From: Candidatus Fermentithermobacillaceae bacterium
Lineage (GTDB): Bacteria; Bacillota; Sulfobacillia; Fermentithermobacillales; Fermentithermobacillaceae
Assembly (NCBI GenBank): GCA_018052475.1
Contig: JAGPNG010000004.1
Location: 1 to 64,000, forward strand
Reading direction: 5' to 3'
DNA length: 64,000 nucleotides
The notes under the pieces are model-generated. The model was given only the letters and a program-made list of their open reading frames with translations. It was not told where the DNA came from and searched no databases. Shown here in pieces: positions 1 through 64,000 of this stretch; positions within the stretch are counted from its first letter, which is position 1, and the number at the start of each line of letters is the position of its first letter. The translations under genes and the position numbers were made by a program.

Positions 1-228
1 CACATTGGCTCTTTATTCATTCGAACCAACAGCGCGACGGAAATTGGTTTCGGAACATGAATACCGGCCCTAAGCCTGATACGAAGGAGGTGCCTGAATC
101 CCGGTCACTCTTTATGAGAGTTCCCCCTTTTTGCGAAAACGATCTCCAAATTGCCAGAAAAAGATATGCGCTACATCTATCAGTGTGAGGATATATAAGA
201 GATTCCAGGATATGAAAGGAGGATAAAC

Positions 229-1005
229 TTGAAGATCATTGCCGAAGGACAGATTATGGCTTTTGTGACGCAACTAGTGTTTTGCATAGTTCTGATTCTT
301 TATATCAACCGCGCCAAGACAGGTAAAAAGGTTCCTTCGATAAGACGCGTAAGCGGCCTTGACGCTTTGGATGAGGCTATCGGAAGGGCCACTGAGATGG
401 GCAGACCGGTCCACTTCTCCCCGGGTATCAGTGATGTAAACGAAGCCCAAACCATGGCTTCAATGGCGATTCTGGACTATGTTGCCAGAAAATGCGCCAG
501 AAACGACGTCCCTCTGATCGTCAGCAACAACAAGGTACTGGTGCAAGCACTGTCAGAAGAAATCGTGAAAAATGCTTACATGGTTGAAAACAGACCTGAT
601 GCTTTCAATCCCGACAATATAAGGTTTCTAACCGACAACCAGTTTGGTTACGCCACAGGGGTGACCGGAATCATGCGAAGAGAAAGGATCGCCACAAATA
701 TCGCGATAGGCGCCTTTTGGGCAGAATCCCTAATCTTTGCGCAGACAGGCTACGAGATCGGCGCGGTACAAATTGCAGGTACCGCCAACACTCACCAAAT
801 CCCCTTCTTTGTGGCAGCGTGCGACTACTGCCTTATCGGCGAAGAGATATACGCAGCTTCTGCCTATATCTCCGAAGAACCTGTTTTGGTTGCCAGTCTC
901 ATCGTAGCCGACTTCGTGAAGATAGCCATGATAGCCGTGATGATCGTAGGATCTGTATTTATGTTCAGCGGAAACAGTTTTCTTGTAGACCTGCTCAAAA
1001 TCTAA
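229..1005 (+). CDS. Membrane-anchored alpha/beta protein of unknown function, first gene of a four-gene operon
   Basis: The protein has 258 residues. A hydrophobic helix at about 8-26 is followed by a soluble region of about 200 residues with alternating strand and helix character, then a second hydrophobic helix at about 229-250. I see no catalytic motif. It may belong to a family annotated only as a domain of unknown function (DUF6754-like, from memory and unverified). TTG at 229 is chosen because AAAGGAGG lies at 215-222, 6 nt upstream. The layout and part of the core resemble the third gene of the operon: a conserved Gly/Ala-rich helix and a late G-T-A/G-A-C segment. Stop and next SD nearly touch. 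It probably forms a membrane complex with the next three products. Confidence 0.8.
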   Translation: MKIIAEGQIMAFVTQLVFCIVLILYINRAKTGKKVPSIRRVSGLDALDEAIGRATEMGRPVHFSPGISDVNEAQTMASMAILDYVARKCARNDVPLIVSNNKVLVQALSEEIVKNAYMVENRPDAFNPDNIRFLTDNQFGYATGVTGIMRRERIATNIAIGAFWAESLIFAQTGYEIGAVQIAGTANTHQIPFFVAACDYCLIGEEIYAASAYISEEPVLVASLIVADFVKIAMIAVMIVGSVFMFSGNSFLVDLLKI

Positions 1006-1022
1006 AGGGAGGAGGAATACTC

Positions 1023-1640
1023 TTGAAACGAGAAATCCCGCTAGCTATAACGTTCTGTTCAGGGATGATCTACGCCATCGCCTACTATTTTACGATTCCC
1101 ATTGCAACTACCGTCAAGTCCACATTGGACAACTGGTTTCTCATAATCGGGGCCGTAGGATGCATGTTGGGCGTAATCAACCTCACACGTATTCACACGA
1201 AAAATATCTCCCTGAAGCGCCCCATGTATTGGAGAAGCATCCTTCTCCTAGTGTGCGTATACGTAACTATGGGCGTTGGCATCTTCGGAGGCCATCAGGG
1301 CCCCGGCCTAGGTTATATCTATAACAATATTATCGTACCTCTTGACGGAACCATGTACTCCATATTGGTTTTTTACATTGGCTCGGCCTCTTACCGGGCT
1401 TTCCGAGCTAAGAACTTTGAATCCACATTGCTCTTGATCGCAGGGGTAATAGTCATGTTGGGGCAAGCCCCCATAGGAGCGGTCATATCGGGTGCGATTC
1501 CCAAAGCGTCTAGCTGGATACTGGATGTTCCGAACACCGCAGGTATGAGGGGAATCATTTTGGGAGCATCAATAGGTGCCGTGTCTCAGGCTTTAAGGAT
1601 TCTGCTCGGAATAGAAAGAAGACACTTAGGTACAGAGTAA
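1023..1640 (+). CDS. Polytopic membrane protein of unknown function
   Basis: This 205-residue, very hydrophobic protein has roughly five or six membrane segments, near 6-25, 39-56, 71-89, 105-127, 135-158 and 175-198. The frame stays open upstream to 717, but that part overlaps the preceding gene. The start is placed at TTG 1023 because GGGAGGAGG at 1007-1015 lies 7 nt before it. I recognise no family. A glycine-rich loop after the third helix (GGHQGPGLG) is the most distinctive feature. It is the same size as the fourth gene of the operon, so the two may be partner membrane subunits. Confidence 0.75.
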   Translation: MKREIPLAITFCSGMIYAIAYYFTIPIATTVKSTLDNWFLIIGAVGCMLGVINLTRIHTKNISLKRPMYWRSILLLVCVYVTMGVGIFGGHQGPGLGYIYNNIIVPLDGTMYSILVFYIGSASYRAFRAKNFESTLLLIAGVIVMLGQAPIGAVISGAIPKASSWILDVPNTAGMRGIILGASIGAVSQALRILLGIERRHLGTE

Positions 1641-1655
1641 AAGGAGGGGTGGAGT

Positions 1656-2492
1656 ATGAACACAAGCACATCCAGCGATCGATTGATGGACTATGTCCTT
1701 TACATTCTAATAATAGCGTGTGTAGCATACGCGATCATTTCTCCTATAGGACTGCCCATCCCAATTAGCAAGGAAACCAAGGTTCTCTACGACTTCGTTG
1801 AAACCATTCCTCCCGGAAAGACGGTGTACGTAGGCTTCGATTACTACGCATCGTCGCTGGCGGAAATGGAGCCCGCAGCCATCGCTTTGATCAGACATTG
1901 TTTTTCCAGAAACATAAGAGTGCTCTGCGCCGGAATAACGACCGAATCGGGCAGCCTGATCCAAAGGGCTATGGATGTAGTCCTGGTTGACTACCCCGAT
2001 AAGGAATATGGCAAAGATTGGGTTAACCTGGGCTACAAAGGATCCGGTAACGTGTTTTTCGAAGCTATGGGCGTAGATATTATAAGCGCAGCAAATGGGG
2101 TTGACTTCTACGGAAATCGGCTCGAAACGATGCCCCTTATGCAAGAAGTGAAATCTTTGCGAGACGTAGCGCTTGCAGCTTCAATCGGGTCCCTTGGTGA
2201 AGGGCTTTCAGTATACGTAAAGATGATCGGCGTTCCGCTTGGGGTACCTGTAACCGGTGCATGTTTTGCCGTGAGCATCCCTGAAAGCATGCCCTTGTTT
2301 CAGTCAGGGCAACTGACCGGAATGATTGCAGGGATGAAAGGAGCGGCAGAATACGAACAGCTGATCGGAAAACCAGGCACGGCGTCTGTAGGTATGGACG
2401 CTCAGAGTTTAACCCACGTTCTAATCGTGATTTTCGTGATAGTAGGTAACATTCAGTACTTTCTGTCAAAACGGAAAGGAGGCAAAGCTTAA
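1656..2492 (+). CDS. Membrane-anchored alpha/beta protein, apparent paralogue of the first operon gene
   Basis: The protein has 278 residues, with an N-terminal membrane helix at about 11-31, a soluble alpha/beta domain, and a C-terminal helix at about 251-269 followed by a basic tail (KRKGGK). SD AAAGGAGGGG sits just upstream of ATG 1656. The order of elements follows the 229-1005 product: a strand after a G-K/R-x-V motif, a long helix ending in an R-N-(I/D)-V/P turn, a late I-G-S/A-F-helix and a G-x-P-V/Q-x-G-A/T-A strand. I take the two as remote paralogues forming a pair. No enzyme motif is visible. Its stop overlaps the next start (TAATG), so translation is coupled. Confidence 0.78.
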   Translation: MNTSTSSDRLMDYVLYILIIACVAYAIISPIGLPIPISKETKVLYDFVETIPPGKTVYVGFDYYASSLAEMEPAAIALIRHCFSRNIRVLCAGITTESGSLIQRAMDVVLVDYPDKEYGKDWVNLGYKGSGNVFFEAMGVDIISAANGVDFYGNRLETMPLMQEVKSLRDVALAASIGSLGEGLSVYVKMIGVPLGVPVTGACFAVSIPESMPLFQSGQLTGMIAGMKGAAEYEQLIGKPGTASVGMDAQSLTHVLIVIFVIVGNIQYFLSKRKGGKA

Positions 2493-3109
2493 TGTCTAAT
2501 CCTGCCAATTGGATTGCCGCTTTCTTGACGCTTGCGATATACAGCATCCTTTTCAAAGAAAGCGAAATATATTACGTTGCAGAAACGATTTTCGTGGGCA
2601 CCACCGCGGGATACGCAGTAGCCATGACGTTTGGAAACAGGATCAAACCTGCGATAATGATAGATATACTCGAGAAAGGCAAATGGAACTACATAGTTCC
2701 AATAATCTTGGGTCTCTTAATGTACACTCGGTTTAGCAGGAAACTGCAATGGCTGTCAAACTATCCCATTGCTTTTACTGTAGGCATAGGTGCCGGGGTA
2801 GTCCTCACCAAACAGTGGAAGCCTATGCTGATAGATCAGGTTATAGCAACCATAAAACCATTATCCGACCCTACTACGGCACAGGTCATAAACTCACTGC
2901 TTCTCCTAATTGGGGTCATATGCACGCTGTCATTTTTCATATTCACCAAGGAAGCAAGAGGAGTTCTGAGTTACAGTTCTAGAATTGGCAGATACACCAT
3001 GATGATAGCCTTCGGCGCAGCATTTGGGACAACCGTAATGGCTCGTGTCTCTTTATTCCTCTCAAGAATGCAATTTCTCCTAATAGATTGGCTAGGGATA
3101 GCAAAGTAA
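2492..3109 (+). CDS. Polytopic membrane protein of unknown function, last gene of the operon
   Basis: This 205-residue hydrophobic protein has about five membrane segments. Its ATG at 2492 shares one base with the preceding stop, and GGAGG lies about 12 nt upstream, so it is translationally coupled. A G-T-T-A-G-Y-A segment near residues 36-42 and a second G-A-A-F-G-T-T segment near the C-terminus give it an internally repetitive look, as in a small transporter or anchor subunit. I do not recognise the family. A stem-loop follows the stop, but its T-rich side faces the opposite strand. Confidence 0.75.
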   Translation: MSNPANWIAAFLTLAIYSILFKESEIYYVAETIFVGTTAGYAVAMTFGNRIKPAIMIDILEKGKWNYIVPIILGLLMYTRFSRKLQWLSNYPIAFTVGIGAGVVLTKQWKPMLIDQVIATIKPLSDPTTAQVINSLLLLIGVICTLSFFIFTKEARGVLSYSSRIGRYTMMIAFGAAFGTTVMARVSLFLSRMQFLLIDWLGIAK

Positions 3110-3148
3110 GGAAAGCAGATAACCATAAGCCGCCTTCGTGAAACAAAG

Positions 3149-3180
3149 GGGGAGGCGGATGTAGAAAGGTCCGTCTCCCC
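3149..3180 (-). terminator. Rho-independent terminator for mnmA, possibly bidirectional
   Basis: An 11-bp stem (GGGGAGGCGGA against TCCGTCTCCCC, one G-T pair) has a 10-nt loop. Read on the minus strand it is followed by TTTGTTT, so it fits the end of mnmA. The plus side has no T tract, so termination of the upstream plus-strand operon here is less certain. Confidence 0.6.
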
Positions 3181-3191
3181 TCTCATTTGGC

Positions 3192-4406
3192 TCATATGTC
3201 CAAGGAAGTTCCATGGACGGTTTCTAATATGGTTCCCCCGCCATATACATAACTCCCCTGGTAAAACACAAGAGATTGCCCGGGAGTGACCGCAAATAGC
3301 GGAATGGAGAACTCAACACGAGCAACGTCGGATTCGCTTAAGACCACACCGCATTCGGTTTCTATCGGGTCAGACTCTTGGGGCGAAAATGGCCGAGGAT
3401 ACAAGGTAGCTTCTACCTCCTGACCCCTGTAGCGAACCATACAAGTACCGTGAACAGGAGAATCCGGCTCGTCAACCGTTATGAAATTGAGGCTCCCGAT
3501 GTAGCATGCCGAAGCATACGCCTCTTCTCGCCTGCCTACAACGATCTTGTTCTCCTTAGCGTCTATGTGTATGACATATAACGGGCATGTACTTTCGATC
3601 CCTAGGCCCTTTCTCTGCCCTACAGTATAGTTTGCTATGCCGTTATGGCGCCCAAGAACCCTACCTGAGGTATCTACGATCAACCCGGGAGTCTCACTTA
3701 CTCTTTTATGCCTCAAGAATTCTTTGTAGTTCTTCTGAGCGATGAAACAAATCTCCTGACTTTCGGGTTTTTCGGCTACATCCAATCCAATATCTTTAGC
3801 CATCTCTCTGACCGTGCTTTTAGTCAGATTGCCCAAAGGGAACATGGCATGACGCAACATGTTCTGGTCGAGACCATACAGAACATAGGATTGATCTCGA
3901 CCTTTATCCTTTCCGCGGGCCAGATATGTCCTAGGAGAAAGTGAGCGTTCGACATCGTCTGTTGAATGATCCTTACAAAGCCCGGCTACCACGTGATTTT
4001 CGACAAGTTCCTGTGTTTTTAAGTCAACGCGTCCCGCTCTTGCGTAATGCCCTGTCGCAAGATATTCGGCTCCTAATCCTAGGGATCTTTCCAAAAGGTG
4101 TCCAAACTTTATCCTCGGATTGCAAATCACACATGGGTTCGGAGTGATACCGCGGCTGTATGCTTCCACAAAGGGGGACACCACGTCTTTTTCAAATTCG
4201 CATGTGAGATCAACCAAGTAATGGGGCACGCCAAGCCGATCGCATACCTTCTTTGCGTCTTGTGCCGCATCCTCTGCTTTTTTGGACTCTACGGGAATCC
4301 TCATGGTAATTCCAAAGACACGGAAACCTTTTTCGACTAATAACGCACAGGCTAAGGAACTATCGACTCCGCCTGACATCGCCACTGCCACCACAGGGTT
4401 TGACAA
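3192..4406 (-). CDS. mnmA: tRNA-specific 2-thiouridylase MnmA
   Basis: The enzyme adds sulfur to the wobble uridine (s2U34) of Lys, Glu and Gln tRNAs. The PP-loop SGGVDSS is at residues 11-17. The catalytic cysteine lies in PCVICN (C95, with an extra C92 two positions after the usual Asn-Pro), and the second in SQEICF (C220). GHYAR and DQSYVLYGL motifs are present. At 404 residues it is longer than the usual 360 or so, mainly through an insertion of about 35 residues between GHYAR (119-123) and DQSYV (171-175). TTG 4406 is the start, with a modest GAGGTG upstream. It is transcribed alone, divergent from the GH4 gene and ended by the stem at 3149-3180. Confidence 0.93.
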   Translation of the reverse strand: MSNPVVAVAMSGGVDSSLACALLVEKGFRVFGITMRIPVESKKAEDAAQDAKKVCDRLGVPHYLVDLTCEFEKDVVSPFVEAYSRGITPNPCVICNPRIKFGHLLERSLGLGAEYLATGHYARAGRVDLKTQELVENHVVAGLCKDHSTDDVERSLSPRTYLARGKDKGRDQSYVLYGLDQNMLRHAMFPLGNLTKSTVREMAKDIGLDVAEKPESQEICFIAQKNYKEFLRHKRVSETPGLIVDTSGRVLGRHNGIANYTVGQRKGLGIESTCPLYVIHIDAKENKIVVGRREEAYASACYIGSLNFITVDEPDSPVHGTCMVRYRGQEVEATLYPRPFSPQESDPIETECGVVLSESDVARVEFSIPLFAVTPGQSLVFYQGSYVYGGGTILETVHGTSLDI

Positions 4407-4573
4407 CCGCTACACCTCGTTTCAAAAAAAGCGTCTAAGGAAGGAATATCACAATCTACTAACGATACTAGCCTTATATCTTCGGTTTGTAAAACCAAAA
4501 GTAGGACATAGAGCATCTTGAAGGGTTTTTTTGTAGGTACGCGGAATAGACCTGGGAAAAGGGGGTCATCATC

Positions 4574-5908
4574 TTGGCACAAGAACTCGACGGACTCAAT
4601 GTATCCATATTGGGCGGAGGCAGCGCCTACACTCCTGGCCTTGTAGAAGGTTTCATAAGACAAAAAAAGGACATACCCGTCTCTAAACTTGTACTTATGG
4701 ATATAGACCAACGCAAACTTGAGATTGTAGGGTCATACGTAGATATGATGCTCAAAACTCATCTTCCCGACTGCGAACTTGTGCTTACAACTCACAGAGA
4801 AACCGCAATCTTAGGCATGGATTTTATCATATGTCAAATAAGAGTAGGCGGACTCACCGGAAGACACATAGATGAATATATCCCTATGAAATACGGGGTT
4901 ATAGGGCAAGAAACCACAGGCCCCGGCGGTTTTTCAATGGCTCTTAGGACTATACCTGTTATGGTAGAAATAGCACGAGAGATCGAAGAAAAAAACCCAT
5001 CGGCTTGGCTCATTAACTATACTAATCCCACGGGCATGGTCGCAGAGGCGGTAGGCAAGACATCAAATATCAAACACGCAGCCATATGTGATGAGCCCAT
5101 GGTACTTCAAGAATCCTTGGCATCTTTTTTGAACGTTTCTCCCGGAGATCTCTTTTTTGATTATTTCGGGTTGAATCATCTTTCTTGGGCGAGACGAGTT
5201 TTTCTTCAAGGAGAAGATGTGCTGCCCAAAGTAAGGAAAGCGCTAAAACACACCGACTTTCATGCTGTAGAATCCCTATTTGGAGAAGAACTCTTAAAGG
5301 ACCCTAAGGTAAAGACGGAATTAGTGAACACGCTCCGGATATTTGAGGAATCGGGAATGATGCCCTCACCCTATCTACAATACTACTGGTTCACAGACGA
5401 GATATTGAAAGAACAAGCCCAGATAGGTATCACGCGGGCTCAACAAGTGATGGAAATGGAAAAAAGGATTTTGGCAGAATATGAGGACGCGCTGGAACAC
5501 GGCAGACAGCCTTACCTTCAAAGGGGCGGCAAGTGGCATGCGGACATGATGGTAGGAATAGTAGGAGCGATTGCCAATGACACACGCAGCGTGTATATAG
5601 TGAACGTCCCTAACCACGGGGCTCTTCCCGATATTCCTTACGACAAGGTAGTGGAAGTAACATCTCTTGTAGACGCATCCGGTCCGCATCCTTTGGCTAT
5701 GGGAAAAATGCCTGCTAAAATCCGCGGCTTGATCCAATCTGTTGCCGCGTACGAAGAGCTTACGGTACAAGCAGCACTTGAAGGATCATATGAGATAGCG
5801 CTCGACGCGCTATCTTGCCATCCATTGGTACCTTCGAGGAAAGTGGCAAAAAGCATTCTCGATGAATACAAATCGGAACACAAAGCGAGCCTTAGCTACC
5901 TGAAATAG
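4574..5908 (+). CDS. Glycoside hydrolase family 4 (6-phospho-beta-glucosidase type)
   Basis: GH4 enzymes cleave phosphorylated or free glycosides by an NAD+- and Mn2+-dependent oxidation-elimination mechanism. Present are the nucleotide-binding GGGSAYTP (14-21), GQETTGPGGF (111-120), NPTG (151-154), the metal-binding cysteine C172 in ICDEP and H202 in GLNHLSW. The C-D-E-P sequence differs from the C-N-V-P of typical 6-phospho-beta-glucosidases and of the second GH4 gene at 8284, so its substrate may differ. The 444-residue length is normal. TTG 4574 follows AAGGGGG. It overlaps the convergent transporter gene by 17 bp. It belongs with the sugar cluster up to 10706. Confidence 0.88.
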   Translation: MAQELDGLNVSILGGGSAYTPGLVEGFIRQKKDIPVSKLVLMDIDQRKLEIVGSYVDMMLKTHLPDCELVLTTHRETAILGMDFIICQIRVGGLTGRHIDEYIPMKYGVIGQETTGPGGFSMALRTIPVMVEIAREIEEKNPSAWLINYTNPTGMVAEAVGKTSNIKHAAICDEPMVLQESLASFLNVSPGDLFFDYFGLNHLSWARRVFLQGEDVLPKVRKALKHTDFHAVESLFGEELLKDPKVKTELVNTLRIFEESGMMPSPYLQYYWFTDEILKEQAQIGITRAQQVMEMEKRILAEYEDALEHGRQPYLQRGGKWHADMMVGIVGAIANDTRSVYIVNVPNHGALPDIPYDKVVEVTSLVDASGPHPLAMGKMPAKIRGLIQSVAAYEELTVQAALEGSYEIALDALSCHPLVPSRKVAKSILDEYKSEHKASLSYLK

Positions 5909-7241
5909 ACGTACCTTGGACTTGACGTTTCCGTATTTCGTTAAGCCTTTCTTTGATTTCGGTCAATCTTTCACCTTCTAGCGGGTAGTGACGGAAGATC
6001 GCTATGCAAAGAACGGTAGCAGCAATGGGTATAACTGTCATTAAAATCCTCATGCCCCACAGTGCGCTGTCAGGTTGGACCGCAAGATGAGGATCATAGC
6101 CTGAGGCGTCTAGCACCCACCCCATTATAATCGCGTTTAGGGATACGCCTAACCGTATCATGAAACCGTTTACGCCAAAATACATGCCTTCACGCCTGAA
6201 GCCGGTCTTAACTTCATCTTCATCGATGACGTCTGCTATAAGGACGTCCAAGAGGACAAGGAGGCCCGCAAGCCCAAATGACAAAAACACAGCTATGATT
6301 ATTCCATGTATATAGTTTTGGGCCACAAGAAAAGGCAAAAGGCAGATAGAAAAAAACACGCAAGCGTACATAAAAGACTTCTTTGCACCCATCTTAGATA
6401 TGATCTTAGACCACACAAGAGAAAACGGGATGGCCATAACGAACAAAACTCCCAAAAACAGCGTTTTCTGGACTTCGTTCGCCTTCAGCACGTATTCAGC
6501 GTAGAAAGGAACCACCGCCAAAAGAGCCACGAAGGTATATTGCACAAGCATTGCGGGTATAACATAGGTGAGAAACGACTTGTTGATAAAAGTCTGCCTG
6601 AGCGCTTCCTTAAACGATAGACCGTGCTCTTTGAAGAACTCGGGTCTTTCTTTTGAACCCAGTAGCGACGCATACATTGTTACCAAGCCCATAGCCCCGA
6701 AAAGGATGCCCATGAACTTCCAACTAAACTTGTCGGCTATAATGAAAGGTAACGCCACCCCGAAAATCATGCCGATGATACCTAGTACTTGCCTCAGAGC
6801 AGAAACTCGTGCCCTGTCTCGCAGCTCGGGATACATCTCGGGGAAAAGAGCCGTCCAGTTTAGAACCACTATCGTGAAAAAGCCGTCGAACAAAAACATC
6901 ACGATAAAGTACCACCAAAAGAGAGCCTTTTCAGCCCCTGCGGGATAAGGAGGCATCCATAATAGCGCAAAGGCCACGCACATTGGCAGAGTAAAAAGCG
7001 CCACATACGGTATGCGCCTCCCCCATCTGGTAACCGTCCTATCAGATATTTGGCCAAAAAGAGGATCGTTTATAGCATTCCAGATCCCATAGAAGAACAT
7101 TACTAGGCTAATCATTTTCGCAGGCACTTTCATTATGTCAACATAGAAGTATATAGCCACTGTGCTTACGGTCTGCCCCAAGAGACCTGCGGAAAAGCTA
7201 CCCAGACTGTACATGAAGTCCTTGTACCCGCTTCTATTCAT
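5892..7241 (-). CDS. Glycoside-pentoside-hexuronide (GPH) cation symporter, MelB-like
   Basis: This 449-residue protein of about 12 membrane helices belongs to the MFS-related GPH family, which imports glycosides with H+ or Na+. Family features include the D-P-L-x-G-x-x-S-D-R motif early on (NDPLFGQISDRT) followed by RWGRRIPY, and a later VLIADVIDEDE stretch. The frame stays open to a GTG at 7262, but AAAGGAGG lies inside that extension, 6 nt before ATG 7241, so ATG 7241 is the start. It is divergent from the PIG-L gene and probably brings in the sugar handled by the two GH4 enzymes and the kinase. The substrate is not decided by sequence. Confidence 0.87.
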   Translation of the reverse strand: MNRSGYKDFMYSLGSFSAGLLGQTVSTVAIYFYVDIMKVPAKMISLVMFFYGIWNAINDPLFGQISDRTVTRWGRRIPYVALFTLPMCVAFALLWMPPYPAGAEKALFWWYFIVMFLFDGFFTIVVLNWTALFPEMYPELRDRARVSALRQVLGIIGMIFGVALPFIIADKFSWKFMGILFGAMGLVTMYASLLGSKERPEFFKEHGLSFKEALRQTFINKSFLTYVIPAMLVQYTFVALLAVVPFYAEYVLKANEVQKTLFLGVLFVMAIPFSLVWSKIISKMGAKKSFMYACVFFSICLLPFLVAQNYIHGIIIAVFLSFGLAGLLVLLDVLIADVIDEDEVKTGFRREGMYFGVNGFMIRLGVSLNAIIMGWVLDASGYDPHLAVQPDSALWGMRILMTVIPIAATVLCIAIFRHYPLEGERLTEIKERLNEIRKRQVQGTSISGS

Positions 7242-7457
7242 GAAGGCCCTCCTTTTCCCCACACCTTTGGTTATCTACGGGCACTCGAAGCGATTTGCCA
7301 AACATGCGGCCAAAATGGCCTTTCTTATATTTGACATTTCTGCACGGGGCTGATAATTCCTGCTCGGAATGAAGTTCAAAAGGCGAATCATAGAGGAAAA
7401 ACGCTGCCGGCAAAGAAGTTTCAAATGTGAGAACTAAGGTAAGGTGGTATCTGAAAA

Positions 7458-8213
7458 ATGATTACAAAACACTTGATCCCAATACCCGACCTCCTTGAGG
7501 CAAAAAATGTGCTCACAATAGTCCCGCACCCCGACGACGCAGAGCTCATTGCCGCAGGCACCATAAGCATCTTGACCTCTCTGGGCGCGCATGTGGAGTA
7601 TGTTTTGGCATCTGACGGATCCAGAGGCGGATATGATCCATCAATTTCCGAAGAGAATTTAGCGGCCACAAGGCGGCAAGAACAGACTCGAGCGGCCAAG
7701 ATAATAGGGGTAAACGACATTACCTGGCTAGGTTTTAAAGACACACAAGTACCTCACCCCGAAGTTGTCCGTAGTCCCTTGATCTCCATCATACGTGAGA
7801 AGAAACCTGATTTTATCCTAACGACTGATCCCTGGTTACCATATGAATCCCATCCTGATCATCGGCGTACCTCTATGGCAGCTGTTGAGGCATGTCTTTT
7901 TAGTTCAATTCCCATGGTCCAACCTGAAGATCTCGCAAAAGGTCTCGGCCCCTGGCAGGTACAAGGAATTGCTATGGCTCTGTCTCCCAGACCGAATACG
8001 TTCATAAACATCGAAGCCTCCTGGGAGAAGAAAGTAGAAGCTCTAAAGTGCCATGAATCCCAGTTCCCCCCAGAAGTTTGGGAAGTTTTTTATCCCGTGA
8101 TCGCTGCCAAATGTAAGGAATATGGCGCAAGCATCGGGGCCCAGTGGGCAGAAGCATTTAAAGTAGTCACACCCACCCACCTTCATGTGATGCCTGATAC
8201 CTGGGACCTCTAA
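7458..8213 (+). CDS. PIG-L / LmbE-family sugar N-deacetylase
   Basis: Members remove the acetyl group from N-acetylglucosamine-containing compounds with a zinc ion. The metal motif HPDDAE is at 24-29 and the second ligand motif HPDHR at 131-135; SDGSRGG follows the second strand as usual. The 251-residue length is typical. ATG 7458 follows AAGGTGG. The gene lies between a GPH symporter and a GH4 glycosidase, with a GlcNAc-kinase-like gene downstream. Deacetylation of a chitobiose-type or GlcNAc-glycoside intermediate is therefore the best guess, though deacetylation of another amide is possible. Confidence 0.85.
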   Translation: MITKHLIPIPDLLEAKNVLTIVPHPDDAELIAAGTISILTSLGAHVEYVLASDGSRGGYDPSISEENLAATRRQEQTRAAKIIGVNDITWLGFKDTQVPHPEVVRSPLISIIREKKPDFILTTDPWLPYESHPDHRRTSMAAVEACLFSSIPMVQPEDLAKGLGPWQVQGIAMALSPRPNTFINIEASWEKKVEALKCHESQFPPEVWEVFYPVIAAKCKEYGASIGAQWAEAFKVVTPTHLHVMPDTWDL

Positions 8214-8253
8214 TGCCCGTAACCAAAAGGTTCACCTAAGAAAGGAGGATGAA

Positions 8254-8280
8254 GTGCCGTTACTTTTCCCGGCCAGGTAA
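8254..8280 (+). promoter_or_regulatory. Eight-codon leader reading frame in front of the second GH4 gene
   Basis: AAAGGAGG at 8241-8248 is a near-perfect SD, and the nearest start after it is GTG 8254. That frame reads eight codons (VPLLFPAR) and stops at TAA 8278, three bases before ATG 8284 of the GH4 gene and in the same frame. The GH4 gene has no other good SD. Either a short leader feeds reinitiation, or an in-frame stop has broken an older start. Confidence 0.45.
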
Positions 8281-8283
8281 GAC

Positions 8284-9666
8284 ATGGCCTTTTCGTTTCT
8301 CAGGGAGAAGTTTCGACAAATTGCCATGAAAGAGATTAAACTCACCGTCATAGGAGGAGGTTCTTCGTACACTCCCGAACTCATTGACGGGCTCATCAAG
8401 CGTTGGCTAAAAGAGGACTTCCTAGCGAGGGAGATCGCTCTTCTGGATATCCCCGAAGGCAAGGAAAGGATGGACAAGGTCGCATCATTTGCTTGTCGGA
8501 TGGTTGAAAAGCAAGGAATGCCCTCAAGCATAACCACTTCGACTGACTTGCGGGAGGCCCTGTGCGGAACAGATTTCGTGATAAGTCAGATAAGAGTTGG
8601 GGGAATGAGAGCTCGCTGGGTAGATGAACACATTCCTGTGAAATATGGAGTAGCCGGTCAAGAAACCACAGGACCCGGAGGTTTTGCAAATGCCCTCAGG
8701 ACTATCCCTAAATGCATAGAAATAGCCAAAGAAGTAGAAACTACTTGTCCAAAAGCATGGCTGCTAAATTTCACAAATCCTTCGGGCATCATCACCGAAG
8801 CCTTACTCAAACACACCAAAGCCAGGGTTTTTGGCCTATGCAACGTTCCGATCAGCATTAAGATGGGGATCGCTCACGCTCTGGATGTGGCCCCCGAAAA
8901 GGTGACTTTGGATGTGTCGGGGCTGAACCATTTATCTTTCGTCACAAGGGTGTATAAACGCGGAAGAGATATAACTGACCATGTTATCCAATCGCCTTTG
9001 CTCGATACTTATCTCGATGCCACGAAAATCGGAAAAGAAATGGGCCCTTTCCTCAAGGCCATCAAGGTCATACCGGCAAGCTATCTCTACTATTACTGGA
9101 CCCGGAGAGATTCAATAGAAAGCCAAAGGGAGGACATGGAATCAGGCAAGGGGACCCGTGCTGACCAAGTCATGAAGATCGAGGAACGATTGTTTGAAAT
9201 GTATGGCGACAAGTCGGTTGACGAGATGCCGGCGGAGCTCAAGAAGCGCGGCGGCGCTTTCTACTCCGATGTGGCGCTCAATTGTATTTCAAACATACTT
9301 AGGAATGAGCCGGGAATAGAAGTTCTAAACGTCCTCAACCGGGGTTCGGTACCCGGTATACCTGCCGATTCTGTAGTGGAGGTCAGCTGCGTGATAGACG
9401 GAAGCGGTCCCAAGCCGATTGCGCAGGAACCGCTCCCAATTGAAGTCCTAGGACTCGTCCAAAAAGTCAAAGCCTACGAACAACTGACCATAGAAGCAGC
9501 GGTCACAGGCAGCGTTGAAAAGGCGTTTTTCGCCCTTTTGAACCACCCGCTTGTACAAGACGGCCGCACGGCAGCCGGACTTCTCCGAGACATTTTAGAA
9601 GAAAACAAAGAATTTCTTCCTATGTTTTCAGGGAAACAAGTACCGGGTTTCCTTACCGATATCTAG
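8284..9666 (+). CDS. Glycoside hydrolase family 4 (6-phospho-beta-glucosidase type), second copy
   Basis: This is a paralogue of the 4574-5908 enzyme. GGGSSYTP is at 24-31, GQETTGPGGF at 125-134, NPSG at 165-168, the metal cysteine C186 is in the classic CNVPI, and H216 is in GLNHLSF. The 460 residues include about 14 extra at the N-terminus. An alternative start at ATG 8329 would begin directly before the usual first strand (MKEIKLTVIGGG), but its nearest purine run is about 20 nt away. Initiation from 8284 by coupling to the leader at 8254-8280 seems most likely. The kinase gene follows after 32 bp on the same strand. Confidence 0.88.
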   Translation: MAFSFLREKFRQIAMKEIKLTVIGGGSSYTPELIDGLIKRWLKEDFLAREIALLDIPEGKERMDKVASFACRMVEKQGMPSSITTSTDLREALCGTDFVISQIRVGGMRARWVDEHIPVKYGVAGQETTGPGGFANALRTIPKCIEIAKEVETTCPKAWLLNFTNPSGIITEALLKHTKARVFGLCNVPISIKMGIAHALDVAPEKVTLDVSGLNHLSFVTRVYKRGRDITDHVIQSPLLDTYLDATKIGKEMGPFLKAIKVIPASYLYYYWTRRDSIESQREDMESGKGTRADQVMKIEERLFEMYGDKSVDEMPAELKKRGGAFYSDVALNCISNILRNEPGIEVLNVLNRGSVPGIPADSVVEVSCVIDGSGPKPIAQEPLPIEVLGLVQKVKAYEQLTIEAAVTGSVEKAFFALLNHPLVQDGRTAAGLLRDILEENKEFLPMFSGKQVPGFLTDI

Positions 9667-9698
9667 TAAGGCACATACAAAAGAAAGGAGATGGCGCT

Positions 9699-10706
9699 TT
9701 GGGATTCGTTCTGGGCGTAGACGGCGGAGCCAGTAAGACCATGGCCGTCATAGGGGATCGAGAAGGACATGTCCTAGGAGTCGGTCTCTCCGGTCCCTCC
9801 AACTACCAGATCATAGGACTAGATGCCGCAACGAAAAACATATCTGATGCGGCAAAGATGGCAGCCGACAAAGGGGATGTGAGTATAGATATGTTGGAAT
9901 TTGCCCTTTTCGGACTCGCAGGGGCAGATTTTCCTATTGATTTTGAAAACCTAACAAAGGGCATCCGAAATATGTACCCCTCACTTCAATTCGAAGTTGT
10001 AAACGACACCTGGGTCGGATTCAGATCCGGAACTGATTCAGACTACGGCGGCGTAGTCATAGCGGGAACCGGAGCTAACTTCGCAGCTGCCGCTCCGGAT
10101 GGCCGAAGGATCACAGGAAGAGGCATGGGATACGAGTGGGGTGGTCAAGGCGGCGCAGGAAACCTCATAAGAGACGCAATGCATTTCGCCTTTAGATCTC
10201 ACGACGGAACCGGCCCAAAGACCATGCTCGAAGACGCCGTTCTTGCAACCTTAGGGTTTCCTTCCTACGACGATCTCTCCTTGTACATGTACAAAGTTCA
10301 AAGCGAATTCGCTCACATATACGTAAAAGCTGCTGCCATAGTCCCACAAGTTTTCATGTTCGCCAGCCGCGGAGATCAGGTCTGCATAGATATACTCGCA
10401 GACTTAGGCAGTTCCATGGGAGAGATCATAGGCATGATGATCAAGACTCTGGGTACCCAAGAACTCGAACAGGACATCGTCATGGCCGGAGGCCTATTTG
10501 CAAAAGGCGAAAACCCTATCTTAGTCGATTCCCTAGCTCTTTCCTGTCATAGGTTTGTGCCCTTTGCCAGGTTTAAGATTCCCGATATTGAACCGGCGGG
10601 CGGAGCTTACCTTATGGGTCTTCAAAAACTAGGCGTTAACACAAAAGGAAAGGTGCGCGAGATGGCAATATCAACCTTTCGTCAACTGGCGGCTTCGTTG
10701 CAGTAG
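9699..10706 (+). CDS. N-acetylglucosamine kinase-like ATPase (BadF/BadG/BcrA/BcrD fold)
   Basis: This 335-residue ASKHA-fold protein has the N-terminal phosphate loop GVDGGASKT (6-14), a second ATP motif GTGANFAAA and the GYEWGGQGGAGNLIRDA segment seen in GlcNAc kinases. TTG 9699 is preceded by AAAGGAG at 9684-9690. Sitting last in a cluster with a deacetylase, a symporter and two GH4 enzymes, it probably phosphorylates an amino sugar released inside the cell. GH4 enzymes often use 6-phosphoglycosides, so it could instead phosphorylate a disaccharide before cleavage. The sequence alone does not settle this. Confidence 0.82.
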   Translation: MGFVLGVDGGASKTMAVIGDREGHVLGVGLSGPSNYQIIGLDAATKNISDAAKMAADKGDVSIDMLEFALFGLAGADFPIDFENLTKGIRNMYPSLQFEVVNDTWVGFRSGTDSDYGGVVIAGTGANFAAAAPDGRRITGRGMGYEWGGQGGAGNLIRDAMHFAFRSHDGTGPKTMLEDAVLATLGFPSYDDLSLYMYKVQSEFAHIYVKAAAIVPQVFMFASRGDQVCIDILADLGSSMGEIIGMMIKTLGTQELEQDIVMAGGLFAKGENPILVDSLALSCHRFVPFARFKIPDIEPAGGAYLMGLQKLGVNTKGKVREMAISTFRQLAASLQ

Positions 10707-10710
10707 AAAA

Positions 10711-10754
10711 AGAGGGTCTACATGCCAAGAAAACCTTTTGCCTGTAGACCCTCT
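10711..10754 (-). terminator. Rho-independent terminator of hspR-dnaK-grpE
   Basis: A perfect 12-bp inverted repeat (AGAGGGTCTACA / TGTAGACCCTCT) with a 20-nt loop begins 11 bp after the grpE stop. On the minus strand it ends in TTTTT. The plus side lacks a T tract. Confidence 0.8.
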
Positions 10755-10764
10755 GCTATCAGGA

Positions 10765-11370
10765 TTACCTTATCACTTTGACCCGGCTAGGTCTAAGCAC
10801 CGTGTCGTCCAACATATACCCCTTTTGGAACTCTTCCACAATGGTGCCATGTTCTCCGCCGCCATCTTGTGCGAAAACGGCCTCATGGTAGTAAGGATCG
10901 AATCTCTTCCCTACAGGGCTTTCCATGGGCGTTACCCCTTCTCGTTCCAGCAGATCCATTATCTGCTTTTGAATCATCTCAATCCCTTTGTAGAACGAAG
11001 CAAACTCACTATCGCCGCCTTCTAGGTTCTTTTCGGCAGCTGCCATGAACCTGTCAAAGTTGTCTAGCACCTCGAGAAGGGACAGTATGAGCTTTGCCTT
11101 CTCGCGAGACACCCTGTCGTGGAAATCCCTGTTCGTGCGTTTCCTAAAGTTATCCATCTCGGCCCTTGCCCTTAAAAACTGATCCCAGTAGGTTTCAGCT
11201 TTGGACTTCCACTCATCCCTTTCTTGAATCAGTTGCTCAACATCGAGTCCGAGACCTTCTGAACAAATCTCTTCGGAGAGTTCTCTCTCGCACGGTGCCT
11301 CCGAGGCTTCCTTATTCCCTTTCTGGTTTTGGACTTTGTGAAGATCCTTAGCCTCATCATTCAAAGACAT
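10765..11370 (-). CDS. grpE: GrpE, nucleotide exchange factor for DnaK
   Basis: GrpE releases ADP from DnaK. The 201-residue protein has an acidic, disordered N-terminus, a long helix with the family pattern W-K-S-K-A-E-T-Y-W-D-Q-F-L-R-A-R-A-E-x-x-N-F-R-K-R, and a C-terminal beta domain ending in VLRPSRVKVI. ATG 11370 is chosen over an upstream in-frame ATG at 11385 because GGGAGG lies 7 nt before it. It follows dnaK by 38 bp and is the last gene of the unit; no dnaJ follows. Confidence 0.93.
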   Translation of the reverse strand: MSLNDEAKDLHKVQNQKGNKEASEAPCERELSEEICSEGLGLDVEQLIQERDEWKSKAETYWDQFLRARAEMDNFRKRTNRDFHDRVSREKAKLILSLLEVLDNFDRFMAAAEKNLEGGDSEFASFYKGIEMIQKQIMDLLEREGVTPMESPVGKRFDPYYHEAVFAQDGGGEHGTIVEEFQKGYMLDDTVLRPSRVKVIR

Positions 11371-11408
11371 GGTACATCCTCCCATCTCCTCTTCTTCATC
11401 CGCGCACC

Positions 11409-13343
11409 TTAGAACTCACCTTTTTTGTCTTTCTCATCTTTTTCCTTAAATTCGGCATCGAAAACTTCTCCCTGTTGAGTACCGGTGCTATCTGCAGTTC
11501 CGTTGCCGTCCGAATTCGCTGCCTGTTCTTGTGCGCTGGCATGCTTGTACACTTCCTCGGCCAGTTTCGCGGCAGCATCTTGGAGCTCTTCAGAGGCTCT
11601 TTTGATGTTTTCAACGCTGTCGCCGGCCAAAGCTTCGCGTGCCGCTGAAAGAGCTTGCTCTACCCTACCCTTATCTTGATCTGAGATTTTACCCTCCAGA
11701 TCGCCAAGGGTCTTTTCAACCGTATACACCAGCTGATCAAGCTGGTTTCTTGCCTCGGTTTCTTCTCTCTTTCTTCGATCTTCCTCAGCAAATCTCTGCG
11801 CTTCTTCTACCAAGCGATCTACTTCTTCCCTTGGAAGTTGAGTAGAAGCTTTGATGGTAATATTCTGCGCCTTCCCTGTACCAAGATCTTTTGCCGAGAC
11901 ATTGAGTATGCCGTTTGCGTCTATATCGAAGGATACCTCGATCTGAGGCACTCCTCTAGGCGCCGGAGGAATACCTGTCAGGCTGAACCGTCCAAGAGTC
12001 CGGTTGTCTCTAGCCATCTGGCGTTCTCCCTGAAGCACGTGGATTTCAACCTGAGGCTGGAAATCCGCCGTTGTAGTGAATATCTGGCTCTTTTTCACAG
12101 GTATAGTCGTGTTTCTGGGAATGATCGGCGTCATTATCCCACCTACGGTTTCTACGCCTAAGGTCAAAGGAGTTACGTCCAGCAAAACTATATCCTTTAC
12201 GTCTCCCGAAAGCACACCCGCCTGAATAGCGGCGCCCATAGCGACTACTTCATCAGGATTGACGCCTCTATGAGGTTCTTTGCCAGTAATGCTCTTAACC
12301 AATTCCTGAATCTTAGGCATGCGGGTAGAACCTCCGACCAAAATCACCTCATCGAGGTCGGACGCTTTCAGTTTCGCATCTTCTAGAACCCTATGGATGG
12401 GTCCGATGCACCGTTTGGTGAGATCATCTGTGAGCTCTTCAAATTTCGCCCTCGTAAGACGAACCTCCAAGTGAAGGGGTTGCCCTTCCCGGTCCGCGGT
12501 AATAAAGGGTAGGCTGATAGTAGTCTCAAGGACCTGAGAAAGCTCGACCTTCGCCTTTTCCGCGGCCTCGATAAGTCTCTGCAAGGACTGCTTATCACGC
12601 CTAAGATCTATACCGTATTCGCGCTTAAACTCCTCGGCCACGTAATTGACTATTCTCTGATCGTAGTCGTCTCCGCCAAGATGGGTATCTCCCGCGGTAG
12701 CCAAGACTTCTACAACACCGTCGCCTACTTCTAGCAGCGACACATCAAAAGTTCCGCCGCCTAGGTCGAATACTAAGATCTTTTCATTCTTCTTTTTGTC
12801 AATTCCATAGGCCAAAGAGGCGGCAGTGGGCTCGTTGATTATTCTAAGGACTTCCAGTCCTGCAATACGGCCCGCATCCTTTGTCGCCTGGCGTTGGGCG
12901 TCATTGAAATATGCAGGCACTGTGATAACCGCCTTGGTGATAGGTTCGCCAAGGTATTTCTCGGCATCTTCTTTGAGTTTCCTTAGTATATCTGCGGAAA
13001 CCTCTTCAGGAGTCAGTTCCCTATCTATAGCGGGCACATATATCCTTACTTCGTCGTGAGACCCTCTTCTAATCTTGTAAGGGATTCGCTCACGCTCAAG
13101 TTCGACTTCGTCGTAACGCCTTCCTATGAAGCGTTTGATTGAAGTAATGGTGTTTTCCGGGTTTAGCACAGCCTGGCGCTTTGCCAACTGCCCTACCAGT
13201 TTTTCACCTTTTTTCGTAAAAGCCACTACAGAAGGAGTGATTCTTGAGCCTTCCGCGTTGATTATTACCGTAGGCTCGCTGCCTTCCATCACCGCTATTA
13301 CTGAGTTAGTTGTACCAAGGTCAATACCTACAATTTTCGACAT
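11409..13343 (-). CDS. dnaK: Chaperone DnaK (Hsp70)
   Basis: This ATP-dependent foldase has 644 residues. The ATPase domain begins [11 protein letters not shown] (4-14), with GGGTFDVS and the [10 protein letters not shown] motif. The interdomain linker reads [11 protein letters not shown], followed by a substrate-binding domain and helical lid. The C-terminus has a charged tail (EKDEKDKK) after VFDAEF. The frame extends 14 codons upstream, but GGAGGTGTTCACT precedes ATG 13343, which gives the standard [10 protein letters not shown] start. It lies 98 bp downstream of a divergence-free hspR gene on the same strand. Confidence 0.96.
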
Positions 13344-13441
13344 AGTGAACACCTCCACATCGTTGAGCTTTGTGACTTGCTCCAATATTCACTGCTGAGT
13401 AATCGTAAAAAACAAAACACTTTAGAAAACGTCGCGTTCGC

Positions 13442-13822
13442 TCAGCGAACCCCCTTTCCAATATGTCCCATATCCTTGGCGATATTCTTAGATTCCTTGT
13501 GTTCCTGCCCATTTTCTTCGGAATCTGGCCTCTCTAGCGCGTCTTTCTTATGGGAGTAGCTCTCCGCCGAATCGCTTTCTTCCATAGCCATAATCACTCG
13601 AATACCCTGTGGGTTAATCTTACAGTCACGCCACAGGTATATTATCCGCGCGAGAAGCCTAAGGTCGTCTTCGGAATACAGACGAATATTAGAATCCGTC
13701 CGAGCCGGTGTTATCAGCCCCTCGCTTTCGATTTGCCTCAGAAACTGCGGAGTTACGCTCAGGAGACGCGCAGCTACGCCTATCGTATATACGGGCTCAC
13801 TTGTACTGTGAAAATACGCCAC
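13442..13822 (-). CDS. hspR: HspR-like MerR-family repressor
   Basis: This 126-residue regulator has a MerR helix-turn-helix: the start EPVYTIGVAARLL, recognition segment TPQFLRQIESEGL, and wing with ARTDSNIRLYSEDDLRLL. HspR proteins repress dnaK operons by binding inverted HAIR elements, with DnaK as co-repressor. After about residue 75 the tail is charged and low complexity (Ser, Glu, Lys, His). GTG 13822 follows AGGGGGAT. It is first in hspR-dnaK-grpE. I could not find a clear CTTGAGT-N7-ACTCAAG site upstream, so autoregulation is inferred from family and position. Confidence 0.82.
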   Translation of the reverse strand: MAYFHSTSEPVYTIGVAARLLSVTPQFLRQIESEGLITPARTDSNIRLYSEDDLRLLARIIYLWRDCKINPQGIRVIMAMEESDSAESYSHKKDALERPDSEENGQEHKESKNIAKDMGHIGKGVR

Positions 13823-13964
13823 GCGATCATCCCCCTATTAAGAAACTTCTTATATTGAGACATGTTTTCTACTAAATATCAATAACAATTATATCTCAGA
13901 TAGTCAAGCTATCTTACATTGATCAAACGTACACATTAAACCTCACGCCATATGCACAAAGAAA

Positions 13965-13988
13965 AAGCCGGGACCAAGAACCCGGCTT
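13965..13988 (-). terminator. Rho-independent terminator of the methylmalonyl-CoA operon
   Basis: An 8-bp perfect stem (AAGCCGGG / CCCGGCTT) with an 8-nt loop lies 49 bp after the meaB stop. On the minus strand it is followed directly by TTTCTTTG. Confidence 0.75.
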
Positions 13989-14036
13989 CAAACGATCGAA
14001 AGGACATCAAACACCAAAAGACTAAAGTTCAATGTG

Positions 14037-15038
14037 TTACATTGGTACCTCGCCTTTATTAGAACATAGGTACTTTGCAACTAACTCCTTTGCGGCCCCG
14101 TGGGGATCTGAATAACCGTCTAGGAGTTTACCCAAAACTGTATCGAGAGTGCCATCTTCAGCCGCAGACTGCAAGACTCTGTCTACTGTTTCGCGCCTCA
14201 GATTCTCTTCAAGGGACGCTCGATAACTTCTTGCAATCCGCTTCTCAAGAAGGTTATTTTCTTCAAGAAACGCAAGATGACGCTTTATCTCCTTTAAGAG
14301 AACATCAACCCCCACCTTTTCCGCTGCGATGGTCTTGATTACAGGCGGTTTCCATTCCCAGTCCCTATTGAGTTCAAGCATTGCTTCTATGACTGAAACC
14401 GTCCTGTCAGCGCCCGGGTGGTCGGCTTTATTGACGCAAAAAACATCACCAATCTCCAGAATGCCTGCTTTAATGGCTTGAATATCATCGCCCATTCCGG
14501 GGGCCAAGACCACAACTACTGTATGAGCGTACCGCATAATATCAACTTCAGATTGCCCGGTACCCACCGTTTCAATGAGGATATAGTCAAAGCCAAATGC
14601 GTCCATCAAGGTCACAACTTCACCTGTGTGTCTTGAAAGGCCTCCCAAATGACCGCGCGAAGCCAGACTTCTGAAGAACACACCTTCATCGGTGGTGCGA
14701 GAACGCATCCTAACTCTGTCCCCCAAGATAGCCCCACCTGTAAAAGGCGAAGATGGGTCCACAGCGATAACCCCTACGGAATTGCCCTCTTCGCGTATCT
14801 CCGAAACAAGGTTATCAACCAAAGACGACTTCCCAACCCCCGGGGCACCGGTCAAACCGATGATCTTGCTTTGCCCCCTATGCCTAAAAGCGTGTCTCAG
14901 TATTTCCTGAGCGCCCGGAGACTCATCTTCAACCAAAGTAATCGCACGGGCCAAAGCGACTCGGTTCTGACCCAACAACCCATTTATGATTTTATCTGCG
15001 TCCGCAGTTTGAACAGATCCGCGCAAGCATAACACCAT
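14037..15038 (-). CDS. meaB: MeaB/ArgK-type GTPase, chaperone of methylmalonyl-CoA mutase
   Basis: This G3E GTPase loads and protects the B12 cofactor of methylmalonyl-CoA mutase. Walker A GAPGVGKS is at 64-71. The switch region AVDPSSPFTGGAILGDRVRM and the ETVGTGQSEVDI segment are typical, as is the base-specificity motif NKAD. The protein has 333 residues. ATG 15038 has only a weak SD, so the exact N-terminus is uncertain. It follows the B12-binding mutase subunit on the same strand and ends the six-gene operon. Confidence 0.92.
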   Translation of the reverse strand: MVLCLRGSVQTADADKIINGLLGQNRVALARAITLVEDESPGAQEILRHAFRHRGQSKIIGLTGAPGVGKSSLVDNLVSEIREEGNSVGVIAVDPSSPFTGGAILGDRVRMRSRTTDEGVFFRSLASRGHLGGLSRHTGEVVTLMDAFGFDYILIETVGTGQSEVDIMRYAHTVVVVLAPGMGDDIQAIKAGILEIGDVFCVNKADHPGADRTVSVIEAMLELNRDWEWKPPVIKTIAAEKVGVDVLLKEIKRHLAFLEENNLLEKRIARSYRASLEENLRRETVDRVLQSAAEDGTLDTVLGKLLDGYSDPHGAAKELVAKYLCSNKGEVPM

Positions 15039-15102
15039 CCCGACTAGATTTTCAGGCGAAAGGGACTAATACTTCAGTAACCCGCCCGAAACCGCACCAA
15101 AT

Positions 15103-15507
15103 CTACCTCTTAAGGTTGGCTTTAGTATACTCGACTATATCTTGCGTGCTGGTTCCGGGCCCAAATACCGCATCAACCCCCGCCTTTTTCAAATCCTCAA
15201 TATCTTCCTCGGGGATAATCCCGCCTGCAAGCACCAACACATCAAGATCCTCTGTGCCCTTTTCTTTCTTTAGACACTCTATGACTTTGGGAAGCAATGT
15301 TCCGTGCGCTCCCGACAAAATAGAACAAGCTACCACGTCAACGTCCTCTTCTACCGCCATCCTTGCGATCTCTTCAGGAGTACGGTGAAGCCCGGTGTAG
15401 ATTACTTCCATTCCGGCGTCTCTGTAAGCCCTGGCTATAACCTTGGCACCACGGTCATGACCATCGAGACCGGGTTTTGCAACCAGAACCCTGATCTTCC
15501 TGTCCAT
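15103..15507 (-). CDS. Methylmalonyl-CoA mutase, B12-binding subunit
   Basis: This free-standing cobalamin-binding domain (134 residues) carries the DxHxxG motif DGHDRG at 15-20, with H17 as the cobalt ligand. The later S-x-L motif is SILSGAH and the loop GGIIP is also present. ATG 15507 is set by GGGAGGAGG 7 nt upstream; the open frame extends 20 codons further. The large catalytic subunit, normally adjacent, is not in this window. Together with MeaB and the decarboxylase it would link succinyl-CoA to propionyl-CoA. Confidence 0.92.
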
Positions 15508-15590
15508 CTGGTATCCTCCTCCCACATCACCAGTCGTTATCACCATGAAACACTCATATCTTTTCAAACTCTACCTGCCCGCTTCCCTTC

Positions 15591-16727
15591 CTATAAAAGC
15601 AGAGATAGCATTACACCTGCAGCCACCGCTGTGCCTATAACGCCTGCAACGTTTGGCCCCATAGCATGCATAAGCAGGAAATTCTCGGGATTCTCTTGTT
15701 GCCCTACGGTCTGGCTAACTCTAGCTGCCATCGGAACCGCCGAAACACCTGCGGACCCTATAAGCGGGTTGATTTTGCCTCCGGTAACATAATACATTAA
15801 CTTGCCTAGGAGTACTCCTCCTGCGGTACCTCCCGCAAAAGCCACTATGCCAAGGGCTATTATCTTGAGCGTATCTGCTTTCAAAAACGATTCTGCGCTC
15901 ATGGTGGCACCTACTGAGGTGGCCAAAAATATCACGACTATATTCATGAGCTCATTCTGCGCAGTCTTAGATAATCTGTCTACGACCCCACATTCCCTAA
16001 AGAGATTACCAAGCATAAGCATACCTATAAGAGGGGCGATGGGTGGTAAAAGCAAACTTACGATTACCGTTACAACTACGGGGAATATTATTTTTTCGGT
16101 CTGAGAGACCTCTCTGAGCTGGGTCATCACCGTAGTGCGTTCCTTCTTTGTGGTAAGTGCCCTCATAATCGGCGGTTGAATTAAAGGAACCAACGCCATA
16201 TATGTGTAAGCAGCAACCGCAATAGGCCCTAAGAGTTCAGGGGCAAGTTTCATTGCTGTAAAGATCGCTGTAGGTCCGTCAGCTCCGCCTATGATCCCGA
16301 TAGCAGCCGATTGGCTTAGCGTAAACCCTAGCGCTTTCGCCGCACCCATAGCCAAAAACACGCCAATCTGGGCAGCAGCGCCCAGCAATATGGTCGAAGG
16401 GTTGGCAAGCAACGGTCCGAAGTCAGTCATGGCTCCTACTCCTAGGAAAATCAGAGGAGGAAATATCTCTTTTTCGACCCCGAAACTAATGTAATACAGC
16501 AATCCGCCCGGCATTCCATCCGATGGGGGATTCATAATCGGAGCATTAGGCAAGTTGGCCAAGATCGCCCCAAACGCTATCGGGATGAGGATGAGGGGCT
16601 CGAATTTCTTCACAATGGCCAGGTAAAGGAGCAAAACACCTATAAGGATCATTATGACGTTACCCCAGGTAAGCCCAATAAAACCTGTCGTCTCCCACAG
16701 CCTTTGGGTCAGTGCGCCTAAATCCAT
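15591..16727 (-). CDS. mmdB: Na+-translocating decarboxylase beta subunit (methylmalonyl-CoA decarboxylase MmdB)
   Basis: This integral membrane subunit couples decarboxylation of carboxybiotin to sodium export. It has 378 residues and about ten hydrophobic segments. The conserved [13 protein letters not shown] motif carries the essential Asp, and the [13 protein letters not shown] segment holds the second ion-site motif. ATG 16727 is preferred: a TTG at 16748 has no SD of its own and overlaps GGAGG, while AGGTG lies 8 nt before ATG. The gene follows the biotin carrier closely on the same strand. Confidence 0.94.
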
Positions 16728-16758
16728 TGTCAGTACACCTTCCTCCAATTTGAGCTGC

Positions 16759-17184
16759 CTATCTGTCTAGTTTCACCAGGACATCCCCTGTTTGAACTGA
16801 TGAACCCTGGCTTACCGCGACTTCTACTACGGTGGCATCATAAGGCGCCAATATCTCGTTCTGCATCTTCATTGCCTCAAGAAGAAGCAGTAAGTCTCCT
16901 TTTTTCACACTTGTTCCGGGAGTAACTTTGATCTCAGTCACTATACCGGGGATAGGAGCGGTAACCATGCCGCTTCCGGCACCGGGTTTGGCTGAAGGCT
17001 TTGGTTCAGGTTTCGATGCCGAAACAGGACTAACCTGAGGAACCTTCTTCTGCGGAATATTGATAGGGGCCGCAGGACTCTTCGTAGGAGCCGACGTCAC
17101 AGGCACAGATGATGCCTGGGCTCCTATTTCTTCTACCTCTACTTCGAAAACTTCGTCGTCTATTTTCACTTTGAATTTTCGCAT
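16759..17184 (-). CDS. mmdC: Biotin carrier subunit of the decarboxylase (MmdC)
   Basis: This 141-residue protein carries the swinging biotin arm between carboxyltransferase and membrane pump. Residues 1-20 form a short N-terminal beta segment, about 25-70 a Pro/Ala/Ser/Lys linker, and 73-141 a biotinyl domain with the biotinylation site EAMKM (K106) and the later GDVLVKL strand. The start is ATG 17184, preceded by AAAGGAGG; the open frame runs 24 codons further upstream into the preceding gene's end. Confidence 0.95.
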
Positions 17185-17216
17185 GTCTGGTCCTCCTTTG
17201 CTCGTTACACACAACT

Positions 17217-17603
17217 CTATTCGTTCATCGCAATCCATCTGGAAGTTTTCCCCCACTCGCCTGAATCAGGCACTTTCCTTACAAACACGGGAACTTCGCT
17301 GCGACCCATATACGCATATACTGCGGCGAGGATAGCTGCCTTACGCTTCGGGTCAAGCATGTCGAGGTCTTGTACTTCTTCTATGTCCTCTTCAAAGCCA
17401 GAGCCATCGTCTACTAAGCTGGCTCTACTCACTTCCTGATCTGGTGCTTCGCCCCGATGCCCATTGCCAAACGATTTTTCTGAGCCGGATACGATCTTAT
17501 GGATCAAAACGATGACAACCGCGAGCATTATAAGCACCAGAAACACAACCGTCATATTCACTACAGTTAGGATCGCAGCACCTGCCAACGTATCTGGTAT
17601 CAT
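17217..17603 (-). CDS. mmdD: Small membrane subunit of Na+-pumping decarboxylase (OadG/MmdD type)
   Basis: This 128-residue protein has one N-terminal membrane helix (about 10-35), an acidic middle part, and a C-terminal helix with the A-A-I-L-A-A-V-Y-A-Y-M pattern seen in the gamma/delta subunits that hold the decarboxylase complex together. ATG 17603 is chosen because GGAGG lies 8 nt upstream. It sits between the carboxyltransferase and biotin carrier genes, the usual place for this subunit. Confidence 0.85.
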   Translation of the reverse strand: MIPDTLAGAAILTVVNMTVVFLVLIMLAVVIVLIHKIVSGSEKSFGNGHRGEAPDQEVSRASLVDDGSGFEEDIEEVQDLDMLDPKRKAAILAAVYAYMGRSEVPVFVRKVPDSGEWGKTSRWIAMNE

Positions 17604-17663
17604 CAATATCCCTCCATGCATCCCATTTGCCTACACGGGAGCACCATTTCCAAGACTAACTGC

Positions 17664-19229
17664 CTATAGCGGTATATTCCCATGCTTCCTGGGAGATTTC
17701 TCCACACGCTTGGTCGCAGTAAGTTCAAGAGCTCCTATAACCCTAGGACGAAGTTCCTGGGGATCAATTACATCATCTATATACCCACGACTAGCCGCCA
17801 CGTAGGGATTAGCAAACACTTCTCGAAATTCCTTTATCTTTTCCTCTCGCTTTGCAGCAGGATCTTCGGCTTCCCCAATCTCTTTCCTAAACACAACGTT
17901 TGCTGCCCCGTCAGGTCCCATGACTGCAATTTCAGCCTGCGGAAAAGCAAATACCATGTCCGCGCCAAGATGCCTCGAGCACATAGCGATATACGCGCCG
18001 CCGTATGCTTTCCTTGTTATTACAGTAACTTTGGGGACACAGGCCTCTGAATATGCGTACAAAAGTTTTGCCCCGTGCCTAATGATTCCACCGTATTCTT
18101 GGTCTAGCCCGGGAAGATAGCCAGGCACGTCTACCAATGTTACGAGAGGTATATTGAATGCATCACAGAACCGTACGAACCTTGCCGTCTTATCCGACGC
18201 GTCAATATCAAGACATCCTGCCTTGACGTTTGGCTGCGATGCAACGATACCAACAACCCGACCCGCTAATCTGGCAAATCCGGTAATAATATTGGTCGCA
18301 AAATACCGAGACACCTCAAAGAAAATGCCGTCATCCACCATTGGGTAGATCACATCGTACATATTGTAGCCTTTGTTGGGATCTACAGGCACTGCTTCAC
18401 GTAGACTTGGCTCGCACCTTCCGGGATCATCGGTAGATTCCGCATACGGGGGATCTTCTTGATTATTTGCGGGAAGGAATGATAGCAGGGCCTTGAGCAT
18501 TTCGAAACAGGTTTCTTCGTCAGGCGCCATAAACTGCGCTACGCCGCTTACCTGGTTGTGGACCAAAGCACCTCCCAATTGTTCGGAAGATACTTCCTCG
18601 CCTGTAACAGCTTTTATTACCTGCGGACCGGTTATGAACATGTTGGATATACCTTCAACCATGAAAACAAAATCTGTGAGCGCAGGAGAATAAACAGCGC
18701 CACCTGCACACGGACCCAGGATCAAAGAAATCTGGGGTATGACGCCTGAGTACTTCACGTTACGGTAAAAGATATTCCCGTATCCTTTGAGCGCGTCAAC
18801 TCCTTCTTGAATCCTTGCTCCGCCTGAGTCGTTCAGAAACACAAAAGGTATGCCGACTTTTGCGGCAAGATCCATGCACTTGCATATCTTTTCTGCATGC
18901 ATCTCACCTAGTGAGCCCCCGATGACTGTGAAATCCTGAGCAGCAGCACAAACTGCTCTGCCATCGATAAGCCCATAGCCTGTAACTACTCCTTCTCCCG
19001 GTGCCTCTACCTCACTCATTCCAAACTCGGTTGCTCTGTGTTGCACAAAAGCATCAATCTCAACAAAAGTGCCGGGATCAAAAAGGGTAGATATTCGCTC
19101 CCTGGCAGTCAGTTTACCGGATTTGTGCTGCTTTTCGATTCTGCTGCTGCCGCCTCCCTGGTAAACCTTTTCACGGCGCTTTCTCAGTTCCTCGAGCTTC
19201 TCTTCGATTTGTGACAAAGAATCCGACAA
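17664..19229 (-). CDS. mmdA: Methylmalonyl-CoA decarboxylase alpha subunit / biotin-dependent carboxyltransferase
   Basis: This 521-residue protein of the acyl-CoA carboxylase beta family has two crotonase-fold halves. The first includes DFTVIGGSLGEMHAEK and the oxyanion-hole FLNDSGGARIQEG; the second includes VDVPGYLPG, ITRKAYGGAYIAM and the C-terminal KHGNIPL. It transfers the carboxyl group of methylmalonyl-CoA to biotin. TTG 19229 follows GGAGGTG with 9 nt spacing. It is first in the operon with MmdD, MmdC and MmdB, which argues for the sodium-pumping decarboxylase rather than propionyl-CoA carboxylase. Confidence 0.93.
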   Translation of the reverse strand: MSDSLSQIEEKLEELRKRREKVYQGGGSSRIEKQHKSGKLTARERISTLFDPGTFVEIDAFVQHRATEFGMSEVEAPGEGVVTGYGLIDGRAVCAAAQDFTVIGGSLGEMHAEKICKCMDLAAKVGIPFVFLNDSGGARIQEGVDALKGYGNIFYRNVKYSGVIPQISLILGPCAGGAVYSPALTDFVFMVEGISNMFITGPQVIKAVTGEEVSSEQLGGALVHNQVSGVAQFMAPDEETCFEMLKALLSFLPANNQEDPPYAESTDDPGRCEPSLREAVPVDPNKGYNMYDVIYPMVDDGIFFEVSRYFATNIITGFARLAGRVVGIVASQPNVKAGCLDIDASDKTARFVRFCDAFNIPLVTLVDVPGYLPGLDQEYGGIIRHGAKLLYAYSEACVPKVTVITRKAYGGAYIAMCSRHLGADMVFAFPQAEIAVMGPDGAANVVFRKEIGEAEDPAAKREEKIKEFREVFANPYVAASRGYIDDVIDPQELRPRVIGALELTATKRVEKSPRKHGNIPL

Positions 19230-19489
19230 CCGGTTTCACCTCCAGAACTAACGCAAAAGATTATTTTGGACCAGCCAATACTGTGCCGTTAGCTTACTAC
19301 AAACCATGGGTAGCATAACACAAAGAAATGAAAGAAGGAAGTGATGAGAGGGCAACATTGCGCGGCTGAGTATGGTCACTCTCACTGCACAAGATTTGCC
19401 AGATGCGTCACTTGGACCTTTTCTAGGATCCAATTTCGCGCAAGGGCAATACGTAAAGACCTGACGCAAGGCCGAGCGCGATTCAGTTT

Positions 19490-20122
19490 CTATATGTAAA
19501 ACGCAAGCTCCTGCAAATCAAGGGTTACATCACTGTTTTGTATGCGCACAGAATCGGGCACTCTCAGCCTTACCGGGGCGAAATTCAGAAATCCCTTTAT
19601 CCCGCAAGAGACGGCAAAGCTAACGGTCTCTTGTGCGCTCGACGCGGGGACCGTTATAACCCCTATCTTGATCTCCTCTTCCCCCATGGCCTCGGGAAGG
19701 TCCCGGGTGTGGCGTATGCGAATGCCTTCCAAGGTTGTGCCGATTTTCTTCTCGTCGACGTCGAATAGCCCTGTTACGACAAACCTGTAATCCGGAGTGA
19801 TCTTTCGTCTGGAAGTAAGGTATCTCGTAAGCGCAGTTCCAAGTTCGCCTACGCCGAATATGGCAATCGACATCTCCCTGTCTGCGCCGAGGATGGAGAT
19901 AAGCTCATCCCGAAGCGCAATGACTGGGTAGCCAACGCCTTGTTTTCCAAATTCGCCGAACATAGCAAGGTCTTTTCTAACCTGAGCGCTGTTGACTGCA
20001 GCTAGATCTGCAATCTTTGCCGAAGATATGTAATCCTCCGGTCCCGCGTCAATTTCATTCAGTATGCGGAGGTATGTCACTAACCTACGAATAACCACAT
20101 CCGGGATCTTGTTTTTTGGCAA
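19490..20122 (-). CDS. rex: Redox-sensing transcriptional repressor Rex
   Basis: Rex binds DNA when NADH/NAD+ is low and leaves it when NADH rises, controlling fermentation genes. This 210-residue protein has the N-terminal winged helix (VVIRRLVTYLRIL, then SSAKIADLAAVNSAQVRKDLA), a QGVGYPV linker and a Rossmann domain with GVGELG at 90-95. TTG 20122 follows GGGGAGGTG. A 260-bp gap separates it from the decarboxylase operon downstream; I saw no convincing TTGTGA-type Rex operator in it. Confidence 0.95.
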   Translation of the reverse strand: MPKNKIPDVVIRRLVTYLRILNEIDAGPEDYISSAKIADLAAVNSAQVRKDLAMFGEFGKQGVGYPVIALRDELISILGADREMSIAIFGVGELGTALTRYLTSRRKITPDYRFVVTGLFDVDEKKIGTTLEGIRIRHTRDLPEAMGEEEIKIGVITVPASSAQETVSFAVSCGIKGFLNFAPVRLRVPDSVRIQNSDVTLDLQELAFYI

Positions 20123-20177
20123 TTGGGCACCTCCCCAGTTCTTTCCTCACACGAGAACAAATCTTCTCGGTTTTTTA

Positions 20178-20723
20178 TTAGATTTGTCTCCGAGCATAAG
20201 TCTTTTCTGTGTACTTGATGAGTTTTCCTGCTAACAAGCCAACGAAGATACCTGTCGGTATCGCAAAAAGCAGCAAATATGGCAGATAAAACATTACACC
20301 CGCATGTTTGAGAAGTAATGTGGCCACGAGGAGCTGCCCCACATTGTGGGATATTGACCCGGCCAAGCTGATCCCTATGGTAGAAAAACTCCCTTTGCCG
20401 AGTTTATGCAGTCCATACATTACTACGGTGGATAGCACAGCACCCGCAGTGCTTAAATAGTAGCCGACATTGAGGAATGTCCCTGAAAGTAAGCTGCCAA
20501 GCAGGGTCCGCAGAAGGCTAACCGCCATTGCATCCCCAAATCCCGAAGTCATAACCACATAAAGAGCTACTATGTTTGCCAGCCCGAGTTTCGCACCGGG
20601 AACCACGTAAGGAATAGGGATCAGGGCTTCAACCACGTGAAGTGCCGTAGCCAAAGCCACCATGATTGCTATGTAGGTTAGCCGGTAGACTCCCTTTCTA
20701 TTCACTGCCTCTCGCTCCACCAT
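20178..20723 (-). CDS. Gx transporter family membrane protein (HepS-I/ECF-S like)
   Basis: This 181-residue protein has about five or six membrane helices and the family signature VPGAKLGLANIVALYVV. Proteins of this type are annotated as heptaprenyl diphosphate synthase component I or as putative ECF substrate-binding components; the true substrate is not known. The gene overlaps the 3' end of cca by 22 bp. ATG 20723 has no clear SD, and GTG 20705 is an alternative. Rex follows after 55 bp on the same strand. Confidence 0.85.
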   Translation of the reverse strand: MVEREAVNRKGVYRLTYIAIMVALATALHVVEALIPIPYVVPGAKLGLANIVALYVVMTSGFGDAMAVSLLRTLLGSLLSGTFLNVGYYLSTAGAVLSTVVMYGLHKLGKGSFSTIGISLAGSISHNVGQLLVATLLLKHAGVMFYLPYLLLFAIPTGIFVGLLAGKLIKYTEKTYARRQI

Positions 20724-22030
20724 TGCTTGAGGATTTCGGAAAGACTTTCTTTGTTGTTCAACTTGGGATCTCGAAGCACCATTTCCTCAAGATAGTCAAG
20801 AGCGTCCCCAACGATCGGGCTGGGCCGTATATTCAAGATCTTTATGATCTCATTGCCGCCGAGCGCTAGACGCATCGTCTCTATGTCTTCAATTTGATCT
20901 TGGCTCAATGAGCCTATTCCCCGCGCCAGAAAGATACATCCCTGCGCTATGCCAGTTTGGCCCATGGCGCGCCATATTGCTTGTTTTACCTCAATAAGTT
21001 GTTCTAGACGGCACTTCCCCCAGTGATAAACTATCCGCCTTGCAACGTACTCAGGATCGACCCAGGTGGGCTGGTCTTCGCCGGTAAGGTATGCCTTTCT
21101 CATTGGGAATGTCTCTTGTCGTACGAGGCCCCTGGGATCGGAGTTCGCCGCCAACCATTTCACATCTTCAGCCAAATACCTGGCCAGATTAAATCTGTCT
21201 TTGAACTCCTCTACTGCGTCATCTATTTCTTCCAAAGATGACCCCCCGTAGATGAAGCCGAACAAAACACCTAATCTAGTTAAGAGATCGGGAGAACATG
21301 CTGACAGCGCTACACCGATTTCTTCGGCATGTGCGTTTAGTTCGGGCAAGACAATTGCGCTCAACCCGTACTGGTATAGATCCACTACACCTTGATAGAC
21401 AGAGGGCGACAACAGCAAGTATCTCAGCTCCACGAAGATACGTTCGCCTGACACTTGAGCGAGCAGTTCTTTGGACTCAAGTATTGCTTCTATTACCTCG
21501 GGATGAAGGTTGAAGCCTATGGTGTCTTTGAACCTTATGGCTCGCAGGATCCGCAAAGGGTCTTCTTGAAACCTCACAAACGGATCTCCTACAGAGTTGA
21601 GCACTCTCAGACATAGATCTTTGTAGCCATCAAATGGATCGAAAATCTCCCCCGAAAACGGATCCCAGGCCATAGCGTTAACAGTAAAGTCTCTGCGCTC
21701 CAAATCCTTGTCGATGGACACGCCAAAATGCACCTTGCTTGGGTGTCGTCTATCCTGATAATCTGCCTCACCCCGTAAGGATACAACGTCGACGTTTCCA
21801 ACAGACACTCTACCAAATTCAATGCCTATGGTAAGAGCGTTAGGGAAAATCGCAAGTACTTCTTCGGGTCGGAGATTGACCGCTATATCCCAGTCAGAAG
21901 GTGTTTTCCCAAGCAAAATATCTCTTATAGATCCACCTACAATGTAGGGTTCGCCCCCCGATTCTTTGAGCTTCTGCGCTATATTCACTACTTCGGGCGG
22001 TATTTTACTTGTATCAATGAACTTCTTCAT
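20702..22030 (-). CDS. cca: CCA-adding tRNA nucleotidyltransferase (class II)
   Basis: The enzyme builds or repairs the 3' CCA end of tRNA, or adds only A or CC in some lineages. The class II head domain has GGSIRD (32-37) and catalytic DWDIA (46-50), then RRDFTVNAMAWDP, DPFDG and the EDPLRILRAIRF motif. The 442 residues include a helical C-terminal body. ATG 22030 has a weak upstream SD and is preceded by a folded leader at 22055-22087. The downstream Gx transporter gene overlaps its end. Confidence 0.93.
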   Translation of the reverse strand: MKKFIDTSKIPPEVVNIAQKLKESGGEPYIVGGSIRDILLGKTPSDWDIAVNLRPEEVLAIFPNALTIGIEFGRVSVGNVDVVSLRGEADYQDRRHPSKVHFGVSIDKDLERRDFTVNAMAWDPFSGEIFDPFDGYKDLCLRVLNSVGDPFVRFQEDPLRILRAIRFKDTIGFNLHPEVIEAILESKELLAQVSGERIFVELRYLLLSPSVYQGVVDLYQYGLSAIVLPELNAHAEEIGVALSACSPDLLTRLGVLFGFIYGGSSLEEIDDAVEEFKDRFNLARYLAEDVKWLAANSDPRGLVRQETFPMRKAYLTGEDQPTWVDPEYVARRIVYHWGKCRLEQLIEVKQAIWRAMGQTGIAQGCIFLARGIGSLSQDQIEDIETMRLALGGNEIIKILNIRPSPIVGDALDYLEEMVLRDPKLNNKESLSEILKQWWSERQ

Positions 22031-22054
22031 AGTTGGGCCTATGCTCTTCTTACC

Positions 22055-22087
22055 GGCGCCGCCTACCGAAACAGGCAGTTTTGGCGC
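22055..22087 (-). other. Two-step hairpin in the cca leader
   Basis: GCGCC pairs with GGCGC at the base and GCCT with AGGC at the top, separated by an asymmetric AAAACT bulge. The structure lies 25-57 nt upstream of the cca start. Further upstream on the minus strand is an isolated GGAGGTGAC with no good start codon behind it. No riboswitch class that I know matches. Confidence 0.35.
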
Positions 22088-22152
22088 TTTGTAAAAAGAG
22101 ATAAAGCCGTCACCTCCGTGATCATATGACTGTATAGTAGCACAATCCCACT

Positions 22153-22902
22153 TTAAGATAACACCTTCTTTGGCCTCTTCCTAACCAAGAAATAATACGT
22201 GAGCAGGCTGAGGGCCAAAAGGATGACAGACAAAATCTGTGCGGAAGACAAACCAAACAGGTTCTTTTCGCTATCTCTGAAAAACTCGAGGCAAAAACGT
22301 ATAGTCGAATACCCGGATATATACGCTAAAGTGACGACCCCTCTGGAATCGGTTTTTCTCGATAACTTCATAAGACCTGCAAATAGCAGGAAATTTGCCG
22401 CACTTTCATACAGTTGATAAGGATGCCGCAATCCAGGCGCATACCTTGTGAGTACTCCCCAGTCACTATTGGTAGGTATTCCATAGCAGCAGCCGTTCAA
22501 AAAACACCCGATCCTCCCAAACCCCTGACCTAGGGCCACAGACGGAACTATTGGGTCAAGGAGCGTTCCCGGCGGTATTTTTTTGACTATCGAATACGCA
22601 ATAGCCGCGACCAAACCGCCAAACAAAACCCCGTGTATCGCTAGCCCACCGCCTCTAAGATCGAGGATGGATATTAAGTTAGTGTAATTCTCCTTGTTCA
22701 ATACAACGTGAAATAACCTTCCGCCGGCTATTCCACACACGATTATCAAGATGAAAAACATGAAGAATTCGTCTGGGTTCATCCCTCGTCGCTCCATTTC
22801 TCTTGACGCGAGGATAAGACCCAACACAAGGCCTATGCCTATCATTAACCCATACGAGTAGAATTCGACCTCTCCGATAGTGAAAAGGACCGGATGCACC
22901 AT
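22153..22902 (-). CDS. lgt: Prolipoprotein diacylglyceryl transferase
   Basis: Lgt adds diacylglycerol to the lipobox cysteine of prolipoproteins. The 249-residue membrane protein has about seven helices, HPVLFTIG near the start, GGRLFHV, and the signature region GGGLAIHG then GRIGCFLNGCCYG. ATG 22902 is preferred over an in-frame GTG at 22926 because AGGGGTG lies just before it. The GH26-like lipoprotein at 44556 would be a client. A hairpin at 22957-23018 separates it from the upstream ABC gene. Confidence 0.93.
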   Translation of the reverse strand: MVHPVLFTIGEVEFYSYGLMIGIGLVLGLILASREMERRGMNPDEFFMFFILIIVCGIAGGRLFHVVLNKENYTNLISILDLRGGGLAIHGVLFGGLVAAIAYSIVKKIPPGTLLDPIVPSVALGQGFGRIGCFLNGCCYGIPTNSDWGVLTRYAPGLRHPYQLYESAANFLLFAGLMKLSRKTDSRGVVTLAYISGYSTIRFCLEFFRDSEKNLFGLSSAQILSVILLALSLLTYYFLVRKRPKKVLS

Positions 22903-22956
22903 AATCACCCCTACGAATAATACCACACTGAAACCTGTTGAAGGATATAAAGCAAA

Positions 22957-23018
22957 GGGACGATTCCCCGAGGCAACATCTTGTGATCTTCACCCCAAGA
23001 ATGCCTCGTAATCGTCCC
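22957..23018 (-). terminator. Terminator of the secreted-protein/ABC operon
   Basis: A long hairpin pairs GGGACGATT with AATCGTCCC and CGAGGCA with TGCCTCG (16 bp with a small bulge, 26-nt loop). It starts 19 bp after the ABC gene stop and is followed on the minus strand by TTTGCTTTATA. Confidence 0.6.
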
Positions 23019-23036
23019 CGGTCTTGAGCAAGTCCT

Positions 23037-23771
23037 CTAGGCAGAAACCTCGGGCGCGGGCATTTTCGCAAGCAATTCGTTTGCGTCTAGCCTATCGATT
23101 ACCATCTCATCCGATACGATTCTGCCATCCCTAAGAGATATTATCCTATCGGCATGCCGGGCTATGTCCGGATCATGCGTTACTAACACAAAAGTGATCC
23201 CTTTTCGGTGAAGGTCTTGGAAAACTGCCATTATCTCCTCACCCGAGCGCGAATCCAAATTCCCCGTAGGTTCGTCTGCTAGTATAAGTTTCGGATCGCC
23301 GACGATTGCCCTAGCTACCGCAACTCGCTGCTGCTCCCCTCCGGACAACTCGTTTGACTTGTGATGAGCCCGATGTGAAAGACCCACAACTTCCAGCGCC
23401 CGTATGGCGAGCTCCCGTCGCTTCGCCGAAGGCATTCCCCTGTATATAAGAGGGATTTCCACGTTGGACATTGCATCTGTCCTCGGCAGAAGATTATAAG
23501 CCTGGAAAATGAACCCTACAAACCGATTCCTTATCTCTGCTAATTCGTCATCTGACTTTTTGCTGACATCTTCACCATCAAGGTAATACTGTCCCGAAGT
23601 CGGGTGATCCAGACATCCCAAAATATTCATCAGCGTTGACTTACCTGATCCTGACGGACCCATGATTGCAACAAATTGGCCTTTCGGAATCTCCACATCT
23701 ACATCCCGAAGAGCCATAACCTTGACCTTACCCATGTTATATTCTTTGCTCAACTTGCAGGTTTTGATCAT
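23037..23771 (-). CDS. ABC transporter ATPase, MacB/LolD type, without an adjacent permease
   Basis: This 244-residue ATPase has Walker A GPSGSGKS (38-45), Q-loop [10 protein letters not shown], signature LSGGEQQR (142-149), Walker B LILADEP (162-168) and the T-H-D switch. The sequence is closest to the family serving FtsX-like permeases of the MacB and LolCDE groups. No such permease is encoded in this window. The start ATG 23771 overlaps the stop of a small upstream frame (ATGA), and GGGGTGA lies 9 nt before it. The upstream genes encode two large exported or anchored proteins, so it may serve their export or signalling. Confidence 0.9.
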
Positions 23772-23884
23772 TCAGAATAGTCACCCCAATAACTTACCCG
23801 TTTTTTATGTGCGCATGCCGCGCAGACCGCCAGAATCAAGCAAACTATATCACTACTGACGCAAAAAGCCATAGCCGGTTCCAT
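23768..23884 (-). CDS. Possible small Cys-rich membrane peptide coupled to the ABC gene
   Basis: A frame of 38 codons from ATG 23884 would encode a peptide with one hydrophobic stretch holding four cysteines, then HKKR and an acidic end. Its TGA overlaps the ATG of the ABC ATPase (ATGA), a common sign of coupled genes, and it fills the gap after the 922-residue gene. The start has no good SD; translation could also enter from ATG 23953 inside the preceding gene. I know no homologue. Confidence 0.3.
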   Translation of the reverse strand: MEPAMAFCVSSDIVCLILAVCAACAHKKRVSYWGDYSE

Positions 23885-23903
23885 TTCTTCACAAAACTCA
23901 AGG

Positions 23904-26672
23904 TCACCTGGTGACTCCCGGCGTGAAAACATCGACAGCGCTTGAATCCACATAGGTGTTTTTGACCTTTATGATTTGTCCGTCTATATCGTACTCGATC
24001 GTCAAAGTAGCCGCCCAATACACCAAGAACTCGCCTGATCTTTCCCAAAGTACTTTGAACCTCTCACCGGGATCGTATTCGATGTCGGTGATTTGAGCAT
24101 CCCGCGGAAGATCATAATTGACTTTCCCGTCAAATACCGCATACTTTCCGGTTACCCATTTCTTGGGACCCGAAATCTCCAAGTCCACGTTGGGTGCCAC
24201 AATGCTCCTGCACCTAAACTCACACACTTGAGCATCGGGACCGGGTACGTCTACCGTGTATGAGTTTTTCAAAAGCACCTTCCCGTAGTTATCATATGAG
24301 ACTATCTCAACCTGGCATGATTGCAATGGCTGGAAGGTGTGGGTGATTACTGTCTCGGGTTCCCCTACTATAACTGACGATTCTCCATCACCGAAATCTG
24401 CTTCCCAGTAGGCATGATAGGTTTCCTTAGGTTCTTTTAGCGTAGTGTGCTTGTTCCTGTACACCACTCGGATAGCCGGGATCCCATCTACATCCGTTTC
24501 AGGTTCCGGTGCTTGTGGGTGTTCCGGTTCAAATTCCTGCCCAAGATCGCCTATATCAACATACTCCTGCGGCGGATTCTCGTTAGGAACATCCGCGGTC
24601 GGCCCCGGCTCAGGGAGCGGCACAGGGTCTTTTGCATATTCACTGTGTGGGAGAGAGTCGGCGCTCATAGAAAGGGCAGACAATTTCACCTTCTGGGTAA
24701 CCTCTTTCTCGAATGCAGAACTTACCTTGCCGCCCGGCGTGAAAGGATTTAGAGGCCCTTCTCTGGTCAGCCGAAAACCGGCTCGATGCGAATCGCTCTT
24801 GAGATAGATCCGGATCTCCCCCGCTCTTTGTATCACTTGACACGAACCGGGTATAGGTAACCATGTTGTCCCGTCATTTCCCTCGAGCCATGTAAGATAT
24901 CGCCACCCTTCAGGAGGCGCGGGCATGTTGGCTGAAATCTCAAAACACTCGTTTGCGGGAGTCTTCCAATCGCAATGCACGTAAGTCGGCGCCCAACTAG
25001 AGGCCGTAATGTGGTTATTTCCCCCGCTCTTGAGTTTGAGGTCGCGCGTAGGTAGGTCCTCCTTCAACAGCGAAATGATGCTCTCTTGGACTTTCTTGTT
25101 CTTCAAGAGATCGAGGTAAGAAGGCGAAAACATGCCCGAATAAACTTGGACTATGTCTCTTTGCCCCAAAGGAGGTATGCTTGAATCCACCTCACAAAAC
25201 AAATTATTGGGCGCTGTCCCAGGCCATATTGAACCCGCTATGTTTGTAATCTTACCGGTTATCGTCACATATCTCGTTTTGCGTTCAAGGCATTTGGAAT
25301 GAGACTTTTCATTCAAAGAACCAAGGTAGTGATTGGCCCTTATTCTTACAAACCGGTTTCCCGCCGAACTACCCAGGTTTACAAGTACGTCCTCTTTCAC
25401 CAATCGCCTAAAGACAGGATCATCGGCGCTCTCTAAGTAATCTACAGATTTGACGATGTTATCCATCACGACTTTCTGCACTTCCGCTTTTACCGTGACC
25501 AAAGCCTTTTTTGCATAATGGATGAGCGCTTTGCCGCCATAGTACAAAAGAGCATCCTTCCAGTTGATGGGCACGTACTCCCCACTGAGTAGACTTCTGG
25601 CAAGACTGCCTTTTGATGCCTGCCTAACGACGTACTGATTTCTGCCCACGTCCATGGCCAGAATCTCATAGTACGCAGTAGTGAAGTCTTCCCCTTTTCG
25701 TGGAGACGAGTAGACTGCGTTTGATTGGCCCAATGGCCCAAAAGGAGGTACTGATTTGCTGACTATACAGTTCTCCCAGATGGAGGCATGACTTCTTTTT
25801 ATCCATCCGGGAAAGGTCTCCTTAGGCGAATCCATAGGAACATACGGCAACGATAGAAACCGAGTTTTTACATATTCCGCATATAGCGGTTCATATAACT
25901 CAGAAGCACGCATGCCAACCCAATGCGTTTCGCTTTCCCAACTGAATTTGCCCGATCCTATTGTCGAGGGGAGGTTTCCTGTGCTATTGGCCGGAACGCG
26001 ATTGCCGCCCAAGGGTTCCCCTATGTTGCCAAAGGGAGAAAACCGAGCCTTTCGCGTGTCTTCCTCGAATATGGCTTCGTGTTTTATGACTTGGCACGCA
26101 TCAAACAATTCACCGGCCAGAAAGGATCCTCTTTGAGGTGCGGTAAACATGATAGCGTTTCTTACCAAGCCATCTTCGATGATTCCCATCTCGAGTCCGG
26201 CTCGAAAAACCAGGCCGGATATCCCATATGCCGCAATATCGATCTCAGCCCCTTTAGTGAGCGTCAAGATTCTGTTTAACTCGTTTCTGATGGTCCTGGC
26301 TCCCGAATCAAGATCTTCATAAACGGTATCAGGAGTGAATACGAAAAGGTCCTCCCCGGTATGGTAACCTGAAGATGACAGCCTCGACACCAGACCTGAT
26401 TTCACCCATATGCATTCTTTTTCGTTCGAAAGGCCTCCCTTTTTGGGCTCAGATATGAGGAGAAGCGGTACCCGCCTTTCTTTATCCACTGCAGCGCTCG
26501 CAGTCCTTAGAGGAAATACGGCAAATAAGATGGAGAAAACTAGCGCCAGGGAAATAACCTTATTGGCCGTCCTCATCCTATCGCATGCCATAGACATGTA
26601 CTTAGTCCCCGCAGACGGAAAACCTGCACCGGATAGTCTTGGCACCTCTCTTTGCTTTCTTGACAAAATCAT
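23904..26672 (-). CDS. Large secreted protein with degenerate lipase-like domain and C-terminal PKD-type domain
   Basis: The protein has 922 residues. A long basic N-region is followed by a hydrophobic signal segment at about 39-55 and an A-S-A-A type cleavage site near 60-62. Residues about 65-300 resemble an alpha/beta hydrolase: a strand, then IDIAAYGISGLVFRAG with Ser152 in G-I-S-G where lipases have G-H-S-x-G. A Pro/Glu linker lies near 690-730. A PKD-like fold follows, with DFGDGES at about 759-765, and a last beta-rich region. ATG 26672 overlaps the previous stop (ATGA); internal Met codons at 26, 28 and 33 are alternatives. Function is unknown; an esterase or a polymer-binding protein are both possible. 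Confidence 0.75.
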   Translation of the reverse strand: MILSRKQREVPRLSGAGFPSAGTKYMSMACDRMRTANKVISLALVFSILFAVFPLRTASAAVDKERRVPLLLISEPKKGGLSNEKECIWVKSGLVSRLSSSGYHTGEDLFVFTPDTVYEDLDSGARTIRNELNRILTLTKGAEIDIAAYGISGLVFRAGLEMGIIEDGLVRNAIMFTAPQRGSFLAGELFDACQVIKHEAIFEEDTRKARFSPFGNIGEPLGGNRVPANSTGNLPSTIGSGKFSWESETHWVGMRASELYEPLYAEYVKTRFLSLPYVPMDSPKETFPGWIKRSHASIWENCIVSKSVPPFGPLGQSNAVYSSPRKGEDFTTAYYEILAMDVGRNQYVVRQASKGSLARSLLSGEYVPINWKDALLYYGGKALIHYAKKALVTVKAEVQKVVMDNIVKSVDYLESADDPVFRRLVKEDVLVNLGSSAGNRFVRIRANHYLGSLNEKSHSKCLERKTRYVTITGKITNIAGSIWPGTAPNNLFCEVDSSIPPLGQRDIVQVYSGMFSPSYLDLLKNKKVQESIISLLKEDLPTRDLKLKSGGNNHITASSWAPTYVHCDWKTPANECFEISANMPAPPEGWRYLTWLEGNDGTTWLPIPGSCQVIQRAGEIRIYLKSDSHRAGFRLTREGPLNPFTPGGKVSSAFEKEVTQKVKLSALSMSADSLPHSEYAKDPVPLPEPGPTADVPNENPPQEYVDIGDLGQEFEPEHPQAPEPETDVDGIPAIRVVYRNKHTTLKEPKETYHAYWEADFGDGESSVIVGEPETVITHTFQPLQSCQVEIVSYDNYGKVLLKNSYTVDVPGPDAQVCEFRCRSIVAPNVDLEISGPKKWVTGKYAVFDGKVNYDLPRDAQITDIEYDPGERFKVLWERSGEFLVYWAATLTIEYDIDGQIIKVKNTYVDSSAVDVFTPGVTR

Positions 26673-27349
26673 GGGTACATCCCTACCTCAACCTTGGACT
26701 TAGGCCACAACCCTCTGTTAGCAATGGCAAGCCTGGTGACTGGATATCCCATGCTCAAACACGTGTCAATTTCTTCTTCCCAATCCTTGGGAGGAATAAC
26801 CCTTACTCCTTCAGGTCCCAAAACAAGCATCTCCGCCCATGACTCACCCGGTTTAAGAACGATTTCGTGATCCCCGTATTGTATTTCTACCGTTCCATTG
26901 CGATGGGTTTTCTTCACTTTCAAATTGCCCTTGAGTATCCTCGCATTGTTATCTACAAGTTCGGTTAGATTCCCCTCCATATCCGAAACCATGAAAGATA
27001 AAGGTGCGAGTAGGTCGAGCGACGCTTTCCCTGTGCGGGAAAAAAGTAGTTTCTCATCGAACTCAATACCTTGGGATACTGCGGTGTAATAAACACCTAA
27101 GATAACGCCTGCGAGGTTTCTGTCTTCGTGAAGTATAAGTGATTGATCGTGTGCATCAATGAAGACGCCAGGCACGTCTGAAAAACTCATTGGCCAACCG
27201 TTGAGGGCGTTGAGCGAAGATTCCTCTATAGTGAGGAAAAGATAGTTGTCCTTGAATCCGAACCATTTGACTACGAATGGGCACGCAACTAATCCGACCG
27301 CAAGACAAATAATCAGTCCTTTCGGCAGGAAAGATCTTTTATTGCCCAA
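26669..27349 (-). CDS. Membrane-anchored or exported protein of unknown function
   Basis: This 226-residue protein has an N-terminal signal anchor at about 10-30 and an extracytoplasmic beta-rich remainder. I recognise no domain. TTG 27349 is firmly set by AAAGGAGG with 8 nt spacing. Its TGA overlaps the ATG of the 922-residue protein (ATGA), so the two are made together and probably act in the same place outside the membrane. The segment with VKKTHRNGTVEIQYGDHEIVL looks like a beta hairpin. It is the first gene of an operon that ends with the ABC ATPase. Confidence 0.75.
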   Translation of the reverse strand: MGNKRSFLPKGLIICLAVGLVACPFVVKWFGFKDNYLFLTIEESSLNALNGWPMSFSDVPGVFIDAHDQSLILHEDRNLAGVILGVYYTAVSQGIEFDEKLLFSRTGKASLDLLAPLSFMVSDMEGNLTELVDNNARILKGNLKVKKTHRNGTVEIQYGDHEIVLKPGESWAEMLVLGPEGVRVIPPKDWEEEIDTCLSMGYPVTRLAIANRGLWPKSKVEVGMYP

Positions 27350-27432
27350 GCGAAATACCTCCTTTGATGTGCAAATCTCAAAGATACTCGCCGGGCCCTT
27401 CGCAGCGCCTATTATATCACATTAATTCCAAG

Positions 27433-28998
27433 TCATGGAATCTTGTTTTGTTCATACAGTGCAAGAATCTCGGTGATGATATGGTTGAGGTTGGAGTAGG
27501 TGTTTAGCTTTTGGATATCGTCTTCGTCAACCCAGAGCGCATCCGCTATTTCCCCTATCCTAGGAGTCACTGTACCTGAAAGTGGTTCCATCAAGTAGTA
27601 CGCTACGCGTTTTTCTACCGGCCTGCCGTGGTCACCAAAAAATCTGTATTTGTGGGACGCGCCGTAAGACAGTATTTTGCACTCAATGCCGGTTTCTTCT
27701 AATACTTCTCTAAGAGCCGCTTGTTCTGCTGTTTCTCCGGGATCTATGTGTCCTTTAGGCAAAGCGAATACGCCGAACCTGTCTTTTATTACAAGAACTT
27801 GCCTTTTTCCTTCAATCTCCCTAACAACCACTCCGCCGGCAGAGTCTTGACTCTCTACAGGGTTAAATAGTGCGGAAACTCTAGATAGCCTAGCAATTTG
27901 TTCCGCTACGAAAGGCAGAGTTGTCCCAGACATGGAAAGCGCCTGGTCTAATCCTAATGGTCTTACTGTGGAATCAAAAAGAGCCGAAAACTCACATGGA
28001 TAGTCGGGTATGACGGATTCGTCGAGACTTCCCCCCAAGACGATCACGGGAACGCCTCGGTTTAAGCCTGCTTTTCCTACCGCATAAGGTACCTTACCCT
28101 TCTTTGTTTGGGCATCGACTTTACCTTCTCCCGTTATGATCATGTCCGCATCTTCGAGCAAATCAAAAAAACCGGTCTCTTTCATTACGAACGTCGCACC
28201 GTCTAAGAGCTTTGCTCCGAAATAGCTCCAGAGCGCACCGCCCAAGCCACCTCCTGCTCCAGCCATAGGAACATATCTGGGATCGCGGGATAAGTCCCTT
28301 CCAAGGATGGCGCCATACCGATTCATGGCTTCGTCGACAAGAGAAAGGCATTCGGCTTTCAGCCCCTTCTGCGGAGCATATGTATATGTGGCCCCTTCTT
28401 CTCCTACTAGTATGTTCCTTACGTCGGAAATGCCGATTATCTCAATACCTTGGAAAATCTCTGGTATATCGCCCAGGTCCACCTTACGGACTTGCATAAG
28501 CCCTTCAATTCCGGGGTCAACCTCACGGCCCAGAGCATCTCGTATTTTGGCTCCTGCTGCCTGCGCCATACCTATTCCGCCGTCGTTTGTGGCGGTTCCG
28601 CCTATGCCGACGATGATCCTTTTCACGCCTAAACCTGCCGCCCATCTCATGGCTTCTCCCACGCCACGGCTGGTAGCGTGAAACACGTCGGGCGCTCTCT
28701 GCCCTGCTAGGGCTAGTCCACAGCACTGGGCGCTCTCTATTATCGCAGTATCGTCGCCTAGGAAACCCACCTGAGCTGCCACTTTCTCGCCCCAGGGGCC
28801 CGTTACCTGAATAGTTTCAACGTGTCCGGATAGCGCCTGAACCAAAACGTCGATGGTCCCGTCGCCCCCATCGGCAAGCGGATTGACACAAACTTGGGCT
28901 TCAGGAAAACCACGAGAAAAAGCCGAAGCGACCATAGAACACGCTTCTTTGCTTGAGATGTTGCCTTTGAAGGCATTCATTGCAACGATGACTTTCAA
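27433..28998 (-). CDS. Glycerate 2-kinase fused to a Nudix hydrolase
   Basis: The 521 residues hold two enzymes. Residues 1 to about 375 are a GlxK/GarK-type glycerate kinase, with MNAFKGNISSKEA, NPLADGGDGTIDVL, GIGGTATNDGGIGMAQAAGA and ITGEGKVDAQT(K)KGKVP motifs. Residues about 388-515 are a Nudix domain with a complete Nudix box at 416-438 (GHIDPGETAEQ, REVLEETGI). The second domain resembles housekeeping Ap4A- or NDP-type Nudix enzymes, and its substrate is unknown. No SD or start is obvious at the junction, so one polypeptide is expected. ATG 28998 is the only reasonable start. I do not know this fusion as a standard architecture. Confidence 0.9.
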   Translation of the reverse strand: MKVIVAMNAFKGNISSKEACSMVASAFSRGFPEAQVCVNPLADGGDGTIDVLVQALSGHVETIQVTGPWGEKVAAQVGFLGDDTAIIESAQCCGLALAGQRAPDVFHATSRGVGEAMRWAAGLGVKRIIVGIGGTATNDGGIGMAQAAGAKIRDALGREVDPGIEGLMQVRKVDLGDIPEIFQGIEIIGISDVRNILVGEEGATYTYAPQKGLKAECLSLVDEAMNRYGAILGRDLSRDPRYVPMAGAGGGLGGALWSYFGAKLLDGATFVMKETGFFDLLEDADMIITGEGKVDAQTKKGKVPYAVGKAGLNRGVPVIVLGGSLDESVIPDYPCEFSALFDSTVRPLGLDQALSMSGTTLPFVAEQIARLSRVSALFNPVESQDSAGGVVVREIEGKRQVLVIKDRFGVFALPKGHIDPGETAEQAALREVLEETGIECKILSYGASHKYRFFGDHGRPVEKRVAYYLMEPLSGTVTPRIGEIADALWVDEDDIQKLNTYSNLNHIITEILALYEQNKIP

Positions 28999-29045
28999 AG
29001 TTCCGAACCACCTTCTACCGCAGTTTCTTCGCCGTTTTTAGGCGT

Positions 29046-30080
29046 CTATCCAATGACGGCTCTGAGCACGCGCAACCAGTTGCCGCCCAAAATACCTGAT
29101 ATAACTCCTCCGGATAATCCTCGTTCCAAAAGTTCATAGGTCACAAGAGACAGATGTCCTATGTGATCAAGAGGTTCCGGACCACTTCCGCTAAAACTGT
29201 CAAAGTCTGTTCCCAAGCCTACGTGCTCTTCTCCCGCAAACTCTATGGCGTGCATAATATGGTCAACCACCTGGGTAAGAGTCGGCGATTCATCCGAACC
29301 GGTGATATACTCTGGATTGAACGATATTCCTACTAATCCTCCTGCCTGCCCTATCGCTGCCAACTGCCCATCAGTAAGGTTTCGCGGGTGAGGAAAAAGA
29401 GCGTGACAGTTTGAGTGACTTGCTACGAAAGGAGCTTCGGCTAGGTCCACAACATCCCAAAAACCCGCCTCTGAAAGATGGGACACATCTATCAATATGC
29501 CCAGTTTCCCTGCTTCCTCAAGCGCTTTGACGCCCAGAGGAGTAAGCCCGCCTCTTGAAGCTGAAAAAGCTGCACCATCGGCTAGGAGGTTTCGTTCGTC
29601 CCAGGTCAAAGTAAGCATCCGAAGACCAAGGCGATAGTACATATGCAGGGCTTCAATGCTGCTCTCGATGAACTCGCCGCCGCCGAAGCTGAGCATCAGG
29701 CCAACTTCCCCTCTTTTGTTGGCTTCTTCGATGTCGGACGTCGTCAAGACTTGCCTGACGCCGGGTGTTTTGACAACTTCCTCGAACAAATCTATGTACT
29801 CGAGGCCTTGTTTGACCCCACGTGTAGGCCAAATCCTGTCGTAAGGAAATGCTGTAAGGATAGCACAATCCACCCTGCCCTGGCGGAGCCTTGGTAAATC
29901 CGAGTGCCCTATCGGAGACTCTTCGTCAAACTTTCTTATCCCTCTTGCTATATCAAAAAGTGTTCCTTGATGTCCGTCTATGACAATAGACTCTTCTTGG
30001 ATTTCTTCGGCTCGCTCTTGCCTTAGCTTCATTTCCTCCGCCTCGTCGGTTTTCTTAGTGAAAACTGATCTAACATCCAT
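29046..30080 (-). CDS. M19 membrane-dipeptidase family protein with two metal ligands missing
   Basis: The 344-residue TIM barrel follows the renal/membrane dipeptidase family (M19), which cleaves dipeptides with two zinc ions. H201 (VSHLSE), H222 (SHSNC) and the acidic GLGTDFDSF segment (D292, D294) are kept. The first ligand motif, normally D-G-H-x-D, reads D35-G-H-Q-G39. The bridging Glu, normally in S-x-E-G-G, is replaced by Gly133 (SFGGGE). Activity is therefore doubtful, or a different metal arrangement is used. ATG 30080 follows GAGGGG; an in-frame ATG 30125 has no SD. A 289-bp gap without a credible gene follows. Confidence 0.82.
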   Translation of the reverse strand: MDVRSVFTKKTDEAEEMKLRQERAEEIQEESIVIDGHQGTLFDIARGIRKFDEESPIGHSDLPRLRQGRVDCAILTAFPYDRIWPTRGVKQGLEYIDLFEEVVKTPGVRQVLTTSDIEEANKRGEVGLMLSFGGGEFIESSIEALHMYYRLGLRMLTLTWDERNLLADGAAFSASRGGLTPLGVKALEEAGKLGILIDVSHLSEAGFWDVVDLAEAPFVASHSNCHALFPHPRNLTDGQLAAIGQAGGLVGISFNPEYITGSDESPTLTQVVDHIMHAIEFAGEEHVGLGTDFDSFSGSGPEPLDHIGHLSLVTYELLERGLSGGVISGILGGNWLRVLRAVIG

Positions 30081-30369
30081 GGTATTCTGCCCCTCTCTTA
30101 GCCCCTTGAGTGTTTCAATATGCATCTGCGTCTGAGCCGGCGAATGCTATGAAGTGCGCTTCGTGTAACTACGCACATTTTAGCAATTGCATCGGTCTTG
30201 GCGCCTAGGCATTTATTGTGTTGTTCTATTCTAGCATACGGTTTCCCTCTTTTGCTTTTTGGATGAAAAGCATGCGTAAGCATCTTCGTTTTTGAATCTG
30301 CAAAGCCCGCTGACAGCTTCCGTGGGATCTTTTTTGACTTGAAGGCAGACGTTCTCATACTACATTGCG

Positions 30370-31350
30370 TTACTTCGCGGTCAAAATCACAAGGCAGAAT
30401 CCTTTTGCTATGGAAACTGCTGCTTCATCCTGCGTAATCTCGTTGGATACCCCTAAAGTTGCGCCTCTTTCAAGGATTGCATCGTAAAGAGGGAACCTGA
30501 GGCCCTCAGTTGTCACTCCGCATAATTGCGAGGTCATAGGAATGATGGTGGCCCAGTCGCCCGGCTTGCCTCTAAACCACCTTCTTCTTTTGTGCGCTAA
30601 GTACTCGGAGTCGGCGCCTGAGAGTCCGAAGATGACGCTGCCTCTTGAGGAGAGGATCACATCAAGGCCCATCTTTGCATAGCGTTCTATGAGAAATACA
30701 TTTGCAATTTCGTGATCTATGCGCGTGCCTCCCAGAGCCCCTATGACAATGGCCGTGGAGAACCCCCTATCCAGTACAATGTCAAGAGCTACTTCCGTAT
30801 CAGTCTTGTCCTTATCGCATGGTAGGGTGACTATCTCGACACGCTCATCGGTTCTAGATAAGTTACTGGCCAAGCATTCGCCGGGGTGCAACTCATCTTG
30901 GGTGAGTGTCTTTTCTGGGCGCGAACCTTTCCCAAGGTTTCTAAAGTACTCTAGGGTGTCCGCATCGAGGGAATCAAAATCCCCGACAATGACGTCGGGG
31001 ACTAGACCGTGGCTCTTCAAAAACCAGGCTCCCGAGTCAGCTGCTACTATGAAGGCGCTGTCTCTGACATGCAAGAGGTCTGATTCGTCCCAGGAGCCAC
31101 CGGCCACGATACAAGAATAGCCCGGATCGTGCTCGACTTTCAGTCTTTGTGCCACGAACTCTATGGGCGTCTTTAGGGCGCCTTTTACCGTTGGCTCAGT
31201 TTTTGTACCTGCTTTCCTTGTGGCTATTTTGGGTATACCTCTCTTTCGCAGGTCACTCCTTACGGTGCGGCCTGCTTTTCGTCTTAGGAACCTTTTTTGC
31301 TTCCCAGTGCTTGTTTCTACTTTTCCGCATATCAAAATAGACGTTGCCAA
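30370..31350 (-). CDS. thiN: Thiamine pyrophosphokinase with a basic N-terminal extension
   Basis: The enzyme makes thiamine diphosphate from thiamine and ATP. The core starts at about residue 78 (CIVAGGSW), with ADSGAWFLKSHGLVPDVIVGDFDSLD, then CDKDKTDTEVALD and GALGGTRIDHEIANVFLI, which are family motifs. At 326 residues it is about 110 longer than usual. Some 70 extra residues at the front are Arg/Lys-rich, and there is an insertion before CDKDKTD. TTG 31350 has no SD and GTG at codon 66 is an alternative start. It lies 52 bp behind thiT under the same TPP riboswitch. Confidence 0.85.
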   Translation of the reverse strand: MATSILICGKVETSTGKQKRFLRRKAGRTVRSDLRKRGIPKIATRKAGTKTEPTVKGALKTPIEFVAQRLKVEHDPGYSCIVAGGSWDESDLLHVRDSAFIVAADSGAWFLKSHGLVPDVIVGDFDSLDADTLEYFRNLGKGSRPEKTLTQDELHPGECLASNLSRTDERVEIVTLPCDKDKTDTEVALDIVLDRGFSTAIVIGALGGTRIDHEIANVFLIERYAKMGLDVILSSRGSVIFGLSGADSEYLAHKRRRWFRGKPGDWATIIPMTSQLCGVTTEGLRFPLYDAILERGATLGVSNEITQDEAAVSIAKGFCLVILTAK

Positions 31351-31402
31351 ATCGTCATCGGTTACGATCCATAATTGCCGCAGCTTAAACCTTAAACTGT
31401 TG

Positions 31403-31927
31403 CTACACTTGCCTGGGAGTAGTGTTCTCCTTCAGAAACGGTTTCAGGACATAGTTTACGATGAGCACAGATATTATGAGTTCGGGTAGAAGATATGTCC
31501 CGTTATACACCAGTGAGTACAGCCACACGTTCATGCCTTCATAGGCAAACGCTCCCCACCATACTACACCTGAAATGAAGTGACTGACAAACCTCGCCCC
31601 TACAGCGACAGCGGTCCCCAGGGCCGGCCTATCTTGAAAGAGGCCCGCCAATCCCAATACGCCAAAGGCCAGAATATAGTCTAGGAGAACTTGGACCGGA
31701 TGAACTATCACAGGCTCTGCGATCATCTGCAACAAACCATGGACTGTGCCGACAAGAAGTCCCGGACCTACCCCGTGCCTAAGAGCAAACACAATGATGG
31801 GAATCATGCTTCCCAGGGTTACAGAACCCCCATAGGCTCCGGTAGGTATCTTGACGAGGCTCAGAACAAAAGCCAAGGCAACCATCAAAGCCCCTTCAAC
31901 AACTATCCTCACTCGCTCATTACCCAT
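31403..31927 (-). CDS. thiT: Thiamine ECF transporter S component ThiT
   Basis: This 174-residue protein has about six membrane helices and ThiT features: GSVTLGSMIPI in the first loop and HPVQVLLDYILAFGVLGLAG later on. It binds thiamine and uses the shared ECF energizing module, which is not in this window. ATG 31927 is the start because GGAGGG (31936-31941) lies upstream of it; the frame also runs to a GTG at 31948. The TPP aptamer upstream confirms the substrate. Confidence 0.93.
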   Translation of the reverse strand: MGNERVRIVVEGALMVALAFVLSLVKIPTGAYGGSVTLGSMIPIIVFALRHGVGPGLLVGTVHGLLQMIAEPVIVHPVQVLLDYILAFGVLGLAGLFQDRPALGTAVAVGARFVSHFISGVVWWGAFAYEGMNVWLYSLVYNGTYLLPELIISVLIVNYVLKPFLKENTTPRQV

Positions 31928-31935
31928 AAAAAATA

Positions 31936-31980
31936 CCCTCCGTTTCACCGGGGGGGCATTACAGCCGCTATTTCTGCGGC
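31936..31980 (-). promoter_or_regulatory. Expression platform of the TPP riboswitch (likely translational)
   Basis: Between aptamer and thiT start are a GCCGC/GCGGC hairpin and a run of seven C (minus strand, 31950-31956). The C run and the following CCG can pair with CGGAGGG, which holds the thiT SD at 31936-31941, with one mismatch. There is no T tract, so blocking of the ribosome site is more likely than termination. Confidence 0.55.
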
Positions 31981-31995
31981 AAGTCTGACTCAGAT

Positions 31996-32081
31996 TTCCC
32001 TACGCAGGCATTATCCTGGACAGGTTCGATGGGTCAGGCGCTATTAGCCCTTTCTCAGCCGTTTATGAACAGCTCCCCGCT
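31996..32081 (-). promoter_or_regulatory. TPP riboswitch aptamer (THI element)
   Basis: On the minus strand the conserved elements appear in order: GGGGAGC, GGCTGAGAAAGGG, GACCCATCGAACCTG and GGATAATGCCTGCGTAGGGA. These are the core strands that bind the pyrimidine and diphosphate of TPP. It sits directly before thiT-thiN, both thiamine genes, so TPP should lower their expression. Confidence 0.95.
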
Positions 32082-32180
32082 TTGCTTCATTTATTGTATA
32101 CGATTGCGGTGAATAATGAAAGCGTGATAACGGTTCCGGTCTGGGGAACTTTGGCTCTATCCACATAATCTAAGTCGAAT

Positions 32181-32209
32181 GAAGCAAAAAGAACCGTCCC
32201 CGCTGCTTC
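32181..32209 (+). repeat. REP-like palindromic element, copy 1
   Basis: This 29-nt copy has ends GAAGCA and TGCTTC and the core AAAAGAACCGTCCCCG. It lies in the gap between the TPP riboswitch and nadE. Full copies also occur at 44529, 58120, 60748 and 60791. Confidence 0.75.
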
Positions 32210-32236
32210 AGAAGAACGATATCTGACGCTCGGTGA

Positions 32237-32242
32237 TATAAT
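32237..32242 (+). promoter_or_regulatory. Possible -10 element placing the nadE transcript start at its ATG
   Basis: A consensus TATAAT ends 6 nt before ATG 32249. Initiation at the usual distance would give a leaderless or nearly leaderless nadE mRNA. No good -35 is visible at 16-18 bp, so this is tentative. Confidence 0.35.
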
Positions 32243-32248
32243 TGATAT

Positions 32249-33154
32249 ATGAAGATAAAGAATATTCTTGCTATAGAGGATGTTGATTTCTTGTGTCGTG
32301 AGATACAGGGTTCAATAGTTGATTGTGTAGATGATCGTGGAAAGAACGGCTGTGCTTTGGGGATAAGCGGTGGTTTGGATTCGGCTGTGGTTGCGTATTT
32401 GGCTGCCCGGGCAGTAGGTGCAGATAAAGTAAAAGGTCTGTTTATGCCAGAGCGCGATACCGATCCGCAAAGCTACCAAGACGCGAGGCTTGTGGCCCAA
32501 ACACTGGATCTCGATTTTGAAGAGATAGACATCACGCCTATCTTAAAGACTATCGGGATCTACGATCTGGAACCGTCGATTAGTTTCATACCTCGCTTCA
32601 TTCAAAACTATTATGTGCTGTTGGAGTACAGCAAGTACACTACTAAGGACGAGTCCACGTTCTTGAAAACCCTCAAAGGCGGTGAGGACTTCGAGAATCT
32701 GCGGAGACATATCGGATATTTTAGGGCCAAACACCGGGTGCGCATGATAGTCACATATCTACACGCCGAGCTCAATAATGACTTGGTACTCGGATGTTGT
32801 AACAAGAGCGAGAAGATGATCGGTCTTTTCGTTCTCTATGGAGATAGTGCCTGTGACATGGAACCCATAGCAGGTCTTTACAAGACGCAAGTTATAGATC
32901 TCGCAGGATATCTCGGCGTACCTCGACAGATAATCGATAAGGCACCTACTCCTGACTTGTTCCCGGGACTCAACGACGAAAAAACCATAATGATGCGTTA
33001 CGGAAGGCTAGACCCTATACTCGTAGGTCTGGAAATGTCACTGACAGATGAAGAAATACGTTCAGAAACCGGATCTAGCCTCGAAGAGATAGATTATGTA
33101 AAGCGCCTCAGCAAACTTTCCGAGCCAATGCGAAATCCTCCTCGTACTGTGTAA
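32249..33154 (+). CDS. nadE: NH3-dependent NAD+ synthetase
   Basis: This amidotransferase-fold enzyme makes NAD+ from deamido-NAD, ATP and ammonia. The 301 residues start with an adenylate-binding SGGLDS at 40-45; NKSEKMIGLFVLYGDSACDMEPIAGLYKTQV and KAPTPDLFPG follow the family. It lacks a glutaminase domain, so it uses free ammonia. About 30-40 residues around 105-150 (NYYVLLEYSKYTTKDES and following) look like an insertion compared with common NadE. ATG 32249 has only GGTGAT upstream. The gene stands alone and is ended by the terminator at 33195. Confidence 0.9.
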   Translation: MKIKNILAIEDVDFLCREIQGSIVDCVDDRGKNGCALGISGGLDSAVVAYLAARAVGADKVKGLFMPERDTDPQSYQDARLVAQTLDLDFEEIDITPILKTIGIYDLEPSISFIPRFIQNYYVLLEYSKYTTKDESTFLKTLKGGEDFENLRRHIGYFRAKHRVRMIVTYLHAELNNDLVLGCCNKSEKMIGLFVLYGDSACDMEPIAGLYKTQVIDLAGYLGVPRQIIDKAPTPDLFPGLNDEKTIMMRYGRLDPILVGLEMSLTDEEIRSETGSSLEEIDYVKRLSKLSEPMRNPPRTV

Positions 33155-33194
33155 CATCCGGCGTACAAGTAAACGGCTGAAAATGACCCATAGA

Positions 33195-33226
33195 TCAGAA
33201 AAGGGCCCATCGGCCCTTTTTTCTGA
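33195..33226 (+). terminator. Rho-independent terminator of nadE
   Basis: TCAGAAAAGGGCC pairs with GGCCCTTTTTTCTGA around a CATC loop. The T6 run is part of the descending arm, giving a classic plus-strand terminator. Confidence 0.85.
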
Positions 33227-33578
33227 GTTAGCTGCGGTAATGTGCTGCGTCCCTGTGTGCTGCTTTCCTATCTGCAAATCCTAGTTCTTCTTGTGTTTTG
33301 ACTCTTGCTCCATTTTCTGTTGCTTTTGTGCTACGTTTCTCGCTGCATTCCTAGTAAAGTCTTTGCCATGTTCTTGCTGCGACTGTGCTATGTCACCTGC
33401 TGTGTATTCTTCTACAGTTTTTTCTTCATCTGTGCTTCGTATATGCTCTATATGCTAGTGCGTAATCTCCTGTGTTGTAAGCTTCTTATGTTGCTATGTC
33501 CTTTAGATACCGCAACCAGCCTGCTATGAGATCGTAGGGAACGTTCTTAGTCGACTCCTCGATACTCATAACAGAAAT
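33227..33578 (+). other. Pyrimidine-rich, GTGCT-rich intergenic stretch without a credible gene
   Basis: About 350 bp between the nadE terminator and the end of gdhA is T/C-rich on the plus strand. GTGCT recurs near 33242, 33258, 33328, 33388 and 33433, and two roughly 60-bp blocks (about 33320 and 33380) resemble each other. A frame at 33305-33529 is open but gives only Leu/Cys/Phe-rich nonsense repeats, so I do not call it a gene. Confidence 0.5.
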
Positions 33579-34841
33579 CTATAGGAAAATCCCTCTGAGT
33601 TTCTGAGTTGCAATCAAGCGCTGAAGCGCTACGATGTAAGCAGCCATTCTCATAGGAATCTTCTTGTCATGAGCTACTGAGTATACATCTTCAAATGCCT
33701 TGACCATTATCTTTTCGAGATTACCGTTTACGGTCTCGAGGTCCCACGCAAGGTGCTGAAGGTTCTGGACCCACTCAAAATATGACACGGTTACTCCGCC
33801 TGCGTTGGTAAGGATATCGGGACATACTACGATATTTCTTTGCTCGAGTACCTTGTCTCCTTCGAAAGTAGTTGGTCCATTGGCGCCTTCTACGACTACC
33901 TTTGCTTGGACCTCTTTCGCAACTTCTCCTGTGATCTGATTCTCAAGAGCAGCCAAGACCAAGAAATCAACTTTCGATGTAAGGATACCGTGGTTGTCGG
34001 TAGTCCTGATACCGTCTTGCTTGTACCCTTCTATGATATGTTTCGGGTGCTTAGCGACATAATCAAGAAGCGCTGGGATATTCAAACCATCTTCGCAATA
34101 AAGGCCACCTGATACGTCGCTTACGGCTACAACCTTCGTTCCTGCTTCGTAAAGGTACCTGGCAGCGTTGCTTCCGACATTTCCAAACCCTTGTACTGCC
34201 GCAGTCGATTTCGATAGATCCATGCCCAGCTTGTTCGCTAGTTCTCTAGTTGTAATGAACACTCCAAGTCCCGTAGCCTCTTTTCGGCCAATGGAACCGC
34301 CAGCCTCTACAGGCTTGCTTGTCACTACTGCCGGGGAGTAGACGCCTTTGAGCGTGCTATAGGTGTCCATAATCCAGCACATCATCTGCTGTGTGGTGTT
34401 TACGTCTGTTGCCGGAATGTCTTTTTCGGGTCCGATAAAATCTGCGATTTTTGCTGTGTATGCTCTAGTTATGCGTTCAATTTCGCCCTGAGAAAGATTA
34501 GCAGGATCTACAGTAACTCCACCCTTGGCGCCGCCGTATGGGATATCCACTACAGCGCACTTGAAGGTCATCCATGCTGCCAGAGCTCTTACTTCATCCA
34601 TATCTACGTCGGGATGAAAGCGAATTCCGCCTTTTGCAGGTCCTCTGACAGTGTTGTGCTGAACACGATAGCCGGTAAATACTCGAACACTGCCATCATC
34701 CATTTTAACGGGAAAATTGACTGTTAGTTCTCTTTCTGGGTAGCGAAGTGTAATGTAGTCGTTCTTGTCAAACCCCGCTATCTCGGCAGCCGCATCCAAT
34801 TGTTCGAGCATGGTTTGGAACGGATTAGTCTTTTCAGCCAT
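33579..34841 (-). CDS. gdhA: Glutamate dehydrogenase (NAD(P)-dependent)
   Basis: The enzyme converts glutamate to 2-oxoglutarate and ammonia, a main entry for amino-acid fermentation. This 420-residue protein has K70 in GPAKGGIRFHP, catalytic K106 in PYGGAKGG, and a Rossmann GFGNVG at 218-223. The aspartate in PATDVNT and the C-terminal NAGGVTVSYFEWVQN segment are also present. The 420-residue length and motifs match the catabolic hexameric clostridial/thermophile type. ATG 34841 follows AAGGGTGATGAC. The gene is monocistronic. Confidence 0.95.
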   Translation of the reverse strand: MAEKTNPFQTMLEQLDAAAEIAGFDKNDYITLRYPERELTVNFPVKMDDGSVRVFTGYRVQHNTVRGPAKGGIRFHPDVDMDEVRALAAWMTFKCAVVDIPYGGAKGGVTVDPANLSQGEIERITRAYTAKIADFIGPEKDIPATDVNTTQQMMCWIMDTYSTLKGVYSPAVVTSKPVEAGGSIGRKEATGLGVFITTRELANKLGMDLSKSTAAVQGFGNVGSNAARYLYEAGTKVVAVSDVSGGLYCEDGLNIPALLDYVAKHPKHIIEGYKQDGIRTTDNHGILTSKVDFLVLAALENQITGEVAKEVQAKVVVEGANGPTTFEGDKVLEQRNIVVCPDILTNAGGVTVSYFEWVQNLQHLAWDLETVNGNLEKIMVKAFEDVYSVAHDKKIPMRMAAYIVALQRLIATQKLRGIFL

Positions 34842-35029
34842 GTCATCACCCTTCTTGCTTGATCATTGGTAATTACTGAGCCCTACTGCATATTATGGGC
34901 CAGAACTGGTTCGGTCCATCGGTCGATTGTTATATTTGTCACCAATAGACCACCAAGTTACACTATACAATTTGAGCGTCAATTAAGCAACCCTAATTTC
35001 ACCAAAAATTACGGATTCGAAAGATCAAA

Positions 35030-35062
35030 AAAGGGCGCTTTCCAAAGAAGAAGCGCCCCCTT
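35030..35062 (-). terminator. Terminator of the glutaredoxin gene
   Basis: An inverted repeat (AAGGGCGCTT with AAGCGCCC plus flanking pairs) lies just past the stop. On the minus strand it runs into TTTTTTGATC. Confidence 0.7.
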
Positions 35063-35091
35063 TCTCAATTTCAAATCTCGAGGCCAAATGT

Positions 35092-35331
35092 TTACAGGCC
35101 CAGAAGCTGGTCTATTCTCCTTTTGTCAAATCCTACAACAGGATTGCCGTCTATCACTATGACCGGTACGCCCATCTGCTTGGTTAGCTCGACCATCTCT
35201 TTGGCGGCTTTGACGTCAACAGACACATCTTTTTCTTCAAAGTCAACCCCTGCTTGCTTCAAGTATTGCTTTGCCCTGGTGCACCATGGGCAAGTAGGAG
35301 TTGAGTATACTATGACTTTTCTATCAGCCAT
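35092..35331 (-). CDS. Glutaredoxin-like protein (NrdH/Grx type)
   Basis: This 79-residue thioredoxin-fold protein has the redox motif CPWC at 14-17, the cis-proline segment GVPVIV and a C-terminal GFDKRRIDQLL helix. Such proteins pass electrons to ribonucleotide reductase or act in disulfide reduction. ATG 35331 follows GAGGTGAAGAATC. It is single, with its own terminator. Confidence 0.9.
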   Translation of the reverse strand: MADRKVIVYSTPTCPWCTRAKQYLKQAGVDFEEKDVSVDVKAAKEMVELTKQMGVPVIVIDGNPVVGFDKRRIDQLLGL

Positions 35332-35477
35332 GATTCTTCACCTCATCTCGCGTTCATAGTCCGAATGGCCTTCGTAAGACAAGACTCATTGGGACCTGTC
35401 TATATGGTGCATGAAAGCGTTGGATATTTCAAGATTGCGTGACAAATTTACACGATTGACCGCAAAGAGGTTTTTAA

Positions 35478-35505
35478 TTGGCCTTTTATGCCCGTATGTT
35501 ACAAT
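35478..35505 (+). promoter_or_regulatory. Candidate sigma-A promoter for the adenosine-specific kinase gene
   Basis: TTGGCC (35478-35483) and TACAAT (35500-35505) are separated by 16 bp. The start codon at 35560 would give a leader of roughly 45-50 nt. Confidence 0.4.
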
Positions 35506-35559
35506 TATCTCAACCTGCACGTATGTCTATCAGGATATATGCACGTTAGGAGGGATATT

Positions 35560-36048
35560 ATGTCACTTAAGTTTGAAGTTGTTGGCATAAAGAAGCCAAA
35601 GGACCTCAACATGATTCTAGGCCAGTGTCATTTCATAAAGTCAGTAGAAGACCTTCACGAAGCCATCGTAAACGCCGGCGGCGGTATCAGATTCGGAATA
35701 GCCTTCCTTGAAGCAAGCGGTCCGTGTTTGGTTCGCACTACAGGTAACGATCCTGAACTGGTGCGACTTGCCGGTGAAAACGCTCTCCTTTTGGGAACGG
35801 GGCACGCGTTTATAGTGTTTATGAAAGACGGCTTCCCCATAAATGTGCTAAACAACATCAAAATGCTCCCTGAGGTCGTCAACATATTTTGCGCCACAGC
35901 AAACGACGTAGAAGTGGTCGTTGCTGAAACAGACCAGGGCCGGGGGATTATGGGCGTCATAGATGGCGAATTACCAAAAGGAATAGAGGGTCCGGAAGAC
36001 GTAGAAAAGAGACATTCCTTCTTAAGAAAGATCGGTTACAAATTGTAA
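35560..36048 (+). CDS. Adenosine-specific kinase family protein
   Basis: This 162-residue protein matches a small family annotated as adenosine-specific kinase, known mainly from archaea and thermophiles. Recognisable segments are the N-terminal [54 protein letters not shown] and the C-terminal GIMGVIDGE. Role in vivo is poorly known. ATG 35560 is set by GGAGGG 5 nt upstream; the open frame also extends 24 codons upstream. It is convergent with the rarA/hbd gene across a long hairpin. Confidence 0.85.
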
Positions 36049-36057
36049 GTAACAAAT

Positions 36058-36114
36058 GGGGGAGCGGTTCTCACTCTCCTTTTGGTTAGAAAAGGAACAT
36101 GAGAACCGACCCCC
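36058..36114. terminator. Long hairpin between convergent genes, partly REP-like
   Basis: GGGGG/CCCCC, CGGTTCTCA/TGAGAACCG and TCCTTTT/AAAAGGA stack into one long stem with small internal loops. No strong T tract follows on either strand. The right arm continues into CCCCCTGCTTC, matching the REP-like family. It probably stops transcription from both sides. Confidence 0.5.
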
Positions 36115-36120
36115 TGCTTC
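36101..36120 (+). repeat. REP-like palindromic element, partial copy 2
   Basis: The 20 nt GAGAACCGACCCCCTGCTTC correspond to the second half of the 29-nt repeat (core plus TGCTTC end). They form the right arm of the hairpin at 36058-36114. Confidence 0.5.
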
Positions 36121-36125
36121 AGACA

Positions 36126-36971
36126 TCAATACTTGTAAAATCCTTGCCCGGTTTTGCGACCCAATTGGCCTTTATCGATCATTTCCTTTAGAAGCGGGCA
36201 TGGTTTGTATTTGTGTTCATCCAGCTCAGCAGCAAGCGTTTCCATTATAGCGTAGAGCACGTCTATGCCTATTAGGTCCGAGAGAGCCAATGGGCCGATT
36301 GGGTGATTCGCCCCCAATTTCATCGCAGTGTCTATATCCTCTTTACTAGCTATCCCTTCCATGAGTAGATAAGCAGCTTCGTTTAGCATAGGGCACAAGA
36401 GTCGGTTTACGATGAATCCGGGCGATTCCCGAACTATGACTGGCGTCTTCCCAAGTTCATCACACAAGGCTTTGGCTTTTTCTACGGTCTCTAAAGCAGT
36501 GTTTTCGCCTTTTACTATTTCAACAAGTTTCATTACAGGCACAGGATTGAAAAAGTGAATCCCCAGGAACCTACCGGGCTCTTCACATGCTTTCGACATC
36601 TCGGTTATGCTCAAAGAAGAAGTGTTCGAGCCTATAAGAGCATCTTTTGAAACAACGTGCGAAACTTTTTTGAATACTTCCTTTTTTGCATCCATTTTCT
36701 CGGTTATCGCTTCTATGACTACATCTGCGCCCGAGAGCTCCTTGTAATCAGCCGAGCAGCTAAGCCTAGAGATCATATCTTCCTTTGCCTCAGGCGTTAT
36801 TCTACCCTTGTCTACTCCTTTGTTAAGGCTTTTCTCAATCCTCTCATAGCCTTTACGGGCCAGATCCTCTGTAGCGTCAATGAGAACCACTTCATACCCT
36901 GCTACCAACGCTGTTTCAGCGATGCCACAACCCATTGTGCCGGCACCTATTACTCCCATCTTCTTGCCCAT
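36126..36971 (-). CDS. hbd: 3-hydroxybutyryl-CoA dehydrogenase (nested in the rarA reading frame)
   Basis: This enzyme of butyrate and amino-acid fermentation has 281 residues when started at ATG 36971, the normal family length. GAGTMG is the NAD loop; SNTSSLSIT, the catalytic His in [26 protein letters not shown] and the C-terminal [11 protein letters not shown] are all present. AAAGGAGGT lies 7 nt before ATG 36971, a perfect SD. There is no stop codon between the end of RarA and this ATG, so the same residues also form the C-terminal third of a 767-residue product. Free Hbd should be made from its own SD whatever happens upstream. Confidence 0.92.
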   Translation of the reverse strand: MGKKMGVIGAGTMGCGIAETALVAGYEVVLIDATEDLARKGYERIEKSLNKGVDKGRITPEAKEDMISRLSCSADYKELSGADVVIEAITEKMDAKKEVFKKVSHVVSKDALIGSNTSSLSITEMSKACEEPGRFLGIHFFNPVPVMKLVEIVKGENTALETVEKAKALCDELGKTPVIVRESPGFIVNRLLCPMLNEAAYLLMEGIASKEDIDTAMKLGANHPIGPLALSDLIGIDVLYAIMETLAAELDEHKYKPCPLLKEMIDKGQLGRKTGQGFYKY

Positions 36972-38429
36972 ACTCGGTACCTCCTTTAGTTTCTTCGCGA
37001 AAAAGTCAGTCTCTGCTGGCTCGAAATACTTCACTCCTACCAGTTCATCCGGTAAATATTGTTGTTCCACATAGTGACCGGGATAATCGTGAGGGTACAG
37101 ATATCCGTCCCCGTGGCCCAGCGCTTCGGCCCCATAGTAGCCGGTTCCGCGGAGAGGCAACGGCACTGCATATGGAGGTTTATCGCGCACATCGGCCAAA
37201 GCCCTTTCTATCGCGAGATACGCAGAATTCGACTTAGGGGCAAGGCATACGTACACTGTAGCCTCTGCTAGAGGAATTCTCACCTCAGGCATACCGAGAT
37301 GTTCAGACGCTCTATACGCAGATTCCGCGATAACGAGAGCCATAGGATCGGCCAAACCTACATCCTCGGCAGCACATATAACCAAACGTCTGGCCACATA
37401 CCTAGGGTCTTCACCTGCTTCTAGCATCCTAGCCAACCAGTAGACAGCAGCGTCGGGATCGCTTCCTCTCATACTCTTTATGTATGCCGAGATTATGTCA
37501 TAATGCTGGTCTCCGGTCTTATCGTAGATAAGCGTAGGACTTTGAGTTACATCCAGAGTTTTTCTAAGCGTGAGAACTCTCTTTCCGCCCGAAGTTTCGC
37601 TGATGTTCCATACCGCTTCCAAAACATTGAGAGCAACCCTGGCATCACCTTTGCAGTAGCGAACTATGTGATCGATTACTCCACTTTCAATCTTAAGATA
37701 GTCACTCTCGATTCCTTCTTTGGTAATCTCCAGCTCGGTCTCAGCTCCGGCTTCCTGGGAAGAATCGCCTGCGAGAAGCCCTCGTTTTCGATCCGTTATC
37801 GCCCTTACAAGCAGAGTCTCTATGTGAGATGGCAGTAAAGGTTCGAACCTAAAAACTCGCATCCTGGATAGAAGCGGTGAATTCACAGAGAAATAGGGAT
37901 TTTCGGTAGTAGCACCTATGAGTATGATGGTCCCATTTTCTACGTGAGGCAAAAGGGCATCCTGCTGCGCTTTGGTGAAGCGGTGTATTTCATCCAAAAA
38001 CAAAATGGTCCTTCTGCCCATTTTTCGAGATTCTTTGGCAAAAGCTACTACGTCGCGTACTTCTCGGACCCCCGAAGTCACTGCAGATAGTTCTTTGAAA
38101 TATGACCGGGTTTGGGAGGCGATCAATCTAGCCAGAGCGGTCTTCCCAGTGCCCGGGGGTCCCCAGAACAGCATAGATGAAATCCTGTCTTCTTCAATCA
38201 TCCTGCGGAGCGGCTTTCCGAAACCCATCAGTTCCTCTTGTCCAAGAAACTCATCAAAACTTCTGGGCGTCATCCTAAGAGCCAAAGGAGCTCCTTCGGG
38301 AACAAAACCGAATTCATCCATGGGCCTGATTTCGCTATCCGCATCTTTTTCGGATTGCGAGGTCACACCCGGGTCTTTTCTTATCTCCTTTTTGGAGTCC
38401 TCATCGCCCCACAGGCCTTTTTGCTTCAT
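36126..38429 (-). CDS. rarA: RarA (MgsA)-type AAA+ ATPase in continuous frame with hbd
   Basis: RarA acts at stalled replication forks. Residues 1 to about 485 form the RarA part: Walker A GPPGTGKT (90-97), Walker [10 protein letters not shown] (142-150), sensor [13 protein letters not shown], and the C-terminal RPL-type tetramerisation domain with [27 protein letters not shown]. RarA proteins end soon after the segment seen here at [16 protein letters not shown]; instead of a stop, the frame runs into hbd at residue 487. A lost stop codon or a sequencing error are both possible. ATG 38429 overlaps the ltaE stop (ATGA). Confidence 0.85.
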
Positions 38430-39466
38430 TTCTTGATAGCAGCCCTTATCCTCGATACTGCCTCATCTATGTCTTGAGAATTCACATCGTGATGGGTCAC
38501 CATCCTTACCGTATATGGCAAAGATGCGTTAGCCAATATTCCTATTGACTTGAGAAAAGAGGAAAATTCATATTCATCCATACCTGTACCCTTGGTCCCT
38601 ACCGCTACCATATTGCTCTGCACGCTGGCCATGTCGATGTAAAGACCAGGTATTTCGGAAAGTCCTAAAGCGAGCCGCTTGGCATTTTCGTGATCCTCTC
38701 CCAGACGATGGACCATCTTCTCTAGAGCGATTATTCCGGCAGCAGCCAAGATCCCCGCTTGACGCATGCCTCCGCCGAGTAGCTTCCTAGCCTTTCTAAC
38801 TCGATCGATGAAATCCTTGGGCCCTGCTACCAAAGAACCCACAGGAGCGCACAGTCCCTTAGACAAGCAGAATTGCACCGAGTCGGCGTATTGAGTAATC
38901 TCTTTTACATCTACACCTAAGGTCGTAGCAGCATTGAAAACCCGTGCTCCGTCAAGATGAACTGAGATGCCTTGACTCTTTGCCAACTCGTAAATAGCCT
39001 TCATGTTTTCTAGAGGCACCACACATCCCCCGGACCTGTTGTGAGTATTCTCTAGACAAATCAAGGTAGTCTTCGGGAAATGAATATTAGGCACCCTTAT
39101 GGCTGCTTTTACATCGTCAGGATCCATTGCGCCATAGCGCCCTGTTACGGGCTTCACCTGCACTTGAGAAAGAACCGCGGGCCCGGCTACCTCATACATA
39201 TAGATATGAGCGGAAGACTCCAAAATAATCTCGTCTCCCCTATGCGTCCAGGCCATAATCGAAGTCTGATTCCCCATTGTTCCTGTAGGTACGAATACTG
39301 CTGCCTCTTTTCCTACCATATGAGCCCCAAGCGCCTCAAGACGGTTCACAGTAGGATCCTCACCATATACGTCGTCGCCTACCTCGGCGTTGGCCATCGC
39401 CTCTCTCATCTCCGGGGTTGGTTTTGTTACCGTGTCCGACCGCAAATCTATGATTTTTTCTGCCAA
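38426..39466 (-). CDS. ltaE: Low-specificity L-threonine aldolase
   Basis: This PLP enzyme splits threonine into glycine and acetaldehyde. The 346 residues start with [17 protein letters not shown], then [23 protein letters not shown] and the PLP lysine in [27 protein letters not shown] is also typical. TTG 39466 follows GGGGGA. Its TGA overlaps the rarA start (ATGA). It is part of a minus-strand run that starts with polA. Confidence 0.94.
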
Positions 39467-39559
39467 TTAAGGTCCCCCCAACGAAATGTAGATTTTCCAT
39501 ACAACTTGCATGTAGCCCAAATCACCTGTACGCAAAAACTCACTTTCTTGCAAATGCTC

Positions 39560-39946
39560 TTATTCTTCCTCTTCCTCCTCTAAAAGGCCTCCTATATCGG
39601 CTAACCTATCTACCCACTTTAGGAAGTCATCTTTTGTCCTGCCCGTAAACCTCTCAACAGGGTTGTTCCCTACGAATCCGATAACCGTAGGCAAACTCAT
39701 AATTCCAAACTTTCGTGCAAGTTCCTGCTCCTCGTCAACATTTACTTTAAGGCAGTTGATCTTCCCATCGTAGGCATCGCCAATCTCCGCGAAGGCTTCC
39801 TTCATCATCTCGGACAGCCTGATGCAGGGCGTACACCATGGAGCCCAGAAATCTACTATGGAAACCCTGGCCGACGATAACTGCTTCTCAAAAGTCTTAG
39901 CTGTCGCATCCTCCATCTCAATGTAGCTTCTTCGGCTTTCGCTCAT
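39560..39946 (-). CDS. Thioredoxin-like protein
   Basis: This 128-residue thioredoxin fold has WCTPC at 37-41 (the common thioredoxin motif is WCGPC), VDFWAPW before it and the cis-Pro segment SLPTVIGF. A C-terminal run of glutamates (EEEEEE) is unusual. ATG 39946 is chosen: AGGAGGAAGG lies upstream, and a TTG just before it (39949) is less likely. Confidence 0.9.
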   Translation of the reverse strand: MSESRRSYIEMEDATAKTFEKQLSSARVSIVDFWAPWCTPCIRLSEMMKEAFAEIGDAYDGKINCLKVNVDEEQELARKFGIMSLPTVIGFVGNNPVERFTGRTKDDFLKWVDRLADIGGLLEEEEEE

Positions 39947-40058
39947 CAAACCTTCCTCCTGACCAATTCTTCACACGTTCTTGCTTCTGTATTGTCTGTT
40001 CAACACACCTAAATAGCAGTAACATTGGGCAACAGAAGTCTAGGATCCAAATATCTAA

Positions 40059-40769
40059 CTAGGTTATTCCTTCCCTGTTTCGGAGTTTCCTCATTACATC
40101 TTCGAAAAGTTCGTCAACTTGCCGCTTTGTTTCTTCGATAGTGCCTGTGTTGTCTAATACCCTGTGGGCACGCCTAACCTTTTCTTCAAGAGGCATTTGA
40201 GCTTTGATTCTCCTTACTGCTTCGTCAAATGTATATCCGTCTCTTTCCATTAGCCTCTTCACCTGAGTATCCTCGTCTACTGCTACAACCCAGACCTCAT
40301 CGCATAGGTCGTCCATGCCCGATTCAAACAGCAAGGGAACATCCAAAACAACGCACGGTACGTCATGCTCCTCTTGCCCTTTCCCAGATACACGGTGACT
40401 GCCCTCAATGTCTGTCAACATCTGCCTGATCTTTTCTATGACCAACGGATGGACTATAGCGTTCAGCTTTGAAAGGGCTTCTTTGTCGCTGAACACGATT
40501 TCTCCGAGTTTCCTGCGGTTGAGATTTCCTTCGGGTGTGAGGAGGTCTTCTCCGAATTCCTCGATGACTTCTTCGAATCCGGCTGAACCCGGCGAAGTTA
40601 CTTCGTGAGCTACTTCATCTGCATCTATGACGCACACTCCGAGGCTTTTAAGGTAATCGGACACGGTGGTCTTGCCGCTGGCTATGCCGCCGGTAAGTCC
40701 GATTACATATATCCCGGAGGGTCTATCCAGACCTATAGGTACACTTTCGCAACCTGAACTAGACTTCAT
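40059..40769 (-). CDS. coaE: Dephospho-CoA kinase
   Basis: The last step of CoA synthesis. The 236-residue protein has the P-loop GLTGGIASGKT (24-34), DADEVAHEV and a C-terminal family motif (RVLDNTGTIEET). About 20 extra residues precede the first strand, and about 12 are inserted near SHRVSGKGQEEH. ATG 40769 follows GGGGAGAAG and lies within the last codons of polA, so translation is coupled to polA. Confidence 0.92.
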   Translation of the reverse strand: MKSSSGCESVPIGLDRPSGIYVIGLTGGIASGKTTVSDYLKSLGVCVIDADEVAHEVTSPGSAGFEEVIEEFGEDLLTPEGNLNRRKLGEIVFSDKEALSKLNAIVHPLVIEKIRQMLTDIEGSHRVSGKGQEEHDVPCVVLDVPLLFESGMDDLCDEVWVVAVDEDTQVKRLMERDGYTFDEAVRRIKAQMPLEEKVRRAHRVLDNTGTIEETKRQVDELFEDVMRKLRNREGIT

Positions 40770-43557
40770 CCCAACTTCTCCCCACATCGATCTGAACCGT
40801 CAAAGGCACTTTAAGTTCAATTGCCCCTTCCATTTCCTTCTCTACGATCTCTCTCACCACTTTTTCTTCAGAAGGTAGGATTTCGAAGATGAGCTCGTCA
40901 TGGACCTGAAGCACCATCTTAGAATTGAGACCTTCTTCATCGAAACGCTTATGAATTCGAACCATTGCCAACTTTATTATATCCGCCGCACTGCCCTGAA
41001 TCGGAGTATTTATTGCAGTTCTTTCTGCAGCCCTTCTGACTATGTTGTTCCTAGAATTGATCTCCGGTATTGGCCTCCGCCTGCCAAGGATTGTAGTAAC
41101 GTACCCTGTCCTTCTGGCTTCGCTTATGGCTCTTTCCATATACTCCTTAACTCTGGGATATCTTTGAAAGTAGGTATCTATAAACTGGCGGGCTTCTTCT
41201 CTCGATACTCCTGCATTGCGCGCTAGACCAAAGTCCGATATACCGTAGATTATCCCAAAGTTAACTGCTTTCGCTTTGCTTCTTAATTCAGGCGTAACTT
41301 CCTCAAGAGGGCAACCGAATATTTCTGCGGCAGTTCTCCTGTGGATGTCCTCATTGTTCCTAAATGCCAAGATAAGCGAAGGGTCTTGCGACATATGTGC
41401 CATGATTCTAAGCTCAATTTGCGAATAGTCAGACGCCAGAAATAGATTTCCCGGAGCAGGAACAAATATGCTTCTTATTGACTTACCGTCTTCATCTTTC
41501 ACAGGGATGTTCTGGAGATTTGGTTCTGAACTTGATAGCCTCCCGGTAGCCGTCACAGTCTGATGGAATGTAGAGTGTATTCTGCCTGTGCTCGGGTTTA
41601 TTACAGTTTCCAGCACATCCAGATAGGTAGACTTGAGTTTGGAGTAGTGTCTGTATTCCAATATCTTTGCAGGCAAGGGGTGAATCTCACTCAGAGTCTC
41701 TAGTACTTCTGCGTCGGTTGAGTATCCTGTTTTTGTCTTCTTCACGGGAGGTAGATTCAGCTTTTCGAATAGCACATGGCTGATCTGCTTTGGTGAATCC
41801 AAATTGAACTCTTCTCCCGCTATTTCATATGCTTGCTTTTGGATTTGGTCCAGTTTCATAGCGAATTCTGAGCGAATGGCCTTGCCTTTCTCCAGGTCTA
41901 CCCCAAGTCCCGTAGCCTCCATATCAGCTAATACCTTAATAAGAGGAAACTCCACATCCAGGGCTAGGTTTAGGAGGGAGTTTTCTTCCAGGTCCTTTCG
42001 CATATGGGGGACCAGACGAGTTGCAAAAAAGGCGCCTTTGGCCAGATGCTCCCTATTTGCATCGTGAGCCTCTCGACTATCCCTGGTGGTTTTGGAGAAA
42101 TCATCAAAGGAGCTAGGGAGATCTTCTCCGAGATAGTTTTTCGTCAGATCGTCGAGTCTGTACGTAGTCCTGGTTGGGTCGAGCAAATAAGCTGCTACCA
42201 TTGCGTCAAATTCGAGCCCCTCCACGTCAAGCCCTCTACGAATCGATATGGTGATTGGCCACTTCTGGTTGAAACCTACTTTTCTAACGTTGGGGTCCTC
42301 TAATATGGGGCCCATATATCTCCACATCGCATCTTGATAGTTCGGATCTCCCAGGTCAAGCGGTCTCCCCATCGGCCTCCCCATTTTGGAGCCCGGGAGG
42401 TGGGCTGAAAAATCTACAAGATATGGTTTGTCACCATCTGAAACGCCTAAAATATCGGGCCATGAAAAATGGGCCAAACTGGAAGTTTCTGCACCATAGG
42501 GCCCGGCATACACAGAAATCTGTCCGGTTTGGGCGATACGCTTTGCGAGTTTTTCCAGTTTATCTTCCTCATCTACCAGGTAAAACCCAGCCGACACCTC
42601 GTTTGGTTCTTCCCCATACAGCGTACCTGAAACATCTCCGGAACTCGGTCTTTGGGAATCAGCATCTGGTCCCTGGCGGTCTTTACGCTCATAATCCGCA
42701 AGCCTTTTCAGCAAACTGCGGAACTCCATATTCTCGAAATACTGTCTTACCTTTGCCGCATCGAGGCCTTCCCATTTGGCCTGCTCAGGATCAACGTTGC
42801 AGGGGGCATCGCACACTATGGTGGCTAGTTTCTTTGATAGGAATGCGGCATCCTTCTGTTCTCTCAAGAGAGTTTGCACTCGCTCGGGTGTGACTTTGTC
42901 TATGTTCGCGTATATGTTCTCTAACGTGCCGTACTCCTGTAACAGTTTTACTGCCGTTTTCGGGCCAATTCCTTTCACCCCGGGGATATTGTCGGATGGA
43001 TCCCCGGCTAGCCCTTTGAAATCAGGAACTTGCTCAGGGGAAATCCCCATGTCTTTTATTACGGCGTCTCTATCGTATTCTTTGGTCTCGGAAATCCCTC
43101 GCACAAAGATCACTACTTCCCGGTTGTCCCCAACCAGCTGCAGACAATCCTTATCTCCTGAGAGAATCGTCACAGGAAATCCGTTTTTACTGTAAGTGCA
43201 GGCCAAGGTCCCTATTATGTCATCGGCTTCGTAGCCCGGTAATTCGATGATAGGTATGTTAAGAACGGACAACGCTTCTTTGAGCAGAGGTATCTGTTCT
43301 ATGAACTCCTCTGGGCTCGGCTTTCTTGTTCCTTTGTACTCTTCGAATTCTTCGTGCCTAAAAGTTGGCGAAGGGTGGTCGAAAGCGCAGAGTATGTAAC
43401 CGGGTTTGGTTTCGTCAATGAGTTTTAAGAGCATGGTAAGGAATCCGTACACCGCTCCTGTAGGAACTCCATTTACTGTCGAAAGTGGAGGCAGCGCGTA
43501 GAAAGCGCGATTTGCGAGGGAATTGGCATCTACAAGCAATACCTTTTGGTCCGCCAT
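40759..43557 (-). CDS. polA: DNA polymerase I
   Basis: The 932-residue protein has three domains. Residues 1 to about 290 are the 5'-3' exonuclease (LLVDANSLANRAFYALP, FDHPSPTFRHEEF, GDKDCLQL, GVKGIGPKTA). A middle 3'-5' exonuclease-like domain (about 315-500) lacks the D-x-E of active proofreaders, as in Bacillus and Taq enzymes. The C-terminal polymerase has DYSQIELRIMAH and the QVHDEL motif. ATG 43557 follows AAAGGGG; the frame stays open 52 codons further, but that stretch has no support. coaE overlaps its 3' end. Confidence 0.95.
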   Translation of the reverse strand: MADQKVLLVDANSLANRAFYALPPLSTVNGVPTGAVYGFLTMLLKLIDETKPGYILCAFDHPSPTFRHEEFEEYKGTRKPSPEEFIEQIPLLKEALSVLNIPIIELPGYEADDIIGTLACTYSKNGFPVTILSGDKDCLQLVGDNREVVIFVRGISETKEYDRDAVIKDMGISPEQVPDFKGLAGDPSDNIPGVKGIGPKTAVKLLQEYGTLENIYANIDKVTPERVQTLLREQKDAAFLSKKLATIVCDAPCNVDPEQAKWEGLDAAKVRQYFENMEFRSLLKRLADYERKDRQGPDADSQRPSSGDVSGTLYGEEPNEVSAGFYLVDEEDKLEKLAKRIAQTGQISVYAGPYGAETSSLAHFSWPDILGVSDGDKPYLVDFSAHLPGSKMGRPMGRPLDLGDPNYQDAMWRYMGPILEDPNVRKVGFNQKWPITISIRRGLDVEGLEFDAMVAAYLLDPTRTTYRLDDLTKNYLGEDLPSSFDDFSKTTRDSREAHDANREHLAKGAFFATRLVPHMRKDLEENSLLNLALDVEFPLIKVLADMEATGLGVDLEKGKAIRSEFAMKLDQIQKQAYEIAGEEFNLDSPKQISHVLFEKLNLPPVKKTKTGYSTDAEVLETLSEIHPLPAKILEYRHYSKLKSTYLDVLETVINPSTGRIHSTFHQTVTATGRLSSSEPNLQNIPVKDEDGKSIRSIFVPAPGNLFLASDYSQIELRIMAHMSQDPSLILAFRNNEDIHRRTAAEIFGCPLEEVTPELRSKAKAVNFGIIYGISDFGLARNAGVSREEARQFIDTYFQRYPRVKEYMERAISEARRTGYVTTILGRRRPIPEINSRNNIVRRAAERTAINTPIQGSAADIIKLAMVRIHKRFDEEGLNSKMVLQVHDELIFEILPSEEKVVREIVEKEMEGAIELKVPLTVQIDVGRSWDEV

Positions 43558-43760
43558 TTTGAGTCGCCCCTTTTTAAGGGAGATCATGGTTGATCGCCCA
43601 AGTAATATTCTTCGCGTTGATTTGAAAGCAGCCGCGCCTGATGCGTTTGACCTTCCTATGACGTTTGGATCTGTGTTTCTTTGTTCTATATCAGTATATT
43701 GTTCCCGAGGCACGTTCGCAATTTAACTCAGGCAGTATCCAAAGTGAAAGGAGGATTTTC

Positions 43761-43811
43761 TTGTCCGCAGATAGTATAATATCTTTAGAAAGGAGGTGGT
43801 GCCGTGTCTGA
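43761..43811 (+). CDS. Micro-ORF 1 (16 codons), coupled to micro-ORF 2
   Basis: TTG 43761 has a perfect AAAGGAGG at 43747-43754, 6 nt away. The 16-residue product MSADSIISLERRWCRV has one Cys. Its TGA overlaps the GTG start of micro-ORF 2 in another frame. No homologue is known to me. It may be a peptide gene or only a leader for ORF 2. Confidence 0.4.
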   Translation: MSADSIISLERRWCRV

Positions 43812-43863
43812 CGAACCAGTGCTGCTCGGCGCCTCCAATCCCAGCGGGAGGACCGCCGGGTAG
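43804..43863 (+). CDS. Micro-ORF 2 (19 codons) with perfect SD and own terminator
   Basis: GTG 43804 is preceded by AAAGGAGGTGG at 43789-43799. The product is the 19-residue peptide MSDEPVLLGASNPSGRTAG. A strong terminator follows 9 bp after the stop, so the transcript ends here and carries nothing else in the plus direction. The peptide has no signal sequence or Cys. Signalling peptide, modified peptide precursor or attenuation leader are all open. Confidence 0.5.
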   Translation: MSDEPVLLGASNPSGRTAG

Positions 43864-43872
43864 CGCCAACTC

Positions 43873-43902
43873 CCCCGGGGATTTTTCCCCGGGGTTTTAT
43901 TT
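43873..43902 (+). terminator. Strong rho-independent terminator after the micro-ORFs
   Basis: A perfect 9-bp stem (CCCCGGGGA / TCCCCGGGG) with a TTTT loop is followed by TTTTATTT on the plus strand only. Both larger neighbours are on the minus strand, so it must serve a separate short plus-strand transcript. Confidence 0.88.
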
Positions 43903-43908
43903 GGGTGC

Positions 43909-44466
43909 CTAGTGAGTATAGGACTGCCCTTCCAGATACCGTGCAGCCAAAAGTACGCCGATCACGCTTTTGGCATCTTCGAATAACGGTTCTTCAAAAT
44001 CCGCACAGTAAAGCACCTTGTCTCTTACATGGGCAAATTGAAGACGCTCAAGGTGTAATTCTTCTTCGTCACCCTCCAATGGGGCGTACCGAAGGCCGGT
44101 TGCAAGGAATATGGTCATACGCTCGGTCGAGTAGCCGATGGCAGGCCAATAGGAGTAAAGGCGTGTAAGAGAATTGGGATCGTGTCCGGTTTCTTCCCTA
44201 AGTTCTCTCCTTGCAGCTTGTTCCGGAGTTTCTCCCGGATCGATTACCCCGGCGGGTATTTCGAGTGTATATTTCGAAATTGCATATCGGTATTGTCGCA
44301 CAAGCAAAATATTGGCGTCGTTGTCGAGAGCTACTACGGATACGGTATCGGGCCTGTCAACGATCTCCCTGGTAGTTTCGCGCCCCTTCTCGGTCACGAC
44401 CGTATCTACTCTTACAGAAAGCACTCGTCCGCGATAGACCAGACGCTTCGATATAGGCTTCTCCAT
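43909..44466 (-). CDS. nudF: ADP-ribose pyrophosphatase, Nudix family
   Basis: This 185-residue Nudix hydrolase has the layout of ADP-ribose pyrophosphatases: an N-terminal beta domain (SKRLVYRGRVLSVRVDTV), VRQYRYAI, and the Nudix box G-x5-E-x7-REUxEExGU in GVIDPGETPEQ followed by RRELREETGH. The YSYWPAIGYSTERMTIFLA segment follows the family pattern. ATG 44466 follows AGGGGGTG; the frame remains open to 44559, but that part crosses the repeat at 44529 and is unlikely to be translated. Confidence 0.9.
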   Translation of the reverse strand: MEKPISKRLVYRGRVLSVRVDTVVTEKGRETTREIVDRPDTVSVVALDNDANILLVRQYRYAISKYTLEIPAGVIDPGETPEQAARRELREETGHDPNSLTRLYSYWPAIGYSTERMTIFLATGLRYAPLEGDEEELHLERLQFAHVRDKVLYCADFEEPLFEDAKSVIGVLLAARYLEGQSYTH

Positions 44467-44528
44467 GTCAACACCCCCTAGATTGTTCGACAAGATACAA
44501 GATTTGCACTTCGGACATCTGACGTCCT

Positions 44529-44557
44529 GAAGCAAAAAGTGCCGTCCCCGCTGCTTC
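44529..44557 (+). repeat. REP-like palindromic element, copy 3
   Basis: A full 29-nt copy (ends GAAGCA and TGCTTC; core AAAAGTGCCGTCCCCG). Its last bases overlap the TGA stop of the GH26-like gene on the minus strand. Confidence 0.75.
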
Positions 44558-46421
44558 ACGGTTGGGTCTGATGCAGGCCTTTTTTGAAGGCTTCGATGTA
44601 TTCGGGTTTCTCATCCAGCCAGTATCGCCGGGCGGGAGTGCCTTTGTGTTCAGGCCGTGGGTCGGGGTCGTAGTAGCTCCACCAGACGGCTATTTTTATG
44701 TTTTTGTACCTGGGTAGGTTTTCGAACATTTCATTGATCCAGGCTTCTTTGTCCCCTCCAACTGAGCTGCATGAGAACTCGGTAATGATCCAGGGGAATT
44801 TGGCGTACAACTGGCTGTACATCCTCCACAACCTGTCATATATCTCTGTGAAAGATCTCCACCTCTCGCCTGTAAGGTCTTGGAAATATGTTCCCGTGTT
44901 GTATCCTGTAAGTCCAATCATGTGGACGTATCCATTGCCGGGATAGTAAGCAGTATGCGAATTCCACTTGCACGGCGGGTAACTCACATCGTTTGGGTTG
45001 AAGATCCAGATGGCGTTGTCTACACCTTCTTCTTGGAAAAGATCGTATACCCGTCTCCACACTTGCACAAAGATGTCAGGATCACATAAGGAAAGGTGTC
45101 CCGAATAGCTGACCCAGGTTGAGTTCATTTCGTTGTTTAGCCTAAAAAGGAAAGGATGCCCAAACTCCTTAGCTTGCTTTGCAAATCTTCGGATCTCGTC
45201 GTCTTTCAAGCCATCTAGGACATCAAAGTTCGGGTTTCTATCATAAGCCCCTCCTACAATCTGATAGGTTAGTTCCACGATCTTTCCGTTTTCATATGCT
45301 TCTTGCATTCCTTCTAAGGGGAAATCATGGCCCATGTATCGGTACCACAGTATTACCGGAAACTGAAAATCCAGTTTTTCCTCTACTTCCTTTATTTTCT
45401 CTTTACCCTCGGGACTAAAAGGATTAGGAGTGAAAAACCCCCAGGTGATGTGGTCCGAGGCGCATATCTTGTCGTAAAGTGCGGCTGTTTCCTGGTTCCA
45501 TTTTGGGATCTTAGGCTCAAAAGACAGATTGTATGAAGCTTCGCCTTTTGGCTCCTGCACCTCAAAGGATTCAAGTATCTGGTAGATGGTATCTTTGTTC
45601 TTTTCAAAAGAAGTCGATTTGAAATGGAACGTGTAATATGTGAGGCCATCTGTGTTTATGTATGCATACGTATATGCGTTCTTCTTGTAGGTACTTTGCG
45701 GCGGAGGTGTCCTGCTTAGGCTAAAAAGCCTTACCTGCCTGCCGTTTATCTCTACCCAAGTGTTTTCATGTATGCTCAAACCGTTGGCTTGTATGTATTT
45801 CTCGTTGGTAACGTAAGAATTGGGCAGGTCAGAAAGCCAGCCCGCAACGTCACTATAAGGTGATATATCCCTTGAAATCCTAAACTCCAAATCATCGCTG
45901 TAGATTCTCGTGAAATCAGGACTGTATCTAAAATCTGCCTGCATATCAGAGGGGTACCTGAGTCTATAGCCTTTCGGATAGTCTATAAGGGTGTTCTCAT
46001 CGGTTCCGGTGACTATTGACTTGACATCTTTGGTGAAATCGGGAGTTTTACCTTTTTCCATCAAGACGCCATCCTGGTAATAGCAGGCCGTATCCGGTTC
46101 GACAATGTCTTGGCTGTCATCTTCGCTATCATCTTTTTCCTCTGAACTCTCGACGTTATCTACCTCGACTGCCGCCTCATCGCTATGATCTTCCTTTTCG
46201 CTTTCTTCATTCCCTGAACTACCTTCCTCACGCAGGTTCTCTTGCTTCGATGCGACAAAAGGTGGGTCTGTAGGCTCCTTCATTTGAGATGTAGAGGGCA
46301 TGAAACTGCAACCTACCATGCTTAGACAAAAAATGGCAACAACGACTATTACAACGAAGGATGGTAAGCCCCTTTGGTGCCGATAGGGCTGACTAGACGA
46401 TGACCCAGACAATGAATCCAT
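44556..46421 (-). CDS. GH26-like lipoprotein (mannanase-type glycoside hydrolase)
   Basis: From ATG 46421 the product has 621 residues. A lipoprotein signal with membrane stretch at about 22-34 ends in the lipobox S-M-V-G-C (Cys38). An acidic, low-complexity linker (Glu, Asp, Ser) covers about 40-110. A domain of about 180 residues of unclear type follows, then a C-terminal TIM barrel with the pair expected for GH26: acid/base E431 in LNNEMNSTW and nucleophile E548 in ITEFS. Beta-1,4-mannanase or a related endo-enzyme on the cell surface is likely. The start is uncertain: AAAGGA is very close to ATG 46421, and TTG 46469 also has a weak AGGA. Confidence 0.8.
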   Translation of the reverse strand: MDSLSGSSSSQPYRHQRGLPSFVVIVVVAIFCLSMVGCSFMPSTSQMKEPTDPPFVASKQENLREEGSSGNEESEKEDHSDEAAVEVDNVESSEEKDDSEDDSQDIVEPDTACYYQDGVLMEKGKTPDFTKDVKSIVTGTDENTLIDYPKGYRLRYPSDMQADFRYSPDFTRIYSDDLEFRISRDISPYSDVAGWLSDLPNSYVTNEKYIQANGLSIHENTWVEINGRQVRLFSLSRTPPPQSTYKKNAYTYAYINTDGLTYYTFHFKSTSFEKNKDTIYQILESFEVQEPKGEASYNLSFEPKIPKWNQETAALYDKICASDHITWGFFTPNPFSPEGKEKIKEVEEKLDFQFPVILWYRYMGHDFPLEGMQEAYENGKIVELTYQIVGGAYDRNPNFDVLDGLKDDEIRRFAKQAKEFGHPFLFRLNNEMNSTWVSYSGHLSLCDPDIFVQVWRRVYDLFQEEGVDNAIWIFNPNDVSYPPCKWNSHTAYYPGNGYVHMIGLTGYNTGTYFQDLTGERWRSFTEIYDRLWRMYSQLYAKFPWIITEFSCSSVGGDKEAWINEMFENLPRYKNIKIAVWWSYYDPDPRPEHKGTPARRYWLDEKPEYIEAFKKGLHQTQP

Positions 46422-46615
46422 CTTCCTTTCCAAGTAAATTGCAAGGTGCCAAGAGCCTGAACGAAACAAAGTGTCCTGAAACGATCTGCAATATAAGGCG
46501 ACCGACCATGACTCACACCTTTAAAGAAGGTTTATCCAAGATATGTGAAGAATCCTTCCACGACAACCACGTAGATTTTAAATGCCACGTTAGATCCTAT
46601 TGAGGAGGGACATTT

Positions 46616-47995
46616 TTGAAAAACCTAGACTTAACGCATTATCAGGATTTCTTCAAAACGTATACTGAACTAAGGATACAGGAAAACCGGTCTACCAGAA
46701 TTTCTTTCGTAAAGGGCCACAATGTAGAAAACTCACGCTCGTCAAATAGCGGCGTATCTGCAAGAGCATACAGCAGGGGTTCATGGGGTTTTGCGTCCAC
46801 CCCTGAACTCAATGATGACGCGGTGAAATCTGTGATACAAAGCGCAACACAGAACGCTCTCTTTCTGGACGCAAGGGAAAACAAGGGCAGAGGCCCGCTG
46901 CCCTCAGTTCCGTGGAATTCCGAAAACGACTTCTCGACGAAGAAGCCTCGACTTGGGCAGAAAGATCTGTTCGAATTCGCAAAAGAACTCGATGACCACA
47001 TAGAACGCATCTATCCTGAACTAGCAAGCAGAGTTGTCACCATCAACACTCTTGACATGGAAAAGACTCTTGTGACATCTGACGGATCATTTTCTCATTC
47101 AATGATCCCTAGGGCATATGTACTAGTCCTTATGTCAGTGATAAAAGATGGGGAACCAATAGAGTTTTACAGACCCTACGGGGGTTTCGGACAGTTTGAG
47201 GATGTACTTACTTCCCCTGACGACCTTTTCGACGAACTCGAGCAACAGTACCAAGATCTTGTAAAAAAAAGCGAAGGCATCTACCCCGACGCAGGTGTAG
47301 CGACGTGCGTACTTGACGCAGAACTTGCGGGAATCCTTGCGCACGAAGCAATAGGTCATACTGTGGAAGCAGACATGGTCTTAGGCGGTTCGGTTGCAGG
47401 CGACAAAATCGGAAAACAAGTGGCAAGCCCGCTTATAACACTAGTCGATTTCGCCAACTCCTTTGATGGCAAACTGTGCCCCGTGCCGGTATTCATAGAT
47501 GACGAAGGCACAAAAGCAGAAGACGCAGTTATAATCGAAGAAGGCATCCTGAAGAACTATCTTCACAACAAAGAAAGCGCAGTGTCATTTGGCGTATCGC
47601 CAAAAGGAAACGCGCGCGCGTTTCAGTTCTCCGATGAGCCTCTTATACGTATGAGAAACACTGCGATCTTGCCCGGCAAAGATAGGCTCGAAGACATGAT
47701 CGCATCAATCGACGACGGATACTACCTCGTAAAACCAGGGAACGGTCAAGCCGATTCGACCAGCGAGTTCATGTTCGCCATCACGCTTGGATACAGAATC
47801 AAAGACGGCAAGATCACCAAAGCGATCAAAGACACCACTATATCAGGAATAGCATTCGACGTTCTTCAAACCGCGACTATGGTCTCGGAAAACACCCACT
47901 GGACCAGCAGCGGAATGTGCGGAAAAAAGCAGCCCATACCTGTAGGGATGGGCGGACCCGCCATCAAATGCAAGATTAACATAGGAGGCAGGTAA
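46616..47995 (+). CDS. tldD: TldD metalloprotease subunit
   Basis: TldD and TldE form a Zn-dependent peptidase that degrades unfolded peptides and, in some hosts, matures modified peptides. This 459-residue protein carries the catalytic HEAIGHTVEAD motif (H243, H247), GHTVEADMVLGGS context and the C-terminal GKKQPIPVGMGGPAIK segment. TTG 46616 follows GAGGAGGG. TldE starts only 2 bp after its stop, so the heterodimer subunits are made together. Confidence 0.95.
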   Translation: MKNLDLTHYQDFFKTYTELRIQENRSTRISFVKGHNVENSRSSNSGVSARAYSRGSWGFASTPELNDDAVKSVIQSATQNALFLDARENKGRGPLPSVPWNSENDFSTKKPRLGQKDLFEFAKELDDHIERIYPELASRVVTINTLDMEKTLVTSDGSFSHSMIPRAYVLVLMSVIKDGEPIEFYRPYGGFGQFEDVLTSPDDLFDELEQQYQDLVKKSEGIYPDAGVATCVLDAELAGILAHEAIGHTVEADMVLGGSVAGDKIGKQVASPLITLVDFANSFDGKLCPVPVFIDDEGTKAEDAVIIEEGILKNYLHNKESAVSFGVSPKGNARAFQFSDEPLIRMRNTAILPGKDRLEDMIASIDDGYYLVKPGNGQADSTSEFMFAITLGYRIKDGKITKAIKDTTISGIAFDVLQTATMVSENTHWTSSGMCGKKQPIPVGMGGPAIKCKINIGGR

Positions 47996-47997
47996 AC

Positions 47998-49293
47998 ATG
48001 GAAGATGTAAGGAACATCGCTAAGAGCGGTCTCAACTCTCTGCTTAAGGCGGGCGCGTATAAGGCTCAGTGCAGATCTACCCTGGTTGATAAGCACGAAA
48101 TGAACCTCGAATTGAGTGAAATCACTTTGCTGAGAACTACCTTTGACACTTCTGTGAGTCTTATGGCTATTCGAGACCACAAAAAGGGGTCTTCCTCCAT
48201 AAACAAGTCAGACGTGGCCTCGTTGGAACAAGCAGCACAGGAAGTTCTTGCAATAGCCGACGCGTCTGCTCCTGACGAAGCGTATGATATCGCCGAACGT
48301 CAGCCCCCAAAAGAGTTTTCGGCGGGCCACGATTCGCCCGATCTGGATAAAATGCATTTGAGGATAAGAGAATTCCTAGGTGAGATAGAGTCTAGGTACC
48401 CTCAAGTAAGAATCATGCAGTCTTATGTGGATTTCACCCATCAAAGAGAGTGCTTCGTGAACTCCAACGGCGTAGATTTCGTCTCTAGCAACGGGGTCTA
48501 CCATTGTGTGTTTGTCTTTTCATCCAAAGAAGGAGACAAGGTCTCGTCGTTTAACTACACCGGATGCTCGCTTAGAGATCTTGAGAACCGCTTCCTTGAT
48601 TCTGCTTTCCTAGACACACTTCTTACGCAGTCAGTTGAACACATTTACGCCAAACCCCTGCAAGGAAAGTTCGTGGGCGACGTAATAATCACCCCGCAAT
48701 GTTTCCAAGACGTCTTGTACTTCCTAACAGAGTCCCTATCAGATAGTGCTCTTATAGGCGGAACTAGCATTTACAAAGACAAGCTCCATAGCCAAGTCGC
48801 AAGCCCTATTCTGACCATACATTCACGTCCCGTATCCGATGAGATCTGTGACGGCTATTTTGTGACAAGAGACGGATATGCCGCTCAAAACAGCACAGTC
48901 ATTGACGACGGAATTCTAAACACATTCTTTCTTAGCCTATATGGGTCGAAGAAGACAGGGCTCAAAAGAAGCGTAAATGATGGCGAGGCATTCGTGATAG
49001 AGCCGGGTAAGACACATTTCGATGATATGGTAAAGTCGGTGGAAAAAGGCGTGCTTCTCACCAGATTTTCCGGAGGAACACCTGCTGACAGCGGTGATTT
49101 CTCAGGTGTAGCCAAAAACAGCTACCTCATAGAAAACGGGAAAATCTCCTATCCGATAACCGAAGCGATGATATCGGGGAATATGGCCGATCTCCTCATG
49201 GACGTAACGGCGGTCTCTAACGAAAGAACCGACTTTGGTTTTAGCATTCTGCCCTACGTAGCAGCATCGGGGGTCACTGTATCGGGAAAATAG
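47998..49293 (+). CDS. tldE: TldE/PmbA subunit of the TldD/TldE protease
   Basis: This 431-residue partner has the same fold as TldD but no HExxH, as normal for TldE. Segments DGYFVTRDGYAAQNSTVIDDGILNTFF and FSGVAKNSYLIENG are typical of the family. ATG 47998 follows AGGAGGCAGGTAAAC. The pair is followed by dapB after 44 bp. Since TldD/E can cut leader peptides of ribosomal peptides, the micro-ORFs 2.8 kb away are worth noting, but no direct link is visible. Confidence 0.92.
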   Translation: MEDVRNIAKSGLNSLLKAGAYKAQCRSTLVDKHEMNLELSEITLLRTTFDTSVSLMAIRDHKKGSSSINKSDVASLEQAAQEVLAIADASAPDEAYDIAERQPPKEFSAGHDSPDLDKMHLRIREFLGEIESRYPQVRIMQSYVDFTHQRECFVNSNGVDFVSSNGVYHCVFVFSSKEGDKVSSFNYTGCSLRDLENRFLDSAFLDTLLTQSVEHIYAKPLQGKFVGDVIITPQCFQDVLYFLTESLSDSALIGGTSIYKDKLHSQVASPILTIHSRPVSDEICDGYFVTRDGYAAQNSTVIDDGILNTFFLSLYGSKKTGLKRSVNDGEAFVIEPGKTHFDDMVKSVEKGVLLTRFSGGTPADSGDFSGVAKNSYLIENGKISYPITEAMISGNMADLLMDVTAVSNERTDFGFSILPYVAASGVTVSGK

Positions 49294-49337
49294 GTACAAA
49301 AACTAAGCGTAACCAAATGGAGATGGAGGTGTGTATT

Positions 49338-50129
49338 TTGAAGATACTCCTACATGGATGCAATGGGAAAATGGGACAGGTGATCACGAGGCTAGTCGGA
49401 GAGTCCCAAATACCCAATGCTGCCCTTGAGATCGTATGCGGAGTTGATCCGGACTTTTCGAGAATCAAGAACTCTTATCCGGTGTATTCCTCTCTTGACG
49501 AGGTTTTTGACAAAGTGCCCATAGAAAAAACGCCCGATGTTATTATCGATTTTTCGCATCATAGTTGCATTGAAAATCTATTGAGATTCGCTACATCACA
49601 GCACATTCCGCTGGTGATATGTACGACAGGCTTCACCCCTTCCGAGGTAGATGCGATATCTAAGGCTGCGGAGCAAATACCCATACTTATGTCTGCTAAC
49701 ATGTCTTTGGGGGTAAATCTGCTAATTTCTTTAGTCGCCAAGGCCTCAACCGTACTTGGTGACTCTTTTGACGTTGAGATAGTTGAAAAGCACCACAACC
49801 AGAAACACGATGCACCCAGCGGCACAGCGCTCATGATCGCAGATACCATCAACAAGAGCCTTGGCGGAGATATGCGCTACGTCTACGGAAGAAGCCCCAG
49901 CTCCGGAAAGAGAAACCCCGACGAAATCGGGATTCATTCCGTGCGCGGGGGGGCTATAGTAGGGGTCCATGACGTCATATTTGCGGGTCAAGGTGAAGTG
50001 ATTGAAATCAGCCATACGGCAATGTCCAGGGATGTCTTTGGTTACGGTGCTTTATCGGCGGCGCAATTCCTCATCGGAAAGGGTCCGGGATTGTACAGCA
50101 TGCAAGACGTGATAGACGGGGTTTCTTAA
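49338..50129 (+). CDS. dapB: 4-hydroxy-tetrahydrodipicolinate reductase
   Basis: The enzyme serves lysine and diaminopimelate synthesis. The 263-residue protein has the NAD(P) loop GCNGKMGQV near 7-15, CTTGF, the catalytic segment EKHHNQKHDAPSGTAL and a C-terminal SHTAMSRDVFGYGAL region. TTG 49338 is chosen because GGAGGTG is 6 nt upstream; an in-frame ATG 49317 has no SD. No other lysine gene is adjacent. Confidence 0.95.
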   Translation: MKILLHGCNGKMGQVITRLVGESQIPNAALEIVCGVDPDFSRIKNSYPVYSSLDEVFDKVPIEKTPDVIIDFSHHSCIENLLRFATSQHIPLVICTTGFTPSEVDAISKAAEQIPILMSANMSLGVNLLISLVAKASTVLGDSFDVEIVEKHHNQKHDAPSGTALMIADTINKSLGGDMRYVYGRSPSSGKRNPDEIGIHSVRGGAIVGVHDVIFAGQGEVIEISHTAMSRDVFGYGALSAAQFLIGKGPGLYSMQDVIDGVS

Positions 50130-50174
50130 CTCCTTTGGATGTCACAAAGACAAGGCTTGAGAGGAGTTGGTGAG

Positions 50175-52631
50175 ATGCATCCCTTTGAAAGACTGGGAGT
50201 TTTCTACCTAGGTCGGCCATATGATTTGGAAGCGAAGAAACACCGGGAGGGTTTGGTCCTTTATGACTCGAAAGACCTGGTTACACATGGAGTCTGCGTT
50301 GGCATGACAGGAAGCGGTAAGACGGGATTATGCATCGCTCTGCTCGAGGAAGCAGCGATCGACGGCATCCCGTCTATCGTCATCGATCCAAAAGGAGACA
50401 TGGGGAACCTTCTTTTGACATTTCCTGAGCTAAGACCCGAGGATTTTCGCCCTTGGATAAATGAAGATGATGCCAGAAGAAAGAACCTCTCACCCGAAGA
50501 ATATGCCGCCGCCCAAGCACAGCTTTGGCGGGAAGGTCTGGCAGCATGGGGACAAGACGGAGAGCGGATAAGGCGTCTTAAGGAATCAGCTGAGTTTGTG
50601 ATATATACTCCGGGTAGCACTGCAGGGATTCCCGTTTCCATTGTCAAGTCATTCTCAGCTCCTCCTAAGGCAATCGTTCAAGACACAGAGCTTCTGACTG
50701 AACAGGTTACAGGGACCGCAAACAGCCTGTTAGCGTTACTGGGGATCGTGGCTGACCCGATCAAGAGCCGTGAACACATCTTGCTTTCCACTATTTTGTA
50801 TGAATCATGGAGGCAGGGCATAGATCTCGATCTTCCCTCCCTTATCCAGCAAATAACTTCTCCCCCATTTGCTCAAATTGGCGTAGTAAGCCTTGAATCG
50901 TTCTTCCCGGCAGATGAGCGTTTCAAATTGGCAATACAGCTCAATAACCTTCTCGCCGCGCCCGGGTTTGCAGCTTGGATGCAAGGCGAGTCTTTGGACG
51001 TAAACAACATTTTGTACACTCCTTCAGGGAAACCTAAGGTATCCATCTTCTCTATATCTCACCTAAATGATGCTGAAAGGATGTTCTTCGTAACCTTGCT
51101 CCTAAACCAGGTTTTAAGCTGGACTCGGGTTCAGTCGGGAACGACCAGCCTCCGAGCCATCTTGTACATGGACGAGATCGCAGGGTATTTCCCGCCTGTA
51201 GCTGCACCCCCTTCAAAGGCACCTCTTTTGACTCTCCTTAAGCAAGCCCGAGCATTTGGGCTAGGGGTGCTGCTCACGACACAAAACCCAGTAGACCTTG
51301 ATTACAAAGGCCTATCCAATACAGGCACCTGGTTCATAGGCAGATTGCAGACTGAACGGGACAAGATGAGAGTCCTAGACGGCTTACAAGGAGCCGCAGC
51401 AGCTCAAAACATGGAGATCAGCCGGCAACAACTGGAGCAGATTATTTCAAGTTTGGGGCAAAGGGTTTTCTTGATGAATAACGTACACGACGTGGCGCCT
51501 ACCATATTCGAGACCCGGTGGGCCATGTCGTATCTAAGAGGTCCCTTGACTCGTAACCAAATCGTACAGCTGTCGGCGCAGGCAAAGACACCGGATTTGT
51601 CTTCGGATATCTATAGAAGCACCTATCAAGAAGAACCTAGCCGAATGCGGCCGGTAGAAACTCCCAACTCGGTTTCTTACAACCAATCCGAGCACGTTGT
51701 ACCTAAAGATACAGAGGCTCCAGTTTTGCCTCCAAACATAACGCAGCGTTTTGTCCCACTTCGAAGCAGCGAATCTATCGATCGTTTCATTTACCGGCCC
51801 ATGGTATTAGGAAGGGCACGCGTTGGTTTCAGAGATACGAAAAAAAAGATAGACTTCGACAAAAACTTGCTTTTGGCCGCACCGTTTGATCCAGGTAGCC
51901 AGAAAGTAAACTGGGAACAGGCCATCGATCTGGGTATCGATGCTTCGGAACTTGACTTGTCTCCTACACCAGGCATCGCTTTCGCTCCGGTTCCGCAATG
52001 GGCAGCTGCGGCCAAAAACTACTCCGCATGGGCAAAAGACTTAGCTGATTGGCTCTATAGAACGCAGCAACTAGAGATCCTGATGAGTCCGACCCTAAAG
52101 GTATTTTCAAACCCAACTGAATCGGAACGGGATTTCCGCATCAGACTGGAACAAGCCTTTAGGGAGAAAAGAGACGAGGCAATAGAGTCTCTCAGGAAGA
52201 AATACGCCGCCAAGATCCAGTCTGCGCAGTCTAAAGTATCAAGGGCAGAAGACGCGGTCTCCCGCGAGAAATTGCAGGCGAAGCAGCAGCAGAAACAAAC
52301 TGCCATATCAGCCGGAGCCGCCTTGCTATCATCGTTCCTAGGAAACAAGAAACTCAGCTCGTCCACACTAGATAGGGCAACCACAACCGCCAGAGGCGCC
52401 AGCCGATACGCGAAAGAAATGAGCGATGTGGAACGCAGCGAGGAGACTTTGAAAAGGTATATCGATGAACTCCATGTGTTGGAAGAAGAACTCATCGAAG
52501 AGACGGAAAAACTGTCTAGCACTCTAGATCCTATGAATGAGGTTTTGGAAGTATGTGTGGTAAGGCCCTTTAAGAAAGATATATCGGTAGAACCTTTGGC
52601 GCTGGTGTGGGTACCTGTGGAAAAAAACTGA
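50175..52631 (+). CDS. HerA/FtsK-like DNA-translocase-type ATPase with C-terminal coiled coil
   Basis: This 818-residue P-loop ATPase has Walker A GMTGSGKTG (43-51), an IVIDPKGDMGN motif, Walker B AILYMDEIAGY, sensor LLTTQNP and a late RVFLMNN segment, as in HerA/VirB4-like ATPases (DUF87-type core). After a variable region (about 480-620) comes a strongly charged coiled coil at about 650-790. ATG 50175 is set by GAGGAG; ATG 50139 in the same frame lacks an SD. Its partner is unknown: no NurA nuclease or conjugation gene is nearby. A DNA or protein pump role is inferred from family only. Confidence 0.8.
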   Translation: MHPFERLGVFYLGRPYDLEAKKHREGLVLYDSKDLVTHGVCVGMTGSGKTGLCIALLEEAAIDGIPSIVIDPKGDMGNLLLTFPELRPEDFRPWINEDDARRKNLSPEEYAAAQAQLWREGLAAWGQDGERIRRLKESAEFVIYTPGSTAGIPVSIVKSFSAPPKAIVQDTELLTEQVTGTANSLLALLGIVADPIKSREHILLSTILYESWRQGIDLDLPSLIQQITSPPFAQIGVVSLESFFPADERFKLAIQLNNLLAAPGFAAWMQGESLDVNNILYTPSGKPKVSIFSISHLNDAERMFFVTLLLNQVLSWTRVQSGTTSLRAILYMDEIAGYFPPVAAPPSKAPLLTLLKQARAFGLGVLLTTQNPVDLDYKGLSNTGTWFIGRLQTERDKMRVLDGLQGAAAAQNMEISRQQLEQIISSLGQRVFLMNNVHDVAPTIFETRWAMSYLRGPLTRNQIVQLSAQAKTPDLSSDIYRSTYQEEPSRMRPVETPNSVSYNQSEHVVPKDTEAPVLPPNITQRFVPLRSSESIDRFIYRPMVLGRARVGFRDTKKKIDFDKNLLLAAPFDPGSQKVNWEQAIDLGIDASELDLSPTPGIAFAPVPQWAAAAKNYSAWAKDLADWLYRTQQLEILMSPTLKVFSNPTESERDFRIRLEQAFREKRDEAIESLRKKYAAKIQSAQSKVSRAEDAVSREKLQAKQQQKQTAISAGAALLSSFLGNKKLSSSTLDRATTTARGASRYAKEMSDVERSEETLKRYIDELHVLEEELIEETEKLSSTLDPMNEVLEVCVVRPFKKDISVEPLALVWVPVEKN

Positions 52632-52826
52632 TTGCGGAGACCCCTGCGCCACAATATCGTATACATTTGTAGCGATACGGCAAAATCGGGCAGTCTAAGA
52701 TTTGCGTTCGCTTTTTGTGCTTTAGTGGTTCTCGCTTCAGGTATCTTCTTTGGCATGCAAGATAAGAAGATAAGTGAGATAATAATGATTACCCCTGAAA
52801 GAACGGGTAGAATGGTATCTGGGTGA
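52632..52826 (+). CDS. Small membrane protein following the HerA-like ATPase
   Basis: A frame of 64 codons begins at TTG 52632 directly after the ATPase stop. The product has one clear membrane helix (about 22-42, RFAFAFCALVVLASGIFFG) and a short polar tail. The SD is weak, so start and reality are uncertain; coupling to the upstream stop is the main support. No homologue is known to me. Confidence 0.4.
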   Translation: MRRPLRHNIVYICSDTAKSGSLRFAFAFCALVVLASGIFFGMQDKKISEIIMITPERTGRMVSG

Positions 52827-52946
52827 GACTTTCGGTTTTCATTGACACAAAAACAAAAGCGTCTCAGGCAGCGCGACCATATTCGCGTTGCGCCGCAGCA
52901 TAGCTGCAGTTTTTGAGTTTCAGAAAGGGGTCGTGATCCTTAAATC

Positions 52947-53711
52947 ATGCTTTCAAAATCTAAGATTATGACAGTTCTGGTAGTGTTCAGCTTGGTATTG
53001 GTGTTTTCGATGGGTTTTCTCGAGACCCGGATGATTCGCTCTTATTTCCTTGATTACTCCATCGAGCAGGTTAAGTATACTGTTGAGCAATTGGTGTCAC
53101 CGCTGGCAGAACTGAACATTTCTCCAGCCGATGAGGATAGCTTGGAATTGGCCAACTGGATATTCTACAATACCGGTCTGCGCGTTCTTCTAACCGATTC
53201 TGAAGGTGCAATCGTTGTTGACTCATCCGAAGAAGGCTCATTGATCGGCCAGAATATCGAGGAAAAGTCGCTCGAAACTACGATGCAAGACGGTGAAATC
53301 GGCTCGTTTAAGATGCCTTCGGCCGGGGAAGGACAAATAGCTATATCGGCTCCGTGGCGAACTGGAGAAGCGATCTCAGGAGCAATAGTCCTGGTAGGAC
53401 CGCTTGAAACGTACGCAAAGCAAGGTACCGCCGAACTCTCTCCGTTTTTTAGAAAAGCAGGTCTAGCCACATTGCTAATCGCGATAGTAGGCTCCTTCAT
53501 CCTCTCAGAACGCCTTTATAAGCAGGGAGAACGTGGGAGCGGTTATCCTTCTTCATCTTTAGTTGCGAAAGTGCCTGATGAAACTACCGAAGAAAAGGAA
53601 GAAGAACATATTGTAGAATCAAACCAGGAGGTTCACGAGGAAACGAGCGAGAACGAGGATGCTCAAAAAACCGAAGCCGAATCGCCTGATGAAGATCTGC
53701 CTATGCAGTAG
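52947..53711 (+). CDS. Membrane sensor-like protein without an output domain
   Basis: This 254-residue protein has a membrane helix at about 7-25, an extracytoplasmic domain at about 30-165 resembling the PAS/Cache-like sensors of histidine kinases (the TGLRVLLTDSEGAIVVDSS strand pattern is the clearest sign), and a second helix at about 172-188. A very acidic cytoplasmic tail (about 205-254) follows. There is no HAMP, kinase or GGDEF domain. ATG 52947 is 16 nt from AAAGGGG, so the start is not firm. A terminator follows. It may report to a partner through the acidic tail, or be a worn-down kinase. Confidence 0.65.
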   Translation: MLSKSKIMTVLVVFSLVLVFSMGFLETRMIRSYFLDYSIEQVKYTVEQLVSPLAELNISPADEDSLELANWIFYNTGLRVLLTDSEGAIVVDSSEEGSLIGQNIEEKSLETTMQDGEIGSFKMPSAGEGQIAISAPWRTGEAISGAIVLVGPLETYAKQGTAELSPFFRKAGLATLLIAIVGSFILSERLYKQGERGSGYPSSSLVAKVPDETTEEKEEEHIVESNQEVHEETSENEDAQKTEAESPDEDLPMQ

Positions 53712-53743
53712 GATCAGTGTAACTGCGGGAGGTACAATCTTTT

Positions 53744-53790
53744 GAACCCTAGACCTATTTGAAAAGCGGGTCTAGGGTTCGTTGTTTTCT
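53744..53790 (+). terminator. Rho-independent terminator after the sensor-like gene
   Basis: A perfect 12-bp stem (GAACCCTAGACC / GGTCTAGGGTTC) with a 13-nt loop is followed by GTTGTTTTCTTT on the plus strand. It ends the 50175-53711 unit. Confidence 0.8.
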
Positions 53791-53851
53791 TTATGGCTTC
53801 TGAAAGTAGGATCGTATCTCCACTTGGTATGTGCTCATTGAGGCAGGGTTA

Positions 53852-54817
53852 TTAGTCGTTCGCTTTTAGGGCTCCCTCGGCTCCCTCTACGAGTTCCGCA
53901 ACTATCTCCGCCGCAGGCTTTATCTGGGAAATGCGCGTCGCTCCGGTGCCGGTAAACAGCACTCCGTTTTCAACATCGCCTTTTTGCGCCAAAGCAAGTT
54001 CTTCCAAAATGCAGTATTGACGTGAACAGTGCTTCAGACAACCCTGGCAGTTGAGTCTTTCATGAGGCTCGACTACTTGCAGGCTATCAGTAAAGCGGTT
54101 TCTAATGGCCCTCCCGGGCATACCGACAGGGCTTTGAATTATGACTATATCTTCTTCCTTCAAACCGAGATGAACTTTTTTGAAAGCATCATCGGCAGCA
54201 CATTCGTCGCTGGCGACGAAACGGGTACCGAGTTGAACGCCATCTGCCCCCAACCTAAAATACTCTGCCGCTTCTTCACCGGTGACGATTCCGCCTGCAG
54301 CGATGACAGGCAGATCCGTCGCTTCCCGGACCTCCCGGAAAACCTCCTTGAGAGGACGAAATGTGCCAAGATGTCCCCCTGCTTCTCCACCTTCGGCAAC
54401 GATAGCAGCAGCACCTAAGCGCGTTGCGGCAGCGGCAAGTCTGCCTGAAGACACAATGGATATGATGCTCGTACCTGATTCTTTTCCCCACCGAAACATA
54501 TCTCTCGAAAACCCGGCACCCGAGACTATGAAATCGACTTTTTCCTCGATGGCCGTACGCACAAGAGCAGCGAAATCCCTAATGGCAAAAAGCACGTTCA
54601 CCCCTATAATCCCGTCAGTTTGACTTCTCGCATAGCGGATTTCAGATCGCAGTTCCTCACATGACATACCGGTTCCTGCAATAGTACCTACGCCGCCGGC
54701 AGATGCTACAGCAGCAGCCAAACGGCCCGTCGACACCCTAACAGCCATTCCACCCTGCACAAATGGATAACGAGCCACACGATCCCCAATCCTTAAGACA
54801 GGCAAAATCAATATCAT
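53852..54817 (-). CDS. Nitronate monooxygenase / FabK-like flavoprotein
   Basis: This FMN-binding TIM barrel (321 residues from ATG 54817) oxidises alkyl nitronates or, in close relatives, reduces enoyl-ACP. VQGGMAV, VSGAGF, the active-site AEGGEAGGHLG, VIAAGGI and GVQLGTRF are present. A cysteine-rich segment (NCQGCLKHCSRQYC) near residue 265 is typical of a subfamily and may bind metal or form disulfides. GAGAGGGG lies 2-3 nt before ATG 54817; TTG two codons later has better spacing. FabK function cannot be excluded, but no fatty-acid gene is near. Confidence 0.85.
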   Translation of the reverse strand: MILILPVLRIGDRVARYPFVQGGMAVRVSTGRLAAAVASAGGVGTIAGTGMSCEELRSEIRYARSQTDGIIGVNVLFAIRDFAALVRTAIEEKVDFIVSGAGFSRDMFRWGKESGTSIISIVSSGRLAAAATRLGAAAIVAEGGEAGGHLGTFRPLKEVFREVREATDLPVIAAGGIVTGEEAAEYFRLGADGVQLGTRFVASDECAADDAFKKVHLGLKEEDIVIIQSPVGMPGRAIRNRFTDSLQVVEPHERLNCQGCLKHCSRQYCILEELALAQKGDVENGVLFTGTGATRISQIKPAAEIVAELVEGAEGALKAND

Positions 54818-55146
54818 AACCCCTCTCAAACAGTACCATGGCCCACTTACAAATCGCAGTCAGCTGATTATACACACTCAACACGAACTTTGGAAGTACG
54901 TAAGGACAAGAAGAAGCACTGGAAACTACGGGTCACTGAGGGTTTTTTTGTCCAAAGCAGGTTTTGCGTGTGGCAAGAAAAGAAGGAGTCAAAGGTTCGC
55001 GTATTGAAATATCTTGTGGCGCCGTGTGTCATTGACGTAGACCTCCTACGCAACTTCAGGAGACCAAAAGCCTAAAGAAATTGAGGTCCCCAAGAAGTGC
55101 GTTAGTAGGCATCATCAAGAACAAATCTTAGTCTGGAGGGTGAAAG
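54818..55146. other. Intergenic region before pepF, nothing recognisable
   Basis: This 329-bp gap must hold the divergent promoters of the flavoprotein and pepF. I saw no convincing -10/-35 pair, riboswitch or gene. Overlapping 61-codon frames on both strands have no SD and no gene-like composition. Confidence 0.5.
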
Positions 55147-56934
55147 ATGAGTAAACAGATTCTACGATCTGAAGTACCGTTAGAAGAAACGTGGAGATTA
55201 GAAGATATCTTCCCTACCAAAGAGGATTGGGAAAAAGAACTCAAGGAAGTAGAAAACCTAATTGGAACAGTCGCAGTTTTCAAGGGGAGACTTGGAGAGG
55301 GGCCCAAGGTACTTCTTGAGTGTTTGGAGGCCCAGGAAAACCTGCTTATACGTCTTGCAAAAGTGGCAGCGTACGGCTCTTTGCACCTTTCGTCTGACGG
55401 AACAAATCCACAATACCAAGAAATGGCCGGGCGGGTTTCGGCTCTGTCAACGAAAATAGGCGCGGAAATGTCATTTATTAGGTCAGAGGCTCTTAGTCTG
55501 CCGAACGGAACACTGAACCGCTATTTGGAGGAAGAACCGGGGCTTGAGCCTTTCCGCATCATGATAGAAAAGATGATAGAAAGCAAACCGCATCGGCTCC
55601 ATCCTGAAACGGAGGCCTCACTTGCGGCCTTAGGTGAGGTTCTTAGCGCACCGGGGACAATATATGAGACCTCCCGTACCGCAGATATGTCCTTCGAACC
55701 CGTAGCAGATAGCAAGGGAAATCTGTTCCCCATGTCAATGGGCAGGTATGAAACGGCCGCCGATATCGTACTTAGACGCAATGCCTATTCGGAGACAACG
55801 CGAGTCCTCAAACAGTATCAGAACACTTACGGCGCTACCTGGGGGACAGAAGTGAAGAAGAATGTAACTATGGCAAACCTCAGACGTTACGAATCAGCCA
55901 TACACATGCTGCTAGATCGTCAGGAAGTCACAATAGACATATACAACAATCTCCATGACATCATCTTGACAGAACTTGCTCCTCATATGCGAAAGTACGC
56001 AAGGCTGAGAAAAGATATCCTTAAGTTGGACAAAATGCTCTACTGTGACATAGAGGCACCACTTGACCCTGAGTTCGATCCCAAGACAACGTGGGAAGAA
56101 GCGTCCGAGATGATCATAAACGGACTCTCGGTTTTAGGACCCGAATACACGGAGATCATGAAAGAGGCTCTCAGTAATCGTTGGATCGACCGAGCGGACA
56201 ATGCAGGCAAGAGAACGGGTTCTTTCTGCAGTTCGGTCTATGGTGTTCACCCATACATCAGCACAAGGTGGCACAATAACCTTAGAGAGGTTCTCACCAT
56301 AGCCCACGAACTAGGTCACGCAGGTCAGGGTGTGCTTTCTCAGAGGTATCAGAGATATGGTAACACAAGGCCAACTATGTTTTTCATAGAGGCGCCTTCG
56401 ACAATAAACGAGGCGCTTGTCGGGAACTACATCCTTTCTCAAACCACGGACAAAAGAACCCGCAGATGGATTCTCATGGAGTTTCTCAAGAGTTACCACC
56501 ACAACTTCGTTAGACACTTGATCGAAGGTGAGCTGCAGAGAAGAGCATATCCCCTAGCGGAGAAAGGTAAGCCGATAACTGCAAACGTGCTCAACAAACT
56601 GCAGGGAGAGATACTAGAAGACTTCTGGGGTGAAGAGGTGATAATCGACGAGGGGGCACAATTGGTCTGGATGCGCCAGTCTCATTATTACCGTGGCCTT
56701 TACCCGTACACGTACTCGGCCGGCCTCACCATTGGTACGCAGGTTGCGCAAGCCATTCAGAAAGAAGGGGCCCCTGCCGCTGAACGTTGGGTAGAAGTCC
56801 TCAAACTTGGCGGCACTAAGAAGCCTCTAGAACTGGCCCAACTCGCTGGAGTAGATATGACCAGCCCAGAACCGATCCGTTCGGCAGTTGAATATGTAGG
56901 GTCGCTTATCGACGAACTAATCGAACTGTTCTAG
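55147..56934 (+). CDS. pepF: Oligoendopeptidase F, M3 family
   Basis: This zinc peptidase cuts oligopeptides in the cytoplasm. The 595-residue protein has the catalytic HELGH (387-391) and the third ligand in FIEAPSTINEAL (E415). The motif continues with AGQG where many relatives have A-x-H. The C-terminal YTYSAGLTIGTQVA segment with Tyr/His catalytic helpers is present. ATG 55147 follows GGAGGGTGAAAG. It is monocistronic and convergent with the racemase gene across a REP-like hairpin. Confidence 0.95.
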   Translation: MSKQILRSEVPLEETWRLEDIFPTKEDWEKELKEVENLIGTVAVFKGRLGEGPKVLLECLEAQENLLIRLAKVAAYGSLHLSSDGTNPQYQEMAGRVSALSTKIGAEMSFIRSEALSLPNGTLNRYLEEEPGLEPFRIMIEKMIESKPHRLHPETEASLAALGEVLSAPGTIYETSRTADMSFEPVADSKGNLFPMSMGRYETAADIVLRRNAYSETTRVLKQYQNTYGATWGTEVKKNVTMANLRRYESAIHMLLDRQEVTIDIYNNLHDIILTELAPHMRKYARLRKDILKLDKMLYCDIEAPLDPEFDPKTTWEEASEMIINGLSVLGPEYTEIMKEALSNRWIDRADNAGKRTGSFCSSVYGVHPYISTRWHNNLREVLTIAHELGHAGQGVLSQRYQRYGNTRPTMFFIEAPSTINEALVGNYILSQTTDKRTRRWILMEFLKSYHHNFVRHLIEGELQRRAYPLAEKGKPITANVLNKLQGEILEDFWGEEVIIDEGAQLVWMRQSHYYRGLYPYTYSAGLTIGTQVAQAIQKEGAPAAERWVEVLKLGGTKKPLELAQLAGVDMTSPEPIRSAVEYVGSLIDELIELF

Positions 56935-56985
56935 AAGCGCAGGACGAAGCGCGGCATTGGATGCTATTGAAAAACAGATGAAACC

Positions 56986-57033
56986 GGGGGATGGCTTTTG
57001 TACACCGGGTATGGTGATAAGGAGCCGTCCCCC
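56986..57033. terminator. Hairpin between convergent pepF and racemase genes
   Basis: GGGGGATGGCT pairs with AGCCGTCCCCC (one G-T pair) with a loop of about 26 nt. The right arm belongs to the REP-like family. It probably ends transcription from both sides, though no T tract follows the plus strand. Confidence 0.5.
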
Positions 57034-57040
57034 TTGCTTC
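57021..57040 (+). repeat. REP-like palindromic element, partial copy 4
   Basis: GGAGCCGTCCCCCTTGCTTC matches the second half of the repeat. Its last bases overlap the TGA stop of the racemase gene on the minus strand, as copy 3 does for the GH26-like gene. Confidence 0.6.
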
Positions 57041-58106
57041 ACAGTGTCTGCTTTTTGACGTAGGGGGAGGTGCTTGCTTTTAGGAGCGCACCGTATGTCA
57101 TCACGAATGTGATTATGTCGCCTGTAGAGATTGGTTCTTCGGCGTCTTCGATGTCGCATACTAGGTGGTCTGATGAGGCCCCGAGTATCTCAACCCCTCT
57201 TGTCAGAGGAGAAAGTGCGTCGGGGTCTATGTCTTGGCGCCCTACTGCTAAAAGGGCTCTTCTTCTTATTCCTCGATCTTGAAAGACAGGTACGTTGCCG
57301 AAAGCATCTTGCCCGATTTCGCCAAAGGGCTTTGATGGTTTGCTTTGCACCTCGATAACTTCGGCCTGTAGCAAAAAGGCATCTTGATAGCAACCGGGCA
57401 CATGTTCTCTGCGAACCGCCTCCAACCCAAGAAGAATGGCTTCGCCGATGCGTAATTCTGTCACACCGTCAGGCATATCGCCATCTAACAGCATTTTCAT
57501 ATTGGTCGAAGAACCGCCTGAGACCCGCGACATAGTTAGCCCTGTCGCATCCTCGATCTGTTTCTTTGAATGGATGAGAAGGCTCATCTTTTCCTTTGTA
57601 GGTATCACCCCTCCGAAACAGCCCCAATTAACGCCTACTCCAACCAGCTCGATACCGGGTAAATGCGCCATTTCTCTGGCAACCTGAGGAGCCTTATCCG
57701 GCAATACGCCTTCCCGCAAATCGCCCAGATCTATCATGAGCACAACCTTGTGGACCTTACCTATCCTCGTAGCTTCTTCGCCTAGCCTCATTACAGTCGT
57801 AATCTCGCTGTTGAGACTAGTATCTGCATATTTAACTGCCTCAGCACACCGAGAATAGCCGGGAGCCCTGATAAGGACCGTCTCTCCGCCGTAGCCAGAC
57901 TCTCTGACTCTGCGCAGATTCTCTATCCGCGAGTCGCCTATAGCCTTCACCCCACCTGCAACCATAGCCTCTACCACCGCCGGATGCGCGCACGTCCCTT
58001 TGGCTATCCCTACGATCCTCGTCCCATACTGACTCGCAAGCTCGCTAACCACCCGAGCATTATGCTCAATCTTCTTAGTATCTATAACCATACGCGGATA
58101 ACTCAT
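57039..58106 (-). CDS. Alanine/ornithine racemase-type PLP enzyme
   Basis: This fold-III PLP enzyme has 355 residues. The PLP lysine is K36 in VGIAKGTCAHP, and the GVGVNWGCFGGVIPT segment is characteristic of ornithine racemases and relatives, as is SGGSSTNMKML. Ornithine racemase feeds the D-ornithine branch of ornithine fermentation, but no ornithine aminomutase gene is in this window, so substrate is open. ATG 58106 follows GAGGGGGGAGAAC; the open frame continues 41 codons upstream but only through the REP-like repeat. Confidence 0.85.
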   Translation of the reverse strand: MSYPRMVIDTKKIEHNARVVSELASQYGTRIVGIAKGTCAHPAVVEAMVAGGVKAIGDSRIENLRRVRESGYGGETVLIRAPGYSRCAEAVKYADTSLNSEITTVMRLGEEATRIGKVHKVVLMIDLGDLREGVLPDKAPQVAREMAHLPGIELVGVGVNWGCFGGVIPTKEKMSLLIHSKKQIEDATGLTMSRVSGGSSTNMKMLLDGDMPDGVTELRIGEAILLGLEAVRREHVPGCYQDAFLLQAEVIEVQSKPSKPFGEIGQDAFGNVPVFQDRGIRRRALLAVGRQDIDPDALSPLTRGVEILGASSDHLVCDIEDAEEPISTGDIITFVMTYGALLKASTSPYVKKQTL

Positions 58107-58119
58107 GTTCTCCCCCCTC

Positions 58120-58148
58120 GAAGCAAGGGGGACGGCACTTTCTGCTTC
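58120..58148 (-). repeat. REP-like palindromic element, copy 5 (inverted)
   Basis: A full 29-nt copy in the opposite orientation (reads GAAGCAGAAAGTGCCGTCCC... on the minus strand). An extra half end (GAAGCAAAAAGC) is attached out to about 58163. It lies 14 bp upstream of the racemase start, in its leader. Confidence 0.7.
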
Positions 58149-58244
58149 GCTTTTTGCTTCGCCTGCCATCTTTGCAAGCTCCCGTCCTCCTTGCCAGCTA
58201 GTAACCGGTCTCAAATTCATCTCGGACAATTACTTCAGGTTCGG

Positions 58245-59261
58245 TCAGTCGGTTTCACACCCAAGCACCTTTTTTGCCTTGACCACCCACTCAGCGTCTC
58301 TCAATAAAGCCCTTCCGACTCCGATCAAATCGGCCTTGCCCTCCTGCAAGACTTCTTCGGCAAACTTTGGATCGGTTATGCCCCCTGTGACCAAAACTGG
58401 GATATCAACGCGGCTCTTTACCAAAGCGGCAGCTGGCACATAATACCCGGGAGGCGCCTCTTTGGGACGGGAACCTGCAAATGCACCTGAAACGTCTATG
58501 AGTGAGGCGCCTTCACTCTGCAACATGGCCGCCACCAAAGCGGCATCTTCGGGAACGATTCCCCCTTCTATACCATCCACACATCCGAGGCGCACAAATA
58601 GCGGAAACTCTTCACCCACAGATTCCTTCACTGCCCTAACTACTTCTAACAAAAATCGTGCCCGGTTTGATAGACTGCCACCATACTCGTCGGTCCTTTT
58701 GTTCGTAAGGGGCGACAGAAACTGATTAAGGAGATAGCCGTGCGCCGCATGAATTTCAATGGCTTGAAACCCCGCCTTTTTGGCTCGTTGTCCAGCCAAA
58801 GCGAAGTGCCGGATAGTCTGAGCAATGTCCTCAGCCGTCATGGCAATCGGGACCTGGGTGCGTCCCGGAATAGGAACCGCTGATGGCCCTAATGGCATGG
58901 AACCGGTAACTTCGGGACTGGCTGCAGCTCCTGCGTGATTCAACTGGATAACTGCGACTGCGCCTTCGGAACATATAGCATTTGCAAGTTCTGCAAACCT
59001 GGGCACTGCGTCATCGCTATCGATGCCCAATTGCCCTCTATGCGCTTTCCCTGTCTTTGTAATATAGGTATGCTCTACAATAATCATGCCAACCCCATAT
59101 CGCGCACGTGTAGCGTAATGGGCAATGGTCCCGTCGCTTGGCCTGCCGTCATCGGCGACCGAACCACCGGGACCCTCAATGGCCGTCGCCATAGGCGGCA
59201 TTACAACTCTATTCCTCAAATGAAGACCAGAAAACGATATGGGCGTAAAAAGCAAGACCAC
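58245..59261 (-). CDS. Old yellow enzyme family NADH:flavin oxidoreductase
   Basis: This single-domain FMN TIM barrel has 338 residues, without the Fe-S and FAD domains of 2-enoate reductases. FTPISFSGLHLRNRVVMPPM opens the barrel; QLNHAG, the substrate-binding EIHAAHGYLLNQFLSP, NKRTDEYGGSLSNRARF and GVGRALLRDAEW follow. It should reduce activated C=C bonds. The start is placed at GTG 59261, 9 nt after AAAAGGAG; TTG 59270 has no spacing and TTG 59255 is also possible. Confidence 0.88.
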   Translation of the reverse strand: MVLLFTPISFSGLHLRNRVVMPPMATAIEGPGGSVADDGRPSDGTIAHYATRARYGVGMIIVEHTYITKTGKAHRGQLGIDSDDAVPRFAELANAICSEGAVAVIQLNHAGAAASPEVTGSMPLGPSAVPIPGRTQVPIAMTAEDIAQTIRHFALAGQRAKKAGFQAIEIHAAHGYLLNQFLSPLTNKRTDEYGGSLSNRARFLLEVVRAVKESVGEEFPLFVRLGCVDGIEGGIVPEDAALVAAMLQSEGASLIDVSGAFAGSRPKEAPPGYYVPAAALVKSRVDIPVLVTGGITDPKFAEEVLQEGKADLIGVGRALLRDAEWVVKAKKVLGCETD

Positions 59262-59527
59262 CTCAATCAACTCCTTTTCTCAAACTATGGAAAAACTCTG
59301 AGTAAAGCACAGGGCCGGCTCGCATTTTTCCCCTCAACATGCGCTGCCATGCTCCTTTTTGGTTTATCTTTCGTCTTATGAATCTAGATGTTTCGGACGA
59401 TCCTGTTCTCCGAAGACAAGGCTCTTAGGAACCCGGGTTCTTGAAAGACCCCGGGACATCACTACCGAGCCTCCGAATCCCTTACCTTCATATACACCAT
59501 GCGTACATTTGGCTCCTGCTCACTTCT

Positions 59528-60586
59528 TTAGTTCCACATCTTGAGCCCCTCGACAAAATTCCGGTCACACGATGCAATGAACCGCGCAAGAACTCTCCCT
59601 GCATCCTCGACATCTCTTATCGACAGAGTCTCGACAGAAGTATGCATATACCGCTGGGGAATGGAAATGAGACCTGTGGCCACTCCGTCTCTCGAAACAT
59701 GAAGAACTCCCGCGTCCGTTCCGGTTCCTGCAGGTGCCACCTTTTGCTGAAGATTCACTCCAATCTCCCGAGCTGCTCTTTCAAGGCCCGATGCAATCTT
59801 TGGATGAATTGTACTACCTACAGTCATCGTTGGACCCTTCCCGAGAAACGTGGTTCTATGTTCCGGGACTGAAGGAGTATCACCCTGACAGACATCTATG
59901 GCAATTCCAATGTCAGGGTGAATTGCATAAGCCGACGCTTCAGCCCCATGAGAACCAGTTTCTTCTTGTGTGGTAGCCACAGCGTAGACATCGGCGCAGA
60001 AATTGTACTTTCTCAATTCGTCCAATAAGACCAGCATTACTGCCACTCCTGCACGATCATCCAGGCTCTTTCTGGCCATCATTCCTCCCATCAGTTCTGT
60101 TACTTCTCGCTTGTATGTAGCAACGTCGCCCACTCTGACGAGAGCACGTACCTCATCTTCAGGCAGGCCAAGATCTATGAAAAGATTCTCGGCTTTTTGA
60201 GGTTTTCCAGATTCTTCGGGCGACAAAAGATGCGGCGGTTTGGTACCGACTACACCGGTCAGAGGCCGTCTCCCATATACAATGACTTCATGGGCTGGCA
60301 AAACCCGGGGATCAATCCCTTGGGTAGTGAATCTAAGGAATCCCCCGTCTTCTATCTTCGTGACAATTATGCCGACTTCGTCCATGTGGGCAGCCAACAT
60401 GATTTTGGTATGCGGCTTTTGCCCGCCACCTCTTTTGACTCCGATCACATTGCCGAGGGCATCAGAATAAATCTCGTCCACAAGGCCGGCCATGGAATCT
60501 TTGACCAACTCCTGTATATTAATGTACTCGAATCCGGAAACACCGTGAGCCATTGAAGCTTTCATCAAAAATCCTCTGATATCCAA
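59528..60586 (-). CDS. M42 family aminopeptidase (glutamyl aminopeptidase type)
   Basis: This dinuclear metal aminopeptidase has 352 residues and typically forms a dodecameric tetrahedral shell. Metal and catalytic motifs are LAAHMDEVG, KSLDDRAG, TQEETGSHG (in place of the usual QEEVG-x-x-G), AIDVC and YMHTSVE. TTG 60586 follows GGAGGTATTG with 7-8 nt spacing. It fits with pepF and the other peptidases in peptide breakdown. It is followed by a 257-bp gap with no gene before the flavoprotein. Confidence 0.93.
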   Translation of the reverse strand: MDIRGFLMKASMAHGVSGFEYINIQELVKDSMAGLVDEIYSDALGNVIGVKRGGGQKPHTKIMLAAHMDEVGIIVTKIEDGGFLRFTTQGIDPRVLPAHEVIVYGRRPLTGVVGTKPPHLLSPEESGKPQKAENLFIDLGLPEDEVRALVRVGDVATYKREVTELMGGMMARKSLDDRAGVAVMLVLLDELRKYNFCADVYAVATTQEETGSHGAEASAYAIHPDIGIAIDVCQGDTPSVPEHRTTFLGKGPTMTVGSTIHPKIASGLERAAREIGVNLQQKVAPAGTGTDAGVLHVSRDGVATGLISIPQRYMHTSVETLSIRDVEDAGRVLARFIASCDRNFVEGLKMWN

Positions 60587-60747
60587 AACAATACCTCCTA
60601 CCCATAATCAGCGCAAACTGCTCAAACAGCTCGTCTGATTAGTATTCAGTAAAAAAGCGCGGGATTCCTTCTAAGAATGTGTAAACTGCCTGTCTAGACT
60701 GTCTGTTTATACTTGATTCCGGGCAGTTCCTCCTCGGTTGCGGATTT

Positions 60748-60776
60748 GAAGCAAAAAGTACCGTCCCCGGTGCTTT
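60748..60776 (+). repeat. REP-like palindromic element, copy 6
   Basis: A 29-nt copy ending in T instead of C, followed by a duplicated half end (CCCCGGTGCTTTC). It begins 43 bp before copy 7. Confidence 0.75.
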
Positions 60777-60790
60777 CCCCGGTGCTTTCT

Positions 60791-60819
60791 GAAGCAAAAA
60801 GTACCGTCCCCGGTGCTTC
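60791..60819 (+). repeat. REP-like palindromic element, copy 7
   Basis: A full 29-nt copy (GAAGCAAAAAGTACCGTCCC continuing to GGTGCTTC), identical to copy 6 except the last base. Confidence 0.78.
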
Positions 60820-60918
60820 GGTTAGTGTACAGGATACGGAGGAGATTATGGCGAATGTCTAGGGTGTGTAGATGAGCGGGCGAAGCGGGTGGTTTTAGTT
60901 GGGGCGGGGTGATCTTGA

Positions 60919-62169
60919 TTGGATCCTATAAGATTTTATGCCGGGATACTTAGGCAGAACATGGATAACCCTAGGCGAATTTCCAATATGATAGATTTTG
61001 GATTGTCTGTTGCATATTATTACGTTTCTGTCTTTAGGGATAAGAGGCTGCCGAAGTCTCTTCAGTACCTCAATCGATACTCTATAGGAAGGATAAGGAG
61101 TTCCCTGGCAAACCCAGATAACTCGGTGTGGGTGAATCTATTTGCGCCTTCAGAATTGGTGACCGCAATGGATATTGATCCTCTATTCATGGAGGCTTAT
61201 TCATCTTTCATGGCAGGCTTTCTTATTGAGGATTTGCTTATAGATGCCGCTGAGACGCGAGGTCTTTCAAATACACTGTGCAGCTTTCACAAAACGTTTC
61301 TCGGAGCAAATGAACTCGGCATCGTAAGGAAGCCCAAATACATAGTGACTACGTCTATGATATGTGACGGGAATATACCTACCTTCAAATACCTTGCCAA
61401 GAAACTGGAGGTTCCGCTCTTTGTGATTGACGTCCCCTATTCCTACTCTCAGGATGGGGTCAAGTACGTAAGCAAGCAGCTCGTTGAGCTTGCCTACGAA
61501 TTAGAGAGATGCTTCAATAGGCGCCTGGATATAGATAAACTGCGAGAAGTAGTGAGAACGGAAAATCAGACGCGAGCCCTGATGAAAAAATACCTAGCCT
61601 ATGCCGGCCACAAGTGTGTGGTTCCTGCCATGCCTTTCGAAATGTACATGCTTTTCGCGTCACACGTTTTCATAGGCAGTCCAGAGGTTTTGGCATTTTA
61701 TCGAATGCTCGTTGAGGACACTAAGCAAGCACCTGATAAGACCGGTAAGAGCGTGCTTTTCATCCATCTCGTCCCAATGTTTGAGAAGAATTTCGAGCGC
61801 TACTTCAACTTCAGCGACAAACTGCACATTTTGGGTTTTGACCTCAACTATGATTTCATGGATGAGATCGATGAAAAGGACCCGTTTCTTGGAATTGCCG
61901 AAAAACTCATCCTCAATTCCCTCAACGGCGAGGCGACCCGAAGGCTCTCACTAATTGCAGACCTAGTCAGAAAATTGAACCCGGACGGAGTCATACAATT
62001 CTGCCATCTAGGCTGCAAACAGTCTATGGGATCTAGGTTTTTGATAAAAGAACTGATAGGGAAATTAGGACTGCCTTTCCTACATATTGACGGGGATTTT
62101 GTGGACAAACGAAACAACCAGGAAGGACAGAACCGCACCAGAATAGAAGCTTTTCTCGAAATGCTTTGA
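60919..62169 (+). CDS. 2-hydroxyacyl-CoA dehydratase subunit (HgdB/FldC-like)
   Basis: This 416-residue member of the BcrC/BadD/HgdB family forms one half of the Fe-S heterodimer that removes water from 2-hydroxyacyl-CoA in amino-acid fermentation. The FAPSELVTAM segment, conserved GNIPTFKYLAKKLEVPLFVIDVPY, FCHLGCKQSMGSR and LPFLHIDGDFVDKR.N...TRIEAF near the C-terminus are typical. TTG 60919 follows GGGGTGAT. The partner subunit gene starts 19 bp downstream but is cut. The activator ATPase is not in the window. Confidence 0.88.
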   Translation: MDPIRFYAGILRQNMDNPRRISNMIDFGLSVAYYYVSVFRDKRLPKSLQYLNRYSIGRIRSSLANPDNSVWVNLFAPSELVTAMDIDPLFMEAYSSFMAGFLIEDLLIDAAETRGLSNTLCSFHKTFLGANELGIVRKPKYIVTTSMICDGNIPTFKYLAKKLEVPLFVIDVPYSYSQDGVKYVSKQLVELAYELERCFNRRLDIDKLREVVRTENQTRALMKKYLAYAGHKCVVPAMPFEMYMLFASHVFIGSPEVLAFYRMLVEDTKQAPDKTGKSVLFIHLVPMFEKNFERYFNFSDKLHILGFDLNYDFMDEIDEKDPFLGIAEKLILNSLNGEATRRLSLIADLVRKLNPDGVIQFCHLGCKQSMGSRFLIKELIGKLGLPFLHIDGDFVDKRNNQEGQNRTRIEAFLEML

Positions 62170-62188
62170 AAACACGGAGGTTAGGGAC

Positions 62189-62401
62189 TTGGTAGGTTAT
62201 ATCTGCAAGTATACGCCGATAGAGGTAATCGAGTCTTTTGGCGAAAAGCCTGAAAGATTAGAATCAGGATTTAAATCCCGTGAAAGAGCAGAAGCCATGC
62301 TTCACTCCAATGTGTGCAGCTATGTAAAGTACAGTTTACAAGGGACTACACAGGGTAGGTATCTGACGGGAGGTGTTCCGCCCGTCAGATTTTCCATGTG
62401 A
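62189..62401 (+). pseudogene. 5' fragment of the second dehydratase subunit gene, cut by a mobile element
   Basis: TTG 62189 has SD GGAGG at 62176-62180 and reads about 50 codons that look like the start of the partner dehydratase subunit (YICKYTPIEVIESFG, then HSNVCSYVK). After about 62335-62350 the similarity to the family stops, and the frame ends at 62401 in sequence belonging to the inserted element. A full subunit would need about 400 more codons. The dehydratase is probably inactive unless the element excises cleanly. Confidence 0.75.
62361..62394 (+). terminator. Hairpin at the recombinase stop codon
   Basis: ATCTGACGGG pairs perfectly with CCCGTCAGAT around a 10-nt loop, followed by TTTTCC on the plus strand. 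It covers the recombinase stop and may stop read-through from the dehydratase promoter into the element. Confidence 0.5.
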
Positions 62402-63896
62402 TATTCAAGCTGTCGCTTGTGGCGGCTACGGTGGTAATCATCAAATCCACCACCCGCCGCTTGTCGTCAAAGGATACATTGTCCCATGTGTCTAGGTAGC
62501 CGGAAATCTGGCTGACCTGTTCCGGGCTGATGGCTTCCACCGTCAGCTCAGCTATCTGCTTCACAAGTTCCTGCTTGCGTCCGTCCAGTTCCGCTATCTT
62601 CACATTCACATAGGAGAGCAGGACATTGTTTGCACCCGTCAGACTGTCCACCAGCTTTTCAATCTCGCTGTCCACATGGGCAAGCTCCACTTGCAGTGCT
62701 GCAATTTTCGGGTTTGCCTTTGCCGCTTTCTTTCTGCCCGTCAGCGTCTTGTGCTTTTCCAGCTTTTTCACCATCTGCTGGTAAACCACCGCTTCCAGTT
62801 CGGAAGTGATGATTTTCCCACAGCCCGGACAACTCTTGTTATCCAGCCGTTTCGTGCAGCGGAGATATTGCCTGCCGGACGGATTGAAGATACTCATAAG
62901 CGCATATCCGCAATTCCCGCATTTGATTTTTCCCGCCAGCCATGTGTGGGTGGCTTTCCGGGCAGACTGGATTTTCATGTTGTTCATCAGCTTCTTGCGG
63001 CAGGCCAGCCATATATCCGCCGGGACAATGCCCTCATGGGGAGCCAGTACCAGCATTTGGTCTTTCAAGTCGTTCTTTTTGCTGGGCTTCACATCTCGCC
63101 CTTGATACAGATAGCAGCCGTTCATGCCAGTAAAATCGGCAGCGTCATTGACAATGACTGTCCCTTGACTTTTGAAAAACTCGTACACATCAAGGTCTGC
63201 CTGCACATAGACAGGATTTCGTAACATCTGCGCCAGCGTGGGGCGTATCAGCTCTTTGCCGTTGAATAAAATCCCCTGTTCGGCAAAGTACCGGGTAATG
63301 TCCCCGTAGGAGGTAGTGGGCTGGGCGTACATCTCAAACATCAGCCGGATATTTGCCGCTTCGTCCGGATTTACCACCAGCTTTTTTGTGTTGATACCGT
63401 CCATCTTGATCGGCTCTGTATGGAAGCCATAAGGGGCTTTCCCACCCATCTTGAAACCTCGCTGGCTGCGGGAATAGTAAGCGTCCGTTACTCGCTTCTG
63501 TATGGTTTCCCTTTCAAGCTGGGCGAACACGATACAGATATTCAACATCGCCCGCCCCATCGGGGTGGAGGTATCAAATTTTTCCGTAGAGGACACAAAC
63601 TCCACATTGTACTGCTGAAACAGCTCCATCATGTTGGCAAAGTCCAGAATGGAACGGCTGATACGGTCGAGCTTGTAAACCACGACTTTTGCAATCAGCC
63701 CCCGCTTGATGTCCCGCACCAGTTCTTGAAACTTCGGACGGTCTGTGTTCTTGCCGCTGTACCCTTTGTCTGTGTATTCCTTGCAGTTACCGCCTTTCAA
63801 CTCATATTTGCAAAATTCAATCTGGCTTTCAATGGAAATGCTGTCCTTTTTGTCTACCGATTGTCTTGCATAGATCGCGTCTATTCGATTGTTCAT
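62385..63896 (-). CDS. Large serine recombinase (site-specific integrase)
   Basis: This 503-residue recombinase integrates and excises the element. The resolvase domain (about 1-145) has the nucleophile S13 in YARQSVDK, then YTDKGYSGKNTDRP and KLDRISRS. A recombinase domain follows at about 160-280. A zinc ribbon (CGNCGYALMS ... CPGCG) and a coiled coil (about 390-470) complete it. ATG 63896 follows AAAAGGAGCGACAAT. It sits at the element edge beside the attachment site, as usual. Confidence 0.95.
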   Translation of the reverse strand: MNNRIDAIYARQSVDKKDSISIESQIEFCKYELKGGNCKEYTDKGYSGKNTDRPKFQELVRDIKRGLIAKVVVYKLDRISRSILDFANMMELFQQYNVEFVSSTEKFDTSTPMGRAMLNICIVFAQLERETIQKRVTDAYYSRSQRGFKMGGKAPYGFHTEPIKMDGINTKKLVVNPDEAANIRLMFEMYAQPTTSYGDITRYFAEQGILFNGKELIRPTLAQMLRNPVYVQADLDVYEFFKSQGTVIVNDAADFTGMNGCYLYQGRDVKPSKKNDLKDQMLVLAPHEGIVPADIWLACRKKLMNNMKIQSARKATHTWLAGKIKCGNCGYALMSIFNPSGRQYLRCTKRLDNKSCPGCGKIITSELEAVVYQQMVKKLEKHKTLTGRKKAAKANPKIAALQVELAHVDSEIEKLVDSLTGANNVLLSYVNVKIAELDGRKQELVKQIAELTVEAISPEQVSQISGYLDTWDNVSFDDKRRVVDLMITTVAATSDSLNITWKI

Positions 63897-64000
63897 ATTG
63901 TCGCTCCTTTTCTTAAAAAAGAAACGGAGCTGCTGACAGTTTTATTATACCGCCAGCAACCCCGCAAATCAACGATGGCTTCGGAAAATCTTACGCCCCG

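Follow-up and report, generated by a model that had tools for sequence, protein, structure and literature searches.

The window, the 64,000-nucleotide stretch of DNA analysed here, carries at positions 43752-43902 a conserved unit whose best reading, to judge from its sequence, is a self-restrained micropeptide mRNA or dual-function RNA of SigH type. We consider it probable that this is an autonomous small gene with a SigH-type promoter, whose RNA of ~115 nt restrains its own translation and encodes a conserved peptide of 19 residues. The sequence-only reading had described two overlapping short ORFs, each behind a Shine-Dalgarno (SD) sequence, followed by a perfect stem and a T run. Inspection of the sequence found every feature as first described, including the string AAAGGAGG at 43747-43754 in front of ORF 1, AAAGGAGGTGG at 43789-43799 in front of ORF 2, and a TATAAT at 43775-43780 within ORF 1. 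The further proposal that the site is a short transcription unit in its own right, with a terminator to itself, is supported, on sequence evidence, by the conservation of the unit, its promoter motif and its terminator. The coordinates are collected in Table 1.

Table 1. Features of the unit and of the proposed ORF 1, in window coordinates.
Feature	Position	Strand	Remarks
-35 box AGGA, SigH-type promoter	43752..43755	+	position relative to RNA 5' end the same in 9/10 relatives
ORF 1, 16 codons	43761..43811 (TTG 43761, stop TGA 43809-43811)	+	judged not a gene; promoter and RNA 5' end
-10 region GTATAAT	43774..43780	+	18 nt after AGGA; aligned GAAT in L003-L006, L016, L017
Predicted small transcript	43785..43902 (5' end ~43784-43788)	+	conservation starts at 43787; ends at terminator
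Shine-Dalgarno AAAGGAGGTG	43789..43798	+	GAAAGGAGGTGGTG invariant in 10/10 copies
Hairpin A	43795..43836	+	43795-43806 (3' part of SD and GTG) pairs with 43823-43836 (codons 7-11, anti-SD GGCGCCUCC)
ORF 2, 19 codons, MSDEPVLLGASNPSGRTAG	43804..43863 (GTG 43804, stop TAG 43861-43863)	+	open in 10/10 copies; 19 codons in 9/9 complete copies
Hairpin B, alternative	43819..43866	+	excludes A, partly frees SD
Hairpin C, CCC-A-GCGG / CCGC-C-GGG, GAGGA loop	43840..43860	+	inside ORF 2, last third; 6/7 pairs invariant, seventh C-G to U-G
Intrinsic terminator, 9-bp stem, 4-nt loop, T-rich tail	43873..43902 (stem 43873-43894)	+	stem followed by TTTTATTT

Family range and genomic setting

The window comes from a genome of 1.4 Mb in 23 contigs, and the relatives are metagenome-assembled members of Candidatus Fermentithermobacillaceae (Bacillota). 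When positions 43720-43910 were used as a BLASTN query, 8 strong and 2 shorter matches were obtained, all in members of this family. The matches mostly begin at query base 69 (43788), which is the 5' end of GAAAGGAGGTGGTG, and end at the terminator; from 43788 to 43898 the identity is 81-87% in 8 relatives, with E values down to 1e-37, and the flanks diverge. The RNA from 43788 to 43900 folds 4.7 standard deviations below dinucleotide shuffles and, because the conserved segment is set between diverged flanks and folds in this way, the set of features stands above chance. By BLASTN together with a covariance model built from the 10 copies, a single copy of the unit (43752-43902) was located in each of 10 genomes out of 14 from the family, spread over 4 genera. 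A GC-rich stem-loop occupies the terminator position in all nine complete copies, with a T-run behind most of them and a C/T-rich tail in genus g2.

The unit appears to be confined to this family and absent elsewhere among the genomes searched. An exact two-part pattern, scanned over 85,000 species genomes, returned 9 family copies and a single match in Mitsuokella that we regard as chance, a degenerate peptide pattern scanned over 398 genomes of the phylum matched in Candidatus Fermentithermobacillaceae only, and no copy was found in IMG/VR viral contigs. Weak covariance-model matches in 12 genomes of the class (E 4e-5 to 0.008) were inspected singly and rejected as homologues, since they are GC-rich, do not show the order SD, ORF, terminator and are attributed to chance. 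In genome G002 (L050 1323-1531), a cobalamin riboswitch has directly behind it 16 bases identical to the unit's SD region; this match was judged unrelated. A literature search for the peptide string gave no match. The unit is new to Rfam, where it was unmatched at gathering score; the best lax match scored 21.6 bits, the cut-off being 49.5, and rests largely on the terminator. The sole Rfam match in the window at gathering score is a TPP riboswitch on the minus strand (31979-32089, 60.1 bits).

In genus g1, that of the window, the unit is located between polA (left in the window) and nudF (right), both on the minus strand. In g4 its neighbours are nudF and a PHP-domain-like gene (labelled by inspection); in g2 and g5 they are typA and a phosphoribosyltransferase-like gene. 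The unit is always opposite in strand to its neighbours, its terminator points towards the 3' end of nudF or typA, and no co-directional gene follows it at any locus examined. Genome G003 has retained typA and the following gene, and the whole unit is gone. The unit was not found in the single-contig genome G004, G008 is without nudF and the unit, and in G002 neither polA, nudF nor the unit was detectable, so that its absence there may reflect an assembly gap. Occurrence at two unrelated sites, the lack of a co-directional neighbour and the clean loss argue that the unit is neither an attenuator of a neighbouring gene nor essential; on this comparison of loci, it is autonomous and dispensable. 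Also in the window, the minus strand at 44556-46469 encodes a large protein predicted to be a lipoprotein; its N-terminal signal contains a Cys and its C-terminal half is, by inspection, glycan hydrolase-like.

Reading frame and promoter

Judged by conservation, ORF 2 is the sole gene of the two ORFs. Its SD can pair with the 3' end that bacterial 16S rRNA usually has. The aligned translations of the nine complete copies have 19 residues each (MSDEPVLLGASNPSGRTAG, MSDKQVLLGASNPSGRAAG, MSSRPVLLGASNPSGRSAG, MIDPQGLLGASNPSGRAAG, MSSRHELLGASNPSGRSAG, MSSRHVLLGASNPSGRSAG, MSSSKRLLGASNPSGRTAG, MDSLSSLLGASNPSGRTAG and MSSSRRLLGASNPSGRTAG), and the tenth, incomplete copy matches the others over its length. 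In these peptides AAAGGAGGTGGTG is invariant, residues 2-6 are variable and the C-terminus is conserved, giving the consensus M-x5-LLGASNPSGR[TSA]AG. Codon changes in the core are nearly all silent (CTG/CTT/TTA, TCC/TCT, CCC/CCT, GGG/GGA), the stop is TAG or TAA, and Ser2 is retained in 8 of 10 copies, encoded by TCN codons in some genera and by AGT in others. By inspection, hydrophobic runs are no longer than 3-4 residues and the C-terminus is polar. Conservation of the 5' UTR equals that of the ORF core.

Coding was evaluated with a substitution score, for which column patterns were kept and bases redrawn. Since all 10 copies are related sequences from one family, the p-values overstate independence and the test is moderately strong: the ORF 2 frame gave p=0.0055 and the other two frames 0.33 and 0.93, the unpaired loop codons 2-6 alone gave p=0.0175, and a simpler test (open frame, kept stop, silent codons) gave 577 of 20,000. 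Conservation of the peptide in relatives sharing polA-nudF had been suggested as a test, and ORF 2 is kept in G001, which shares this gene pair, as well as in other genera. The SD and the terminator, whose conservation was also to be checked, have likewise been maintained, with GAAAGGAGGTGGTG unchanged in all 10 copies and the stem-loop present in the nine complete ones.

ORF 1, by contrast with its proposed role in a peptide gene pair, was rejected as a peptide gene, since its frame is conserved neither within the genus, where the G001 copy has no stop and different residues, nor in other genera, where its SD and TTG are absent. Because an AGGA/GAAT promoter motif is conserved at this place, its presumed SD, AAAGGAGG, is better read as the -35 region of a SigH-type promoter. 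The 60 bases upstream of the RNA have diverged except for AGGA and GAAT, which lie 17-18 nt apart. The pattern AGGA-N17/18-GAAT is exact in 6 of 10 copies and has at most one mismatch in 9 of 10, against a background of 3.1% per 60 nt. In nine copies the -35 box starts 35-38 nt before the conserved RNA start, and the summed promoter match was 159, compared with 130 (sd 2.5) for shuffles. A scan for SigA promoters upstream of the copies gave nothing above chance. The suggestion that the TATAAT inside ORF 1 could start a transcript carrying only ORF 2 fits this arrangement, in which the hexamer overlaps the putative -10 box.

AGGA and GAAT elements with 17-18 nt spacers constitute the SigH motif in Sporomusa, which is described as similar to the B. 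subtilis and C. difficile motifs (PMC12456013). With the promoters of that regulon the unit shares both elements, their spacing and their placement upstream of nearly every copy, and a sigH gene (TIGR02859) scored above cut-off in 17 of 17 genomes searched. Unlike the consensus, the -10 region in the window's genus is GTATAAT, with GTAT in the window and in G001 where most relatives have GAAT, and this form might also be usable by SigA. The spo0A upstream regions in these genomes show no consistent SigH site, leaving the promoter assignment without a local positive control, and spoVG, which was sought for this purpose, was not found in the family. In g2 (L016, L017 and L007), an operator-like inverted repeat, TCCTGC...GCAGGA, overlaps the -35 box; it is partly retained in G003, which has lost the unit. 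The genomes of g1 (G000-G002) have 3-4 SigH-family profile matches compared with 7-9 in most family members, which suggests that this genus lost later sporulation sigma factors and kept SigH and Spo0A.

Folding of the RNA

Hairpins A and C are common to all copies, with 99.0% of cells paired, compared with 41-55% for slid controls. Six of their pairs vary, each on one side only, and 2 cells are broken; among the copies, no two-sided covariation or compensatory change was found in the pairs of hairpin A. The loop of this hairpin is formed by the variable peptide segment (codons 2-6), and in the genome to which the window belongs 2 nt of its stem have been lost. The alternative hairpin B is energetically favoured in the window and in G001. 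It is less conserved (93.5%, with mismatches in g2), and fold B is clearly weaker in g2 and g5, so that balanced two-state energies were rejected as a general feature across species. An RNA thermometer was rejected as well, since the modelled opening of the SD is merely gradual from 37 to 80 C, with no sharp switch.

In each of nine species, when the peptide was held fixed, 87-99% of synonymous versions had a less stable 5' hairpin than the native codons, and 91-100% had a less stable whole RNA. This greater stability of the native codons in the folding models suggests that RNA structure, which appears to be under selection, has been selected in addition to the peptide.

Alternative explanations and a proposed mechanism

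The main rival is a non-coding regulatory RNA, in which the stems are conserved and the frame is a by-product; its 5' end (GGAAAGGAGGUGG) and its GAGGA loop would base-pair or be bound by a protein such as CsrA. We regard it as unlikely, although variation is greatest in exactly the codons that form the loop of hairpin A, conservation in the 5' UTR matches that in the ORF core, and synonymous versions are less structured than the native RNA. Under this explanation the near-perfect SD at the right distance would have to be coincidental; moreover, the frame scores as coding even in the unpaired loop codons, and start, length and stop have been kept in all complete copies though the changes TAG to TAA and CTG to CTT disrupt base pairs in hairpin B. 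A GC-rich structured RNA of ~110 nt with its own promoter and terminator might also be a diverged form of some known housekeeping RNA, such as SRP RNA or 6S RNA, but the lack of an Rfam match at gathering score, the clean loss in G003 and the failure to find the unit in G004, which speak against an essential RNA, make this scarcely credible.

Two further explanations take the short ORF as functional. A leader-peptide attenuator, riboswitch-like or of the ribosome-arrest type, would control a neighbouring gene, and the short ORF, two mutually exclusive folds and a terminator close after the stop recall such elements, as does the C-terminal R-x-A-G-stop, which is loosely reminiscent of arrest motifs. 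With nudF or typA running against the unit at each of the loci examined, and the unit's sequence kept in two unrelated places, we consider this very improbable. The toxin proposed in the sequence-only reading gains nothing from the peptide itself, which is short and polar at its C-terminus and has no membrane-spanning run. As in type I toxin mRNAs, a small free-standing mRNA of patchy occurrence contains a short ORF and pairs its SD with an anti-SD within that ORF; unlike theirs, the peptide is not hydrophobic, has no membrane segment and ends in SNPSGRTAG, and we give hardly any weight to a type I toxin with a self-sequestered SD.

Among Bacillota dual-function small RNAs, SR1/SR1P of Bacillus subtilis is the type case. 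With RNAs of this type the unit shares a short, free-standing (here predicted) RNA that has its own promoter and terminator and contains a small conserved ORF preceded by an SD; unlike them, it encodes a much shorter peptide of 19 aa, and its RNA and ORF are nearly coextensive. We know of no sequence relation between them. The promoter motif, the terminator and the two genomic places are those expected of an independent transcription unit, whether dual-function sRNA or small mRNA. Phr-type signalling peptide genes are short peptide genes driven by SigH, and the unit resembles them as a short peptide gene with a putative SigH-type promoter; unlike them, it encodes a peptide that lacks a signal peptide, and neither a receptor nor a rap-like neighbour was identified.

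For the self-restrained micropeptide gene that we favour, we infer transcription, SigH dependence, translation and translational control as follows. The SigH-type promoter (AGGA 43752, GTATAAT 43774) would start an RNA of ~115 nt near 43785, which would end at the intrinsic terminator at ~43902, and the strong SD (43789-43798) would serve the 19-codon ORF (43804-43863). With the GTG and the 3' half of the SD paired to the anti-SD in codons 7-11, translation would be held down until hairpin A is opened by the ribosome, by the alternative fold B or by a trans-acting factor. The peptide would then most likely be produced when SigH is active. Tentatively, and with some doubt, we suggest that it may be a new family-specific regulator or signal of the SigH (stationary-phase) stage, its translation gated by a two-state RNA switch in the same transcript, with RNA and peptide selected together within ~115 nt.

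Conserved peptides of ~20 residues are hard to detect from sequence: annotation pipelines pass over them, and it is difficult to separate their conservation from that of an RNA. Here, with ten copies from four genera, the same bases could be examined for selection on the peptide and for selection on the RNA, and selection is seen on both. If translated, the unit would be a minimal regulated gene consisting of promoter, RNA switch, peptide and terminator, and could be tested in a heterologous Bacillota host.
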